Shown: positions 1 through 64,000 of the stretch, in pieces | Position numbering within the stretch: position 1 is the first letter of the stretch | How the letters are laid out: each line of letters begins with the position of its first letter | NCBI RefSeq assembly: GCF_027409185.1 | Contig: NC_084472.1 | Location: forward strand, 50,817,927 to 50,881,926 | Direction of reading: 5' to 3' | DNA from: Cynocephalus volans | Taxonomy: Eukaryota; Chordata; Mammalia; Dermoptera; Cynocephalidae | Length of the DNA stretch: 64,000 nt | Program-made: the position numbers and the translations under genes | Notes under the pieces: generated by a model | The model's input: the letters and a program-made list of their open reading frames with translations, nothing else | Told to the model about the DNA's origin: nothing | The model's database searches: none

Positions 1-3000
1 TACAATGTAGTGTTTTATTAGAAGAGCATAGCAGGGGCACCTGATTCAGGCTGCGCATGGAGAGTGAGGGTGAGGGAAGAAGTCCTGGAAGCTAAGATAG
101 CTAACCCGAGTCCTGAAACACTGAAGAGTTGTTATCTGAGGAAAGAACTTGTGGAGAGGCATTTTAGACAGAGGAAGCAGCATGTGCCAAAAACAAGGAA
201 GGTTGAGAATGTGGTGTATTCTAGGAACTTAATGCAAACTGTTCAGTATGATGAGAGGGCGGAATGAAGTGGGGATCAGTGCTGATGGACTTCATACCCG
301 TGAACGTATGTCACTCCAAGGGGTTTGGAAGTTCTCAGCAGGCAAGTCCCAGTAGCCAGGGATCAGGCAAGTCCCAGCAGCCAGAGATCAGGCTCCCAAT
401 TTAGTTCTGGCTAAGATAGGCCCAGCGTAATGGAACCGCACCTCTGGGCACAGGACATAAATGACTTCAACTGGTAGAGCCTGGATAAGTCAGGGGATGA
501 CATTTGGTTTTCATCTTAGTAACTACTATGTTGAGAATAATATAGTACTAAGTTGTGTCCCTGAAGATTTCTGTTTAAGCAAAAGAAGTGAGTTGTCTTG
601 ATTTAGTGTTTTGGTTATCTACAATTTCAGCACATTTACTTTAACCAAATGCTTGCCAAGTTTATGTGCAATTGCTTCATCTGCTTGTTGAGAGATCTGT
701 AAAATTAAGAGCATATCTGAAACTTAGATGCTACTTAATGAAATTTTGAAATTTCTATGATGGTTTGGTACTACTTCCATTGTTTTCAACATTTGGTTTA
801 TTAAATAAACTTAAAGACTAAAATTTTGCTACATGGAAAAATTTATTTCCTTTTTTTAAATGGAGAAACAATTAGACTAGTATTAATAAAATATTCCAAG
901 TGAATTTGTGATTGGTTGCTTCTTTGCAAAATTTTAGTAATATCAGAGGGAGAAGCCAGTCCAGTTTTAAGGACACTTGCCAAGGTTATTTCCAAGTTTT
1001 ATGTGCTCTGGGGCTGGAAATTAAGACTGGATATTTTATTGAAGAAATACCTTCTCTCTATCACAGCATGGCTATTGTTCTGTATATTAAGAAGGCTATG
1101 TGTTCTGATAATGTTTTAATAACAAATCATTCTGAATAATTCTAGAAGGTTGTTTTTCCAAAGAAATTTTCTAAATTATACTACCTTGTTACTTTGCTAG
1201 CTTTTCAATTTTATTTCATTAAAGAAATAAATACAGACAATAGTAGCAAATCACAGCAGCATTAAACCCCTTTTTAACACCATATTCTACAAACTTGAAT
1301 GGAGAATAAAATAGAATAGGATATACTAGACAAAACATAGTAAATAGAAAGTATATTGAATACATTGAAACTTGCTTGGGAAATTAAAGAGTAATTCCCA
1401 AATGGAAGTATTTTAGTTGGCAAATTTTCTGAATAGTAAAAAAACAAAACAAAACAACCACAACAACACTAAAAGCATTCACAGCTAACGTATTACTCAG
1501 GAACAGTTTAACAGACTTTCAGAAAGTCTTCTTTGGTGATATCCATCAAAGGAATAGGGTCTCTATTTTTTCTAGAATTTTCTGAGACTGGAGGAGAATG
1601 GCAAATCTGTTAGCTTCTTGCTGAGCCCTCATGGCCTCCTAATCACTAATGTCAAGAGGAGGTAGGATTCTAGAGGACGTCCTCAGGACAAGACGATGTA
1701 ATGAGAGAAGTTTAAGTTATAATCAGGGTAATTGCTTGAAAACATACAAATACATACAGGAGGTTCACTCATTTTATATATTTAGTAAGGATGTCTCCTT
1801 TAATTTTGTAGCAGACGATGCAAGTTTTAACAGAACTCCTCATCAATAATTTTATTTGGACTGGCAATAGGATATTGTTCTGACCAAGAGAAGAAAGCAA
1901 AGACGGAGTGGAGGGGATGAGTTCTGAGCAGGCAGCCCTTCACTTGATCCCTCTGTTTTCATGAAAATTCTTCAGCCATGCTCTTGGGTCTACCAGATGT
2001 CCCCAAGTCCAGAATCTTCTGATTTTGTTGAGGAATGTGGGCTGTGGGAGAGGAGCAGTTTCCCATACCCTGGTGGTCGTGATGGAGAAGGATGGAGGAA
2101 ACCCAGGGATTTAACTGCTCCTTAGAACAACCTAGAACCTCTTGTGTTTTCAGCAACTCCAATTCTCAGTTTTTCTGGGGTTCTGTAGAGCTAATTGGCT
2201 TGCTTTTGTTGGTTTCCCCTTCTACAGGCACCTGGATTTTCACTTTCTCCTCTCTGCAAAGTCAGTTGGTACTTACCCATCTGTTTTTCAAGCTTGCAAT
2301 TTATTATTGACATCTCGTGGGTTACTGTCAGTTCTCTCCTTGGTTCATGCTTTTAATATTTTTTATTTTTGTTTTAGTGGAAACCACTCAGACTGTGTTC
2401 TCTCTCTCTTCCTCTCCCAAAGGAAGAGAAGAATGATCATTAATGGCAAATGGCAGTTTCAGCGAAGCAACACCAGAAGCCAGCTTCATGCGCAGGAGAG
2501 AACGCTGCGCCTCCTCCTAGTGGTTTTCCAGGCTCTACACGTTCAGAGAAACTTCCTTGTAAAGAACTATAGAAATGATCCCCACTGCTAAATTTGACTT
2601 TCTTTAAAAAGAAAAAGAAAAAGATAAAGAAAGAAATAATCCCTGAAAGTATATATAGTCTTTGCTTTTAATAAATTTATTTCTATTTTTTAATCATTTA
2701 CTATCATTTTAGTGGGCTTTTGGAGGAAGCAGAAAGAAATGTAGTGTTCAATCCTCCATATTTAATTAGAAATCTCTAAAGCATTTTTTAAAAATTTCAA
2801 GGTGGTATGAGGGTTATCCCCTTTCTCTTTGCACATAGGATTGCCTCAGGGAGCAGGATTGTACAGAAATGTGTTTCTCATTGATGTAGAATGCAGTTGC
2901 GTGGGCATGTGCAGCAGAAAGTTGGGGTAGGTCCCCAAAAGGCTATTTGCATGATGTTTTGAGGACCTTCTTTAAAGGGATGTCATCCAAAGGGCAGAAC

Positions 3001-3840
3001 AAGCCCCACAGACAAAGTTGGCCCAGTAACAAAGACTTAAATGTTGGAGAAAAGGGGGTTTCTGAGTACAGCAGGAATCTGTCTTTTGAATTTGTTTTCC
3101 AGCCCAGCCTTGCAGGGACTCTTGTGTGAATCTTATTGGGAGAATAGCTAGAAGCCAAAATGGAAAGAGCTAAACTCTGCGAAATACTGGGAATCAGGAG
3201 CACTCATTTGGGAGCCTCCACTAACCCAGTTCAATAAGGAGACCAGCGTATACTCCTAACTCGGCCACCAGATTGGTAACATGAGTCTAGTGGTTAGAGT
3301 TCTGGACTGTAAGCTTTGAGGGTACAGATGATGTATCCCTTGTTTCCTGTTGTGTCTCCAGGATCTAGCACAATAACAGAGAACCAAGACATATTGGTTG
3401 AATAACTGCCTGGCTGCTGGAACTGTTAACTGAAATAGTCCTGCTGTCATAAGAGGTAGGCTTCATGGCAGAGGCAAGAGGAGCACCTAGAAGTGCTGAC
3501 TAGAAGCGGATTCAGCTGGGGCGCTGGAGGCAAGAGGGACGTGCTTTCACACAGCTCCATACCAAGCTTTTGTATAAGACCTCATGGAAGAGGGTCAGGG
3601 CAAGGGGGAAAGAAACTGGGAAACTATCACAGTGGACAGATCTTGTTTGAGGAAGGCCTTCTGGGATCTTCTAGAAATGGTCAAGGGATATTTGTCATGA
3701 AGCTTCAGTTCCTGCAAAAACAGGAGGGAATGAGAGCCCTTGAAATGTGGATTATTAACACGAATGTATTGAACACCCCCATTGATGTAGCCAGGGGAGA
3801 TATAGGTTGCACAGTGATTTGAATTACATTTATGATCCAG
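1..3840. other. Unique intergenic or intronic DNA, no gene seen
   Basis: I see no exon, RNA gene or young repeat here. The longest frame (2142-2591, plus) has no recognisable domain, no Kozak-like start and no similarity I know, so I treat it as chance. About 3300-3410 looks like the 3' end of an old L2 element (text of the kind 'gactgtaagct', then 'ggttgaata'). A short A/AAAG-rich stretch lies near 2605-2640. Confidence 0.5.
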
Positions 3841-4360
3841 GTTGTGGTAGCCAGACCCCAAGATGGCCCCAATAATCCCTGTATCCTGGTATTCATATCC
3901 TGGTGTAGCCCCTCGCAATGTGAATGCAGCTGGCCTGTGTAATCACTAAGATATTGTGGAATCATAGTCTGAGACTTCTAAGCCTAGGTCATAGAAGACA
4001 TTGTGGCTTCTACTTTGCTGCCTCTTTTGGATGAATCACTGTAGAGGAAGCCAGCTGCCATGTTGTGAGGACACTCAAGCAGCCCTATGGAGAGGCTCAT
4101 TTAGCAAGGAACTGAGACCACCTGCCAATAACCAGAGAGAAACCTGGGCCTCCTGCTTTTGGAATCATCCAGCCTTTGGATGACTGTGGCCCCAGTTGAC
4201 ATCCTGACTGCATCCTCATATGAGACCATGAGCTAGAACCACCCAGCTAGGCTATTCCCAAATTCCTGACGCACAGAAATGATGAGATAGTACATGTTTA
4301 TTGCTTTAACCTCCTAAGTTTTAGAGCAATTTTTAATGCAGCCATGATAAGTGATACATA
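3841..4360 (+). repeat. MLT1-type MaLR LTR
   Basis: The stretch reads like an MLT1 LTR from end to end: 'ccaagatggcccc' near the start, 'gaagccagctgccatgttg' in the middle, 'cagaaccacccagcta'-like text (here 'tagaaccacccagctagg') and an AATAAATGTTTATTG-like polyadenylation region near the end. MLT1 LTRs are old mammalian non-autonomous ERVL-MaLR relics. Divergence is considerable. Subfamily not resolved. Confidence 0.75.
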
Positions 4361-4795
4361 GTAAATATGTAAACTATAAAGGTGATTAGGTCCCATGTGA
4401 TGTAAATTTAACAGATAATGCAAGATTCTAATATAGGCTAAATATAGCAATGATGAGAATCCATAAAATATGGACTCTAAAATTATTGTGCAGAAATTCT
4501 TGACTCTGCTTTTGGGACCCCCCCCCCCATGTATCTCAAAGGCTGAATTTTAATTTGCTCAGATATATGAAGTAAATGATTGCCTTTTGTTTTTGGATGG
4601 GGTGGCTGCAAAGAAAACCATGAGTAAAGCAAATAACTCCACAACATGAGATAGTATTAGCACTCTTTACTCGGTGCTATATGAGTGGACGGGACACAAA
4701 GGTGTCCCTATGTGAAAAGTTACTAGGGCTTATCTGTCTGTTCAACACACTTCTCCCCAGCTACACAAGATTTCTTCTTATTTTTAATTATTTTA
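4361..4795. other. Unassigned AT-rich DNA
   Basis: No gene or clear repeat was seen. A run of C (about 4520-4528) and general AT-richness are the only notable points. Confidence 0.4.
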
Positions 4796-4906
4796 TTTTA
4801 TTTTATTTTTGTATTTGTGCAGCTGGCTGGTTCAGGGATCTGAACCTATAACCCTGGTGTTACAAGGCTGGTGCTCTAACCAATTCAGCCAACCGGCCAG
4901 CCCCCC
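4796..4906 (-). repeat. Monomeric tRNA-derived SINE
   Basis: Read on the minus strand, the unit opens with a tRNA-like 5' end ('ggctggccggttggctgaa'), shows an A-box-like block and the B-box-like 'ggttcagatcc', and ends in an A-rich tail made of AAAAT units (plus-strand TTTTA repeats at about 4796-4820). This is the layout of a Pol III tRNA-derived SINE. The anticodon-loop region is tRNA-like but I cannot assign the parent tRNA firmly. No clear target duplication was found. It probably belongs to the same host-specific SINE set as the dimer at 20491. Confidence 0.65.
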
Positions 4907-6440
4907 TAATTTTCTCATTTTTATGGTGTTACACAGTTTGCAAAGGCACTGTCACTCATTTGATTCTTAAAAATTCTTCCAGCCAATCTGTGAATTAAGG
5001 TAGGGAGAGTCTTCTTACTCCCATTTTAAATAGCAGAAAAGAGGCTTTGTCAGCAGCCTCAGCAATCCCGCCTGGTGGGACTTAGATTTTGCACAATCCT
5101 CCTTCATGGGATTTAGTAGTCTGAGCATAACTGTTGGAGGCTGCCCTGTCCCCTAAGTCTCACTTGTGGCCACTTAGAATTTGTACCCAAGCCCCTGGGT
5201 ACCACCTACTCCTTAGGTACCCTTTTTACCCTTTGTTGATGGCCCTGTTTACTCTCCTTATCTCCCCATGTTACATCATCCTTACTCCTGAATGTCAGCT
5301 GGTTTCCTCCGTCTAGGAGCACAGCCTCCCTGCTTTCCTTCACATGTACCTCCTCTGTCTCCAAGACTGTTAATCTCTCTCTGTAGCCTTGAACATAGAG
5401 GCTCTCTGTTGGACCATCACAATTTATTCATTTATACTCTTATCAGCACCTCACTGAGCATCTGCTCCATTCACGTCATCCTGTGAAGTACTGAGAGGGA
5501 TGTCATGAGCCCAAGATAAGATGCCTCCCCTTGAGAAGAGAAAGTCCTATAGGGAGACCAGATGTATGTAATATTTCTGTGTTAAGGCTGGGAGTAATGA
5601 GTGTTATAGGGTCTTCCAAGCAATACAGTGAAGGAGGATTTGGGCATTTTTAGATGCAAAAATTAGGGAATGCATCATGGATGTGGGAACACTTGACCTA
5701 GGCTCTGAGGAATGAAGAGGGTTTTGTTAAGTGAAAATGGTGGGGATGTGGGAGGCTCAGAAACTGGCAGTGGCATTTAGATGGATGGGAATGGCAAGGG
5801 AGAAGCAAGGGGAAGGCAAGAACTTGGGAAGGGTACTGCGTGGCTAGAGAATAAGCTCAGACTAGAGGTGTGTTCAGGGTGCAGCATGGAAAGAGCACAG
5901 GGTTTAGAAGAACAAGGTCTGGGTTTGATCAAGGTCTGATTCGGCCACAAAAGGGCTTCATTTTATCTGTAAAGTGAGTTGTGAGGGTAAAATCAGAATA
6001 AGGTGGGTGAAAGTATCAGGGAAGTGTTGGTACCAGGCCAACAGTCCGTGTAAGTAAAATGCAGGAGAATAACGGGAAATTGGGTTGAAAAGACGGGCTG
6101 AGGTCATGTTACCGAAAGCCTTGCATGTCAGGTTGAGAAGTCTTAGACAGTGGAGAGCTGTTGATAACCAAAGTGAGAATTTGTGAGGATTTCAATGGCA
6201 CAGGCACGCAAGATGGTTTGTGGGAGTAGAATTTGGAGGGAGAACTATTACCAAGGTGATTGTAATAAATTACCTGTGAAATTATAAATACCTAAACTAG
6301 TTTGGTGAAAGTGGAATGAAAAGAAGGAACAGATGCTCAAAGACACTATAAGGGAAGAGTCAGGAAAACTTGGAAACACCCAGGATTCTTCTTTGATTTG
6401 CTTTTGTGTTTAGGCAGAGGCTGAGGAATAGAACAACAGG
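4907..6440. other. Unique DNA with weak L2 and MIR relics
   Basis: No gene seen. About 5430-5740 resembles an L2 3' region, with a 'ttattcattta...gcacctcactgagcatc' start and a later 'gagaagagaaagtcctatagg' block. About 5880-6000 resembles a plus-strand MIR ('gaaagagcacagggtttag', 'cattttatctgtaaagtg'). Both are old and diverged. Confidence 0.4.
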
Positions 6441-6449
6441 CCGAGTTGG

Positions 6450-6716
6450 AAACCACAACAAACATTTATTGAGCAGCTACCACGTGTAGGACACGGTCCT
6501 AATCACTTATCAGTGCACAATCACATTGAATCCCTCGCACCAGCCCAAGGAGGTGGATACTAGTATAGCTGCCTGCCATTTTACAGATAAGGACACTGAG
6601 GCTTACAGAGGTTAAGAATGTTGTCCAAAGTCACACCCCTAGTTAATGGTAGAGTCAGGATTTTAATCCAGGTCTGCCTGTCTTTAAAGTCCATGCTGTT
6701 AACCACTATACTACGA
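6450..6716 (-). repeat. MIR SINE
   Basis: The plus strand holds the reverse complement of the MIR core in order: 'aacatttattgagc', 'cattttacagataaggaca', 'ctgaggcttacagaggtta', and the tRNA-like end 'tgttaaccactatacta'. This is an old mammal-wide tRNA-derived SINE, nearly full length. Confidence 0.8.
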
Positions 6717-7572
6717 CCCAATGCAAAGCCAATTAATAATTATACTTGCATTTACTTAACATTGACCTTATGATATATGCTTTATCAATTGTGGGGAATT
6801 TGGGGACTAAAGATCACCCTTCTTCTACTTCCAGAGTTCAGTATGAGAAGGAATACATTTAAAAGTTATTATTAAAAGGCAGACAAAAACACTGACTTTT
6901 TAATAAGATGCAAGTGCAAAGTAATCCCCCAAATATACAATGTCTGGTAAACGGAGGCTTCCTATCTTTTGTGTCAAATTTAAGCTTTAAGACATGCTCA
7001 GAAGTTTGCCTTCAGGGAGAAAAGGCTTGGCCGAGAAGACTCAGTTTATTGAGTCGGTCTGCATAGTTTGCCCAGCCTGGAGGAGCAGGGAGAATGACCA
7101 CCTGGCCCCTGCCCCCTCAGTGTTGGTGAGGTCCTGCTGAAGTGGGATTAGGACAACAGGCTTTGCTTTTCATACTGATGCACGGGGCAGGCAAGGAATA
7201 AAACAGAGGGAGGATCCCTGTCCTGTTTTTGAATCACCTAAAGGACCCCTCAGCAAGTGGTTTGGGCTCGATGTATTCCTGGTAGAAACCAGGGAAAGAC
7301 TGTTTGAAGCCCACCATTGGGGGCAGGGGAAGAGGTACAGATTAAAAGTCTTTATCCAGGATTCGTACTGATATGCAACATACTGAGAACTCTATCTCCT
7401 TCCAAAATTCAGGACTGACCAGCCTACCCTGCCTGGACCAGAGAGCCACTCTGCTGCCCCCCACATTTGGGAAGGAATCAACACTGGAAGCATTTATTTC
7501 TCCACCATCCCTCACTCCATGTTCCACAGAACCTCCTTTCTAGAAACTTCACAGGTATTCTTCTAACAATCT
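6717..7572. other. Unique DNA, no gene seen
   Basis: No exon, repeat or structured element could be supported here. The frame at 7342-7527 on the minus strand is short and featureless. Confidence 0.4.
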
Positions 7573-7604
7573 ATGAGGGTACTTCAAAAATTCATGGAAA
7601 AATA
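7573..7604 (+). repeat. Mariner-like MITE terminal repeat, single end
   Basis: The stretch 'gggtacttcaaaaattcatg' followed by an A run matches the terminal inverted repeat I know from small mammalian mariner-type MITEs. A similar inverted copy lies at 9741-9766, about 2.1 kb away, with other repeats between. Confidence 0.45.
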
Positions 7605-7618
7605 GAATTAGAAGACAA

Positions 7619-7945
7619 CACAAGAGTCCCACCTCCCTATCTCCAGGGAGGAGAAAGGGACTGAAGGTTAAACTGATCACCAGTGACCATGATTTAATCA
7701 ATCATGCCTATGTAATGAAGCCTTCATAAAAACTTGAGATGCCTGGGTTTGGAGAGCTTCTGGATGGTTGAATACATGGAGTTCTTGGAGGGTGGTTCAC
7801 CCAGGGAGGGCATGGAAGCTCCACACCCCTTCTGCCATACATTATCCTATGCATGTCTTCATCTGGCTGTTTATCTTAAAGAGAAAATGTATATCTTGAA
7901 GATCAGTGTATATTACATTGCTTTCTGCCATTTGATATTATGAAC
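7619..7945 (+). repeat. ERVL-type LTR fragment (family unresolved)
   Basis: The text 'caatcatgcctatgtaatga', 'agccttcataaaaac' (a TATA-like block), 'ggagagcttctgga' and 'cccttctgccatac' follows the order of an old mammalian LTR I recognise in outline but cannot name safely. The 3' end is unclear. Confidence 0.45.
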
Positions 7946-8000
7946 AAACAAAAAACCCTGTAGTTGTATCTAATAACAGACCATCACAATATGTGAAGCA

Positions 8001-8351
8001 GAGCTTGGAGAAAATTATGTTAAGTAAAATAAGCCAGGCACAGAAAGAAAAATACCGCATGCCCTCACTCATAAGTGGAAGCTAAGAAAGAAAGAAAGAA
8101 AAAGAAAGACTACAATAAAACATTGAACCTTCAGAAGAAGAGAACAGACCTGTAGTTACTAGAGGTGGGTGATGGGGAGGGAGAGGAGAGTTGGGAGAAA
8201 TTGGGTAAGGGGAACAAAGAATAATTATGATTTGTAATGATGAACATGTTAACAATATTGGTTTGATCATCACATTATATACACAAATACTGATAGTCAA
8301 CTCTGTGCCGTGTGAATACGTATAATCAATTATGTTTCAACTTTTAAAAAA
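8001..8351 (+). mobile_element. 5'-truncated L1 3' end nested in older L1
   Basis: Begins in the L1 ORF2 tail and 3' UTR ('ataagccaggcacagaaag', 'ctcactcataagtggaag') and ends in an A-rich tail. It is flanked by a 10-bp duplication, atgtgaagca, at 7991-8000 and 8352-8361. The sequence after the second copy continues L1 ORF2, so this is an L1-in-L1 insertion. Confidence 0.75.
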
Positions 8352-9700
8352 ATGTGAAGCAAAAACTGATAGAATTGAAAAGAAAAACAGACATTCCTAC
8401 AATAATGGTTGGAGACTTTAATGCCCTATCTTCAATAATGGATAGAACACCCAGACAGAAGGTAAGTAGATCGAGGACTTGAACACCACAATAAACCAAC
8501 TAGATCTAACAGACAAATACAGAACACTCTCTCCAACAACAGCACACACATTCTTCTCAAGTGCACATGGGACATTCTCCAGGATGGACTATATATTAGA
8601 CCACAAATTAAGTCTTAATAGCTTAACAAAGATAGATATCATACAAAGTATCTTCTCTGACCAAAATGGGATAAAGTTAAAAATGCATAATAGAAGGAAA
8701 ACTAGAAAATTCACTTTTTACTGAAAGTTAGCAACACACTCTTAAACAACCAGTACATCAAAGAAGATATTACAAAGGAAATCAGAAAATATCCTGAAAC
8801 AAATGAAAATGAAAACAGAATATACCATTACTTACAGGATGCAGTGAAAGCAGTGTTAATGAGGGAAATTAATAGCTATAAATGCTTTCACTAAAAAAGA
8901 TCTCAAATCAACAACCTAATTTTACAACTTCAGTAACAAGAAAAAGAACAAACTAAACCCAAAGCTAGTAGAAGGAAGGAAATAAGGAAGATTAGAGCAG
9001 AGATAAATGAAATAGAAAATAGAAAAATGACAGAAAAACTCAATAAACCCAAAAGTTGGTTCTTCAAAAAGATCAACAAATTGGCAAAACTTTATCTTAA
9101 TGGACTAAAAAAAAAGAGAAGACTCAAATTGCTAAAATCAGAAATGAAAGTGGGGATATTACTACTGATACTACAGAAATAAAAATAATTATAAGAGAGT
9201 ACTATAAACAACTGTACACTGGCAAATTGGATAACCTAAATGAACAAATTTCTAGGAACCCAAAACCTACCCTGACTGAATCACGAAGAAATAGAAATTC
9301 TAAGTAGACTATAACTAGTAAGGAGACTGAAAGTAATAAATTTCAATCTCCTTACTAGTTACAATCCATTAAAAAAAAATCTGACAAGAAGAAAAGTCCT
9401 GGGCCTAAGGGCTTCATGGGTGCATTTTTACCAAGCATTTAAAGAAGAACTAACACCAATCCTTCTCAAACTTTTCCAAAAAAATTGAAGAGGTGAGAGA
9501 GCACTTCCTAATTCATTCTATGAGGCCAGCATTGCCCTAAAACTGAAGACAAAGACATTACAAAAGAAACAAAACAAAACAAAACAAAACAAAAAACGCA
9601 TAAACTAATATTCCTTATGAACGCTGACATAAAAATTCAGAAACTAGAATAATGGTCACCATCATTGTAGTTCATTGAAAGAATATTGAATTCTGATTTT
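8352..9700 (+). mobile_element. Degenerate L1 ORF2 fragment
   Basis: The plus strand carries L1 ORF2 endonuclease-end and early reverse-transcriptase sequence. The frame 8479-8724 shows L1-like text such as 'NTTINQLDLTDKYRTL' and 'GTFSRMDYILDHK', then stops and indels. Later text ('agtcctgggcctaagggctt', 'catgggtgcatttttaccaa') is the ORF2 segment before the RT core. A pentanucleotide AAAAC array sits at about 9565-9596. The older element probably starts just before 7991, upstream of the nested L1. Confidence 0.75.
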
Positions 9701-9740
9701 TCTATTCAATATATTCCCTCTCTTAAAACAAAATAGAAAT

Positions 9741-9766
9741 CTTTCCATGAACTTTTAAAAATATCC
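9741..9766 (-). repeat. Mariner-like MITE terminal repeat, second end
   Basis: The reverse complement reads roughly as the end at 7573 ('ttcatggaaag' shared core). It may be the other end of one MITE split by later insertions, or an independent remnant. Confidence 0.35.
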
Positions 9767-9769
9767 TAT

Positions 9770-10162
9770 TGCATTAGTCAGTTTTCTGTTGCTTGTAATG
9801 GAATACCTGATACTGGGTAATTTATAAGGGAACAGAATTTATTTCTTACAGTGTTGGAGGCTGGGAAGCCCAAGGTCCAGGGGCCACGTCTAGTGAGGGC
9901 CTTCTTGGTGTGGACTCTCTACAGAGTCCTGCGGTTATGCATGATATCACATACTGAGAATGGCAAGAGCACTTTCACGTGCTCTACTTATAAAGCCACC
10001 AGTCCACACCCACGATAACCCATTAATCCATTCACCCATTAATGGATTAATCCTGCCTTTGTGATCCAATTACCTCCTAAAGGCCCCACCTTTCAACATT
10101 GCCACACTGGGGATCAATCTTCCACATGAGCTTTGTAGGGGCCAAACACTCAACCCATATCA
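9770..10162 (-). repeat. MST-type MaLR solo LTR
   Basis: On the minus strand the LTR runs from 'tgatatgggttgagtg' through 'ggtggggcctttaggagg', 'gtggactggtggctttataa' (TATA region), 'ttgggcttcccagcctcc' and 'aaataaattctgt' (polyadenylation signal) to 'aactgactaatgca'. This is the full order of an MST LTR. Length of 393 bp fits the family. No internal region is attached. Confidence 0.85.
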
Positions 10163-12439
10163 CCCCATATTGTGTCTATGTATTATTTCAACAAGCCAGC
10201 TAGGAAGGTATTTTTATAATCATCTTCATGACTTTATGGAGAAACTGAAGCACGGAGAACTTAGTGATTGGCACAAGACACAGAGGAAGCAAATGGTAGA
10301 GCTGGAGTTCCAGCCTAGGTGGGTCTGGTTTCCAAGCTCACACTCTTTCTCCTCTCCCAGTGGGCCTTCCATCACGTGCTGCTGTGCATAGAGCTGGACT
10401 CTACGCTGCGTGCTTCGCCTGTAGTAGCTACAAACTTCACCACAAATCCTGTACTATCATTCTCATGTTATAGTTGAGGAAAACTGTTCACTCAGGATAA
10501 GTTACTTAAGGACAGGCAGCTAATGAAGGATACAGTCAGAGTTTGAAAGTGGTTGTGTTTAACCCTAGGCCTATGAATTTCCAATTTACCAACATTTTGA
10601 TGGTCTTTCATTACCATTATAATAATATTTTAGACATGTTTGTAGTATGCCTGATAGTTTATATTTGTGTATCTATATAGTTACGTGTAGATCTATCATC
10701 TGTCTATATTTATCCTGCTTTTAAATGATGTAACTTTTGTTATGTGACTTTTTTAGTTGTTATTTGAACAAAATATAGACTAATTCTTATTTTGCTCAAA
10801 CTATTTAGATAAAATTATAGCCTTCTACTTTAATATTATAAGCTTTATTGCCATCATAGAATCATAATATGGATTGGAGTCTTGGAATGACTATGGGTAT
10901 GTCCCCATGATCCTGAGTAGAAAGTACTCAAACTAGTCCACATAATTACCTTTTCTGGGGAGATTACAGCTAAAATTGCTGCAATGAGGACACATTGTTC
11001 ATAAATTAAAACCTGTGTAATGGAGAGCAAGCTACTTTTACGGAGTTTAGTGCTTCAGCAAAATTTCACAAAGGATAGAGCTGAATAACCAAAATGATCC
11101 TCACGAATATGTGAAACCCTCTGCATACACCTGGTACTCAGTTTTAACAATGAATTCATCCACTGTCCTGACTGTAAAGTCCCGATGAAGGGACATTCTC
11201 TATCAGAGTTTCTTATAGTCATCTTCCTTTATGCTTCATATTTTAATGGCATCACAGCCTTGTTCTAACCATAACTTTTTGATTCTCAAGACATTTCCTT
11301 AGAGCAAGTGTCAATTACTGTGTACTGAAGCTTAAGTTAGCTGAAAATTAAATTAACTTTATATGAGGTGAAGTAACGTGTGTAAGATAGTGTAGGACAA
11401 GCACAACAAATTAGAGGTTTCTTGACACATAGGGATGTAAAAATTTCTTCCTGGTATATTCCATTTTATATGGTATTTATGCTAAAAAGTCTGTTAACCA
11501 GAAGAAAATATATATTACATAAAGGAAAAACAGTCATTATCAAGTGATATACTCCAAAGGAAATCTGCCAGGTAATATAATTTCTTGTGATAGAAATTTT
11601 CCAGAAGGCAATTCACTTATTGAAGCTATTGTCTTTGTAAAATTATGATTATGGAGAAAAAAAGCTGTCGTCTGTCTCCTGCCTCCCAAATTCTTAATAG
11701 AAGTGAAGACTTTCTCTGTCTGTTCTGACCACTTACCCATATTCATTTGCTAGTGGCAAAGACCAAAGCGAGGAGGTCAGAATGTCAAGGACAACAAAGT
11801 GGGACCATAAAGACAGGCTTTCAGGTTCCAGTGGAGTGGCTAGCGACCCCATAGACATTCCATGGGCAAAGTACAGTAAAGGGTCTTGGAACACATGAGT
11901 ACCTACAGTTAGATCTCTGCTTTTCCAACTTTTCCTTCTAGAAGGCAAGATTCTTTTCCTTTCCATGAGGGCTAAGGATCTTTATCCTATATAAGGGATA
12001 TGCAATTTAAAATTAGACTAAAACTTTCAATACTAATAAATAATCACATACTGGATTACATACTGGATTACAAATCTGGAGACTTCTTTAGCTCAATGGC
12101 AGCTTTTCTGACAGAAGAAAGAGAACCTCATAACGTTGTATAGGTTACAGGTGACCCCAGGGCCAACCACAAATTGTCCTAAGGTCTATTACTGGCTCCA
12201 TTGCCACTGAGCAGCTGTGTGACCTCAAGGAAGTCACTTAACCTCCTGCTCTTCATTTTCCTCACATGTGTAAAGATAAACATAGCTTAAATGGTTTCTA
12301 AATCTCTTAATCTCAACAAATTTATAATCCTAATTGTAAATCCTTGAGTGGATGATGATATAAGAAAATATGGATAAGAATAACTTTAATATAAAACAGT
12401 ATAAAGGTACGTGAATACATGAGACAAATGAAGTGTAGA
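10163..12439. other. Unique DNA with MIR relics
   Basis: About 10190-10350 is a diverged minus-strand MIR ('tatggagaaactgaagcacg', 'tggtagagctggagttcc'). About 10440-10580 may be a second, weaker one. About 12190-12290 is a plus-strand MIR ('gcagctgtgtgacctcaagg', 'cattttcctcacatgtgtaa'). No gene was seen. The three minus-strand frames at 11540-11966 show no domain. Confidence 0.5.
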
Positions 12440-15400
12440 ATAAAATAAGAAATTCTGCTATCAGCCAAGAAGAAGTAACAGGGACTAGACTTACCATTCT
12501 ATGTGAAAAAACTTAAAAACTAGACAAAATACATGGAAAAATGATTTTTATGACATTAAAAAGCAGGCAACAGCAGTACTTCCTGAGATGCATAAAACAA
12601 ACTAGGTGAGATAGTTGCTTCAGCTTATTGTCTTGATATAGTCTCCAGGGCATGGTGCAGGAAGCAAGAGCCCAGACAGAGCCTGTCTTCCTGAGCTTGG
12701 CAGAGGAAGCTGGGAATTTAGGGAGGCCAATGTGCCCGGAGTTCACAGGACAGAATACAAGGCAAAGGAGGGCTAGAGACAGAGAGAGAGCGAGCGAGAG
12801 TGAGAGAGAACACTCAGAGATCTTCAGAAGGTCTTTCTTGAGTCTTTAGCTGAGTATTGATCAGTTTGTGCATGTGAGGAAATTACCTGAGGCTGAGGAA
12901 AGAGTAAAGGGAACTGCTGGATAAGAGTAAAGGGAACAATCCTCGGAGCTCACACAGGGCTTGATATAGTTCCTGTTCCCCCAAACCAAAGTGGACAAGC
13001 TCATAATTCATGGGGAACTGGGTCAGTCCCAGGACAAAATCATTTTTAGAGAAAATGCTGTTCTGATCCCACCTAACAAAGCTTGAAAGCAAGACCCCAA
13101 TGTATCACGTTTTCAAGTAACATAATCATATCCCAAAACAAAGCTCAAGAAATTTTATAGAAGTACAAAAATATTCAGCATCAGCACCCCAAAAGATGAA
13201 ATTCTTTTATGAAAAGAATAATAAATTCTTTATATGAAAAATTACCAGGCATTCAAAGAAGCAACATGTACACACACACACACACACACACTCACACACA
13301 CCAAAAAAACAAAATAACCCAACAGCCACCCACAATGAGGAGAAAACCCATCATTTGAAATTGAGCCAGAAATAACACAAATGATAGAATTGGTAGACAA
13401 AGACTTTAAAACACTTACTGTAACTTTATTTTATATGTATAAAAAAGTAGAAGAGAGATTGACCATATGAAACAGAGACAAGGGATTACAAAGAGATTCA
13501 ATGTTTGAGATGAAAAATTCACTGATTGGGAATAAAAGCAGGTTAGACATTGGAGAAGGAAATATTAGTGAATTTGAAGGCATAGTACACACTATACAAC
13601 ATGAATCGCATAGGAGAAAAAGGGCTAGAAAAATGAAGAGAGCACCAGTGAGCTGTGGAAATCCTTGAAGTGGTGTAATATATATTTAATTGGGGAGGGG
13701 AGAAGAAAAAACATTATTTGAAAAAATAATGGCTAAAAAATTTCTAAATTTGGAAAAATGACAAGAATGCACAGCAAAATCAATTTGTTTAAAACAAGTG
13801 ATAACAAGAAATCTTAAAAGTAGAGTGAGAAAAGTCAAGCGTATACAGAGAAACAAATAAAAGGGTAATATTAGATTTCTCATCAGAAACAATGCCTGCC
13901 AGAAGGCAGTGGAGAGCATCTTTAACCTATTAAAGAAAAAAACCCCTCAACCTAGAATTCTACATTCACCAAAAAGCTTTCAAAAATGAAGGCAGAATGA
14001 CTTTCTCCCCTGGATATACAAAAACTGAAATAATTCACCATCAGCAGACAAAAAATGTTAAAGGAAGTCCTTAAGGCATAAGAAAAGTGATACCAGATGG
14101 AAATCTGGATCAACATAAAAAAAAAAGATTACTGCAAATGCTTACTATGTGAGTAATTATAAAGCACTTCTAAAATTGTTTCTCTTTAAGAGAATTAACA
14201 ATTGACTTATTTAAAGCAACAGTATTAATGTTGTGTTATGAGTTTTATAACATAAATAGAAGTAAAAATGCATGACATTAATATCATAAAGGCCAGGAGG
14301 ACAGAAATTGAAGTATACAGTTCTGAGTTGCTTATACTTTATGAGAAGTGGCATCATATCACTTGAAGCCTTTGAGAAGATAAAGATGTATGATAAAATA
14401 CTAATACTAGCAACAAGGAGTTATAGTTTACAAGACAAGAAAGGATAGTAAAAAGAAATCATAGAAAATGCTCAATTAATTCAAAAGAAGGTAGAAAAGA
14501 ATAAAAAAAAAGCAAATAATAGATAAGAAAAATATAATACAAATAGCCAAAGGGTAGAGTTTAACCCAACCATGTACAAATCTCATTAAATGTAAACAGC
14601 TTAAACACCCCAATTAAAAGGCAAAGATTATTAGATTGGATTGAAAAGCAAAACTCAATTCAATGTTACCTATGAGAAACTCACTTTAAAATATAGACAC
14701 AAATAAGTTAAAAGTGAGAGGTTTGGAAAAAATATGTTATGCTAACACTAATCAAAAAAAGGACGGAGTGTCTACATTAATATCAGACAAAGCAGATTTC
14801 AAAGCAACGAATAATACAATGGATTAAAAAAGGGTCATTTAAAAATAATAAAGTGGTTAATTCATCAAGAGAACATAACAATCCATATATTTATTCCCTT
14901 AATAATAGTGCTTGAAGACACTGAAGTAAAAATTATTAGAACTGAAAGGAGATAGAGTCAGATCCACAATTAAAATAGAAGATTTCAGTATTTGTCTCTC
15001 AATAGTTGGTATGACCAGTAGACAGAAAATCAGTAAGGATATAGAAGATGTAAACAATACTATCAACCAACTTGACCGAATTGACACTTTTTGAATGCTT
15101 CAACAACATCAAAATACTCATTCTTTTCAACTGCACACAGAGCATTTAACAAGATAGACCATATTCAGGGCTGTTTAATAAAGTCTCCATACATTTAAAA
15201 GGATTTAAGTCATATAAAGTATGTTCTTTGTTCACAAAGAAATTAAATTAGAAATAAGCAACAGAAAGGTATCTGGAAAATTCTCAAATATTTGGAAACT
15301 AAATATCATGTTTCAAAATAACCCATGAGTTAAAGAAGAAATAAAAAGGAAAATTAGAAAATATTTTGAACTAAAGTAAAACAAACATTACTTATCAAAA

Positions 15401-15839
15401 TTTGTGCATTGTATCTAAAGCAATAGTTAGAAATTTTTGGCACTAAATGTCTATATTAGAAAATAAGAAAGGTAACAAGTCAATGATCTTAGCTTGTCCT
15501 TTAACAAACTAGAAAAAAAAAAAACCACAACAAATCAAACCCAATGTAAACAAAACAAAGGCAATAATAAAGATCAGAGTGAAAATTAATGAAATAGCAT
15601 AAAAACAGATGAAATCAGTGAAAACAGAAACTTCTTGAGAAGACCAATAAAATGGATAAACTTCTAGCCAGACTGATCAGGACAAAAAACAGAAGACATA
15701 CATGATCAATATCAGGAATGAAAGAGGCAACATAACTACAAATCTAACAGATATTAAGAGGATAGTGAGGAAATATCATAAACACTTAATGCCAATAGTT
15801 CTGACAACTTAGATGAACTAGACTAAAATTTCTTAAAAC
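12440..15839 (+). mobile_element. Ancient L1 (L1M group), 5' portion
   Basis: This is the left part of a long old plus-strand L1. 12440-13080 resembles an L1M 5' UTR ('agagcctgtcttcctgagct'). 13380-14110 resembles the ORF1 region ('gtagacaaagactttaaaac', 'gcctgccagaaggcagtgga', 'accagatggaaatctggatc'). 14560-15839 is ORF2 endonuclease and early RT sequence. All frames are broken by stops. A (CA)n array lies at about 13270-13295. The element resumes at 16418 after an insertion. Confidence 0.75.
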
Positions 15840-15848
15840 TTACAAACT

Positions 15849-16408
15849 TCCATGCGCCCCTGATAATTGCAGCCAGCTCAGCAATGACCACTGAGCTGCC
15901 GCAGGAAGCACCACAGGCTCCCAAGCTGAGGCAGTGGGGGGCCTCAGCCATGCCTCCTGACATCCACAACCAGCCCAGTGGTGACCACAGAGCCACAAGA
16001 AGTGACCCAGGCTCCTGACTAGGGTGCTGGGGGGCTGATGGCTTCAGCCATGCCCCCCCTGACATCTGCAACTAGCTCAGTGATGCTGCTTCAGTAAGCA
16101 TCCTGGGCTCTTGAGCTGGGGTGGTGGGGGGCTGACACCCTCAGTCGTGCCCCCCAACATCTGCAACCAGCCCAGCAATGACCACCAAACCGCTGCTGCT
16201 ACCCCCTTGGTTTCCCCTGCCAGAATGTGGGGGGCACCACAGGCCTCGACCAAATACCCCCTCCTTCCTACTTCTCCCACTCTATTTCCTTCTCCCTTCT
16301 CCTCTTCCCCTCTCCCTCTCCTCTTCCCCTCCCTCCCAATTGCTCTGCAACATCATCTTAGAATGTAAAAAAATAATAATATTAACAAATAAATAAATTT
16401 TTAAAAAG
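15849..16408 (+). mobile_element. Unrecognised composite retroposon with internal tandem repeats
   Basis: The 560-bp block interrupts the ancient L1 and is flanked by a perfect 9-bp duplication, ttacaaact (15840-15848 and 16409-16417). It starts with four GC-rich tandem units: 15850-15947, 15948-16047, 16048-16144 and 16145 to about 16256, each of about 97-112 bp and opening with a 'ccatgc...cctga' or 'tcgtgccc' block followed by 'catctgcaac.agc'. A pyrimidine-only-like tract (about 16257-16340) follows, then 'gcaacatcatcttagaatg' and an A-rich tail (about 16366-16408). The tail and duplication show L1-type retroposition. The order VNTR, CT-rich, A tail recalls SVA-like composites in plan only; I know no family with this sequence. 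Confidence 0.65.
15850..16256 (+). repeat. GC-rich minisatellite, about four units of 97-112 bp
   Basis: Units start at 15850, 15948, 16048 and 16145. Shared blocks include 'accagcccag' or 'ccagctcagc', a 'tgaccac' block and 'ggggggc(t)'. Units differ by point changes and short indels; the last diverges in its second half. Confidence 0.7.
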
Positions 16409-16417
16409 TTACAAACT

Positions 16418-18405
16418 ATCACAACGTACTCCAGAAGAAATAGGTAATCTGAATAGCCATTTATCTACTGAAAAAATAAATTTGTACTTAAAAAATATAC
16501 TCACAAAAAAACCTCCAAACCCAGATAGCTTCACTGGTGAATGTGACCAAACATTTAAGGAAAAAGCAACATTGATACTATACAAACTCATCCAGAAAAT
16601 TGAATAGGAGGGGATATTTCTCAAATCATTCTGTGAAGATAGCATTACCCTGATACCAAAAAAACAAGACATTACTGGAAAGGAAAACTACACAGAGTAG
16701 TCCTCATGAACATAGATGCAAACATTCTTAGCAAAATTTTAGCAAATTAAATCCAGCAGTGCAGTAAAAGGAGAAACCATAAACAAGTGGAATTTATCTT
16801 GGGAGTGAAAAGTTGGCTTAACATTAGAAAATCAATCAAGGTAATTGACCATATTACCAGACTAAAAAAGTAAAGCCATGTGATCATCTTAATAGATGCA
16901 GAAAAAGCATTTGACATAAAACAACCTCTTTCTTGATTAAAAATGCTGCAAATTTAGAGTAGAAGGGAATATCCTAAATCTGATAAAGGGTATTTATGAA
17001 AACTTACAGCTAACATCCTACTAAATGGTGAAGGACTAAATTCTCTTCCCTTAAGATCAAGAAATTAAATCAGATATAAATAAATGTATAGATATACCGT
17101 GTTATTTATTTGAAAGACTCAATATTGATAAAATGTAAATTTTCCACAAAATGACCTATAGATTCAATGCAATGTCAATCAAAATGCCAGCAGGCATTTT
17201 CTTTTAAAGTAGCAATTGACAAACTAATTCTAAAATTTATGAGGAAATGCAAAGAAACTAAAATAATCATAACATAATCTATTTTAAAAAAAAAGAATAA
17301 ACCTAGATGTCTTTATGCCTTATTATGAAGCTTCAATAATCAGAATAGTTTGGTATTGGAGTCAGGAAAGAAAAGTAGGTCTATGGGACAGAAAAGAATT
17401 TCCATAAATAGAGCCACACATTTTGGGCAATTGATTTTCTCAGTATCTCAAAGGCAATTCAGTGAAGAAAGGATTATCTTTTCAACAAATGGTGCTGGAA
17501 CAATTGGATATCCATATGCAAAACAATAAGCTTCATTCCATTTCTCATACTGTAAAAAAAAATTAACCTGTGGATCATAGAGTCAAACTTAAAGTTAAAT
17601 ATAAAATCAAACTTAAACCTATAAAACTTCTAGAAGAAAAATTGAAATCTTTTTGAGCTTGGATTAGACAAAAGCTCTGTCCATTAAAAAGAAAAGAAAA
17701 ATTGAGCTTCATCAAAATTAAGAACTTCTGCTATTTGAAAGACACTTGCAGGAAATGAAAAGGTAAGCCACAGACTGAGAGAAAATGTTTATAAATGTTA
17801 TGTCTGATAAGGGCCTTGTGTCCAGAATATATAATGAACTCTCAAATGTTCTTGGTAATTAACAATTTGGTAAAAAATTGGCAAAAGATTTGAAGTGACA
17901 CTTCACAAAAGAAGATATATAGATGTAATTATGCACTTGAAAAGTGCTTTATCAGTTGTTAGGAAAATGTAAAATAAAACTTCAATGAGATGCCACCACA
18001 ACACTAGAGTGGTTACAGAAAAGTCTGACCAAATCAAGTGTTGATGAGGATGTGGAACAAATGGAACTCATATACTGCTGGTGTGAAGGTAAAATAGTGC
18101 AACCACTTTGGAAAACAGTTTGGAAATTTCTTAAAAACTTAAACATACATCTCACATATGATCTCAGCATAATACTTCTAGATATTTACCCAAGAGAAAT
18201 GGCAAACAAAGGAATGCAGACAAGTATGTACAGCAGTTTTATTTGTAATAACCCCAAACTGGAAACAACTCAAATATTCAATAGCTGAACAGTAAACAAA
18301 TAGTGGTATATACATATAATTCAAAACTTCTCAGCAATAAAAAGCAATGCAGTATTGATATAGGCTACAACGTGAAGGGGTGAGTCTCAAAATAACTAAA
18401 GTATT
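16418..18405 (+). mobile_element. Ancient L1 (L1M group), 3' portion
   Basis: Continuation of the element that starts near 12440. It runs through the RT core ('cttaatagatgcagaaaaag', 'catttgacata'), ORF2 carboxy-terminal sequence ('ggaacaaatggaactcatat', 'actgctggtgtgaagg') and the tail ('agcaatgcagtattgatata'). Stops and indels are frequent. The whole L1 spans about 5.4 kb without the insertion, so it is nearly full length for an old L1. Confidence 0.75.
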
Positions 18406-18697
18406 ATTCTAGTTTCTTTTTCAGTTTTACTTTGTGTCAGTCATCATGATGATAAATTCTAAAAAAATATTCTCTTAGAAATATGATGGTAAAGAAGGTG
18501 AAGACCTACCCTTAAGGTGTTTATAACCATTGCTGAAGACAGACAAACAATCCATTTTAAAGTAGCTAAAATATTTAATAGCCTTTAAAGATCTGACTTC
18601 AGTGCAGTCCTTAAACACCTGAATAAATGGGCTTAATCGATAATTTGTGTTCTAGGAAATTAAGTCCACAGTAGGTGATCAAGAAATATTTGTTGAT

Positions 18698-19185
18698 TGA
18701 CGATGGATGGATGGATAAAGAAAATGTGGTATACATACACAGTGGAATATTATTCTGCCTTAAAAAAGGAGGAGATTTTGTCATTTGCAGCAACATGGTT
18801 GAACCTGGAAGACATTATACTAAGTTAAATAAGCCAGGCACAGAAAAACAAATACTCCGTAATCTCACCCATTTGTGGCATCTAAAAAAGTCAAACTCAT
18901 AGAAGTAGACAGTAGCATGGTGGTTCCCATAGTGTGGCAGGGGGAGGGGGGAGGGAATGGGAAAGGGCACAGAGTTTCAGTTCGATAGGAGGAATAAGTT
19001 TCAGAGATCTATTGCAGAGCATGCTGACTGACTATAGTTAACAATACGTATATTTCAAAATTGCTAAAAGAGATTTGAAATGTATTTTTATTTAATCATT
19101 CTACAATGTAAACACATATCAAAACATCACATTACATCCCATAAATATGTACAATTATTAGGGGCAGTTAAAAATAAACTAAAAA
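18698..19185 (+). mobile_element. 5'-truncated L1 3' end
   Basis: Holds the ORF2 end and 3' UTR ('ggatggataaagaaaatg', 'gttgaacctggaagacatta', 'ataagccaggcacagaaa') and ends in an A-rich tail. A 17-bp duplication, aagaaatatttgttgat, flanks it at 18681-18697 and 19186-19202. Its 3' duplication is at the same time the 5' flank of the next L1. Confidence 0.8.
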
Positions 19186-19202
19186 AAGAAATATTTGTTG
19201 AT

Positions 19203-22200
19203 ACTAATATTTACTGATATTGCAGAAACAGAAAGAATCATTAGAGACTATTATAAACAATTATTTGCCAACAAATTGGAAAACCTGGAGGAAATGGATA
19301 ACTTTCTGGACACATGAACCTACCAAGACTGAACGAAGAAGAAGTAGAAAATGCGAATAGACCAATAACAAGTAATGAGATTGAATCAGCAATCAGCAGT
19401 CTCCCTACAAAGAAACGCTTGGGACTGGGTGGCTTCACTCTTGAATTTTACCAAACTTTCAAAGAAGAATTAATACCAATTCTTCTCAACTATTCAAATA
19501 TTCTCCAAAACTCATTCTATGCAGTCAGCATTACTCTGGCATCCAAATCAGAAAAGGACACAACAGAATAGAAAGCTATAGGCCAATATTCCCAATGAAC
19601 ATAGATGCAAAAATTCTCAGCAAAATACTAGAAAACCAAATTCAACATCATATTAAAAAAATTATGTACCATGAGCAAGTGAGATTTACCCCAGGAATGC
19701 AAGGATGGTTCAACATATACAAATCAATAGAAGTGATACACTATATCAACAGAATAACTGACAAAAACAATGTGATCACCCCAGTAGACACAGGAAAGAC
19801 ATTTGATAAAATTCACCATCCCTTCATGATAAAAACTCTTAACAAACTAGGTACAGAAGGAAAGTATTGCAATGCAATAAAGGCTATATATGATAAACCT
19901 ACAGCTAACATTACACTAAATGGCACAAAGGTGTAGACTTTTCCTCTAAGAACAAGAAGAAGACAAGGATGCCCACTGTCACCACCTTTGTTTAACATAG
20001 TACTAGAAGTTCTAGCCAGAGCAATTAGACAAGAGAAGAAATAAAGGACACCCAAATTGGAAAAAGAGGAAGTCAAAGTATCACTGTTTACAACAACATG
20101 GTCTTATGTATAGAAAAACCTGGACTCCACTCCAAAAATCTTAGAACTGATGAACAAATTCAGTAAAGTTGCAGGATACAAAATCAACATACAAAAATCA
20201 GTAGGGTTTCTATACATCAACAATGACCTAGCAGGAAAAGAAGTGAAGAAAGCAAGCCCATTTACCATAGCTACCCCCAAAATAAAATATCTAGGAATAA
20301 ATTTAACCAAGGAGGTGAAAGATCTCTACAACAAAAACTACAAAACACTGATGAAAGAAATTAAAGAGGACACCAAAAAAATGGAAAGACATTCCATGTT
20401 CATGGACTGGAAGAATTAATACTGTCAAAATGACCATACTACCCAAAGCAATCTACAGATTCAATGCAATCCTTATCAAAATACTAATGAGGGGCCAGCC
20501 CCGTCGCTCACTTGGGAGAGTGCGGTGCTGTTAGCACCAAGGCCACAGGTTCGGATCCTATATAGGGATGGCCCATGCGCTCACTGGCTGAGTGTGGTGC
20601 GGACGACACCGAGCCAAGGGTTGCAATCCCCTTACTGGTCAAAAAAAAAAAAAATACTAATGACATTCTTCACAGAAATATAAAAAAACAATCCTAGAAT
20701 TCACAGGGAACCACAAAAGACCCTGAATAGCCAAATCAATCCTGGGCAAAAAGAACAAAGCTGGAGGCGTTATGCTTTCTGGATTCAAGATACACTACAA
20801 AGCTATAGTAATCAAAACAGATGGTACTGGCATAAAAACAGACACATGGAACAAAGGAGCAGCATAGAGAACCCAGAAATAAATCCATGTATCTATCTAT
20901 AGTCAACTGATCTTTGACAAAGGCTCCTAGAACGTACACTGGGGAAAGGACAGCCTCTTCAATACATGGCACTGGGAAAACTGGATATCCATATGCAGAA
21001 GAAAGAAACTAGATGCTTACCTTCTTCCCTATACCAAAATCAACTCAAAATGGATTAGAGACTTAAATATAAGACATGAAGCTATAAAATTACTAGAAGA
21101 AACATAGGGAAAACACTCTAAGACATTGGTCTGGGCAAAATTTTGTGGACAAGATTGCTAAAACACAGGCAGTAAAAGCAAAAATAGATATATGGGATTA
21201 TATCAAGTTAAAAAGCTTCTGCACAGCAAAAGAAGTAATCAACAGAACAAAGGGAACCAACAGAATGAGATAAAATATTTGCAAACTACTCTTCCAATAA
21301 GGGATTAATATCCAGAATATACAAGAAACTCAGATAACTCAACAGCAAAACAAACAAACAAACAAACAAATAAATAAAAATAATAATAACAATAATAATA
21401 ATATGATTTAAAAAGTGTACAAATGAGCTGAATAGATATTTCTCAGGAGATATTAGATAACCAACAAGGGATATGAAAAAGCGCTGAACATCACTAATCA
21501 TCAGAAAAATACAAATTTAAACTACAATGAGATATCATCTCACCCAAGTTAGAATGGCTATTATCAAAAAGACAGAAGATAACAAATGCTGGTGAGGATG
21601 TGGAGAAAAGGAAACTCTCATACACTGTTGGTGGGAATGTAAATTAGTACAGCCATTATGGAAAACAGTATGGAGGTTTCTCAAAAAAGTAAAAATAGAG
21701 CTATCATATGATCCAGCAATCCCATTGCTAGGTATTTATTCAAATGAAAGGAAATTAGCATACTGAAGAGATATTTATTGCAGCACTATTCACAATAGCC
21801 AAGATATAGAATCAACCTAGGTGTCCGTTGACAGATGAATGGATAAAGAAAATGTGGTACTTATACACAGTGGAATACTACTCAGCCATAAAAAAGAATA
21901 CAATCTTGTTACTTGCAGCAACGTGGATGAACCTGGAGGATGAAAGATCTCAATAATAAGGAACTAAATAATAATAATAAGTTGAACTCTTAAAAGTTGA
22001 CAGTAGAATTGTGGTTACTGGTGGCTGGGGAGGGAGATAGGGAGAGGTTGGATGATGGACACAAAATTAAAGCTATATAAGAAAAATAAATTCTAATGGT
22101 ATACAGTAGTACTAGGCATCTGTAATTAACAATAATTTACTGTGTGTTATCAAATGGCTAGAAGAGAGGAATTCAAATGTTCTCATCACAAAGAAATGAT

Positions 22201-22343
22201 ACATTTTTGTGACGATGAATATGCTAATTACCCTGATTTGATCATCACACATTGTATATAGGTATTGAAATGTAACTCTGTACCCCATAAATATGTACAA
22301 TTAAAAAAATAAAAATAATTAAAATTAAATAAAATTAAAAACA
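19203..22343 (+). mobile_element. 5'-truncated L1, ORF2 RT to 3' UTR
   Basis: Starts within ORF2 just upstream of the RT domain and runs to the 3' UTR ('taccccataaatatgtacaa') and A-rich tail. Frames 19314-19571 and 19595-19936 show L1 RT text ('[17 protein letters not shown]', '[11 protein letters not shown]', '[13 protein letters not shown]'), but are interrupted. It is clearly younger than the 12-18 kb L1. Duplication atttgttgat flanks it (19193-19202 and 22344-22353). A SINE dimer inserted at 20491. A simple AAAC/AAT array lies at about 21344-21402. Confidence 0.8.
20491..20650 (+). repeat. Dimeric tRNA-Ile-like SINE (CYN-like)
   Basis: Two tRNA-like halves lie in tandem. The first has an A-box-like 'cgctcacttgggagagtg', 'ggtgctgttagcaccaag' as anticodon arm region and a B box 'ggttcggatcc'. 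The second restarts at 'gcgctcactggctgagtg' and ends at 'ccccttactggtc', followed by an A tail. A perfect 13-bp duplication, aaaatactaatga, flanks it (20478-20490 and 20651-20663). The tRNA-Ile-like dimer layout is that described for CYN SINEs of colugos; the lineage call is from memory. Confidence 0.8.
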
Positions 22344-22353
22344 ATTTGTTGAT

Positions 22354-25300
22354 TAGACAGTTCCAGATCACATTTGTTGAATTATACAAAACATGCTTAA
22401 AGTGTATTATATTTAGTCGTTTATTTAATAAACATTTTTAAATCTGCTACACCTAAATCCTGCAAAAATAAGTCATGGTTCTTACCTATATCTACATAGA
22501 AGACCGCAAGTAAAAAAAATAATAATGTGATAGAATGTATATGCATGCTAAGACAGAGGTCTCCATGAAGGAGGGAGTGGAGAAGATTTGAATGGAAGAG
22601 GTCTCTGAGGGAGGGATCACTTCCTAGTAGGAACTTGAGGGGTAAGACCGCAGCTCATTCATACAGTTTGCATAGGATCAAAGCAAGAACACTGTTACCA
22701 GAATCGAGGCTGAGACAGCAGGATTTGCAGCAGCCCTGAAATGTCTGATGTACTGACCTGTAGCTCCTTAAATCCTCCTCTATTCCTCTCCACCAGAGGC
22801 AACACAACTGCTTCCAGAGTTTTCATGTGAAGGGTTTGGGTCCCAGTTCTAGGCATTGGGAGTGAGATTCAATTACTACATCAGTGTATTCTTTTCAGTT
22901 TCTAAGAAAATATGATTTGGAGTTTGCAATGCTTCTCTTTGAACAATGTCAAGTAGAGTGAAGCTTGCTAACTAGAAGTTCCAAAACGGTGTGATGTGAG
23001 CATACTTATTAATAGTATTGGAGCCATTGCCTCTGACCACGGGCAGAATCAGAGATGGCTTCAAAGAGAAGGAGGTTCTGAGTTGCATCTTGAAAAGCGA
23101 ATAAAAGTCCAACATGAGAAAATGGTGTTAGGTCAGAAAGGATGTCACCTGTGCAAGATCAGCGTGATCAGTGACAAAGAGGTATGAAGAAATACTACTT
23201 GGAGTAAGATGAACATCATGTGATACTGGTAAATGCTATTGTGCAGCCTTTTTAGTTAATATAATATTCTGCTTAATGAAAGAGGATTGCCATGTATTTT
23301 ATTCATAGATTTCGAATTAGGATGTAATAAAACATTTGTATCACTCAGAATTCAGCTGCTCCATCCAGATATCTTAAGCAGAACAAAAATTAAGTGCTTT
23401 CAAAACTTTTGGGAAGGCTGGAGAAGTAGACTACAGGTTGACTAGCCTGCTAGTTCAGGGTGTCAATTGGAGGAAACAGCTTAAGTTCATTTTCATTTTA
23501 TTACGCAAAAGGAATTCTAGAATTTTTCAGTGCCTCAGTTTGCCTAGCATTAATACATAGTAGGCACCCCAGGAATGTTGAATAAATAAATGAACATATG
23601 TGAAGGTCAATATTTCATAAAAGTACAGATGTACTCATTAATAGTAATTTCATTCTTGAATCTCCCAAGAGCCTTGCATAACGACCTACACACAGTAGGA
23701 AAGGCATTAATATTTGTTGAATGAATTTCAGAAGAAGGCAAATAAATCTTTTATTTATTGTTATGGTCATTTCAAATCGGATCAATTTTTGTTCCTCTTT
23801 AAAAAAGATGGTGTACATATCACACTGCAATCATGTCAAATATGTTCAATGACATGATGCAGTTCGTAGAATAGGATTTCATGATAAAAGTGAAATGCCT
23901 TGTTTTTTAAATTGGAAAATGATGTCAAGGAAAAGGAGTTTTAAGTCATTGAACGTCTATGTCTGCTGGTTTAAGAAATGTGCCTGAATGCATTTGATCT
24001 TTTTCAGGTTGGGTGGCTGCCTCTACACATACCCAGAAATGGCAAAAAACACTTGGCTAATAACATCCTAACTCCTCTTAATGTTTTTGTTTACTCCAGC
24101 CTTGCATGACCAGCAGCAGGGTAATTATGTTAAGTTTGAGTAAAATAGTTCTCATCACACAGACCCCCAGCAGGGCACAGGAAGTTAGTTTAGCTAAACT
24201 GTATCTATTTCGGAACAGAAATACACATGCTAAAATAAAAGAGAGAAAATCTTTTCACATTAAGGATATTAAAAAGTCAAATGGACTTGGCTGGTGGATA
24301 AGTTAACATAAGGTGAATGTCACCACTTAAAACTCATTATTTAGGAATTTTGAGAGTCCTCTTTGCATATATATTATTTATGATATATATGATATTATAT
24401 TTTGTACTTATATATAGGAAACCAAAAATCAAATATCAGCTATTTAATATTTTTGAAGTGATTATTTTGTAATATCACAAAAAATATTTCAAAGTCTATT
24501 CAGAAGAGCATTATCACTAAATACCCTAGAACAGTGTCAAAAACAGTCATTGAGCGAGGAGCCAAAGCAAAATTATACCAAATAATGTTCTCTGTCTGGC
24601 TTTTCCCCACTTCCCTGAGTGATTTCATCTCCTATTCTAAAAGTAGGATAAAATGGAGATGGCTTCACGTGCTTCCACCTCCTACATATGCCCCCATCTT
24701 CTCCAGCATTAGATTAAAAAAACAAATCTACTTGTAAATGAATCATTAGTTCTATAAGGAGTCTTCTGTTTTCCTGTGCAGGTAACATTTTGTTTTGCAA
24801 GTAACAGAGTCACTTAGTTTTTCAGGCTTGGCTCTTCTTATAATAAACCATATTACTCATAAATATGAGCAACACTTTTGGTTGTTTGTTCCATTTTTTT
24901 TTCTTTTTTTGAATCAATGCACTTCTATATTTGCTTTAGTTTTCAGGTTTTGCCAATTATGTCTCTCTGAAAGTATAGATGCAATACCCTGTTCTGATTG
25001 TGTGTGTGTGTTTGGCACCTAATAAGGCTCTGAACGTGACTTCTCTATGACTCTTTTTAAAAAATGTACAAATTAGGAGCAGATAATGTCGACCGAGCTG
25101 AGTTTCTGATAAAGAAATTTGTAAACACTCTATGTTCCTCTCTTTTCACTTTAACAGGAATTGGTGAGGGGAACTGACCAACGTGCCAGCTTTTCCAAGC
25201 AACTGTGTGGGGCTTCCGTGTCGCTCCTATCGTTTCTAAAGGGAAGGACGACTATCTGAGCTATTTTCATACAGTGGGAACATCTTTATTAGAAACAGAG

Positions 25301-25832
25301 TGCACTTGATGTGCTCAGTTGCGATAATGAGGCGAAGGGTGTGAACGAGAAGATAAGAGGAGCAAGTATTTAACTGGAAGCATTCCACCTGGCTTCTGCT
25401 TGATTTTATTTAATTGGATGAGGAACATTTTCTGCCCGTGAAAACAGCCAAATGTCCCAGATCGGCAGTCGAGAAGCCAGGATTTCAGGACCTCCATAGT
25501 GAGGCTTCGTGTCCCTCTTCCTTCTCACTATGGGTGATTTACTAACCTCAACTTTTAAGAAGGCAAGTGGACTACATATAGGACATTTGGAAATACAAGA
25601 AAGATGCATTTTAGGTGGAAAAGACGCTGTGCTCTTTTCATTTGAGCAGAATCGTGAACTAGATAAATTCTATTTTCAAGCCTCTTAAGGTTACCTTTCT
25701 GTATTTCTCTTCCACTTTCAGCACCCCTAGGCTTTATCTCTGTTATCTATACATCTCTCCCCTTTATAAAAACTTAACTTTTCTGTGTCCCGTCCCTTCA
25801 GACCTGTGCTAAATAATGTTATGAATTAGTAA
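22354..25832. other. Unique DNA with small L2/MIR ends
   Basis: No gene was seen. About 23520-23600 and 23640-23730 carry L2- or MIR-type 3' ends ('catagtaggcaccccaggaa', 'aatatttgttgaatgaat'). 24360-24415 is an AT-only-like tract. The remainder is without repeat or domain signal that I can support. Confidence 0.45.
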
Positions 25833-25999
25833 GGTTGTCAGATTTAGCAAATAAAAATAACTGGACACCTAGTGAAATTTTAGTATCAGATACACAAAAA
25901 TAAACGTTTAGCTTAAGTATGTCCAATGCAGTATTATTTTATTGTATACCTGCCATTCAAATTTAACTGGAGGATGCCCTGTATTTTATCTGACAATCC
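25833..25999. repeat. Palindromic DNA-transposon MITE
   Basis: The left end 'ggttgtcagatttagcaaat' and the right end 'ttttatctgacaatcc' are inverted copies. The similarity extends inward: 'ggacacctagtgaaattt' on the left against 'caaatttaactggaggatgc' on the right. The element is thus an imperfect inverted repeat along almost its whole length of 167 bp. It matches the plan of an old mammalian non-autonomous DNA transposon (MER53-like by memory). Confidence 0.7.
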
Positions 26000-27447
26000 T
26001 ATAAATTAATGGTTTGTAAGTTTATTTTTTAAGTGTCTTTAGAGTTCAGCAGAGGTGACGTTGGTGTGTGCTCGGGGGTGGGGATGGGGCTGCCACAGGG
26101 GCCAGAGGCAGGAGGAGAGGATGAGACACTGGCTTCCTCCAGTGTTCAATGGAGAAGCTCTGCTCTCATCTGCTTTGAGTATTGGCATTGGGTATTTGGT
26201 TTTATTTTTGATATAAGGGCTTTGTTGCTGAGAACAGAAGAATGAAAACTACTGGTTGGCGTGGCTGTCTTCTGTTTGCCTCTCCAGATCCATTTCTTTC
26301 TCCACTCTGCTCTGGGACCCTGGGGACTGACTAATAAATCAGTGGGCTCTTTTTTCTCAGGCTTATGGAGAACTGGAAGGACATTGAGGGCGGGCAGAGG
26401 AAAGTAAGGCTGGGATATTTATTCCCCTGGCTCTTTCCCTGCAGAAAAATTCAGGTATTTTAAAATTTTGTGTCAAAAAGGAATTCTCTTAGCTGCATAC
26501 GAAGAACCCAGCTTACTGTGGCTTAGGCAAATGAAAATGTATTTTTCTCCCATGCTCTGCAGGTGGGAAGCTGCTGGCAATATTTTAGTGGCTAAATGTC
26601 AGGCCAATATATTTGACATATCTTTGATATTTCCCTCATTGTTATAAGATGGCTGCCAAAGTTCCAGATGTCAAGTACATATTCAAGGCAGAAAGAAATG
26701 AGGAAAGGAGGAAAGTTTCTATGTCTAACCCTTTATTAAGAAAGCAAAAATTCCTGTATCAATCAGCCGCACCCTCCTCCCCCCAAGAAAAAGAAAGCAA
26801 AAATTTCCTCAAAGTTTCCCTGTGGGCTTCATTATGTTTCATTGATCTCATTTTTGGCATATAATTCCCTGGATGCAAGGATGCTGGAAGTGTTAAGTGT
26901 TCAGTTTTTCCAGACTCTAAACAGTGCAGGGGAGAAGGAACTTAGGAATGGTGTTGGCTTGATCAACTAACAAGGTATGGGGGGACTTGCTTTTGACACG
27001 GAATGTCTAAGAAGTCAATGCTTCCATCCTATGGAAAAGCTTTCTAATGGAATAACTTACAGTCTAACTAGCTTGTGAAGAAGTGTTTAAGGTGATGGTG
27101 TTTCATCATGGTCCCTTAGTTTATGCAGATGACTACGTCTATTTCTTAACCTTGACGAGAACTTGAAAGGCAGAATAATCTCAGTGGATTAGGCCCTGGC
27201 CAAATTATATTGCAAATCTGTCCATACTTCTTTCACACTTCCTTTTTTTCTCTGTTGATCTATTTACTGAACAGACAGGCAAAATCAGGGTAAAATGAAC
27301 ACAGAACCATAGAAAAGAAATGGGTCTAGAAATTAACCCATGATTCATCTTTTTGTTGTTGAGTGTTGCTGTGTGTTGTGATAGCTTTGCCAATCTGAAC
27401 CTCTCTTCCTTATCCATAAAAAGGGGGTGTGCTGGGCTGCATGATCA
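26000..27447. other. Unique DNA, possible unassigned old repeat
   Basis: No gene was seen. About 26480-26700 ('aagaacccagcttactgtgg', 'taagatggctgcc') has the feel of an old interspersed repeat I cannot name. The rest shows nothing I can support. Confidence 0.35.
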
Positions 27448-27740
27448 CTTCGTTCACCAAATATTTATTGACACCTATGAAACATACCCTGTTCCAGGGA
27501 CTGGGAATTGATAGGGTGATGATGATACAGACAAAGCCCTCGCCCTCATGGAGCTTATGTTCTGTTGAGCAGAGACTGACAATAAGAAAATAAGCAAACT
27601 ATAAATGATATCAATTACTGATTGGTTCTCTGCAGAGAAACAAAATATAGTGACACAAGGTAAGTGGCCAGGTGCCTTCAGAAAGTGTAATCCCAGAAGG
27701 CCTCCCTGTGGAAGCAACATTTAAGCTGAGATCTAAAAGC
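27448..27740 (+). repeat. L2 LINE 3' end
   Basis: The order 'caccaaatatttattgacac', 'tgttccagggactgggaatt', 'gccctcatggagcttatgtt' and 'agaaggcctccctgtgg' is that of an L2 3' region, which is old in all placental mammals. Confidence 0.7.
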
Positions 27741-28660
27741 CAAGAAGCAGCCAGTCTCTAAATGATGGGGTCGAATAGCTCCAGAAAGAGCTCCAGTACA
27801 AAAGCCGGAAGGGCGAACAAACCCAGCATGTTTAAGGAACAAAGAAGAGCAAAAGAGATATTGAATTTAATCATCCTTCTGTTTTTCATGGCTACATTTT
27901 TCATTTTGTGGAAATGCGAATTCTTACTAATCTCATTGCAGTGTATGTTATATACAAATGAAAACATCAATAACATACTGTCCTGGGATAATTGAGGATT
28001 TCTTCTCTCTACCACAGGCTTAATGTTCCTGAGCATAAACTAAGGATGAAGTCTGAGAATGTTGCCCTGGTTAAACCTTGGTGGTGGGTATCACACCAGT
28101 GATGGAATTACACAGACAGTTCATGGCTGCTACTCCACCTTTCGCAGATCTATTATCCACATGATCAATTATGAAATGAATGATCTCTAATAGTCTAGAG
28201 AGAATTAATTCCATGACTTCACTGTCTTTGTAGTATTCATCGACTTACTCTCACCAACACCGTGTTGCTTCTGTCTTCCCTAAGCTGAATGTCCCCTCCT
28301 TTTAATATCCTGTAAGTGAAAATCTAGGGCATTAGTTATGTAATGCAGTGTGTAAATTAGCACTTGTCTATGGACTAGTGCAGGTCCCTGGTGATATCTG
28401 CACCACTCTACAGCAAAACAGAGAACTGAGGCCAGTGAAGTGATTTTTTACAAAGCTAAATTTATGCAATTTGAAAAATATTCTTTTTTCCTCTGAGATG
28501 TATCCTTCCTAATTTTTTGCATTAAAATTATTTTTTTACCACAATGATACAGTATAAATAATATTTCTTCTGGGAAAAATAAACTACGTGTAACTTTGTA
28601 TCAGTAGCCCATTTTTTTCTCCCAATGGAATTTCACTGGGCCCTGAAATCCAAGGGCCTG
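27741..28660. other. Unique DNA, no gene seen
   Basis: Short frames on both strands at 27758-28036 include a hydrophobic stretch, but have no known domain and no codon pattern that supports a gene. No repeat was identified. Confidence 0.4.
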
Positions 28661-29441
28661 TGCTATGGTTTGAATATATGTGTTCCCCCTAAAATTCATA
28701 TATTGAAACCTAAGACCCAATGTGAGGGACCTCTGGGCTTGCTGCCCAGAGCTGCCTCAAGTTTCTGCTCCATTCATGTGGGTGCAGTGCTCCTCAGCCA
28801 ACCCCGCTGTGGCTCAAGCTGGCCCACGGGGGGTTTGGGCTGCCACTCTGGGGGGCACAGGGGGTAAACCTTGGTGGTGTCCATGTGGTGCTAACTCTGT
28901 AGGTGTGCAGAGTACATGATTTGTGGAGGCATGGATACCTCCATCTAGATTTCAGAGGACCTTGGGGTCCAGGCAGAGAATACATAAGGGTGGGAATGCT
29001 ACAGAGAATTCCCGCTAGGGCAAAGCCCAGCAGAGCCATGCAGTCAGGGCCACCACAGAGAGCCCCCACTAGGGCAATCAATACTTACTGGAGCCCTGGG
29101 TGCAGAGCCACCCCAGAAACCCCAGATGTGTAGAGCCACCAGTGTGCAGTGCCAGCCTGGGAGAGCCACAGGCACCAGATTCCAACCTATGGGAGCTGTG
29201 GTGTGGGTTACACCCAGCAAAGCCATGGGGGTGGTGCTACCTGGAGCCTTGGGGACCCAAACCCCATCCCACTGTACCCAGAAGGTGGGACATAAAGTCA
29301 AAGAAGATTATTTTCAAGTCTCAAGATTTAATGTTGTTTGTCTTGTTGGGTTTTGGACTTACAGGACTAAGCAATAAACTTCTCTTTATAAATTACCCAG
29401 TCTGAGGTATTTTGTTACAGCAGCACGAATGAACTAAGACA
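28661..29441 (+). mobile_element. Mosaic MaLR element: MST LTR ends around THE1/MST-like internal sequence
   Basis: The left 70-odd bases are an MST-type LTR start ('tgctatggtttgaatatatg'). The last 100 or so bases are an MST-type LTR end ('ataaattacccagtctgagg', 'gaactaagaca'). Between them, about 28735-29335 follows MaLR internal sequence, recognisable by 'tccatctagatttcagagga', 'cagcagagccatgcagtc' and 'aaagaagattattttcaag'. A perfect 5-bp duplication, gcctg, flanks the whole (28656-28660 and 29442-29446). So both outer ends are intact while most of each LTR is missing. GC content is higher than in the surroundings. Confidence 0.7.
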
Positions 29442-32400
29442 GCCTGGGAACCATGGAATTGGTCAAGGCCCATGCATTCATGCTTGCAGAACCTTATATT
29501 GTATCGCCTTTCAGGACTCTATGAATATTAACCTGTTCTCCTATAATCTGGGTGTTAATGGGACGGTTTATATGTGTGTGGAATTAGAGTTGGTTTCGAT
29601 GCTTCAGTTCTGTTACCTGTTCCATTGTCAGAAAAGGCATCTCCATTTCTAACTCCTGCTTGTGTACTTTTGAGGATCTGCTCTTCATATCTTTTTGTTT
29701 TCTTCTAAAAATATATTCAATAATGAATGAAGTTCAGCAGTACCTCAGGTGTTATGCCTCACTCTAACAACCAACTTGTGAGAATTTTTTCCCCAGGTTT
29801 CTTTGCAGGATCATTTCATAAGATAGTGGCATGTTTGTTGTCTTACCTATGCTTGCTTGGTAAATAAAATAAATGATACATTACTTTTTCACCTCTGATT
29901 TCTTTCTTCTGTCTTCTTATTTATCCATTTCCTGAGCACTAACTGAATACTAAGTCCTGATGTCAGGGCACTGAAGATCTCGGTGAGAGATGCATATGCC
30001 TGACAAATGATCTACCTGAGAGGAGAGAGATGTACCAGAAATAGGGTGGGAAGACCCATTCCTTCTACGTAGGGAAAGTTGTAGAGAAGATACAGTGAGA
30101 AATCTAGTAAACTTCCCATTCTTTGTGCCCATTACTGGCAGGGAGCTAGAAATCTCCATCACCTCAATGTTGTTGGCAGCAGAGTTTGGAATTAATATCA
30201 TGGAACAGTAGGTTTGAGAATTTGGGATTGGGACTGGATCTGCTGCTACCCAGTTGTGTGATCACCGAGGTCAGGCCACTTAAATTTTCTCTGTGTGTTT
30301 GTAAACGAGGGACAACATATTGATTATCTCTTCCTTCCTTTTCTCATTTCTTTCTCTGATTGCCTTCAAAAAAACTTTGTATCACATACACTTTCAGACA
30401 CCAGAGGTCCAAAAATGAATGAGACAGAGCCACCATGCACACAGGGTGAGGTAGATCTAAAGGTAGATAAATTTACAATACAACCTATGAGTGCTATTTT
30501 AGAGGAATGTCCATCTTGCAAAGTTGCTGGAAGATAGCAAGGAAATCCTTGTGAAAGTGTTTCTGAAATGGCACAAAACAGAGGGTTAGGTAGTGGTGGT
30601 GGTAAGAGAGGAACTGGATTAAGGATGGAGACGGAGCCCTGAAGACCAGGATACTAAAATTCTGGAGTCTCACTGACAGCATGTAGGGATTTTGGGAAAG
30701 ACACATTCACTGGGAAATCATTTCAGTACTCACAGTAGGCTTCTGAAATGTTCAATTTTTGTGCTTAAGTTGGTGCAGAGGAATATTAACTTTAAGTGCT
30801 TAGAAGAATTTATTTTATTTATTAGAATCAAATCAAAAAAACACAATCAGAAGGAACTTCAGAAGTAAAGGTATTTTCACATTGTCCCCTGGAAAGTTGT
30901 TCTTCCTGAAATTTACAAAGATGTAACGACACCATAGCTACGTTCCTCTCTGGTCCTTTTCCATGCTGACTTTAGCTTGAGCACATCTTTAAACAGGATT
31001 GTAACTGATGCCATGGAATTCTCTCCAAGAGTTGTCACCATTCACAATTAAAGATAATACTGTCTGGTTTTGGTGGAATTGCCCCCTGTGCACACTTGTT
31101 GGGCCAAATCATACGCACTAGAAATTCTTGGGTTAGAGGTTTTTAGGAAGAGCTGGCTTCCTGTTCTCGTCAACACAGAGGAGAGTTTCAGAGTAGCCAG
31201 GGCATAGTTCAGCTCCTCCTGTGAGCTCCCTTTGAGGATTTCCTAACTCTTCAGTTCTTGACACACCTGAGAACTTGCTGCAACACATCAGGGACTGTGG
31301 GCAAGGGAGGCTACCCTGCCTTTCTCATGGACTTCACCTCTTTTGGGTCAACCAGTGATCTTATCTATCACTTGTCTTTTCAGACTCTCAGCTCTCAGCC
31401 TCATTAGGGGGTCTGAGGAAATGTCTGGACAGAGAGGGAGTCAGGAAGCCTTGTAGAGAGTCTGGCTCTTCAGCTCATTTTCTGTTTTAACCCAGGCACG
31501 TCTTTGAACTCGGTCATCAGCAGACATAGTATTACATGTCTTGTGTACTCACAGGCATGCTGTAAAGATCAAAGTGAGATAATGTGTGGGGCAACATGTT
31601 TGAAAAAAATATAAAACATTATATAAGCCCTCACGTATAAATAGTGTTCTGTCACACTACCTCACAATTACATTCCATATGCAGATATACACATGGACGT
31701 GCAGATGCTTGCCGTATTTACCTGTCTCGATGTAAAATGGTAACAGGCATGGAGAACACAAAGGTCTTTTGATAATGCAACAAGACATCCCGAAGTCCTG
31801 GGTAGGAAACTGGGTTCTGTATTGAGTGTCTCACATCTTCAGAAAAGAATGGGGAAAATGCTCGTTCTACTATTCCACTGCTACCCTACATGGTTGCTCA
31901 GTGTTAATTCCAGATTTTCTGGTCTAGTCCAGCCAAGTAAGGCAGGGAGGTCAGAACAGAGAGTAGAGAAGTTAGTCTCTGTCTCCTGAACTTCTGACTC
32001 TTTTGTGGGGCTCTTATCACTCCCATCCTTGATGGACCCAAGTAAACATACTTTGGAAACCCAGGCCCAATACACCAAAAGAGATGGCTAGTACCTCCAT
32101 TTTTAGCCCATGTGCTGCATATAACTTCAAGAATGATCCTACTGCATGTCCATCTGACTTAAGTGTTCTTCTTTAGTGCTTCCGTAACAGTCAAGCTTTA
32201 CTTTTATTTAGTATTTATTGCTCTATGCTCCAAGTTTTAAAATTCTGCTTACCTTACTAGACTAATCTTCTTGAAGGTAAGGTCTGATCTGTATTTGTAT
32301 TCCCCATACCTTGAATGGTATCTGGAAGCTTTCCATTTGTTGAAGGAATGATGAATGAATGAATGCATGAATGTAAGCTATTTGAGTGGAGTGTTCATGT

Positions 32401-35400
32401 CTGATTTATGTATCTTTCTTCCTTGCTTTCCCCCAGTTTCCTTCCTTTGCCCCTTCTAACAGCAAAGTGCTCCCAGTAGGCCCTCGATAAGCATTTGTTT
32501 TAGTAACACATGAGAAGTGTTTTTTGCTGCATTAGTGACAATGAGTAGTGTTATTCATCTGGTCTGCTTCCACATCTGCCAACGTTGGGAATTAGCTTCC
32601 TCCACTGTCAGCTGCCCCACAGAGTTACTCTTACTCCTGACGTTGCTGATGGTGCCCTGCCTGACTTGAGGGTTTGGAGAATATTGTTCTGTTTTTAGCC
32701 ATGACATTGAATCATGTCCTGACCTTAAGTAATTGCTTTCCCATCCACTAAATGAGGATGGAGGCCACTCTCCCCCCTTTCTTAAGGATGTTATGAAGAT
32801 TAATGAGGTAATGTCTGCAAAGCACCCTGGAAGAAAGGTACTAAATATGGAGTGTTATGGGAACATTGCTTTCATCTGTGTTACCCATCGCTCTGTGCTC
32901 ATTCAAGCAAGATGGGAAAGTGGGAGAGTTGCTGGAGCCGTGGGTCTTCCCTCCGATTGCATCTCTTCTCGTGACAAAAGCTTGGCGATAACATAGCACT
33001 TACCCAGAATCAAAAGGGTATGTGAAAATTAATGAGTTTGTTTTTGTAAAGTGGATGGATCCTTGGACAAAAAGCTGTGTAAAGCCACAAGATATTATTT
33101 CAATCCGAGGTTTCTGTTTCTCTTTCTTTCAAAAGAATATTTACTGAGCTTATTACTTTCTTAGGATTTTAAAAAATTACTCTTAACTTGGGCTTTTCTG
33201 TACAACTGTATACTTCTATTGAAGTGCTTTATTTCCCTCCAGAGAGGTTAGTTACTGTTTGAAATCTCTGTCATTTTTCTATTTGTTTGCTTATAAACCA
33301 ATAATCCAACAAACAGACTTTAGACAATAGTCTCATTTTTTTTTTTTTTTTAGCTAGGTAGGCATTATTTTTATGTCACAGTTCTTTTGAAATGTGTTTA
33401 TTTATTAACTTATAAATGGCTCCCATTGCACATCGCACCTGTGTGACTTATGTTAATTAGAAAAATAATGCAACGAGACATGAATAGGCTGTTTGTACCT
33501 TTGATATCAGTGGTGCTTCAGCTGAACCTAGGGTATAGTATTCAACAATTGGATTGTCTACTATGACTCATAAGAATACAGTGGAATGAGAACAGTCTAT
33601 GTTACCCTCTAATTAGGAAGATGTTAGAATTTTACTGGATAAATGTCATTCATGGTTTATATTATTACATTTAAAGAATATTAAACCAATTATAATAAAT
33701 AGTAAATAATTCTTTGTACCAATTCTTGTCCCACTTCCCTGCATCTAAAAGGCAAGATCTGTCCATACAACAGCAAATGTATTCAGTAATTCAGAATTTT
33801 GAGGATTTTAAGCAATCAGAAATAGTTGAGTGTTTATTTTATGCCTGGCACTATGGATTATCCTACAAATCCACCAGATATTTGCTGTGTTGAGACTCCA
33901 CTGTTTCAATGGAAACATGAAGATAATAGAACAGTAATCTGGATCATGTTGACAATGAGCCCTACCTATCAGTTTGTAAGGCAAGAAAAGGGTTAGTTTG
34001 TCTGAAATCGCCGTATTAAAGATCTTCATTGATCACAAGTAAAATTTCACTTCATGTTCGTTGATAGACTTGTTCTGAAGTCACAAGGAAAAGATTGCTA
34101 TCCTTAAAGACAAAATTGTATCTCTGACCCTGAAAATACATCATTGTACTGAAATGCTGAAATATTGTGAAGTTAAACAATTGCCAAAGGTCACGTGAAT
34201 ATTAGTACTAATAGAACTAGGACCTAAGTATCCTAGTTTCTGGTTATTAGTAATACCAATACTACTAAATTTTAGATAGAAATGTCCAGCTCATGCTCAT
34301 GAGATGCAATAGGGAGACAAAGGCTAGTTACTGGATTATGAGCAGATAACTTGGTTCTATCATGAAATAATTACTTGTCTTTAGGAATATCACCTACTTT
34401 TCCAGTTTTCCTCATCGTTCAAATTCAGGAATTTTACTGGTTAAACTCTAACTTACCTCCCAGTTCTGGGATTCTGATGTTACGAATAAAATTGAACCAG
34501 AACACTGACACACAGATGTGTTTGCATAAGAAAGTCTCATCCATTTCCTGTCTATTAGTATAATTTTTAAAATGTAGTAGTTGTAAAGACTGATACATAT
34601 CAAGTATTTAATGTCCCTTGAGCTGAATTCTCATTCACAGAAATACACTAAATTTTGTTATGGAATTTGGTTATACAGAGTACACCAGAAGTCACATTTA
34701 CTGTCTGTATGACTTTCCATAAGCACTAACCAGTGTCTAATAACTATTATGTGTAAGACACCCTGCTAGATCCTGCCTGGGCATCAAAGGTAAAACTATT
34801 GCATCCACCCAATTTGAGCACATGCAATAACATTAACAGCATTTCTTTGATTATTTCATCTTGAACGTTCTCACATCATCAAGCCACAATATTTCAGAAC
34901 CAAAGAGACTTTAGTGGTTTCTCATTGCACATCATTCATTTTACAGTTGAAGAAACTGAAGCCTTTTATCTGACAACTCAGCTTTACTCCTAGCAGAACG
35001 CATATAACATTTATAATATATAAAGATGTATGTATTTCCCAGTAACAGTGTTAAAAAGGGAGATAATCTTCTCCCTTTATGGTCTGCACCACTGTATTTC
35101 ATCCTAGATACAGGTCTTGGTGTTTGGTGTCTTCTTTCAGAATGCTTCTTATCTCCTGTAGCTGCCATGTTGATGAACATCTTGGTTGACAGAGGAAAAT
35201 ATGTAGAGGCTGCTAATCGGTTTTCTTAGAAGAAATCAAAGAAAATTGTTTTCTGGAAGTTTCATTGAATATCTTTCATAAAAGAAGTACCAGCAGTAAC
35301 ATTAAAAAATGTTGGTGGTCTAATATACATTTTGGTTGGAAAGAGTTCTCTGGAATATTTAATTAGGAGTGTGTACTTGTGGTGCACTTGTGTGGTGTAC

Positions 35401-36365
35401 TGGGGTCACTGATGAGCTCACACTGCACTCGTATGTGCAAGGAAAATATAACTTCTGTATTTTCTATTACGCTGCTTTTTTCCTTAAGAACCCACACTCT
35501 CATGGGTCTCAGGAAACTTATACTTGCCAATTAAAAATAACTCAATGTTTTCTGGTTTAAATAGCCTTCTTGCAGTCCAATCAAAGTCCAATTCCCTTTG
35601 TTTAAATAGTGTCTCTATACTTGACCTCTGTGGGAAAATGTTCAGACTTTCAGAGAGCTGACCCATTCATTATCCTTCCTGCAACATGGTAGCAGGTCTG
35701 AGTGTTTCACTGTGTGCATGGGGTAATGGAAGGAAGACCTTGCACCTCCTTGCTTCGGAGTGGCTGGACTGGACTATGAGCTGGTCTGAGCAGGCTTCTT
35801 GGGCACTGAGTGCTGGAGATGGTGGCCTCAGTCATTTGTGTCTGGTCTCTGCATGCACTGCAGCCTTTGTGCTCTCATTCCAAGCATCTGCATGTCCTCT
35901 AGCACTCTCTAAACCTCTGTGACCCCATGGCAAGCAAGGAGAACTTGAATTTTTCCACATGCTCTGCCTCAGGGACATTTATCTAAGCCACCCCCACCTG
36001 ACCTCCATACTGAACGAAGTGTCCAGCCAAAAGCTGCAGTACTTCCAGGAGCCGTCAGCATCCATGACCTCTCATGTTTGCAGGCTTCTTAGCCATATTC
36101 ACTTTTCCATAGCCTTCTCCCTAACTCAGGGCTTGGCCTTGAGGAATGTGAAACAGCATTTCTTTTACTTGTCTATCCTGGCATTTGATTTTTATTTGAT
36201 TCTTCCGAAGTTGTAGTCGTCGTCTTCTGATTTTATACTCATGGCTTAATCCTAAAGGCCAGCTATTGCACAGGGAGAGAAACCAGCACCCTGACCAAGA
36301 AACACAAATTACAGGGCATTTCCAAACCAACCTATGTGCTTCCTATTTTCTAGAACTATATAGAG
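29442..36365. other. Unique DNA with scattered MIR/L2 relics
   Basis: No gene was seen in about 6.9 kb. About 30190-30330 is a plus MIR ('gctacccagttgtgtgatc'). About 32190-32350 is an L2-type 3' end ('cttcttgaaggtaaggtctg', 'gaatgatgaatgaatgaatg'). About 32745-32860 is a MIR tail. 33840-33870 and 34740-34790 hold MIR-type fragments. Poly-T at about 33339-33351. The other stretches showed nothing I can support. Confidence 0.4.
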
Positions 36366-36562
36366 CCTCGTCCTTCTCCTTCCTGTTCCCCTCCCATCCT
36401 GCTCTTCCTCTCCCTCCATCTCTAGTTCATTTCCCTCCCCTTCTGCTCCCCTTCCTCCTCTCTTCTTCCTTCTCTTTTTCCTTCTTTTTATTTTCCTTCC
36501 TCCTCCTGTTTCTTCTTCCTTCCCTCCTCCGCCTTCTCTCTCCCCTCCCCTTCTCTCTTTGC
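36366..36562 (+). repeat. Polypyrimidine (CT-rich) tract
   Basis: Almost 200 bases of nearly pure C and T on the plus strand, irregular in unit, interrupted by few purines. Such homopurine-homopyrimidine tracts can form triplexes. It lies about 220 bp from the provirus end. Confidence 0.7.
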
Positions 36563-36868
36563 TGGGAGCACTTGTACAAATCAGTTTACATTTTTCATCT
36601 TTCTCTACCTTTTAAGTAGAAAAAGTAAAATTTAAATCCATTTTTTATTTCCCTAGAATTATAAAGAAATAGTTCACAGTTCATATCTTGAACAACTTGA
36701 ATAAATTAACAGCACAAGTGTTATTAATATTGCTCAAAGTATCAGACTCTGAAGAAGTTGTAGGAGCAAAGGATGACCTTGAAAGACCCCTGGAGTAGGC
36801 GGTCAGTCGGTCTGGAGACCCTCCCAAGGAACAGCGAGACCACGAGGACGGATGCAAATAGCAAGAGG

Positions 36869-36874
36869 TTTATT
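36869..36874 (-). terminator. Polyadenylation signal AATAAA in 3' LTR
   Basis: AATAAA on the minus strand (plus 'tttatt'), about 50 bases after the presumed R start, as usual in gammaretroviral LTRs. This copy would serve the proviral transcript; the same signal stands in the 5' LTR at 44321-44326. Confidence 0.85.
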
Positions 36875-37078
36875 GATCACACGGGTACCCGGGCGACTCA
36901 GTCTCTTGGAAGACTGGCGCGCCGAGTAGAGCTCCTGGGTCCTTTTTATAGCAAAAAGCGCGGGTACAGAAGCGAGAAGCGAGTTTAATTGGTCAGTTCA
37001 AATAAGCGCGGGTACAGAAGCGAGAAGCGAGTTTAATTGGTTAGTTTGAATCAAGCCAGGGGTGAACTTCGGTCAAGT

Positions 37079-37365
37079 GGGAGTCCTTGAAACAGCTGAG
37101 GGGCACTCTTGAAACTGGTGGGAGTCCTTGAAACAGCTGAGGGGCACTCTTGAAACTGGTGGGAGTCCTTGAAACAGCTGAGGGGCACCCTGGAAACTGG
37201 TGGGAGTCCTTGAAACAGCTGAGGGGCACCCTGGAAACTGGTGGGAGTCCTTGAAACAGCTGAGGGGCACCCTGGAAACTGGTGGGAGTCCTTGAAACAG
37301 CTGAGGGGCACCCTGGAAACTGGTGGGAGTCCTTGAAACAGCTGAGGGGCACCCTGGAAACTGTT
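37079..37365 (-). repeat. Seven 41-bp tandem repeats in 3' LTR U3
   Basis: Copies start at 37079, 37120, 37161, 37202, 37243, 37284 and 37325 on the plus strand. The two leftmost read 'cactcttgaaactgg', the other five 'caccctggaaactgg', so two subtypes exist. Each unit contains CAGCTG, an E-box core. The array occupies the place where gammaretroviral enhancers lie. Confidence 0.9.
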
Positions 37366-37552
37366 GTCGATTTATCTAGTTCTGCCCTTGGCCTCGGGCG
37401 GAGGCCCAGGTGCATGACCACAGATATCCTGTTCGTTATCTGGTCTCAACCTCAGGCTGTACTTTTCCTATGCTAGGGACTTTTAACCAGGGTAATGTTT
37501 TGTGCCTTGCAAAATGGCGTTGCTACGGCTAGCTTAAAAAGTTCCTTCTTCA

Positions 37553-37571
37553 TTCCCCCATTTCTTTTGTG
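37553..37571 (-). promoter_or_regulatory. Polypurine tract
   Basis: On the minus strand a purine run, 'aaaagaaatgggggaa', ends directly at the 3' LTR start. It primes plus-strand DNA synthesis in retroviruses. It looks intact. Confidence 0.9.
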
Positions 37572-37595
37572 GATAGCTCTAATCTTAGAGCGGAG

Positions 37596-38807
37596 TTAAA
37601 AGTTATTTTCATTATCTATAGTCTGATATTTTTGTCTAAGAACCAGGACCTTAATTGTACTTATTCTATCATTGATGAATTGGACTAACCTGTTGATGAC
37701 ACAGGGCCCCAGAATGAGCAACAGAAGAAGGAGTACTAGGGGCCCGATGATGGTTGATAGTGGGGTAGTGAACCAAGGGGAGCTATTGAACCATCCTTCA
37801 TAGTAGGGGGGGCTTATGGCCAGACAGAGCCAGCAATGTTCTGTGGCGTTTGGGTTGGTGGCATTTAGAGCTAGGAAGGCCCCCTGTACAAGACCAAAGA
37901 GCCTGTCACCCGTGGTGGGGGGTAGAGTGCCTGGTGATAGGAGGCTCTGTGTAGCAGTGCTCCTTTGTGCCGCGGGGGGTTGCCTGCTAGTCATTGGGAA
38001 CAGCTTGTTGCTAGGAGGTCCCTGTTCTGCAAGGACGGGGTCGGGGCCCACTGCCACAGTTGGCATATTGGTGATATCTAGGCGAATGGTGAACAGTACA
38101 CCTGGATCGTTTCCCGTCAAATAGAACCTCAGTCCCCAGGTTCTTCCTTGTGCCCAATCTCTGGAATTTTTTCCTTTCTCTGTGAATTTTATTTTAAGGG
38201 GGTTACACCAGCCGGTGTTGTCACAGTTTTTACTGCTATCGTTACGTTCTACAGTTATGAGGTCCCATGAGGAACTAGGTCCCCAGTAGACTGTCCCCGT
38301 TGTTTCACAACCCCATTCTTTGCAATATAGAGATTCTAGCCCTCCGCACCTTCTAGCTTCTGAAAGGGTCCGGCCATCCCGGGGGCACACGTAGAAGGGG
38401 GAAGCGGCAAGCCTGTTTCTAGCTCGGGGATAGCTGCACCCTGGGACCCCCCAGGTGATCTGATTATAAGCTTTTGTATAGTCTGAATCAGGGGGTCTGA
38501 TCTGGGCCGAGCCCGATGCTATGTATCCCGGGATATCCCAGGTCTCAATACCCGCCGCCAGGGCACATACATCAGGTTTAAGATCGGGCCACCAAGTCCA
38601 AGGCGGCTGGGTAGCCTGTTTGGTCCAGACAACTTCTCCAGTTTGGGACAGTACCTTCCAGGTGAGGATCACAGGCCGGTGGGGGTTCTTACCCGGTGGA
38701 CTCATCTTTCCGCCGCCGAATACGCAGCTTAAGAGGATGATCAGTCCTTTCCAGCTCCCAGGTCTCGTTTGGTGCCGGGGGTGGTGCAGGCTTGAGATGG
38801 GAAGCAT
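37596..38807 (-). CDS. env: Gammaretroviral Env with internal deletion (SU amino-part fused to TM anchor)
   Basis: One open frame of about 403 codons from the methionine at 38807; the frame is open back to 38831. Known gammaretroviral Env is about 640-670 residues: SU binds the receptor and TM fuses membranes. Seen here, numbered from 38831: a signal peptide with hydrophobic core near residues 30-40, the receptor-binding region with paired cysteines up to about 210, a proline-rich region with 'PPTTGDR', and the CWLC motif at 333-336. About ten residues later the text passes straight into the TM stem ('WFNSSPWFTT'), the membrane segment (about 362-380) and the cytoplasmic tail with 'RQKYQ'. 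Missing are the SU carboxy half, the furin site, fusion peptide, heptad/immunosuppressive region and CX6CC. The frame is kept across the junction near 37795-37802. It overlaps the pol end by about 119 bases. It would make an anchored, fusion-dead receptor-binding protein if expressed (inference). Confidence 0.9.
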   Translation of the reverse strand: MLPISSLHHPRHQTRPGSWKGLIILLSCVFGGGKMSPPGKNPHRPVILTWKVLSQTGEVVWTKQATQPPWTWWPDLKPDVCALAAGIETWDIPGYIASGSAQIRPPDSDYTKAYNQITWGVPGCSYPRARNRLAASPFYVCPRDGRTLSEARRCGGLESLYCKEWGCETTGTVYWGPSSSWDLITVERNDSSKNCDNTGWCNPLKIKFTEKGKNSRDWAQGRTWGLRFYLTGNDPGVLFTIRLDITNMPTVAVGPDPVLAEQGPPSNKLFPMTSRQPPAAQRSTATQSLLSPGTLPPTTGDRLFGLVQGAFLALNATNPNATEHCWLCLAISPPYYEGWFNSSPWFTTPLSTIIGPLVLLLLLLILGPCVINRLVQFINDRISTIKVLVLRQKYQTIDNENNF

Positions 38808-41800
38808 GGACCCAGGCAGCGATGCCATCAACTTTTACTGCGGTCGGGGTGGTCAGCAATACCAGATACGGGCCTTTCCACCGAGGCTCAAGGTTGCTGG
38901 GTCGATGGCGTCTGACCAGCACTCGGTCTCCGACCTGGAACGGGTGGGGGACAGCTATGGTACCGGGCTGATATGTCTCTTTGATCTGGTCCCAAATCTG
39001 GGTCTTCACAACTTCTAGAGCCTTTAAGTGGGTAAATAAGACAGGGAGAAAATTATCATCGGGACCCAGTGTTTCTCCCAACTCAAGTATGGGGGGGGTC
39101 CCCCGTAGAGGATTTCATAGGGAGTTAGACCGAACTGGCCAGGGGTATTCCTGGCTCTGAACAGCGCTAAGGGAAGGAGGGCCACCCAGTCTTTTCCACC
39201 GGTCTCTAAGGCCAATTTAGTTAAGGTCTCTTTGATGGTTCTATTCATTCTCTCTACTTGACCTGAGCTCTGGGGCCTATACGCACAATGTAACTTCCAA
39301 TTTATCCCCAGTTGTGTGGCCAGTCCCTGGCTTACCTGAGCAACAAAGGCTGGGCCATTATCTGACCCGATCACCTTAGGGATCCCGAAACGGGGCAGGA
39401 TTTCTTCTAGTATCTTTTTACATACAGTCAGGGCCGTTTCCGTTTTGGTAGGAAAAGCTTCTACCCATCCAGAGAAAGTATCTACAAATACTAGCAGATA
39501 CTTGTTCCCATACCGGCCAGGCTTTACCTCTGTAAAGTCTACTTCCCAGTATACGCCGGGTCGATCTCCCCGTTGTCTTTTTCCGGTCTCTCGGTAGGTG
39601 GTAGCCGCATTAGTCATGGCGCAAGCTGGACACCGATTGGCGACTTCTTGAACAGTGGACCGGAGGTTCGGGATGGAGAGGCTGGTGCGGCTTGCCAGTT
39701 GAAGGAGCTTTTCTGGTCCTAAGTGTGTTAGCTGGTGTAACCGCTGAATGAATTCCTTTCCCTGGTCAGGAGTGAGCTCTCCTGGCCTGGTCTTAGCTTG
39801 AGCAGGCTCGATTGGCTCTTGAAGCTTTATAGTTTCTGCTAGCACCCTGACCGACAGGGCGGCTTGTTTTGCAGCCTCGTCGGCCCTCCGGTTCCCGGCC
39901 GCCACAGGGTTATTTCCTCTCTGGTGGCCCGGGCAGTGGATAATGGCGACCTGCTTAGGGAGGTGAATGGCCTCTAGCAGAGCCAGAATTTCTTGTTTAT
40001 TTTTAATGTCTTTTCCAGCAGAAGTGAGCAGTCCCCTCTGTTTATATATTGCCCCATGAATGTGAGCAGTGGCAAAAGCATACCTGCTGTCCGTGTAGAT
40101 ATTGATGTTTTTTCCTTCGGCTAGGCGTAATGCCTGCGTCAAGGCGATTAGCTCGGCCTTCTGGGCTGATGTCCCTTCTGGCAGGCTGCTTGCCCATACC
40201 GTCCGTTTGCCATCTACGATGGCGGCCCCTGCTTTCTTCTTACCTTCCGCAATGAAGCTGCTACCGTCTGTATACCAGGCAGGCACTCCGGGCAATGGCT
40301 GGTCCTTCAGGTCCCGTCGAGTCCCAGCTTCTTCAGCAAGGATTTCTGAGCATTGGTGTACTGGGGTGGATTCTGACTCGACTGGTAGTAGGGTAGCTGG
40401 GTTCAGGACAGCAGGGGGCGCGAAAGATATTCTTTCGTTTAGCAGCAAACTCTGGTAATGAGTCATTCTGGCATTGGTCATCCACCGATTGGGGGGCTGC
40501 CGCACGATACTTTCGAGGCTGTGGGAAGCAATCACAGTCACATTTTGCCCCAAGGTTAACTTATCAGCGTCTTTGAGGAGGAGTGCCACTGCAGCAACCG
40601 CTTTTAGGCAGGTTGGCCACCCACTGGCCACTGGATCCAGTTTTTTTGATAGATAAGCTACTGGCCGTCGCCATGGTCCTAGGGTCTGAGTAAGCACTCC
40701 TCGGGCTACACCGGCTCTTTCATCTACGTACAGAGTAAATGATTTGGTGAGGTCTGGGAGAGCCAAGGCGGGGGCAGACAGCAAGGCTTTTTTTTATGTG
40801 GTCAAAAGCCTTTTGATGCTCCTCAGTCCAGGTAAAAGGAATGTTTTCCCTTGTCAGGGGGTACAAGGGTGCAGCCAGGGAAGCAAACCCAGGAATCCAG
40901 AGCCTGCAGAATCCGGCAGTACCCAGAAATTCGCGGACCTGCCTGGGGGTTGTGGGAGTAGGGATCTTCATAACTGTAGCTTTCCGGGCCGGGGTCAGCC
41001 ATCTTTTTCCCTCCTTGAGCAGGTACCCCAAATAGGTGACCTCTTTCTGGCATAACTGGGCCTTTTTAGCTGATACCCGGTACCCCAACTTACTCAGTTC
41101 CTGCAAGAGCTTCTGTGTCCCTCTTTTGCAGCCTTCATATGTGGGAGCTGCCACTAGGAGGTCGTCCACATATTGGAGTAATATGACCTGTGGGTTGAGA
41201 GCCCTAAAAGGAGCTAAATCTCGGTGGAGGGCCTCATCGAAGAGAGTGGGAGAATTTTTGAACCCCTGTGGCAGCCGTGTCCAGGTCAGCTGACCTGTGT
41301 TACCTTTTTCTGGGTCTCTCCACTCGAACGCGAACAGTGGCTGGCTGTTGGGGTGTAGTCTGAGGCAAAAAAAGGCATCCTTGAGATCCAGGACTGAGTA
41401 CCAAGTGTGACTAGGCGGAAGGGAACTCAGGAGGCTGTATGGATTTGGGACCGTGGGATGAATGTCTTGCACCCTTTTGTTAATTTCTCTCAAGTCTTGG
41501 ACTGGCCGATAGTCATTGGTCCCTGGCTTTTTTACTGGTAGCAGAGGGGTGTTCCAGGGCGATTGGCAGGGCACTAAGACCCCTAGGTCTAAGAACCTTT
41601 GGATGTGGGGTCTGATGCCTTCCCGGGCTTCTTTAGTCATTGGATACTGTCGGACGGCCACCGGTGAGGCACCTGATTTCAGCTCTACTACTACTGGTGG
41701 GACGTTATTGGCCAGTCCCATACCTGTCTTTTCTGCCCATACGGTGGGAAAAAGTTGGAGCCAGGATGGGTCGATGGAGGGAGAGGCCGGCTTTTCATAC

Positions 41801-42186
41801 AGCCGGTATTCTTCTTCTAGGTTTAGGACCAGGCACATGGTAGAGTGATCTCCCCATGTTACTTGTGGGCCCTCTGTGGAAAACTGGATTTGAGCCTTTA
41901 GTTTGGTCAGGATGTCCCGGCCCAACAGAGGAGCAGGGCACTCAGGTATGACCAAAAAGGAATGGGTCACTTGCCTATGTCCGACCCTTAAAAGTCTCTG
42001 AGTGGTCCAGGGGTAGACTTTGCTGCCGGTCGCTCCTACTACGACTGTCCGCCTGGACCCTACCTTCCCCATGGGTTGGGTCAGCACCGAATGTTCAGCC
42101 CCGGTATCGACCAGAAACTCGATGGGGGTCCCCTCCACTGTCAATGTTACCCTAGGTTCGGGGAGGGGGTCCGAACCTTGACTCCC
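38689..42186 (-). pseudogene. pol: Gammaretroviral pro-pol, two frame changes
   Basis: Protease, reverse transcriptase, RNase H and integrase in order, about 1166 codons, entered from gag by amber readthrough in the same frame. Visible residues: protease active site 'LVDTGAEHS' (42114-42088 region), RT 'LPQGFKNSP' and YVDD at 41161-41172, RNase H acidic set in 'YTDGSSF', 'AELIAL', 'YTDSRYA' and 'NRRADEAA', integrase zinc motif 'HQLTHLG...CPAC' and the DDE set in 'VDFTEV', 'GSDNGPAF' and 'GQVERMNR'. The frame changes within an 8-base T run (40788-40795), between RT and the connection, and within an 8-base G run (39091-39098), in the integrase carboxy end. No in-frame stop interrupts the pieces otherwise. 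The carboxy end overlaps env. Strength of family assignment is very high. Confidence 0.93.
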
Positions 42187-42189
42187 CTA
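42187..42189 (-). promoter_or_regulatory. Amber readthrough codon at gag-pol junction
   Basis: TAG on the minus strand follows two aspartate codons and is followed by 'gggagtcaaggt', with the protease frame continuing in phase. Gammaretroviruses make Gag-Pol by suppressing this stop, helped by a downstream pseudoknot. I did not fold the RNA. Confidence 0.85.
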
Positions 42190-42406
42190 GTCGTCTAGGG
42201 ATAGAACCCTAGCTTTTTTGTCGTTTTTCTTTTTTCGGGGGCATTCCCTTGCCCAGTGGCCTTTCTCTTTGCAGTAGGCGCACTGGTCCCTGTCGAGAGG
42301 AGGCCTTTTGTCCCTAGGTGTCGGTCTTGCCCGGTTGCTCAGGGTCCCTTTCTGCTTATCTGTAAACCTTTTATCACTTACTACTGTGGCCAAAATCCTA
42401 GTTAAA

Positions 42407-42428
42407 TTTTTTTTTTTTTTTTTTTTTT
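42407..42428 (+). repeat. 22-base homopolymer in gag
   Basis: An uninterrupted T run on the plus strand, A in the gag sense, at the capsid-nucleocapsid boundary. The reading frame of gag changes across it. Confidence 0.95.
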
Positions 42429-43766
42429 GGCGTTTATCACGCCGTCTCTCTCTCTCTTCTGTCTCTTTTTTTCTCTTTCCTGTCTTTCTTCTTCTGTTTC
42501 TCTCTTGTGGTACACCTTTTCTGCCTCCTTTACTAAGTCTTGTAAGGAAAAGTCTTGGAGCCCCTCTAGTCTTTGTAACCTTTTTTTAATGTCTGGGGCT
42601 GACTGGCCGATAAAGGCCATGGCAACTGCCGCCTGCTGTCCCTCAGAAGAGGGGTCAAACGGAGTGTATCTCCTATATGCCTCCATCAGGCGTTCCAAGA
42701 AAACCGAGGGGGGTTCTACTGGTCCCTGCAAGATCTCTCTTACCTTAGCCAAATTGGTGGGGCGCCGGGCTGCCCCTTTGAGACCTGCCACTAGAGTCCG
42801 GCGGTAGACCAGAAGACGCTCCCTACCTTCGGCCGTGTTGTAATCCCATTGAGGTCGATTGAGGGGGAAAGCCTCATTAATGAGGTTCTCGAGTTGTGTA
42901 GGGGCCCCGTTATCCCCGAGAACGTTCTTGCGGGCCTCCAGAAGAATCCTTTCTCGCTCTTCAGTGGTGAAGAGGATCTGGAGTAGCTGTTGGCAATCGT
43001 CCCAAGTGGGCTGGTGAGAGAACATAAGGGACTCAAGAAGTCCCGTGAGTCCTGCTGGTTTTTCAGAAAAAGAAGGATGGTTAGACTTCCAATTGTAAAG
43101 ATCTGCTGAGGAAAAAGGCCAATACTGCAAAGGGACCAAGCCATTTGGCTCGGCTGGGGGCCCTATGGCTCGGAGGGGCAAAGCTACGGTGGAGTCAGGA
43201 CCCGAGTCGCCTCTCGGACTGCGAGGTTGGCGGCTCCTAGTCCCCGCAGCCGGTCCCTCAGGGTTGGGGTCACTGGGTGCTCGTCCTGGTGCCGATCTGT
43301 TTGGTTGAGGGGCCAGAGGGGGCAGCGGAGCCGCCGGGTAAGGTGGGGGTTCAGAGAGGGAAAATAGGTCATCTGGTGTCGGGAGGACGGGGGGTTGGGG
43401 AGGGGCGGAAGGCTTCCTTGTAGGTGGCCTTTGAGTATTTTCTGATCCCGAAACAACAGCGACTTTGCTGGAGGGTGGCACCCAGGGAGGGGGATTCTGG
43501 GCGAGGTCTTGCCATACCACGACATATGCAACCTGGTCCGGGTGTCCTCCGATCTCCTGGAAAACAATCTTTTTAACTGCAAAAATGACAGAAAGGTCAA
43601 AGGTTCCCTCTGGCGGCCAACCTACGCCGAATGTGGGCCACTCAGACGAACAGAAAGTCTGCCATTTTCCTTTTTTGATCTCCATGGACAGATTGTGAGC
43701 CCTGGCTTTGACATCTTTCCAATGATCTAGAGTAAGGGAGAGAGGCGTAAGGGCACCTTGCCCCAT

Positions 43767-44051
43767 CTCGAAAATTTCCAATAGGGGAACGACGACGCAA
43801 AGACCTATCACAGCTAAGACAAAAAGAAACCAGAAACGGCGACGAGACCGAGTGCCGTAGAAATAGAAAAAAGAGTCCGATGGCAGAGCGCGCCTCCCGA
43901 GACGCGGTGAGACCAAAACACAATAATCCTCTGCCAAGGGGTCCACCAGGCGTCCCTGGTCCTCCCCTGATCCTGGGACGTCTCCCAGGATTGCCGGGTG
44001 GCGAGCCCCCGAACACGTCTGTTCGCTACCCGCACTTCGCTCCCAGAGCGA
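43767..44051 (-). CDS. Glyco-Gag-like leader in frame with gag
   Basis: The frame upstream of the gag ATG is open for 95 codons, back to a TAG at 44052-44054. It has no ATG, but CTG codons occur at 43988-43986 and 43949-43947; gammaretroviral glyco-Gag is known to start at a CUG. Residues about 37-56 of the part after 43946 ('[20 protein letters not shown]') form a hydrophobic signal-anchor after a basic cluster 'RSRRR', as expected for a type II membrane form of Gag. In murine leukaemia virus this form aids release and counters host factors. Which CTG is used here is an inference. Confidence 0.6.
43978..43990 (-). promoter_or_regulatory. Part of packaging/dimerisation leader
   Basis: The minus strand reads 'cctgggagacgt', then 'cccagg', a short palindromic block that recalls a conserved element in the gammaretroviral packaging region. 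It lies between splice donor and gag, where the packaging signal is expected. Confidence 0.45.
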
Positions 44052-44165
44052 CTAACCCGGAACAAACTGAAACCAAAATGCGCGCACTCAGAAAGACAGT
44101 CAGAGTCACAGGATTAGACACAGAAACGAGACACAGAAACGAGACACAGAACGACTGCTGGCCAG

Positions 44166-44173
44166 CTTACCTC
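44166..44173 (-). promoter_or_regulatory. Major splice donor
   Basis: The minus strand reads 'gggaggtaagctggc', a strong 5' splice site (AG|GTAAGC) about 40 bases after the primer binding site. It matches the place and form of the donor used for env mRNA in gammaretroviruses. I did not locate the acceptor with confidence. Confidence 0.8.
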
Positions 44174-44211
44174 CCGTTGGTGGGTCGGTGGTCCCTGGGT
44201 GGGGGTCTCAG

Positions 44212-44229
44212 ATCCCGGACGAGCCCCCA
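44212..44229 (-). promoter_or_regulatory. tRNA-Pro primer binding site
   Basis: TGGGGGCTCGTCCGGGAT on the minus strand, two bases after the 5' LTR end. It is the 18-base proline tRNA primer site of gammaretroviruses, with no mismatch that I can see. Confidence 0.95.
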
Positions 44230-44394
44230 AATGAAAGACCCCTGGAGTAGGCGGTCAGTCGGTCTGGAGACCCTCCCAAGGAACAGCGAGACCACGAGGA
44301 CGGATGCAAATAGCAAGAGGTTTATTGATCACACGGGTACCCGGGCGACTCAGTCTTTTGGAAGACTGGCGCGCCGAGTAGAGCTCCTGGGTCC

Positions 44395-44402
44395 TTTTTA
44401 TA
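44395..44402 (-). promoter_or_regulatory. TATA box of proviral promoter
   Basis: TATAAAAA on the minus strand, about 25 bases before 'gcgcgccagtcttcc', the likely cap and R start. CCAAT motifs stand upstream at 44440-44444 and 44488-44492. Confidence 0.85.
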
Positions 44403-44409
44403 GCAAAAA

Positions 44410-44505
44410 GCGCGGGTACAGAAGCGAGAAGCGAGTTTAATTGGTCAGTTCAAATAAGCGCGGGTACAGAAGCGAGAAGCGAGTTTAATTGGTTAGTTTG
44501 AATCA
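44410..44505 (-). repeat. Two 48-bp direct repeats with CCAAT box
   Basis: Copies at 44410-44457 and 44458-44505. Each carries 'gcgcgggtacagaagcgag' on the plus strand and a CCAAT box on the minus strand. They differ at a few bases near the unit ends. The same pair is present in the 3' LTR (36958-37053). Confidence 0.85.
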
Positions 44506-44530
44506 AGCCAGGGGTGAACTTCGGTCAAGT

Positions 44531-44817
44531 GGGAGTCCTTGAAACAGCTGAGGGGCACTCTTGAAACTGGTGGGAGTCCTTGAAACAGCTGAGGGGCACT
44601 CTTGAAACTGGTGGGAGTCCTTGAAACAGCTGAGGGGCACCCTGGAAACTGGTGGGAGTCCTTGAAACAGCTGAGGGGCACCCTGGAAACTGGTGGGAGT
44701 CCTTGAAACAGCTGAGGGGCACCCTGGAAACTGGTGGGAGTCCTTGAAACAGCTGAGGGGCACCCTGGAAACTGGTGGGAGTCCTTGAAACAGCTGAGGG
44801 GCACCCTGGAAACTGTT
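44531..44817 (-). repeat. Seven 41-bp tandem repeats in 5' LTR U3
   Basis: The same seven copies and the same order of the two subtypes as in the 3' LTR, so the array had this form in the infecting or retrotransposing genome. It lies about 190-470 bases into U3. Confidence 0.9.
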
Positions 44818-45004
44818 GTCGATTTATCTAGTTCTGCCCTTGGCCTCGGGCGGAGGCCCAGGTGCATGACCACAGATATCCTGTTCGTTATCTGGTCTCA
44901 ACCTCAGGCTGTACTTTTCCTATGCTAGGGACTTTTAACCAGGGTAATGTTTTGTGCCTTGCAAAATGGCGTTGCTACGGCTAGCTTAAAAAGTTCCTTC
45001 TTCA

Positions 45005-45531
45005 ACCTTATTACAAAACAGGCACCTAGAAGATGGATAAGGCATCTTCTGACCTGGATTCTTAAGACCAAAGGAGGCAGAGAGGAAAGCAAACTATATG
45101 CAAAATTATCCTTACTTAGAAAATATATTAAAAAATTAGGTTCTTTATCTGCAAATATGTTTATCAGTTTGTGAGATCTTTCCTCAAATATAGTTTTAAA
45201 CTTTTTATAAATCTAAAACATACATACAGAAATGTATACAAAATATGTATAGGATAATGAATTGTCTCACACTGAACACACCAGCTCCCAATTCAAGAAA
45301 TAAAACATTACCTGTACCTCAGAAGTCCATTGCCTGACCCCATCTAAGCTCTACCACCTGAAGGTGGTATCTATCTGGTTTCTAATACCAAGTATTAGTT
45401 TTGCCTGTTTTTAAACTTGGTATGAATAGAATCATGCAGTATTGTATTCTTATGTGTCTGTCTTCTTTCATTGATACCTTGTTTTTGACCTTCATCTACT
45501 TTCCTGTGAGTAGTTGTAGTTCATCCATTCT
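45005..45531. other. Unique DNA and possible old L1-type 3' sequence
   Basis: 45005-45008 is the right copy of the proviral target duplication. About 45180-45531 ('atacagaaatgtatacaaaa', 'gaatagaatcatgcagtatt') resembles the minus strand of an old L1-type 3' region and seems to resume after the MST LTR. Confidence 0.4.
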
Positions 45532-45921
45532 TCTATGGGTTGAAGGTGTCCCCCAAAGCTTCATGTATTAGAAACTTAACCCCCACAGTGACAGTGTTAA
45601 GAGGCTAGGAAATCCTATTATGGTAATTGAAAGGTGAGGCCTTTAAGAGATGATTAGATTGTGAGGACTGTACTCTATTGAAGAGATGGATCCATTCATG
45701 GAGTAATGGGTATGGTTCTGATGGCTTTAAAAGGAGAGCAAGTGAGGAGGTGAGTTCTCTTTTTCTCGGCCCATTCACCATGTGACACCCTGTGTCACTG
45801 TAGAGATTCACCACTGGACTTTGGACTTCCCAGCCTCCAAAACTGTAAAAAATAAATTTTATTTCTTTATAAATTATCCAGTATCAGGTATTCTGTTATA
45901 CACAACAGAAACAGACTAACA
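45532..45921 (+). repeat. MST-type MaLR solo LTR
   Basis: From 'tctatgggttgaaggtgtcc' through 'ggtgaggcctttaagagatg', 'ttggacttcccagcctccaa', 'aaataaattttatttcttt' (polyadenylation region) and 'caacagaaacagactaaca'. It seems to split an older repeat. Confidence 0.8.
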
Positions 45922-47300
45922 AATATTCTTATTGCTATATGAAGTCTAGTTTTGGGCTCTTATGCAAAATGCTGCTATTCATACTCTCATACATAGCTTT
46001 TGGTGAACACATATGTACTCATTTCCAAGTGTACTTGTATGGATTTGGGAGACAAAGGGGAGGCCTGTGTTGGGAATATAAATTGGGGATTTGTTACTGG
46101 AATAGAGGAGATTAGGTAGGGAGATAGTGCAAAAGCCGTAAAGCCATAGCAAGATCTGAAAGTTAAGTCCTTGAGAAAATAGTTACTAGTAAATGCAATT
46201 CCTTATTGCATTTAAAGTACCAGAAGGACAGTGAATTTTAATGGCCCTCTGATGTCCCCCTTTCTTTCTGTTCTCCCCAGTGACTTGCCATTCGTTTCTT
46301 CTTTTAGGGGCTGCTTAGTTTCAAGCTTTCTCCACCTCTGTCATTTGCTCCATGAACTGTGTCTGTTCCCAGTCTATTACTCAGTGTCTTCCACGAAGGC
46401 AAAGAACATATCTGAAACTGATCTTTTCTCATGAGACATGGAGAAAAACTAACCTACAAAGGAAGGTATCATGGGAGCATTTAAAATACATCTGTCTCTC
46501 TGTCTACCTACCTACCTGTCTATCATTTCATCTATCTATCTAGCAATTGATCAGTCATCTATTCTGCCATCTATCTGTCAATCAATCATCTATCTATCAT
46601 CTATTATTTTTGTTTACCAATGTAATGCAGGCTGGTTATAAAAATTCAAACATTACAGAAATATATAATGTAGAAATTAAGGTTTCATGTAATTTTCTCT
46701 ATACTCTCCTAACCACTGATGTACATTATTTCCAGACTGTTTTCTGTTTTCTTTGTTATTGCTGTTTCAGCAAAAATGGTTATTGAACTACATATGTACT
46801 ACTCTGTAACTTGTTTTATTCACTTACTGTAGCTGGAATGTCTTTCCTTTGTATATCTTTAAAGATCACTTAAAGATTTTTCTTTGATATGCTGGTCTTT
46901 CTCATCTAATCCTTAATGGCAATTCTCATGGTAGAAAGTTTGGAATAAGTAGCAAGGGAAGGTAATACCTTGACAGGCCATGAAATGGAAATTCTGAGGA
47001 CTTGCAAGCCATTCATCCATTTCCCAATGCCAAACTGGATGTGAGATATTAAACTCCATGGCTTTCTCATTACTAAGCATTAGTTAGTGTACAGCAAATT
47101 CACAGACAAATTTTAATCTTTACTGAAAGTGACTATCTTGCATGTTATCTTTTCTACTTCATTTCTTGAATTAATTAAATTGGCTTACTTTCCGTGTTTC
47201 CACACTGTGGCCATTGGAGATTATTATTATTATATTTACTTACTGTAGAATATTTCTTTTTCTACTTTGTTAGTCAGATCTGTTAACAGAACCAAACCAG
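45922..47300. other. Unassigned DNA with a tetranucleotide array
   Basis: 45922-46020 seems to continue the old repeat left of the MST LTR. A degenerate (ATCT)n/(ACCT)n array lies at about 46496-46605. About 46620-46870 resembles an old L1-type 3' piece. No gene was seen. Confidence 0.4.
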
Positions 47301-47304
47301 TGGT

Positions 47305-47480
47305 TGGTGCTTAGTTTCTGGGATCAGAAGACCTAGGGTTGAATCACAGCTTCACCATATCCTAGTTTGTGACCTTAGGCAAGTGGCAGTCTTTTGCCTC
47401 AGTTTCCAGATCTATAAAATGGGTATAACACATAACAGTACTTACCTACAAGACTATTGCTAGGGAAAGTGCTCAAAAAT
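47305..47480 (+). repeat. MIR SINE
   Basis: 'gaagacctagggttgaatca', 'gtgaccttaggcaagtggc', 'ctcagtttccagatctataa' and 'aatgggtataac' follow the MIR consensus order. Confidence 0.75.
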
Positions 47481-47584
47481 GAAGGCTGTTTTATTATATA
47501 TTGGTAACTTTATTATATATTGGTGATCTTTATCATTTTCAAATTCTCTCATTGGTCAGGAAGCATGGTCCATTAGCTGTACAG

Positions 47585-47795
47585 AATAGCACCAGAGACA
47601 GGACACCACAGTACTTAGGAGGACAAACCCTGAAGCTTGGATTCTTCCTGAGTCCACTGCCTTCTAGTTTTGTTGCCTTGACTAAGTTACTTATTCTTCT
47701 TGTGCTTCCTTTTCCTCATGTGTAAAATGAAGTAATTAGTGACTATGTCAGAATATTATTGAGAGAATTAAAGGATATACTCTATATAAATCACT
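47585..47795 (+). repeat. MIR SINE
   Basis: 'gaagcttggattcttcctga', 'ttgccttgactaagttactt', 'cctcatgtgtaaaatgaagt' and 'gagagaattaaaggatatac' follow the MIR order. It is the second MIR within 300 bp. Confidence 0.7.
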
Positions 47796-47799
47796 TAGA

Positions 47800-48130
47800 T
47801 CTTCACTGTTCTATATGGAAGCCACTAGCTACGAGGCTATTGAACAGTTGAAATGTAGATAGTCCAAATTGATATGTTTTGTAAGTGTAAATGACACATC
47901 AGATTTGGCAGACTCCATAGGGAAAACGTATATAATATACCTCACTAGTAATTTTTAAAAATTATATGTCAGAAAGATGTTTTGGATAGATTGTGTTAAA
48001 GAAAATATGGTATTAAAATTTGTTTCACTTTTTTTTTGGTTGTTGTTTAATGTGGCCACTAGTAAATTTGACATTCTTTATAAGGCTTGCATTTGCGGCT
48101 CTTGCTATATGTCTTTTGGACAGCACCAAT
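47800..48130. repeat. Old hAT-type non-autonomous DNA transposon
   Basis: The left end 'ctgttctatatggaagccac' with 'tagctacgaggctattgaac' and the right end 'aatgtggccactagtaaat' with 'tcttttggacagcacc' are roughly inverted copies, as in an old hAT-like MITE known from all placental genomes. I cannot name the family with certainty. Confidence 0.5.
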
Positions 48131-49149
48131 CCAGCATACAGCAAATACTCGAAAATGTTCTGTTATTATTTTAGGGCACTTCTAACTTCCAAGTAAACAA
48201 AAAAAATTCTTGTTTTACATACTTCTTTATGATCTGATTGTCACTCTGACCACATTAAAAAAGTCATCATGATAGCATCAGCTCTAGTAAAGGTGAGAGT
48301 TCTCTCTGGAACTGGAGGAAGAATTGTCCTGGATTTTGCTCACAGAGAGGAATGCATTTGGTGTGATCAAATCAAGGTTTTTCTCCAACAGTGGACTGAG
48401 TAATGATTGCAAACTAATTACAGCATGCATATTGCACTTTGCTTTGCAGTAACAGCTTTCTACCAGCTGTTTCCTTTAGCAGTTGTTCATTTCAAGTAGG
48501 TAGCGATGCTGCTGGAAGTGTGGGATGCCAGAAAGCAATTTCAGTTCTTTGCTTCAAATTGAAATCTGTATATATATATATATTTTTTTTTTTTTTTTAC
48601 ATATTTTTTTTTCTTAAGGGCCCTTCAAAATCTACATAGTTCTAAGGCTAATTTCATAGCACCCTTTCTGGTCCCTTTTCCAGAAAAAAAATCTTTTGAA
48701 GATTATACACAACATGGTACAAAATCTCAAGTTTAATTAAGCTTTAGCAAAAATATCCTTTAACCATTACGTTTGTTTCTTGCTTTATTCCCTCATAGCC
48801 TGCAACTCTTCTGAAGTACACTTTCAAGTAGAGATTCAATAGAACCATTTAGAGAAGTCGTTACTGTAGATTAAATAACTATTCCCATCTGGCTCATGAA
48901 ATATATAATCTGTATTCCTCTCTGGATTATAAATACAGTAAGTAACTACCTACCATCCTTTAGACCATCACTTTTTTTCTGCTTCAGTGGGTTTTTAAAA
49001 AAATTATCTATCAATGAGGTCTTTTCATTAACTCTTTCCTTACGAAGAAGTGTGCCCTATGGGCTTATTTCTACAGAGAAAGGCATTATCCTGGTTCCTC
49101 TGACCCCAGCAAGCTTCAGATGTGTAATGGTGACTAACAATGGCTGACA
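48131..49149. other. Unique DNA with a (TA)n/poly-T patch
   Basis: 48570-48615 is a TA array that runs into a T-rich stretch. No gene or other repeat was supported. Confidence 0.4.
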
Positions 49150-49380
49150 GTTATTGAGCACTTAATATGTGGTAGGCAGAAAAGCATAGGGACAATACAA
49201 ATGATTTGTAAATATCATCTTGTGTAAATCTTTTCAAAAACTGTCTGAGGTGCATTGTTACCCTTTTAGAATTTCAGAAACTAAGATTCAGAGTCCCACA
49301 GCTTGTAAATTGCTAAACTGAGATTCTCATCTAGATTTGTCTGACTTCAAATCCATGATTTTCACTGCTAAGTCAGGAGC
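49150..49380 (-). repeat. MIR SINE, diverged
   Basis: 'cagttattgagcacttaata', 'agaatttcagaaactaagat' and 'cccacagcttgtaaattgc' are the reverse-complement MIR order. Strongly diverged. Confidence 0.6.
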
Positions 49381-50256
49381 TCGGAAAGGGTTTGAGCACA
49401 ACAAGAGCCATGCTGGATGATTGTGGTGTGGGAATAATGCATTAGAACTTTTATTTAGATATATATCTTTTTGAAATTGATATGTTTAAATATGTTTCAC
49501 AATGCATAAGATAGATCAGTACAACATCGAATGTAAGAAATAGCTGCAAAAGTTTACAGGTGTTAGGAATACATGTTTAATTTGTTTCTGATATATTTTC
49601 ACCACCAAAAAAAAAAAAAATTACACATTTACCACAGACTTGGAGGAACTAGTGTGTATGGCAATAAATATGATCCAAAATTAAAAACTTTTAAAACTGA
49701 CAGAAGAGTCTTCTGTTACAGATTCTTTGTCCTTCCTCATCTTTACTATAACTTAAGCAAAGCTCCACATTCAGGAGGTTATTCCACCGGGGTTAACAGA
49801 ATTCTTCTCGCCTTCTTTCCTAAGTGAATAGATGCTGCAGCCACTTGACCACTGCTGCCTGTTCCTATCACCTGTTCTCAGCTCACCTTGTACCTCTTCT
49901 TGCTTTACTGCTGACGTCTACTTCCTGGTTCTTTGAAATGAATAACTGTGTGTGCTACAATGTTGTCACAGCCATGCTGACCCCAACTAGGCAGAGAAGG
50001 CTGTGGCGCCTTTTACTCTCTTGGGCTCTAATTATCCTCATGCAGCAAACACAAAGTTGCTTTCTGTACCACAGCTTTTATTAAAGGTTGGTAGCTGAGA
50101 AGAGAAGTAACTACAGGAAATTATAATGTAGAAGAAACCAGATTCTAAATAAGACTATCTCTAGAAACCAAGGGAATGGAAAAGCTTTGTCTCCGTGTCT
50201 TAAGAATCTGACTATTTTCTCTCTCTTCCTCATCTTCCTACTGTTCTTTCTTTTTT

Positions 50257-50313
<57 letters not shown>

Positions 50314-51684
50314 CTTCAATCCATTACAGTGTAACATTCTACTCCTCTTTAGAAAACTTTATCTCCAGTTCACCAGCATCGTCTCATATCCCCCACATCA
50401 GAATAATCCATGTATACAATATTCACGGTAGCAAAAGTCCACAAATTTGAGTCACTTTGTCTAGAAAAAGGACCTGAACAGAGCAGTTCAGGGTGGGATT
50501 TACATTCTAACTGCTATTCCTGAAACATTTTTCCATGAGCAGGAGGCAAAGATCTGTGCCTGCCCTTCTTCCTGTGTAGTTGGTGTCTCCTATGGGGAGC
50601 ACGTAGATGGAGCACACATGCAGATGCATGCCTCCAAAGGACAAACAGTCATTCTCCAACATGGTAGAACTTAAATCCATACCGAAGGAGAGAAGCATTA
50701 TTTGAAAACTACTGCCTGCAAAGATTGTCCTTGCCACAATGTAGAGAGCATTTTGTATTATTTTTGCAAAACCATTGCATTCCTAATTTTCTCATACAAC
50801 ACACTCATTCTGTGAATTTCAACTTGATCAAATTCAACAGTCACCATTTTTGATTCCTAGTTTGAGTCAGGTACTGAGATACTGAGTGCCAAACAATAAA
50901 ACAATACTTTTCTTCAAGTACCTTACAAACTAGAACAGGTAGGTGGACATGCATAATTTACTAAAATATAGTATGATAAGCTCTATGCTTATGTGCAAAA
51001 GGCTTTGAAGATTAGGACAGAGCACACGAGTCAAAGTAAATCTTGCTCCTCACTCATATGTCTCACATTTAAAATATGTTATTTTTAATCCATTTGTCCA
51101 AAATTGGCCCATTTCAAGTATCACTTCCAAATTGGAGCTTTTTTCTTGCCACCCTGGTTAATAACGGCTACTTTACCATTCATTCAGAAGTTTTCTATTC
51201 TGTCTAGCCTCAATCATTTTATTTTTTAGGTATACACCCATGATCTCCCCCAAAGAGGAAATTATATATAAATTTGTATAGTCACATAGTTATTGGCAAA
51301 CAGTTCTTTCTAACTCATGGGGATTTGCATATGGTAGACATTCAAACAGGGTTTGTTGATTATAGTAGAGCCCAAGACCCAGTTTGTGTAGAGAGCCACA
51401 TCCAGAGTTGGAGAACTCTGAGGTTGGTGTCATATTTGTTAGAAAATGCAAAATAAGAACAGAAGAGAATAGCATAAAATGAACAAAAATATTCCCCATG
51501 CACACTCATCATAAGCCTCAGTCTCCTCAGGAATTTTGCAGGAATCACTGACTTTCATGTGTCTCAGAATATGTTCATAAAAATGGATTTCGCTGCTTCC
51601 TCCTTCTCCCCAAAGAATTAGTCATGGGGTATGAAGGGAGAACTCGGAACAGGGGCAGGAGCTGGTTCACTAGCATTAGGGACT
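49381..51684. other. Unique DNA with a (GA)n array and L2-type pieces
   Basis: 50260-50310 is an uninterrupted GA array. About 50860-51010 and 51170-51360 resemble L2 ends ('ttgagtcaggtactgagata', 'ggtagacattcaaacagggt'). No gene was seen. Confidence 0.4.
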
Positions 51685-52050
51685 ATATTATTTTGCTAGG
51701 ACTGCCATAACAAAGCTTACAACAGAAATTAATTTTCTAACAATTCTGGAGGCTAGAAGTCTGAGATCAAAGTGTCAGCAGGGTTGGTTTCTTCTGAGGC
51801 CTCTCTCCTTGGCTGGCAAATGGCCACCTTCTCCTTGTGTCTTCATATGGTCTTCCTTCTTTGCCTGTCTGTGCCCTAATGTCCTCTTGTTATAAAGACA
51901 CCAGTCATATTGGATTAGGGGCCCATTCTAATGGCCTTGTTTTAACCTGATTATTTCTTTAAAGACCCTACATCTAAACATACATTCTGAGGTACGGGGG
52001 GTTAGAACTTCAACATAGGAATTTGGGGGGACACAGTTTAATTCATATCA
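51685..52050 (-). repeat. MLT1-type MaLR LTR
   Basis: On the plus strand: 'tgctaggactgccataacaa', 'acaattctggaggctagaag', 'ggcctctctccttggctgg', 'gacaccagtcatattggatt', 'acattctgaggtacgggggg', ending in 'ttcatatca'. This is the reverse complement of an MLT1A/B-type LTR, nearly complete. Confidence 0.8.
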
Positions 52051-52851
52051 AAGATTAAGGGCCCCAGAGGAGGGCTAGAGGATGAAAACAGAGCAGTGAC
52101 TACAGCTCCTAGGGGATTATTATTACAGAGACTCAATTCGGGCCAGAACTGGAAACTCATGGGGTTTTACTGCTGCAATTCGGGACCAGCAAAAGAGATC
52201 TGAGCACGGTGTTAGTGGTCACACTAGGAGAAATCAGGTTCCCAAACATTTTTTCAAGATTCGCATTTTTAATAGGTGCAAGTCAATCAAGGTGTTGCCC
52301 AAACTCACCTGCTGGGTAAACAGATGGTGAGGCTAGGTGCAGGAGTGGGTACCTTTACAACAGGCATGGGGTACAGGGAATATAACACCACTGCACCAGG
52401 AGTTGAGGGCCTGGCAACCTAAGAAATGGACAAAAGCATCAAGGTCATAGGTGAGAGAAGCCATAAGAGAGAGACAAGGACATCTATGAAAAGAGAGGGC
52501 ACCAGGCCCAGAAGGCTGATCCAGCAGGTGAGAGGCAGAGCCAGGGGAGATTCCCTGGGCAGCAGGAGGTAGGGGGAGAGCTTTTCCTAGGCCACGTGTG
52601 ACCAGTCTTGTGGCTGCTCGGTGAGTTATGAAAGTTGCTGAGCTGGTTCAGAAGAGGATAAGACTCAGATACTGAAACCACGGTGTTGAGTGGTCACGTT
52701 ATTGTTTTCAAGTACTTAAGCCTCCTTTTTAAGGCCAAGAGTTCTTCTTAACGAGAAGATGGTGGAATCGACTGTAGTTTGGAGTTGGTGAAGGTTATTC
52801 TACCCCCGGGCAGGGTAGAATCATAGGGTTTTTTTGGCTTTGACTTTAGAG
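52051..52851. other. Unique DNA, no gene seen
   Basis: No repeat or exon could be supported. 52844-52851 is the left target duplication of the next element. Confidence 0.4.
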
Positions 52852-53036
52852 CAGTGGCCTTCAAACTTTAGCCTGCATCAGCATCACCTGGAGAACAGGT
52901 TAAACATAGATTATTGGGCCCCACTCCCAGCGTTTCTAAGTCAGTGTCTGGAGCCAGCCTGAGAATTTGCATTTCTAACAAGTTGTTAGGTAAGGCTGAT
53001 GCTGCTGGTCCAGGGAACACACTTGGAGAACCACTA
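52852..53036 (+). repeat. MER5A-type hAT-Charlie MITE
   Basis: Left terminal repeat 'cagtggccttcaaacttta', right end 'cttggagaaccacta'. The inner text 'gggccccactcccagcgttt', 'gagaatttgcatttctaaca' and 'gatgctgctggtcc' is typical. The 8-bp duplication is ctttagag against ctttagat (one mismatch), the hAT size. Confidence 0.85.
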
Positions 53037-53043
53037 CTTTAGA

Positions 53044-53220
53044 TGTGCGGTTGAAAACCTTAGGTGCAGATTAGAATTACTTGAGAAGCTTAAAAAAATT
53101 CCTGAAGTCCAGACTATATTCCAGACCAATTAAATATAAATACTAGGGGTGGGACCCTGGCATCAGAACTTTTCAAAGCTCTGGAGGTGTTTCCAACATA
53201 GCCATGTTTGAGAACAAGTT
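53044..53220 (+). repeat. Second hAT-Charlie MITE (MER5-like)
   Basis: 'ggttgaaaaccttaggtgca', 'gattagaattacttgagaag', 'gaccaattaaatataaatac', 'ggtgggaccctggcatcaga' and 'catgtttgagaacaagt' follow another MER5-group element, directly after the first. Confidence 0.65.
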
Positions 53221-54838
53221 AGTTCATGTCTTGATTTAGATTTAGTGGGAAACGACTGCCTACTATTGAGAACGGAATGCTGGGATGCACACCCCTTATT
53301 GTCATCGTTTAACTACATTCCCGTTTTACAATTGAGGAAACTGAGACATGATTTTACCATCATAATTTCTCTACCACTGAGGATAGACTTAAGGACACTT
53401 TAATGGCCTGGGGTGGCTGAACTCATTGAAGCTGAGTTGTCCTGAGATTGCCTAAGAAATGTTTAGGCCAGGATATTGATCATAACAGAATGGCTAATCC
53501 TGCTTCTTTCAAGGGTAAAAGATGAAGTGGAGAGAATGGATTCAGATATTAACAACCAGACATGAACATTCATTAATTCCATGTAGTGCAACCTCTTTTG
53601 AGTGTGGGAATTCTGCAAATGTTTAATATCTCTGTGTCTGTGTGTCTGTACAAGTGATACCACAGTGGGGAAAGGGATATTGGCTGATGAAAAAATATTA
53701 AAGGCAACACACACATTCTTCTAGACACAGACTATTTGGACACTGGCTAGTAGCATGTATTATGTAGTGAGAGTAATACAAAGTTTCATGTCTAATGCCA
53801 CCATGTATAAGTTGTTTTCTGTATGTGAGATGCAAACAGCTACCAATCACCAGTCCTACACATCATGACAATTAGAGATGGAGAAAAAGCCTACAGCCAT
53901 TTGCCAGCATTGAAGGGTCAAATAGTGTGATCCATTGAGAGCTAAATCACTACCAGTTTTGGCGGTGGGGAGGTTATTTGCTGCTTTGCGCTTACTGGAC
54001 AATCACTGTGCGGCAAACCGAGAAATGAATACGGTTTAGTGATGTAGAGAGCAGTAAATAGCACATAAGAAGTGAGAATTGCTTTAATTTCCTCTGTGCT
54101 AGTCCAAAAGTCAGCAAATGTTCTTGAGCCCCTTAAAGGGGGCAAAGGATTTGGGAGACTGGCTATGGCTGCTGGTGTTTGTCAATTTGGTTTTCCTTTA
54201 TGGGCTGACAAAAGGCCCCAGAGAGAGGTATTCATGCCAAAGTAAAATGAAAATTAATAGAACTTTGGGAATCAAATTTATTTTGTTTGTGACCCAGTTC
54301 TACACTCATGTTTGGCTATTTACTGAGCTCTTCTCCCCTTCTGTCCCTTCTTTTTTTTTTTTTTCCAAGACAACCCACTTTTTTCCAGATCCCTACTCTC
54401 TTCTCTTTGGCCACCTGCTAACAAGAGCTAGCTGAGATCCATATTAGTCTCATTTCTCTTGCTAGTGAATTATACAGGTGTGGGCATGTGAGGAAATTCT
54501 GGCTGGAGAAGTGGGAGAAGTGTTCTAGGAAAGATCACTTGGTGACGGAAAGGAAGCAAGCCAGAAGAGATGATGTCTTTTTCCTGGATAGGGTCACGGT
54601 TCCACAGTCACCATCTTGGAGCTGTGAGGCACACTGCTCTGAGGACAAATGGAATGATGTAGAATGGAAAGACGAAACCATTGAGCCAGTGAGTTAACTA
54701 TCCCTGGAGAACTTTTTGTTATAAGAAGAGATAATAAATGCTTTATTGCTTAATGTTGGGAAAATAGAATAGTTTGATTAGGGCCCTCACCTTGTATCCA
54801 GTTGGGTGTGGTTTTAGCACATCCTTTGTAAGCAAATT
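53221..54838. other. Unique DNA, weak MIR trace
   Basis: About 53300-53400 may be a MIR relic ('ttttacaattgaggaaactg'). 54350-54365 is a T run. No gene was seen; frames 54118-54435 and 54488-54697 have no known domain. Confidence 0.4.
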
Positions 54839-54887
54839 GTGTGTGTGTGTGTGTGTGTGTGTGCGCGTGTGCGCGCGCACGCGTGTG
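54839..54887 (+). repeat. Alternating (TG)n(CG)n tract
   Basis: About 49 bases of strictly or nearly strictly alternating purine and pyrimidine: TG repeats, then 'gcgcgtgtgcgcgcgcacgc', then 'gtgtg'. This composition is the classic Z-DNA-forming kind. Confidence 0.85.
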
Positions 54888-54948
54888 GAGTTAGTGTGCA
54901 TGTGCGCCAATGTATCTTTTTAGTTTTGTTGCTATTCTTGTGTTATTC

Positions 54949-54949
<1 letters not shown>

Positions 54950-54989
<40 letters not shown>

Positions 54990-54996
54990 AAGAGAG
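54950..54996 (+). repeat. (GA)n array
   Basis: GA repeats with two AAAG-type interruptions, about 60 bases after the TG/CG tract. Confidence 0.85.
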
Positions 54997-55019
54997 GAAT
55001 TTTAGTGAAGCAGGTGGGT

Positions 55020-55360
55020 GGGCGTCTGCCTTGGGCATCTGCCTGGCACAGCCAGGCTTTCCAACCTATGGCTTCCAAGGACCTTTTGGCTGGTTACCTA
55101 GCTCATAGACCTGCGTGAAGGGGTGTGGTGACCCAGCCTGGCATGTGTGGGGTCTGGTGACCTAGCCTTGTGAATGAAGGGTTTGTGATCCAGTCTGTGA
55201 ATGGGCTTGAAGGGTCTGGGAACCAGACCCAGCCCTAGCTCAACAATCAGCCCAGCTGGTGCAGGATTACCGGGAGGTAAAAGAGCCCGACAACTAGCGT
55301 GGTCGCCTAGCTTTACAATTGGCATCATGAACAGGATTAAGAGCTAGACACTTAAGTTGG
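55020..55360 (+). repeat. Possible ancient class I ERV LTR end with PBS-like site
   Basis: A GC-richer stretch ends in 'agctttaca', followed after one base by 'ttggcatcatgaacaggat' (from 55319). The TGGC...GAACAGGAT form and the CA just before it recall an LTR-PBS junction. No second LTR, gag or pol was found, and the tRNA was not identified. Confidence 0.3.
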
Positions 55361-55849
55361 TTGCATCAGGGTTTCTAAATCCTTGCAGCCAAAGGCACAA
55401 CAATTGATACATTTGGTTTCCTGAGTATGTTTGTGAGAGTTAAGCCCTACCCAACACTTGCCAAGATGGAAAGATATAGAAAAACCAATATATCATATCA
55501 CCATACTGCTTTACAATTCTTTATAGAAACTGTTTTCTAATTTTAAAATAACTTCCTGTCCTACATTTTACTTTTATTTTTCTTTCCATTTAACTTAATC
55601 TTCGGAATTATCTTGACAGATTTAAGGTAAAGTGCTCCATTCATGTAATAAAATTTGATTGACAGTTTTAATGTGTGGAAGAGGTTAAAATGTGACTTTA
55701 GCATAAATAAGGCTTTCAGCTTTACACAGTACAAGCCAAACACAAGTTTAGAAAAATGAATCCCAAACCATGAAGGTCTCTCTAAGTATTCAAGAAAAAT
55801 TGTCTCCAAAAGTAGTCTTAGTTGCTATTAATGTTTATTTTGAAAAATT

Positions 55850-57165
55850 TCATATATTTTTAAAATAAATATTGGAGGTATTATTTTTATAAAATAAGAT
55901 ACATTATATATGTGAAGTTTGATAAGTTTTGACAGATGTATATATTCATGTAACCATTAACACAATCAATCACCCCAGAAAATTCTCTTTTGCTATTTTG
56001 GGGTCAATCCCTTGGCTCCACCCCACCCCCAGTCTCATAATAAGAAACCAGTGTAATCTATCACAATAGATTAGTCAGGCTGATTCTATAACTTCATATA
56101 ATCAAACAGATAGTACTATTTTGTGTCTGGTTTATTTCTCTCAGCATAACATTAATGAGAGTCTTCCGTGTTGTTGAGTATATTGTTAGTTTGTTCTTTT
56201 TAATTGCTGACTAGTATTCTATTGTATGAATGTACCTATCCGTTCACCTGTTGAAAGACATATGGGTTGTTTCTAGTATTTGGCTACTATGGACAAAACT
56301 GCTATACATTCGGGTACAAATTTTGGGGGCATGTTTTTTGGGGGTCATATGGTAAATCTATGTTTAACTTTGTAAGAAACTGCCAAACTGTTCTTCAAAA
56401 TTGTCCTACCATTTTATATTCCCATTAGCAATGTATGAGAGTTCTGACTGTAGGGACCCAAATGCCCCAAGGGATCACACCCCGATCACATAAGCCCTTC
56501 TCGGCCACACCCCATCATGGCGCTGGTTGCCCTTCTCTTCCGTATTCTCCTTCCCCCCGGTGCGAATTACACACCAATCAGCTCCCCCCCAAACCCCATG
56601 CGGTATGCTAAGTAGGGATTGTATTTTAAGCCAATCAGCTTTCCCCTTAAAGCCCTATATATCTGTGTGTGTGCTGCCTAATAAACGGGCTCTCTCCGGT
56701 GGATCATCAACTGGTGTCGACTCTTCCTTTCACTGACCAACATTTAGAATGGTTAGCTTTTACTTTTAGCCATTCTAGAGAGTGTGATGTGATACGGTGG
56801 TTTTAATTTGTTCCCTGTTGACCGATGATGCTGCATATCTTTTCATCTTTTTATTGGCCATTCATATATTACCTTTCTGAAGCCTTTGTTCAACCTTTTT
56901 CCTTTGTAAATTGGATTGATTGTCTTCTTAATATTGAGTTGTAACAACACCTGCAACGTATTAGATACTAGTCCTTTTTCAAATATGTGTGTGGCTTTCT
57001 TTTCGTCCATTTTCTTAATGATGTCTTTTGAAGAGCAGAAGGTTTAACTTTTGATCTAGTCTCGCTTACAATTTTTAAGAAAGTAATTGCTGCCTTTTTG
57101 TGTCATTTAAGAAATCTTTGACTACTAAAAAGTCATAAAGTTTTTTTCCTTAGAGGTTTTCTCCT
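55850..57165 (-). mobile_element. Old L1, 3' part, minus strand
   Basis: Plus-strand text is the reverse complement of an L1 3' UTR and ORF2 end ('taattgctgactagtattct', 'attgtatgaatgtacctatc', 'gaaactgccaaactgttctt'). It holds the solo LTR at 56449 and is cut at about 57165 by a plus-strand L1; the same element resumes at about 58285. Confidence 0.65.
56449..56732 (+). repeat. Solo LTR, 284 bp, with perfect 5-bp duplication
   Basis: TG...CA ends ('tgtagggacccaaatgcccc' to 'cgactcttcctttca'). The 5-bp ctgac stands at 56444-56448 and 56733-56737, and the L1 text reads through once the block is removed. Inside: CCAAT-type 'ccaatcagc' twice, a TATA-like 'cctatatatc' and AATAAA at about 56681, then a CT-rich region. 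The plan is that of a class I ERV LTR. It shows no similarity to the 36-45 kb provirus LTR. Internal sequence is gone, so LTR-LTR recombination is likely. Confidence 0.8.
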
Positions 57166-58284
57166 AAGGGGTGATTAACCAAAACTTATAAAGAATGCTT
57201 ACAACTCAATAGCAGAAAATCATCTGATTAAAAATAATCTGATTAAAAATGAGCAAGGGACCTGAACAGATATTTCTTCAAAGAAGACATGAAAATGGGC
57301 AACAGGCATATGAAAAGGTGCTCAACATCACTAATCATCAGGGAAATGCAAATTAAAACCACTATGGGATATCACTTTATACCTATTAGGATGGCTATTA
57401 TAAAAAAGACAAGAGATAACAAATGCTGGGCAGGGTGTGGGAAAAGGGAATCCTAGTACACTGTTGATGGGCATGTAGATTGGTGCAGCCATTATGGAAA
57501 ACAGTGTGGGGGTTCCTGAAGAAATTAAAAATAGAACTACCATATGACCTAGCAATCCTCTTCTGAGTATACACCCAAAGGAGATTAAATCACCATCTCA
57601 TAAAGATATCTGTACTCCCATGCTAATTGCAGCATTATTCACAATAGCCAGGATATGAAACAACCCGAGATACGGAAGATATGGAAATGCCCATTGACAG
57701 ACAGATGGATTAAGACAATGTGTATATATACATATATATATATCTACACACACACGTATATATATATACACATACACACATGCACAACAGAATATTATTC
57801 AGCCTTAAAAAAGGAGATCCTGCCATTTGCCAGAACATGACAGACCTGGAGAACATTTCGTTAAGTGAAATAAGCCATTAACAGAAAGAAAAATATTTTG
57901 TGATCTCACTTATATGTGTAATACAAAAAAAAAAGAACTCAAATGCATATTGATAGAGAATAAAACAGTGTTTATCAAGGATGTGTGGTTGGGTGGAGAG
58001 GAAATGGGAGATAATGGCCAAAGGATACAAAATAGCAGATATGTAGGTTGCACAAGTTTAAAAATCTAATGTACAGTATGACAACTGTAGTTAATAGAAT
58101 TGTATTGTATTAGGAATTTTTGTTTACTAAATGGATTTAAGCTGCTCTTGTTAGAGACACAAAATGTAACTTGTGAAATAATAGGTATTTTGCTTCACTA
58201 TAGCAATCATTTTGCTATTTATATGTATCCCTTAACATATGTTAAGACTCAAACATACACAATAAAATTTATTTTTAAAATTTC
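57166..58284 (+). mobile_element. 5'-truncated L1 3' end nested in minus-strand L1
   Basis: Typical plus-strand ORF2 end and 3' UTR: 'catcactaatcatcagggaa', 'tggtgcagccattatggaaa', 'gcattattcacaatagccag'. A TA/CA microsatellite lies at 57721-57785. The flanks are two parts of one minus-strand L1. Confidence 0.75.
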
Positions 58285-58389
58285 TTCTAGAAGTTTTATA
58301 GTTTATCTTTTATGTTTAGGTCTATCACCCATTTTGAATTAAATTTTGTATATGTGATGATGTAACAGTCAGAATTCATTTAAGAAAAA

Positions 58390-58438
<49 letters not shown>

Positions 58439-59045
58439 CCAGTTGTTTCATCACCATTTGTTGAAAAAGTATCCTTTATCCATTGAACTATGTTGATACC
58501 TTTGTCAAATATCAACTGAACATACAGGTGTGGGTTTATTTCTGGCCTCTCTATTCTGTTCTGTTGATCTATTAGTCTATCCTTATGCCAGTACTACTCT
58601 TCCTTGATTAGTGTCACTACTTATAATGAATCCTGAAATCATGTAGTTCAATTCCTCCAACCTTTTATTTTTCAAAATCATTTCCATGTATTTTTTTTTT
58701 AAGTCATAGAATCAGATTGTCAATTTTTAAAAAAATGCCTGCTGGAATTTTGATTGGAAATCATGGAATTTATCAATCAGTATGGGGAGAATTGACATCT
58801 TAATGTTAATTCTTCTAATCTGTGAACATTGTATATTTGTCCATTTATATAAACCTTCATTAAATTTCTTTCACCAACATATTTGTACTTGTCAGAGTAT
58901 AGGTTTACATGTCTTTTATTATCTGTTCCTGCGTGTTTTATGGTTTATGATGCCATGGTAAAAATATTTTCCAATTGTTTTTTGCTTATGCACAGATATA
59001 ATTGGTTTTTATATATTGACCTTGTATCCTACAACTTTACTAAAT
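58285..59045 (-). mobile_element. Old L1, continuation of the 55.8-57.2 kb element
   Basis: Resumes the reverse-complement ORF2 text ('tttcttctagaagttttata', 'ttgatctattagtctatcct', 'ttgaccttgtatcctacaac'). An (AT)n array of about 46 bases lies at 58392-58437. Confidence 0.65.
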
Positions 59046-61992
59046 TTACATGTTAATATGAAAAGTTTTAAGCAAAAAGAATAGTTGAAATAAAATTACA
59101 TTAAACACCCATGTACCCATCACCTAGATGCTATAATTAATATTTTGATATATTTCCTTTATCACTTATGTCCATCTATTCTATCTTATTTATCTTATTC
59201 TTTGATATATTTTAAAGTAAGTGGTATACATCAATATACTTCATCCCAAACACTTCAGTATGTGTGTCATTACCTTTAATTCAATTACTTTTTATATTTT
59301 CTTTGTTTTAAGTAATATCTACCTGCAGTGAAATGCACAAATCGTAAGTGTACTATCTGATACCTTTTGACAAATGCATAGTATGTATCTTCTCTTGTGT
59401 CCCTTCTAAGTCAATCTCTGCTCCCACACCCACAGAAGCAACTGTTGTTCTGACTTTTGAAAAAAAAACACGATACATTCGTTTAGCCTATTTTAGAACT
59501 GTATACAAATACAATCACGCAGCACATACTCTTTTGAGGAAAGTTTCTTTCAATCAGCATGATGTTTATGAGTTTTATCCATGTTGTTGCATGCATCTTT
59601 TTAAAAAATATTGCTGGTAGTATTTCCTTGTATGACTATATACCAGCTTGCTTATCCGTTCTCCTATTAATGGAAACTTGTATTGCTTGTGATTTGGGGT
59701 GTCATGGGTAAAACTATGAGGATTCTTGTACAAGTCTTTTGTGGAATATGCTTTCATATCTCTTGGGTAAATACCTAAGAGTAGAATTGCTGGGATAGGT
59801 TGATGTTTGGTTATGTGAGAAACAGCCAGGCCCATCTTCCAAAGCAATTTTAATATTCTACACTCCCATTAACAATGTATGGAATTTGAGGTTGCATTAC
59901 ATCCTTGCCAATATTTGATGTTGTAAGTCTCCAATTTTAGCCATTTTAGTGGGTGTATAATGGTATCTTACTGTGGTTTTAATTTATATTTCCTTAGTGA
60001 CTAATGATATGGAGCTCTTTTTTATGTGCTTTTTTTTGGGTGAAGTATCTGTTCAAGTTTTTTGCTGAATTTTTAAAAATTTGTTTTGTTTGTTTGTTTG
60101 GACTGTGTGAATTGTTTATATTCTCTGGATACCAATACTTTGTCAAAGATATGTTTTGCCAATATTTTCTTCCAGTTATGGCTTGCCTATTATTTCCTTA
60201 ATGGTAGCTTTTGATGAGCAGGATTTAAAATTTTTTGATGAAGTCCAATTTGTTAATTTTTTCTTTTACATTTTTTGTTACTTGTGTTCAATTTAAAGAA
60301 ACTTTGCCAGATCACAAGTCATAAAAATATTCTCCCACATTTTTTTCTAGAATCTTATAACTTTAGATTTTATGTTCAGATCTATAATTTATCTCTAATT
60401 TTTGTACATAAAATGAGGGTGGGGTTGAGTTTCTTTCTTTTTTCCCCACATTGATGTACGTTTCTTCTAACATCATTTGTTGAAAGTCTTCCATTTCCCC
60501 ATTGAATTGCTTTGACACCTCTGTCAAAAGTGAATTGTGTTATCATTGGCTTATTCAGGGCTCTATATTGTTTTATTGATCTATTTTTCTATTTTTCTGC
60601 TCTACTACATCCTCTTGATCACTGTAAATTTGAGATAAGTCCTGAAGTCACATAGTATGAGTCCTACAACTATTTTTTTTAAAGATTGTTTTATACCTCT
60701 AGATTTTTTTTAGCATTTCTGTATGAATTATAGAATCATCTTGTCAATTTCTACCAAAAAGACTGATGAGCATGAATGACTGAGATTGCTTTGACTGTGT
60801 AGAGCAGTATCGGGAGAATCGATATCTTAATATTGAATCTTTCAATCTGTGAAGAGGGCATATCTCTCCATTTATTTTGGTTGTTTTTAATTTATCTCAT
60901 CAGTATTTTGCATTATTCAGTGGACAAGTCTGCATCTTTTGTTGAATTTATTTGTAAATATTTTATGTTTCTGATGGTATTATATATGGTGTATTTTAAT
61001 AATTTTGCTTTCAAATTGATGGTACGTAGCATATAGAGATATAGTTAATTTTTGCACAATGGTCTTGTATCCTGTAAACTTGCTAAATTCACTTACTAAT
61101 TCTAATAGGTTTTTTTTTTTTTGTAGATTTCTTAGGATTTCATGCATAGACATCACATCATCTACAAATAAAGAAAGTTTTCCTTTTTGTTTTCCAGCCT
61201 GTATGCCTTTTTTCCCTTTCTCTTGCCTTATTGCACTGGCTAGAATGCCAGTATAATGTTGAATAGAAGTGGTAAGAGTGGGCATCTTTGCCTTTTCTTG
61301 ATGTTGGAAAAAACTGTTCAATCTCTCACCGGTAATTATTATGTTAGCTGGAGTGGGAGTTTTGTTTATTTGTTTGTAGAGGCACCTTTGTCAGGTTGAG
61401 GAATTTCTCTTTTATTCCTAATTTGGTTAGTTTTTATCATAAAAGAATGTTGAAATTTTTCAAATGCTTTTTCTGCAAATATTGAGACAATCACAGGTAT
61501 TTCTCCTTTATTCTGTTAAGATGGTAATTTATATTGATTGATTTTGGAATGTTAAACTAATGCTGCATTTCTGGGATGAACCCACCTTGTCATGATGCAG
61601 TATCATTTTTTGTTGCTGTATCCTATTTGTTAGTACTTTCAGAGGCTTTTTTCATTTATATTCATGACTTTTACAGGCTTAAAGATTTTGTTTGTTTTCT
61701 TTTTATTTTTTGGTGGTGGTGTAATATTTTTATCAGGTTTTGATACCCTACAAAATGAGCTGGGATATGATTGTTCTCCTTTATTTTCTAAAATAATTTG
61801 TTTAAGATTGGTGTTATTTTTTCCTTAAATATGTGATGAGCTCACCAGAGAAACAATTTGGACCTGGAATTTTCTCTAATAAAGGATTTCAATTATGACA
61901 TCAATTCCATTAGTAGATATAGAGCTTATTCAGATTTTTTTTTTCTGGACTTTGTTTTGGTAACTTGTGTTTTTAAATAAATTTATCCAGTT
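59046..61992 (-). mobile_element. Old L1, 3' UTR to ORF2 RT, minus strand
   Basis: From an L1-type 3' region (59046-59650, less certain) through 'aatattctacactcccatta', 'gacctggaattttctc' and RT text. The frame 60980-61321, minus, reads L1 RT-like 'LASAIRQEKGKKGIQAGKQ'. Ends near 61992 at the part before the RT core. Confidence 0.65.
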
Positions 61993-62255
61993 TGTCTAAA
62001 AACAAACAAGTAAGCGAAAGCAAAGCAATCAAAGATGATTACAAAAATCAGTGAAATAGGAAACAACCACACAAACAGAAAATTAACAAATTCAAGTTAA
62101 CTCCTTAGAAGATTAATAAACTTGATAAACCAAAAGAGAAGAGATTATGATTATCATGAGTGAAAGAAAAGATATCACTAAAGAGCTATAAACATTAAAA
62201 GGATGATAAAAAGAAACGATGGATTATACCAACAAATCAGACATAAATTTGTTCA
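61993..62255 (+). mobile_element. Inverted L1 segment (5' end of preceding element)
   Basis: Plus-strand ORF2 text ('aaaatcagtgaaataggaaa', 'gaaagaaaagatatcactaa'), which in L1 order lies just upstream of the segment where the minus-strand element ends. Orientation flips at about 61992. Confidence 0.55.
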
Positions 62256-63084
62256 TAAATTTAGGTCTTTGATTGATTTTAAGTTAAATTTTGTATATTG
62301 TGTAAGATAAAATTTAAACTTCATTCTTTTGTATTTGGATATCCAGTTTCCCCAGCGCCATTTATTGAAGCACCTGTCCTTTCTGTTTGAATGGTCTTGG
62401 TACCTTTGTTGAGAATCTGTTGGCCACATTTGTGAGAGTTTATATCTGGATTGTCTATTGTATTTCCCTGGTCTACATTTCTATCCTTATGCCAGCATCG
62501 CCCTGTTTTGATTCCTTTGTAGTAAGTTTTGTGATTACAGAAATGTGAGTCCTCCAATTTTGTTCTTCTTTTTCAAAATTGGTTTGGCTATTCAGTGTCC
62601 CTTGAAATTCTATATGAATTTCAGGATGGGTTTTTCTATTTCTGTAAAAAAAAATGCTGTTGAGATTTCCATAGGGATTTTATTGAATCTGTAGATCACT
62701 TTGTTGAGCATTGTCTGCTCAATATTAAGTCTTCCAAACCATGATCACAAGATGTCCTTCCATTTATTTAGGTCTTCATTTCTTTCAACAATGTTTTGTA
62801 CTTTCCAGTGTTTGCATCTTGTACTTCCTTGGTTGAATTTATTCATAAGTATTTTATTCTTTTTGATGCTATTGTAAATGGAATTGTTTTCTTAATTTTT
62901 CTTCTGCATTGTTTATTGCTAAGATATAGAAATACAACTAATTTTTTGTGTTGATTTTATATCTTGCAATTTTGCTGAATTTGTTGTGGGTTTTTTTTTT
63001 TTTTTGAGGTTTTTTTCCTTCTTTTCTTGGTGCGGATTCCTTAGGGTTTTCTGTATATAAAATAATGTCTTCTGTGAACAGAAA
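62256..63084 (-). mobile_element. L1 ORF2 segment, minus strand
   Basis: Reverse-complement ORF2 text: 'tttggatatccagtttcccc', 'agcgccatttattgaagca', 'accatgatcacaagatgtcc'. The right end holds the region just after the RT YADD-type motif. Confidence 0.65.
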
Positions 63085-63300
63085 TAACTAGAAATAGAAG
63101 CAAACTTCCTCAATATGATAAGGGCCAGTATGGAAAACCCACAGCAAACATCACAGTCAACGGCAAAAGACTGAAAGTTTTCTCCTAAGATCAGGAACAA
63201 GACCACTTCTGCTCGACATAATACTAGAAGTTCTACCCAGAGCAATTAGGCAGAAAAAAGAAATAAAACTCATTTAAATTGGAAAGGAAGATGTGATGGG
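63085..63300 (+). mobile_element. Inverted L1 segment (5' end of preceding element)
   Basis: Plus-strand RT text ('aacccacagcaaacatcaca', 'ctagaagttctacccagagc', 'aattaggcag'), which in L1 order directly precedes the start of the minus-strand segment at 63084. Confidence 0.6.
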
Positions 63301-64000
63301 ATTTAGCATCTTGCTGTTTACTTTCCAATTGTTTTTTTCTAATTTTTGTTCTGTTCCTATTTTTATGTTTTCTTCTGGGTTAATCACATAATTTTTAGTA
63401 TTCTATTTTATTTAATCTGTTAGATTTTTAGCTGTACATTTAAATTTTTTATTTGTTATTCTAGGGCAAACGATGGATACTCTAACTTATCGAAGTCTAT
63501 TTACAGTCATTATTGTCCCACTTTCTCCTTCACACTTCACACCTGATTCCTTACCTTCCTCCTTCCCAATTCTCACTTCACAGTTCCCACTTGCCTTTAT
63601 TCACTTCATACCTCACACTTCCTACATTCCACTTTACAGGTATAATAATGTTTTAACATTATAATTCCATTTATCTACCTTTCCTATCTTTTGCACTATT
63701 GTTCTCATATCCTACTTCAACATACTTTATAAACCCCATCACACAATGATGTTAGTGTTATTTTAAATAGTCAGTTGTCTTTTAAGGGATTTGTTAGAAG
63801 GAATGTGACATAATCTCTTATATTTATCCATTTAGTTGCAGTTTCTAATGATCTTCTTTCCTTCCTATTAATCCAAGTTTCCTTTAGCTAACATTTCAAT
63901 TTAGTTGGAAGAACATGTATAGAATTTCTCATAAAGCAGTTATGTTGGTACAAATCCTCTCAGTTTGCATTTACATGAAAAATGTATTATTTCCCTCTCA
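63301..64000. other. AT-rich DNA, no gene seen
   Basis: 63301-63460 may continue old L1-like sequence. The rest gave no supported feature up to the window end. Confidence 0.35.

What the first reader, a model, noticed from the sequence alone, without database searches (positions are those of the whole stretch)
36780..45004. Very young KoRV/GALV-like endogenous gammaretrovirus
Seen: both LTRs are 773 bp and differ at one base (36905/44357), ends are intact, and the acct duplication is perfect. Known: LTRs are identical at insertion, so about 0.13% divergence means a recent event, likely well under one million years at usual mammalian rates. Env SU text is nearest, by my recognition, to koala retrovirus and gibbon ape leukaemia virus. 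If the host is a colugo or another South-East Asian mammal, this bears on where that virus group circulated.
Basis: partly seen in the sequence, partly recalled or inferred. Interest (0 to 1): 0.9.

Follow-up and report, generated by a model that had tools for sequence, protein, structure and literature searches.

The report
Young defective colugo retrovirus, family published
A recently inserted, damaged relative of gibbon ape leukaemia virus and koala retrovirus lies in the genome of the Philippine flying lemur; its family was described in 2025, and this copy belongs to a small sub-family that lost part of its envelope gene yet kept spreading.

Summary
In detail: two 773-bp LTRs differ at one base, with a perfect 4-bp target duplication. 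The host is Cynocephalus volans (its Env gene model matches 100% over 655 aa). In an Env SU tree the copy sits in a colugo-only branch inside the GALV/KoRV-like clade, probably sister to the rest. The family is already published as CynVolERV (PMC11928578); motifs place this copy in group B, B2-like. It is defective: the frame is lost in gag, RT and integrase at the only three mononucleotide runs of 8 or more, and env has a 750-bp in-frame deletion. A genome scan finds 16 places with that junction. Five copies, this one included, show no substitution over 2,061 bp, yet their 3' LTRs hold 3, 6, 7, 6 and 3 copies of a 41-bp U3 unit. In 9 of 9 measured pairs both LTRs hold the same number. Most likely a defective lineage was copied very recently in trans, its enhancer array changing faster than its bases. 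What may be new is detail: the shared in-frame env truncation and the array.

The parts
36780..45004 (-). Whole provirus, CynVolERV group B (B2-like), defective
44232..45004 (-). 5' LTR, 773 bp
   Evidence: orientation from primer site and domains
36780..37552 (-). 3' LTR, 773 bp, one private change at 36905
36776..36779 (.). target site duplication ACCT (provirus 3' side)
45005..45008 (.). target site duplication ACCT (provirus 5' side)
44529..44815 (-). U3 array of the 5' LTR: seven copies of a 41-bp unit, one CAGCTG E-box per unit
   Evidence: E-box name recalled
37077..37363 (-). U3 array of the 3' LTR: seven copies of the 41-bp unit
44212..44229 (-). primer binding site of tRNA-Pro type
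   Evidence: identity recalled
37553..37568 (-). polypurine tract
   Evidence: recognised by recall
42405..43766 (-). gag, ATG to frame loss: Gag_MA and Gag_p30 (found in the longer open piece 42405-43946), motifs PQPPVL and PPPY
42407..42428 (-). poly(A) run in gag where the frame is lost; run length differs between copies
42128..42189 (-). gag/pol readthrough pseudoknot with the gag TAG stop
   Evidence: (RF01073, 72.7 bits)
40723..42186 (-). pol piece 1: protease and reverse transcriptase
39027..40793 (-). pol piece 2: RNase H and integrase core
38692..39114 (-). pol piece 3: integrase C-terminal domain (MLVIN_C)
37596..38828 (-). truncated env ORF, 410 aa: receptor-binding domain with CETTG, then hydrophobic anchor and tail
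37793..37794 (-). junction of the 750-bp in-frame env deletion, at TGAAGG direct repeats

Best explanation
It is a CynVolERV group B provirus of the Philippine flying lemur, inserted very recently (point estimate 0.3 Myr for this copy, 0.04 Myr pooled). It belongs to a sub-family, 16 places found, whose env has an in-frame 750-bp deletion. Shown: the shared deletion, near-identical bodies in most copies, separate insertion sites, equal U3 arrays within each measured provirus. Inferred: the deletion arose by a reverse transcriptase jump between short repeats. The defective RNA was packaged and copied in trans by proteins of intact relatives. The 41-bp U3 enhancer array, and probably the mononucleotide runs, change length during those cycles.
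For: Family: Env SU clade 100/98; host test; group B motifs PQPPVL, PPPY, CETTG against the paper's scheme. Youth. Trans copying: the env junction is at 16 places, 0 in the reversed control. 12 of these, the window included, are identical over 561 bp across it. 5 have 0 substitutions over 2,061 bp. Of 11 sister copies, 8 differ from the window by 0-2 substitutions in a 601-bp gag piece too. Insertion sites carry different target duplications. Array change before integration: unit numbers 3-7 between copies, equal in both LTRs in 9 of 9 pairs. 10 of 14 undeleted relatives have one unit.
Against: Gene conversion between LTRs could also equalise pairs and lower the age; the authors of PMC11928578 say so too. 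The frame losses in RT and integrase sit in 8-base runs and could be consensus errors. Not all bodies are alike: in the gag piece L016 is only 88% identical (54 mismatches), L018 matches only downstream of the poly(A) run, and L015 does not match at the place read. L012 and L016 have LTR lengths off the 41-bp ladder. The deleted copies are not clearly one clade: left of the junction the window is closer to undeleted copies (2 of 327 differ) than to L021 or L023 (6 and 9), right of it the reverse. So recombination, or repeated deletion at the same repeats, is also involved. No read data were available.
Confidence: 0.87

Rival explanations
1. An older provirus whose LTRs were made alike by gene conversion between its own or related LTRs, so that the LTR clock understates its age.
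For: Known process, raised by the family's authors. Sub-lineages bearing the same deletion differ from the window group by up to 66 of about 2,060 bases.
Against: Five copies at separate sites have no substitution over 2,061 bp of IN-env, outside the LTRs; conversion of LTRs does not explain that. Target duplications are intact in 7 of 8 measured.
Confidence: 0.08
2. An autonomous, intact virus that entered the germ line and is only made to look broken by sequencing or assembly errors.
For: All three frame losses lie in the only three mononucleotide runs of 8 or more in the 6.7-kb interior. The same runs vary between copies.
Against: The 750-bp env deletion is found at 16 places. The gag poly(A) run ranges from 7 to 22 bases over ten copies, a spread wider than consensus error would likely give.
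Confidence: 0.07
3. Host duplication, not retrotransposition, multiplied the sub-family.
For: Bodies show no substitution over 2 kb in five copies.
Against: Target duplications differ between copies; the host flanks of the window copy each match only their own place; the 16 copies lie on 9 contigs.
Confidence: 0.01
4. The truncated Env is kept because it works as a membrane-tethered receptor blocker against incoming GALV-like virus.
For: The deletion is exactly in frame; 13 of 16 copies keep the 410/411-aa ORF. It holds a receptor-binding domain and a hydrophobic anchor but no RX[K/R]R cleavage site; a signal peptide was not tested. dN/dS is 0.24-0.33 between deleted sub-lineages. Precedent: soluble truncated feline ERV Env blocks GALV, KoRV-A and HPG (PMC11019853, abstract only).
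Against: dN/dS to an undeleted copy is much the same, 0.33-0.34, so the constraint may predate the deletion. 3 of 16 copies have lost the ORF. The copies are so young that open frames prove little.
Confidence: 0.12

Closest known systems
CynVolERV-B2 (Tsangaras, Mayer, Greenwood, Sci Rep 2025, PMC11928578)
   Same: Same host species, gag motifs PQPPVL and PPPY, env CETTG, near-identical LTR pairs, position by the GALV-like viruses. The paper reports 18 of 158 B2 copies with env deletions of variable length.
   Different: No difference at family level. Its main text has 0 uses of tandem, enhancer, homopolymer or frameshift and describes LTR indels without naming a unit. The shared 750-bp in-frame deletion is not described in the parts I read; supplements could not be read.
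CynVolERV-B1
   Same: Env-deleted group B relatives in the same genome.
   Different: B1 has a 1487-nt env deletion, a 133-nt RNase H deletion in most copies, and no CETTG. The window has a 750-bp deletion, a near-complete RNase H match and CETTG.
Gibbon ape leukaemia virus, koala retrovirus, HPG and MmGRV bat viruses
   Same: Same clade in the Env SU tree.
   Different: Env SU 64-71% identical; the window branch lies outside the fork that holds these viruses (support 89/82), and the window copy is defective.
PERV 39-bp and KoRV 18-nt U3 enhancer repeats
   Same: Tandem enhancer units in U3 whose number varies between proviruses or strains (passages of PMC4036542, and PMC4379569).
   Different: Unit is 41 bp, with 3-7 copies in the deleted sub-family. 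The variation is seen between endogenous copies with no substitution over 2 kb.
FeLIX, truncated feline endogenous Env (PMC11019853)
   Same: Defective ERV env product whose action rests on receptor binding (abstract).
   Different: FeLIX is soluble and tested; the colugo ORF keeps a hydrophobic anchor and is untested.

Membership tests
Gammaretrovirus | gag-pro-pol-env order with MLV-type Gag_MA, Gag_p30, MLVIN_C, TLV_coat | tested here: met
Gammaretrovirus | gag UAG stop with readthrough pseudoknot | tested here: met
Gammaretrovirus | tRNA-Pro primer site, TG...CA LTRs, 4-bp target duplication | tested here: met
   primer identity recalled
GALV/KoRV-like clade | groups with GALV, KoRV, HPG, MmGRV against other gammaretroviruses in Env | tested here: met
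   17-row clade, support 100/98
GALV/KoRV-like clade | same placement in Pol | not tested
   no named Pol of this group was fetched; the viral-contig scan gave none
CynVolERV group B | PQPPVL in place of PRPPIY in Gag, in the C. volans genome | tested here: met
CynVolERV-B2 | CETTG present in env | tested here: met
CynVolERV-B2 | listed in the authors' copy table | not testable with these tools
CynVolERV-B1 | 1487-nt env deletion (179 of 182 in the paper), no CETTG | tested here: not met
   750-bp deletion and CETTG present
CynVolERV-B1 | 133-nt RNase H deletion (131 copies in the paper) | tested here: not met
   RNase_H profile positions 6-140 of 141 matched
Env-derived restriction factor | protein expressed and blocks entry | not testable with these tools
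   no expression or assay data for single copies

The most novel reading that the evidence does not exclude
In the middle of an ongoing or just-finished germline invasion, one in-frame deletion turned env into a membrane-tethered receptor-binding protein without fusion machinery. It has spread to at least 16 loci across at least three sub-lineages and is an emerging receptor-interference gene against the invading GALV-like viruses. The enhancer array, grown from one unit to as many as seven, raised its expression.
Probability: 0.1. Interest if true: 0.7.

Novelty: already known. Interest (0 to 1): 0.35.

Why it matters
[quoted passage not shown] that point is already in print. The detail added here makes two things testable. 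One is whether defective copies spread in trans during an early invasion. The other is whether U3 repeat number can order copies that base changes cannot separate.

Tried and rejected
Plus-strand reading of genes: only short open stretches with many stops; the genes are on the minus strand. Splicing as the cause of the env deletion: the edges are TGAAGG direct repeats, not splice sites. Private integrase frame loss, as I first noted: wrong, L017 shares it. A 62-base growth of the gag poly(A) run in L018, as I first read: withdrawn, because upstream of the run L018 does not match the provirus, so another insertion is likely there. Viral contig scan for Pol relatives: none. Empty site in the assembly: none; each flank matches only its own place. 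Host genes near the insertion: of the 6 stop-to-stop ORFs of 120 aa or more outside the provirus, none matched a host domain and one a reverse transcriptase; exons shorter than that were not sought. Genome-wide count of the 41-bp unit: not completed. The Env tree does not settle whether all colugo Envs are one clade (AU p 0.134).

Full report
OBSERVATION. The two LTRs (36780-37552 and 44232-45004) are 773 bp each and differ only at 36905/44357. Both are flanked by ACCT. The provirus lies on the minus strand: a tRNA-Pro-type primer site touches 44232, a polypurine tract touches 37552, and the Pfam matches read on the minus strand.

ANATOMY. Minus-strand pieces: gag with Gag_MA and Gag_p30; protease and RT; RNase H and integrase; integrase C-terminus; a short env. 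The gag TAG at 42187 carries the known readthrough pseudoknot RF01073 at 72.7 bits. The frame is lost three times, in gag, RT and integrase. Each loss falls in one of the only three mononucleotide runs of 8 or more bases in the interior. Run lengths vary between copies. The gag poly(A) is 22 in the window and 7-21 in nine of the eleven others. L018 has 62 A there, but upstream of them it does not match the provirus, so another insertion is likely. L015, which has a large interior deletion, does not match at the place read. The integrase state of the window is shared by 1 of 11 other copies (L017), the RT state by 2 of 10 (L010, L014). These may be reverse-transcriptase slips or consensus errors; the poly(A) range looks too wide for error alone.

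ENV. Against 12 of the 14 undeleted relatives fetched, exactly 750 bp are missing between two TGAAGG direct repeats, in frame; the other two give 751 and 793. The 410-aa product keeps the SU receptor-binding domain (PDB chain 9fqt_B, named Surface protein, E 1.4e-46, and 1aol, GP70; murine origin recalled), CETTG and one CXXC. It then jumps to a hydrophobic, membrane-spanning-type stretch and tail; no RX[K/R]R site is left. A pattern across the junction, allowing two mismatches, is found at 16 places in the genome and 0 times in the reversed control. The ORF is open in 13 of these 16; L012, L013 and L016 have lost it. Of 14 undeleted relatives fetched, 11 have an open 661-aa env.

HOST. The C. 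volans Env gene model P0004 matches the held genome at 100% over 655 aa. Its recorded contig is 304,471,933 bases and the genome's C1 is 304,468,691, close but not equal. I take the host as Cynocephalus volans, the Philippine flying lemur.

PLACEMENT. A maximum-likelihood tree of Env SU (25 rows, 392 columns) puts the window with three other colugo rows at 100/99. Together with GALV, KoRV, HPG, MmGRV, the other colugo Envs and two unnamed proteins it forms a 17-row clade at 100/98, apart from squirrel, bat, MDEV, orca, feline and murine Envs. The fork that makes the window branch sister to the other 13 rows has 89/82 only. SU identity: GALV 70-71%, KoRV 64-67%, HPG 66%, MmGRV 65%. Long outgroup branches were flagged. 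Whether all colugo Envs form one clade is undecided (AU p 0.134). Gag is nearest to C. volans gene models (96%, over 54-76% of the query), an unnamed sequence (87%) and SaGRV (84%), against 73% for the Mus caroli Gag. Pol was not placed by tree.

ALREADY IN PRINT. Tsangaras, Mayer and Greenwood (Sci Rep 2025, PMC11928578; I read parts 1-4 of 6 of the text, and the passages) describe 434 such proviruses in C. volans. Their groups are A, B1, B2 and C, with LTR ages near zero and GALV-like placement. By motif (PQPPVL, PPPY, CETTG) the window is group B, B2-like, and not B1. A search for CynVolERV finds only that paper; other searches are. The supplements could not be read, so I cannot say whether this copy is in their list.

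AGE. One difference gives 0.29 Myr, 95% 0.007-1.64. Nine pairs pooled (the window plus eight) give 0.037 Myr, 95% 0.001-0.21, at the paper's rate of 2.2e-9 (CpG sites not left out, unlike the paper). Three of the eleven sister copies (L012, L016, L018) were not measured because the script did not find both LTR ends.

THE U3 ARRAY. In 10 of the 12 copies identical over 561 bp, LTR lengths step by 41 bp: 609, 650, 691, 732, 773. That is 3 to 7 copies of one 41-bp unit, each with one CAGCTG; the window has the most of these, seven. The other two, L012 and L016, have four units but lengths off this ladder, so other indels occur. In 9 of 9 measured proviruses both LTRs have the same number, so the change came before or during integration, unless conversion equalised them later. 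Five copies (L009, L010, the window, L015, L018) have no substitution over 2,061 bp of IN-env but 3, 6, 7, 6 and 3 units in the 3' LTR. All 16 deleted copies have 3 or more units. Of 14 undeleted relatives 10 have one unit and 4 have 3-6; these 14 are the ones fetched out of 24 listed, not a random draw. A family member outside the sub-family (L007/L008) also shows seven. KoRV and PERV show the same kind of variation with other units (passages only).

HOW IT WORKS. Shown: a young insertion, shared defects, separate sites. Inferred: packaging and copying of a defective RNA by proteins of intact relatives in the same genome (67 of the 68 Env matches listed have no stop; the paper reports full-length ORFs too). 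The family is a mosaic. In a 601-bp gag piece 8 of 11 sister copies differ from the window by 0-2 substitutions, but L016 is only 88% identical. The window is nearer to undeleted copies left of the env junction and to deleted ones right of it, so template switching between co-packaged RNAs, or repeated deletion at the same repeats, is likely. dN/dS in the truncated env is 0.24-0.33 between deleted sub-lineages, but 0.33-0.34 to an undeleted copy as well. Selection on the truncated form is therefore not shown.

VERDICT. Correct observation, correct reading, already published family. The added detail is modest but testable.

Noticed in passing
window 2383-2600 (-): Full-length match to U3 small nucleolar RNA, 125.8 bits; gene or pseudogene not decided.
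   Followed up: no
window 19448-19936 (+): Reverse transcriptase fragment (RVT_1) in a 162-aa open stretch, probably of a LINE (LINE type inferred).
   Followed up: no
window 44116-44151: Tandem 13-bp unit, 2.8 copies, in the provirus leader.
   Followed up: no
window 36952-37046 and 44404-44498: A second, 48-bp duplication in each LTR downstream of the 41-bp array, with a CCAAT in each copy.
   Followed up: no
G000 C1:23169945-23171909 (L039): A proviral Env open frame is named in a public annotation as solute carrier family 23 member 2 isoform X1 of C. volans (P0004): a gene-model error or a fusion transcript.
   Followed up: partly
L072 (C2:221799134-221799734), copy L018: A 62-base run of A in gag, with sequence that does not match the provirus upstream of it and no 5' LTR at the expected place: a second insertion into this copy is likely.
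   Followed up: partly
L015, C3:159014311-159020041: Sister copy with a further interior deletion of about 2.4 kb but identical LTRs and target duplication; possibly the pol-deleted class of the paper.
   Followed up: partly
P0121 and P0007: Unnamed database sequences on contigs of up to 7,991 and 7,944 bases with Gag 87% and Env 69% identical to the window: GALV-like viruses of unknown host.
   Followed up: no
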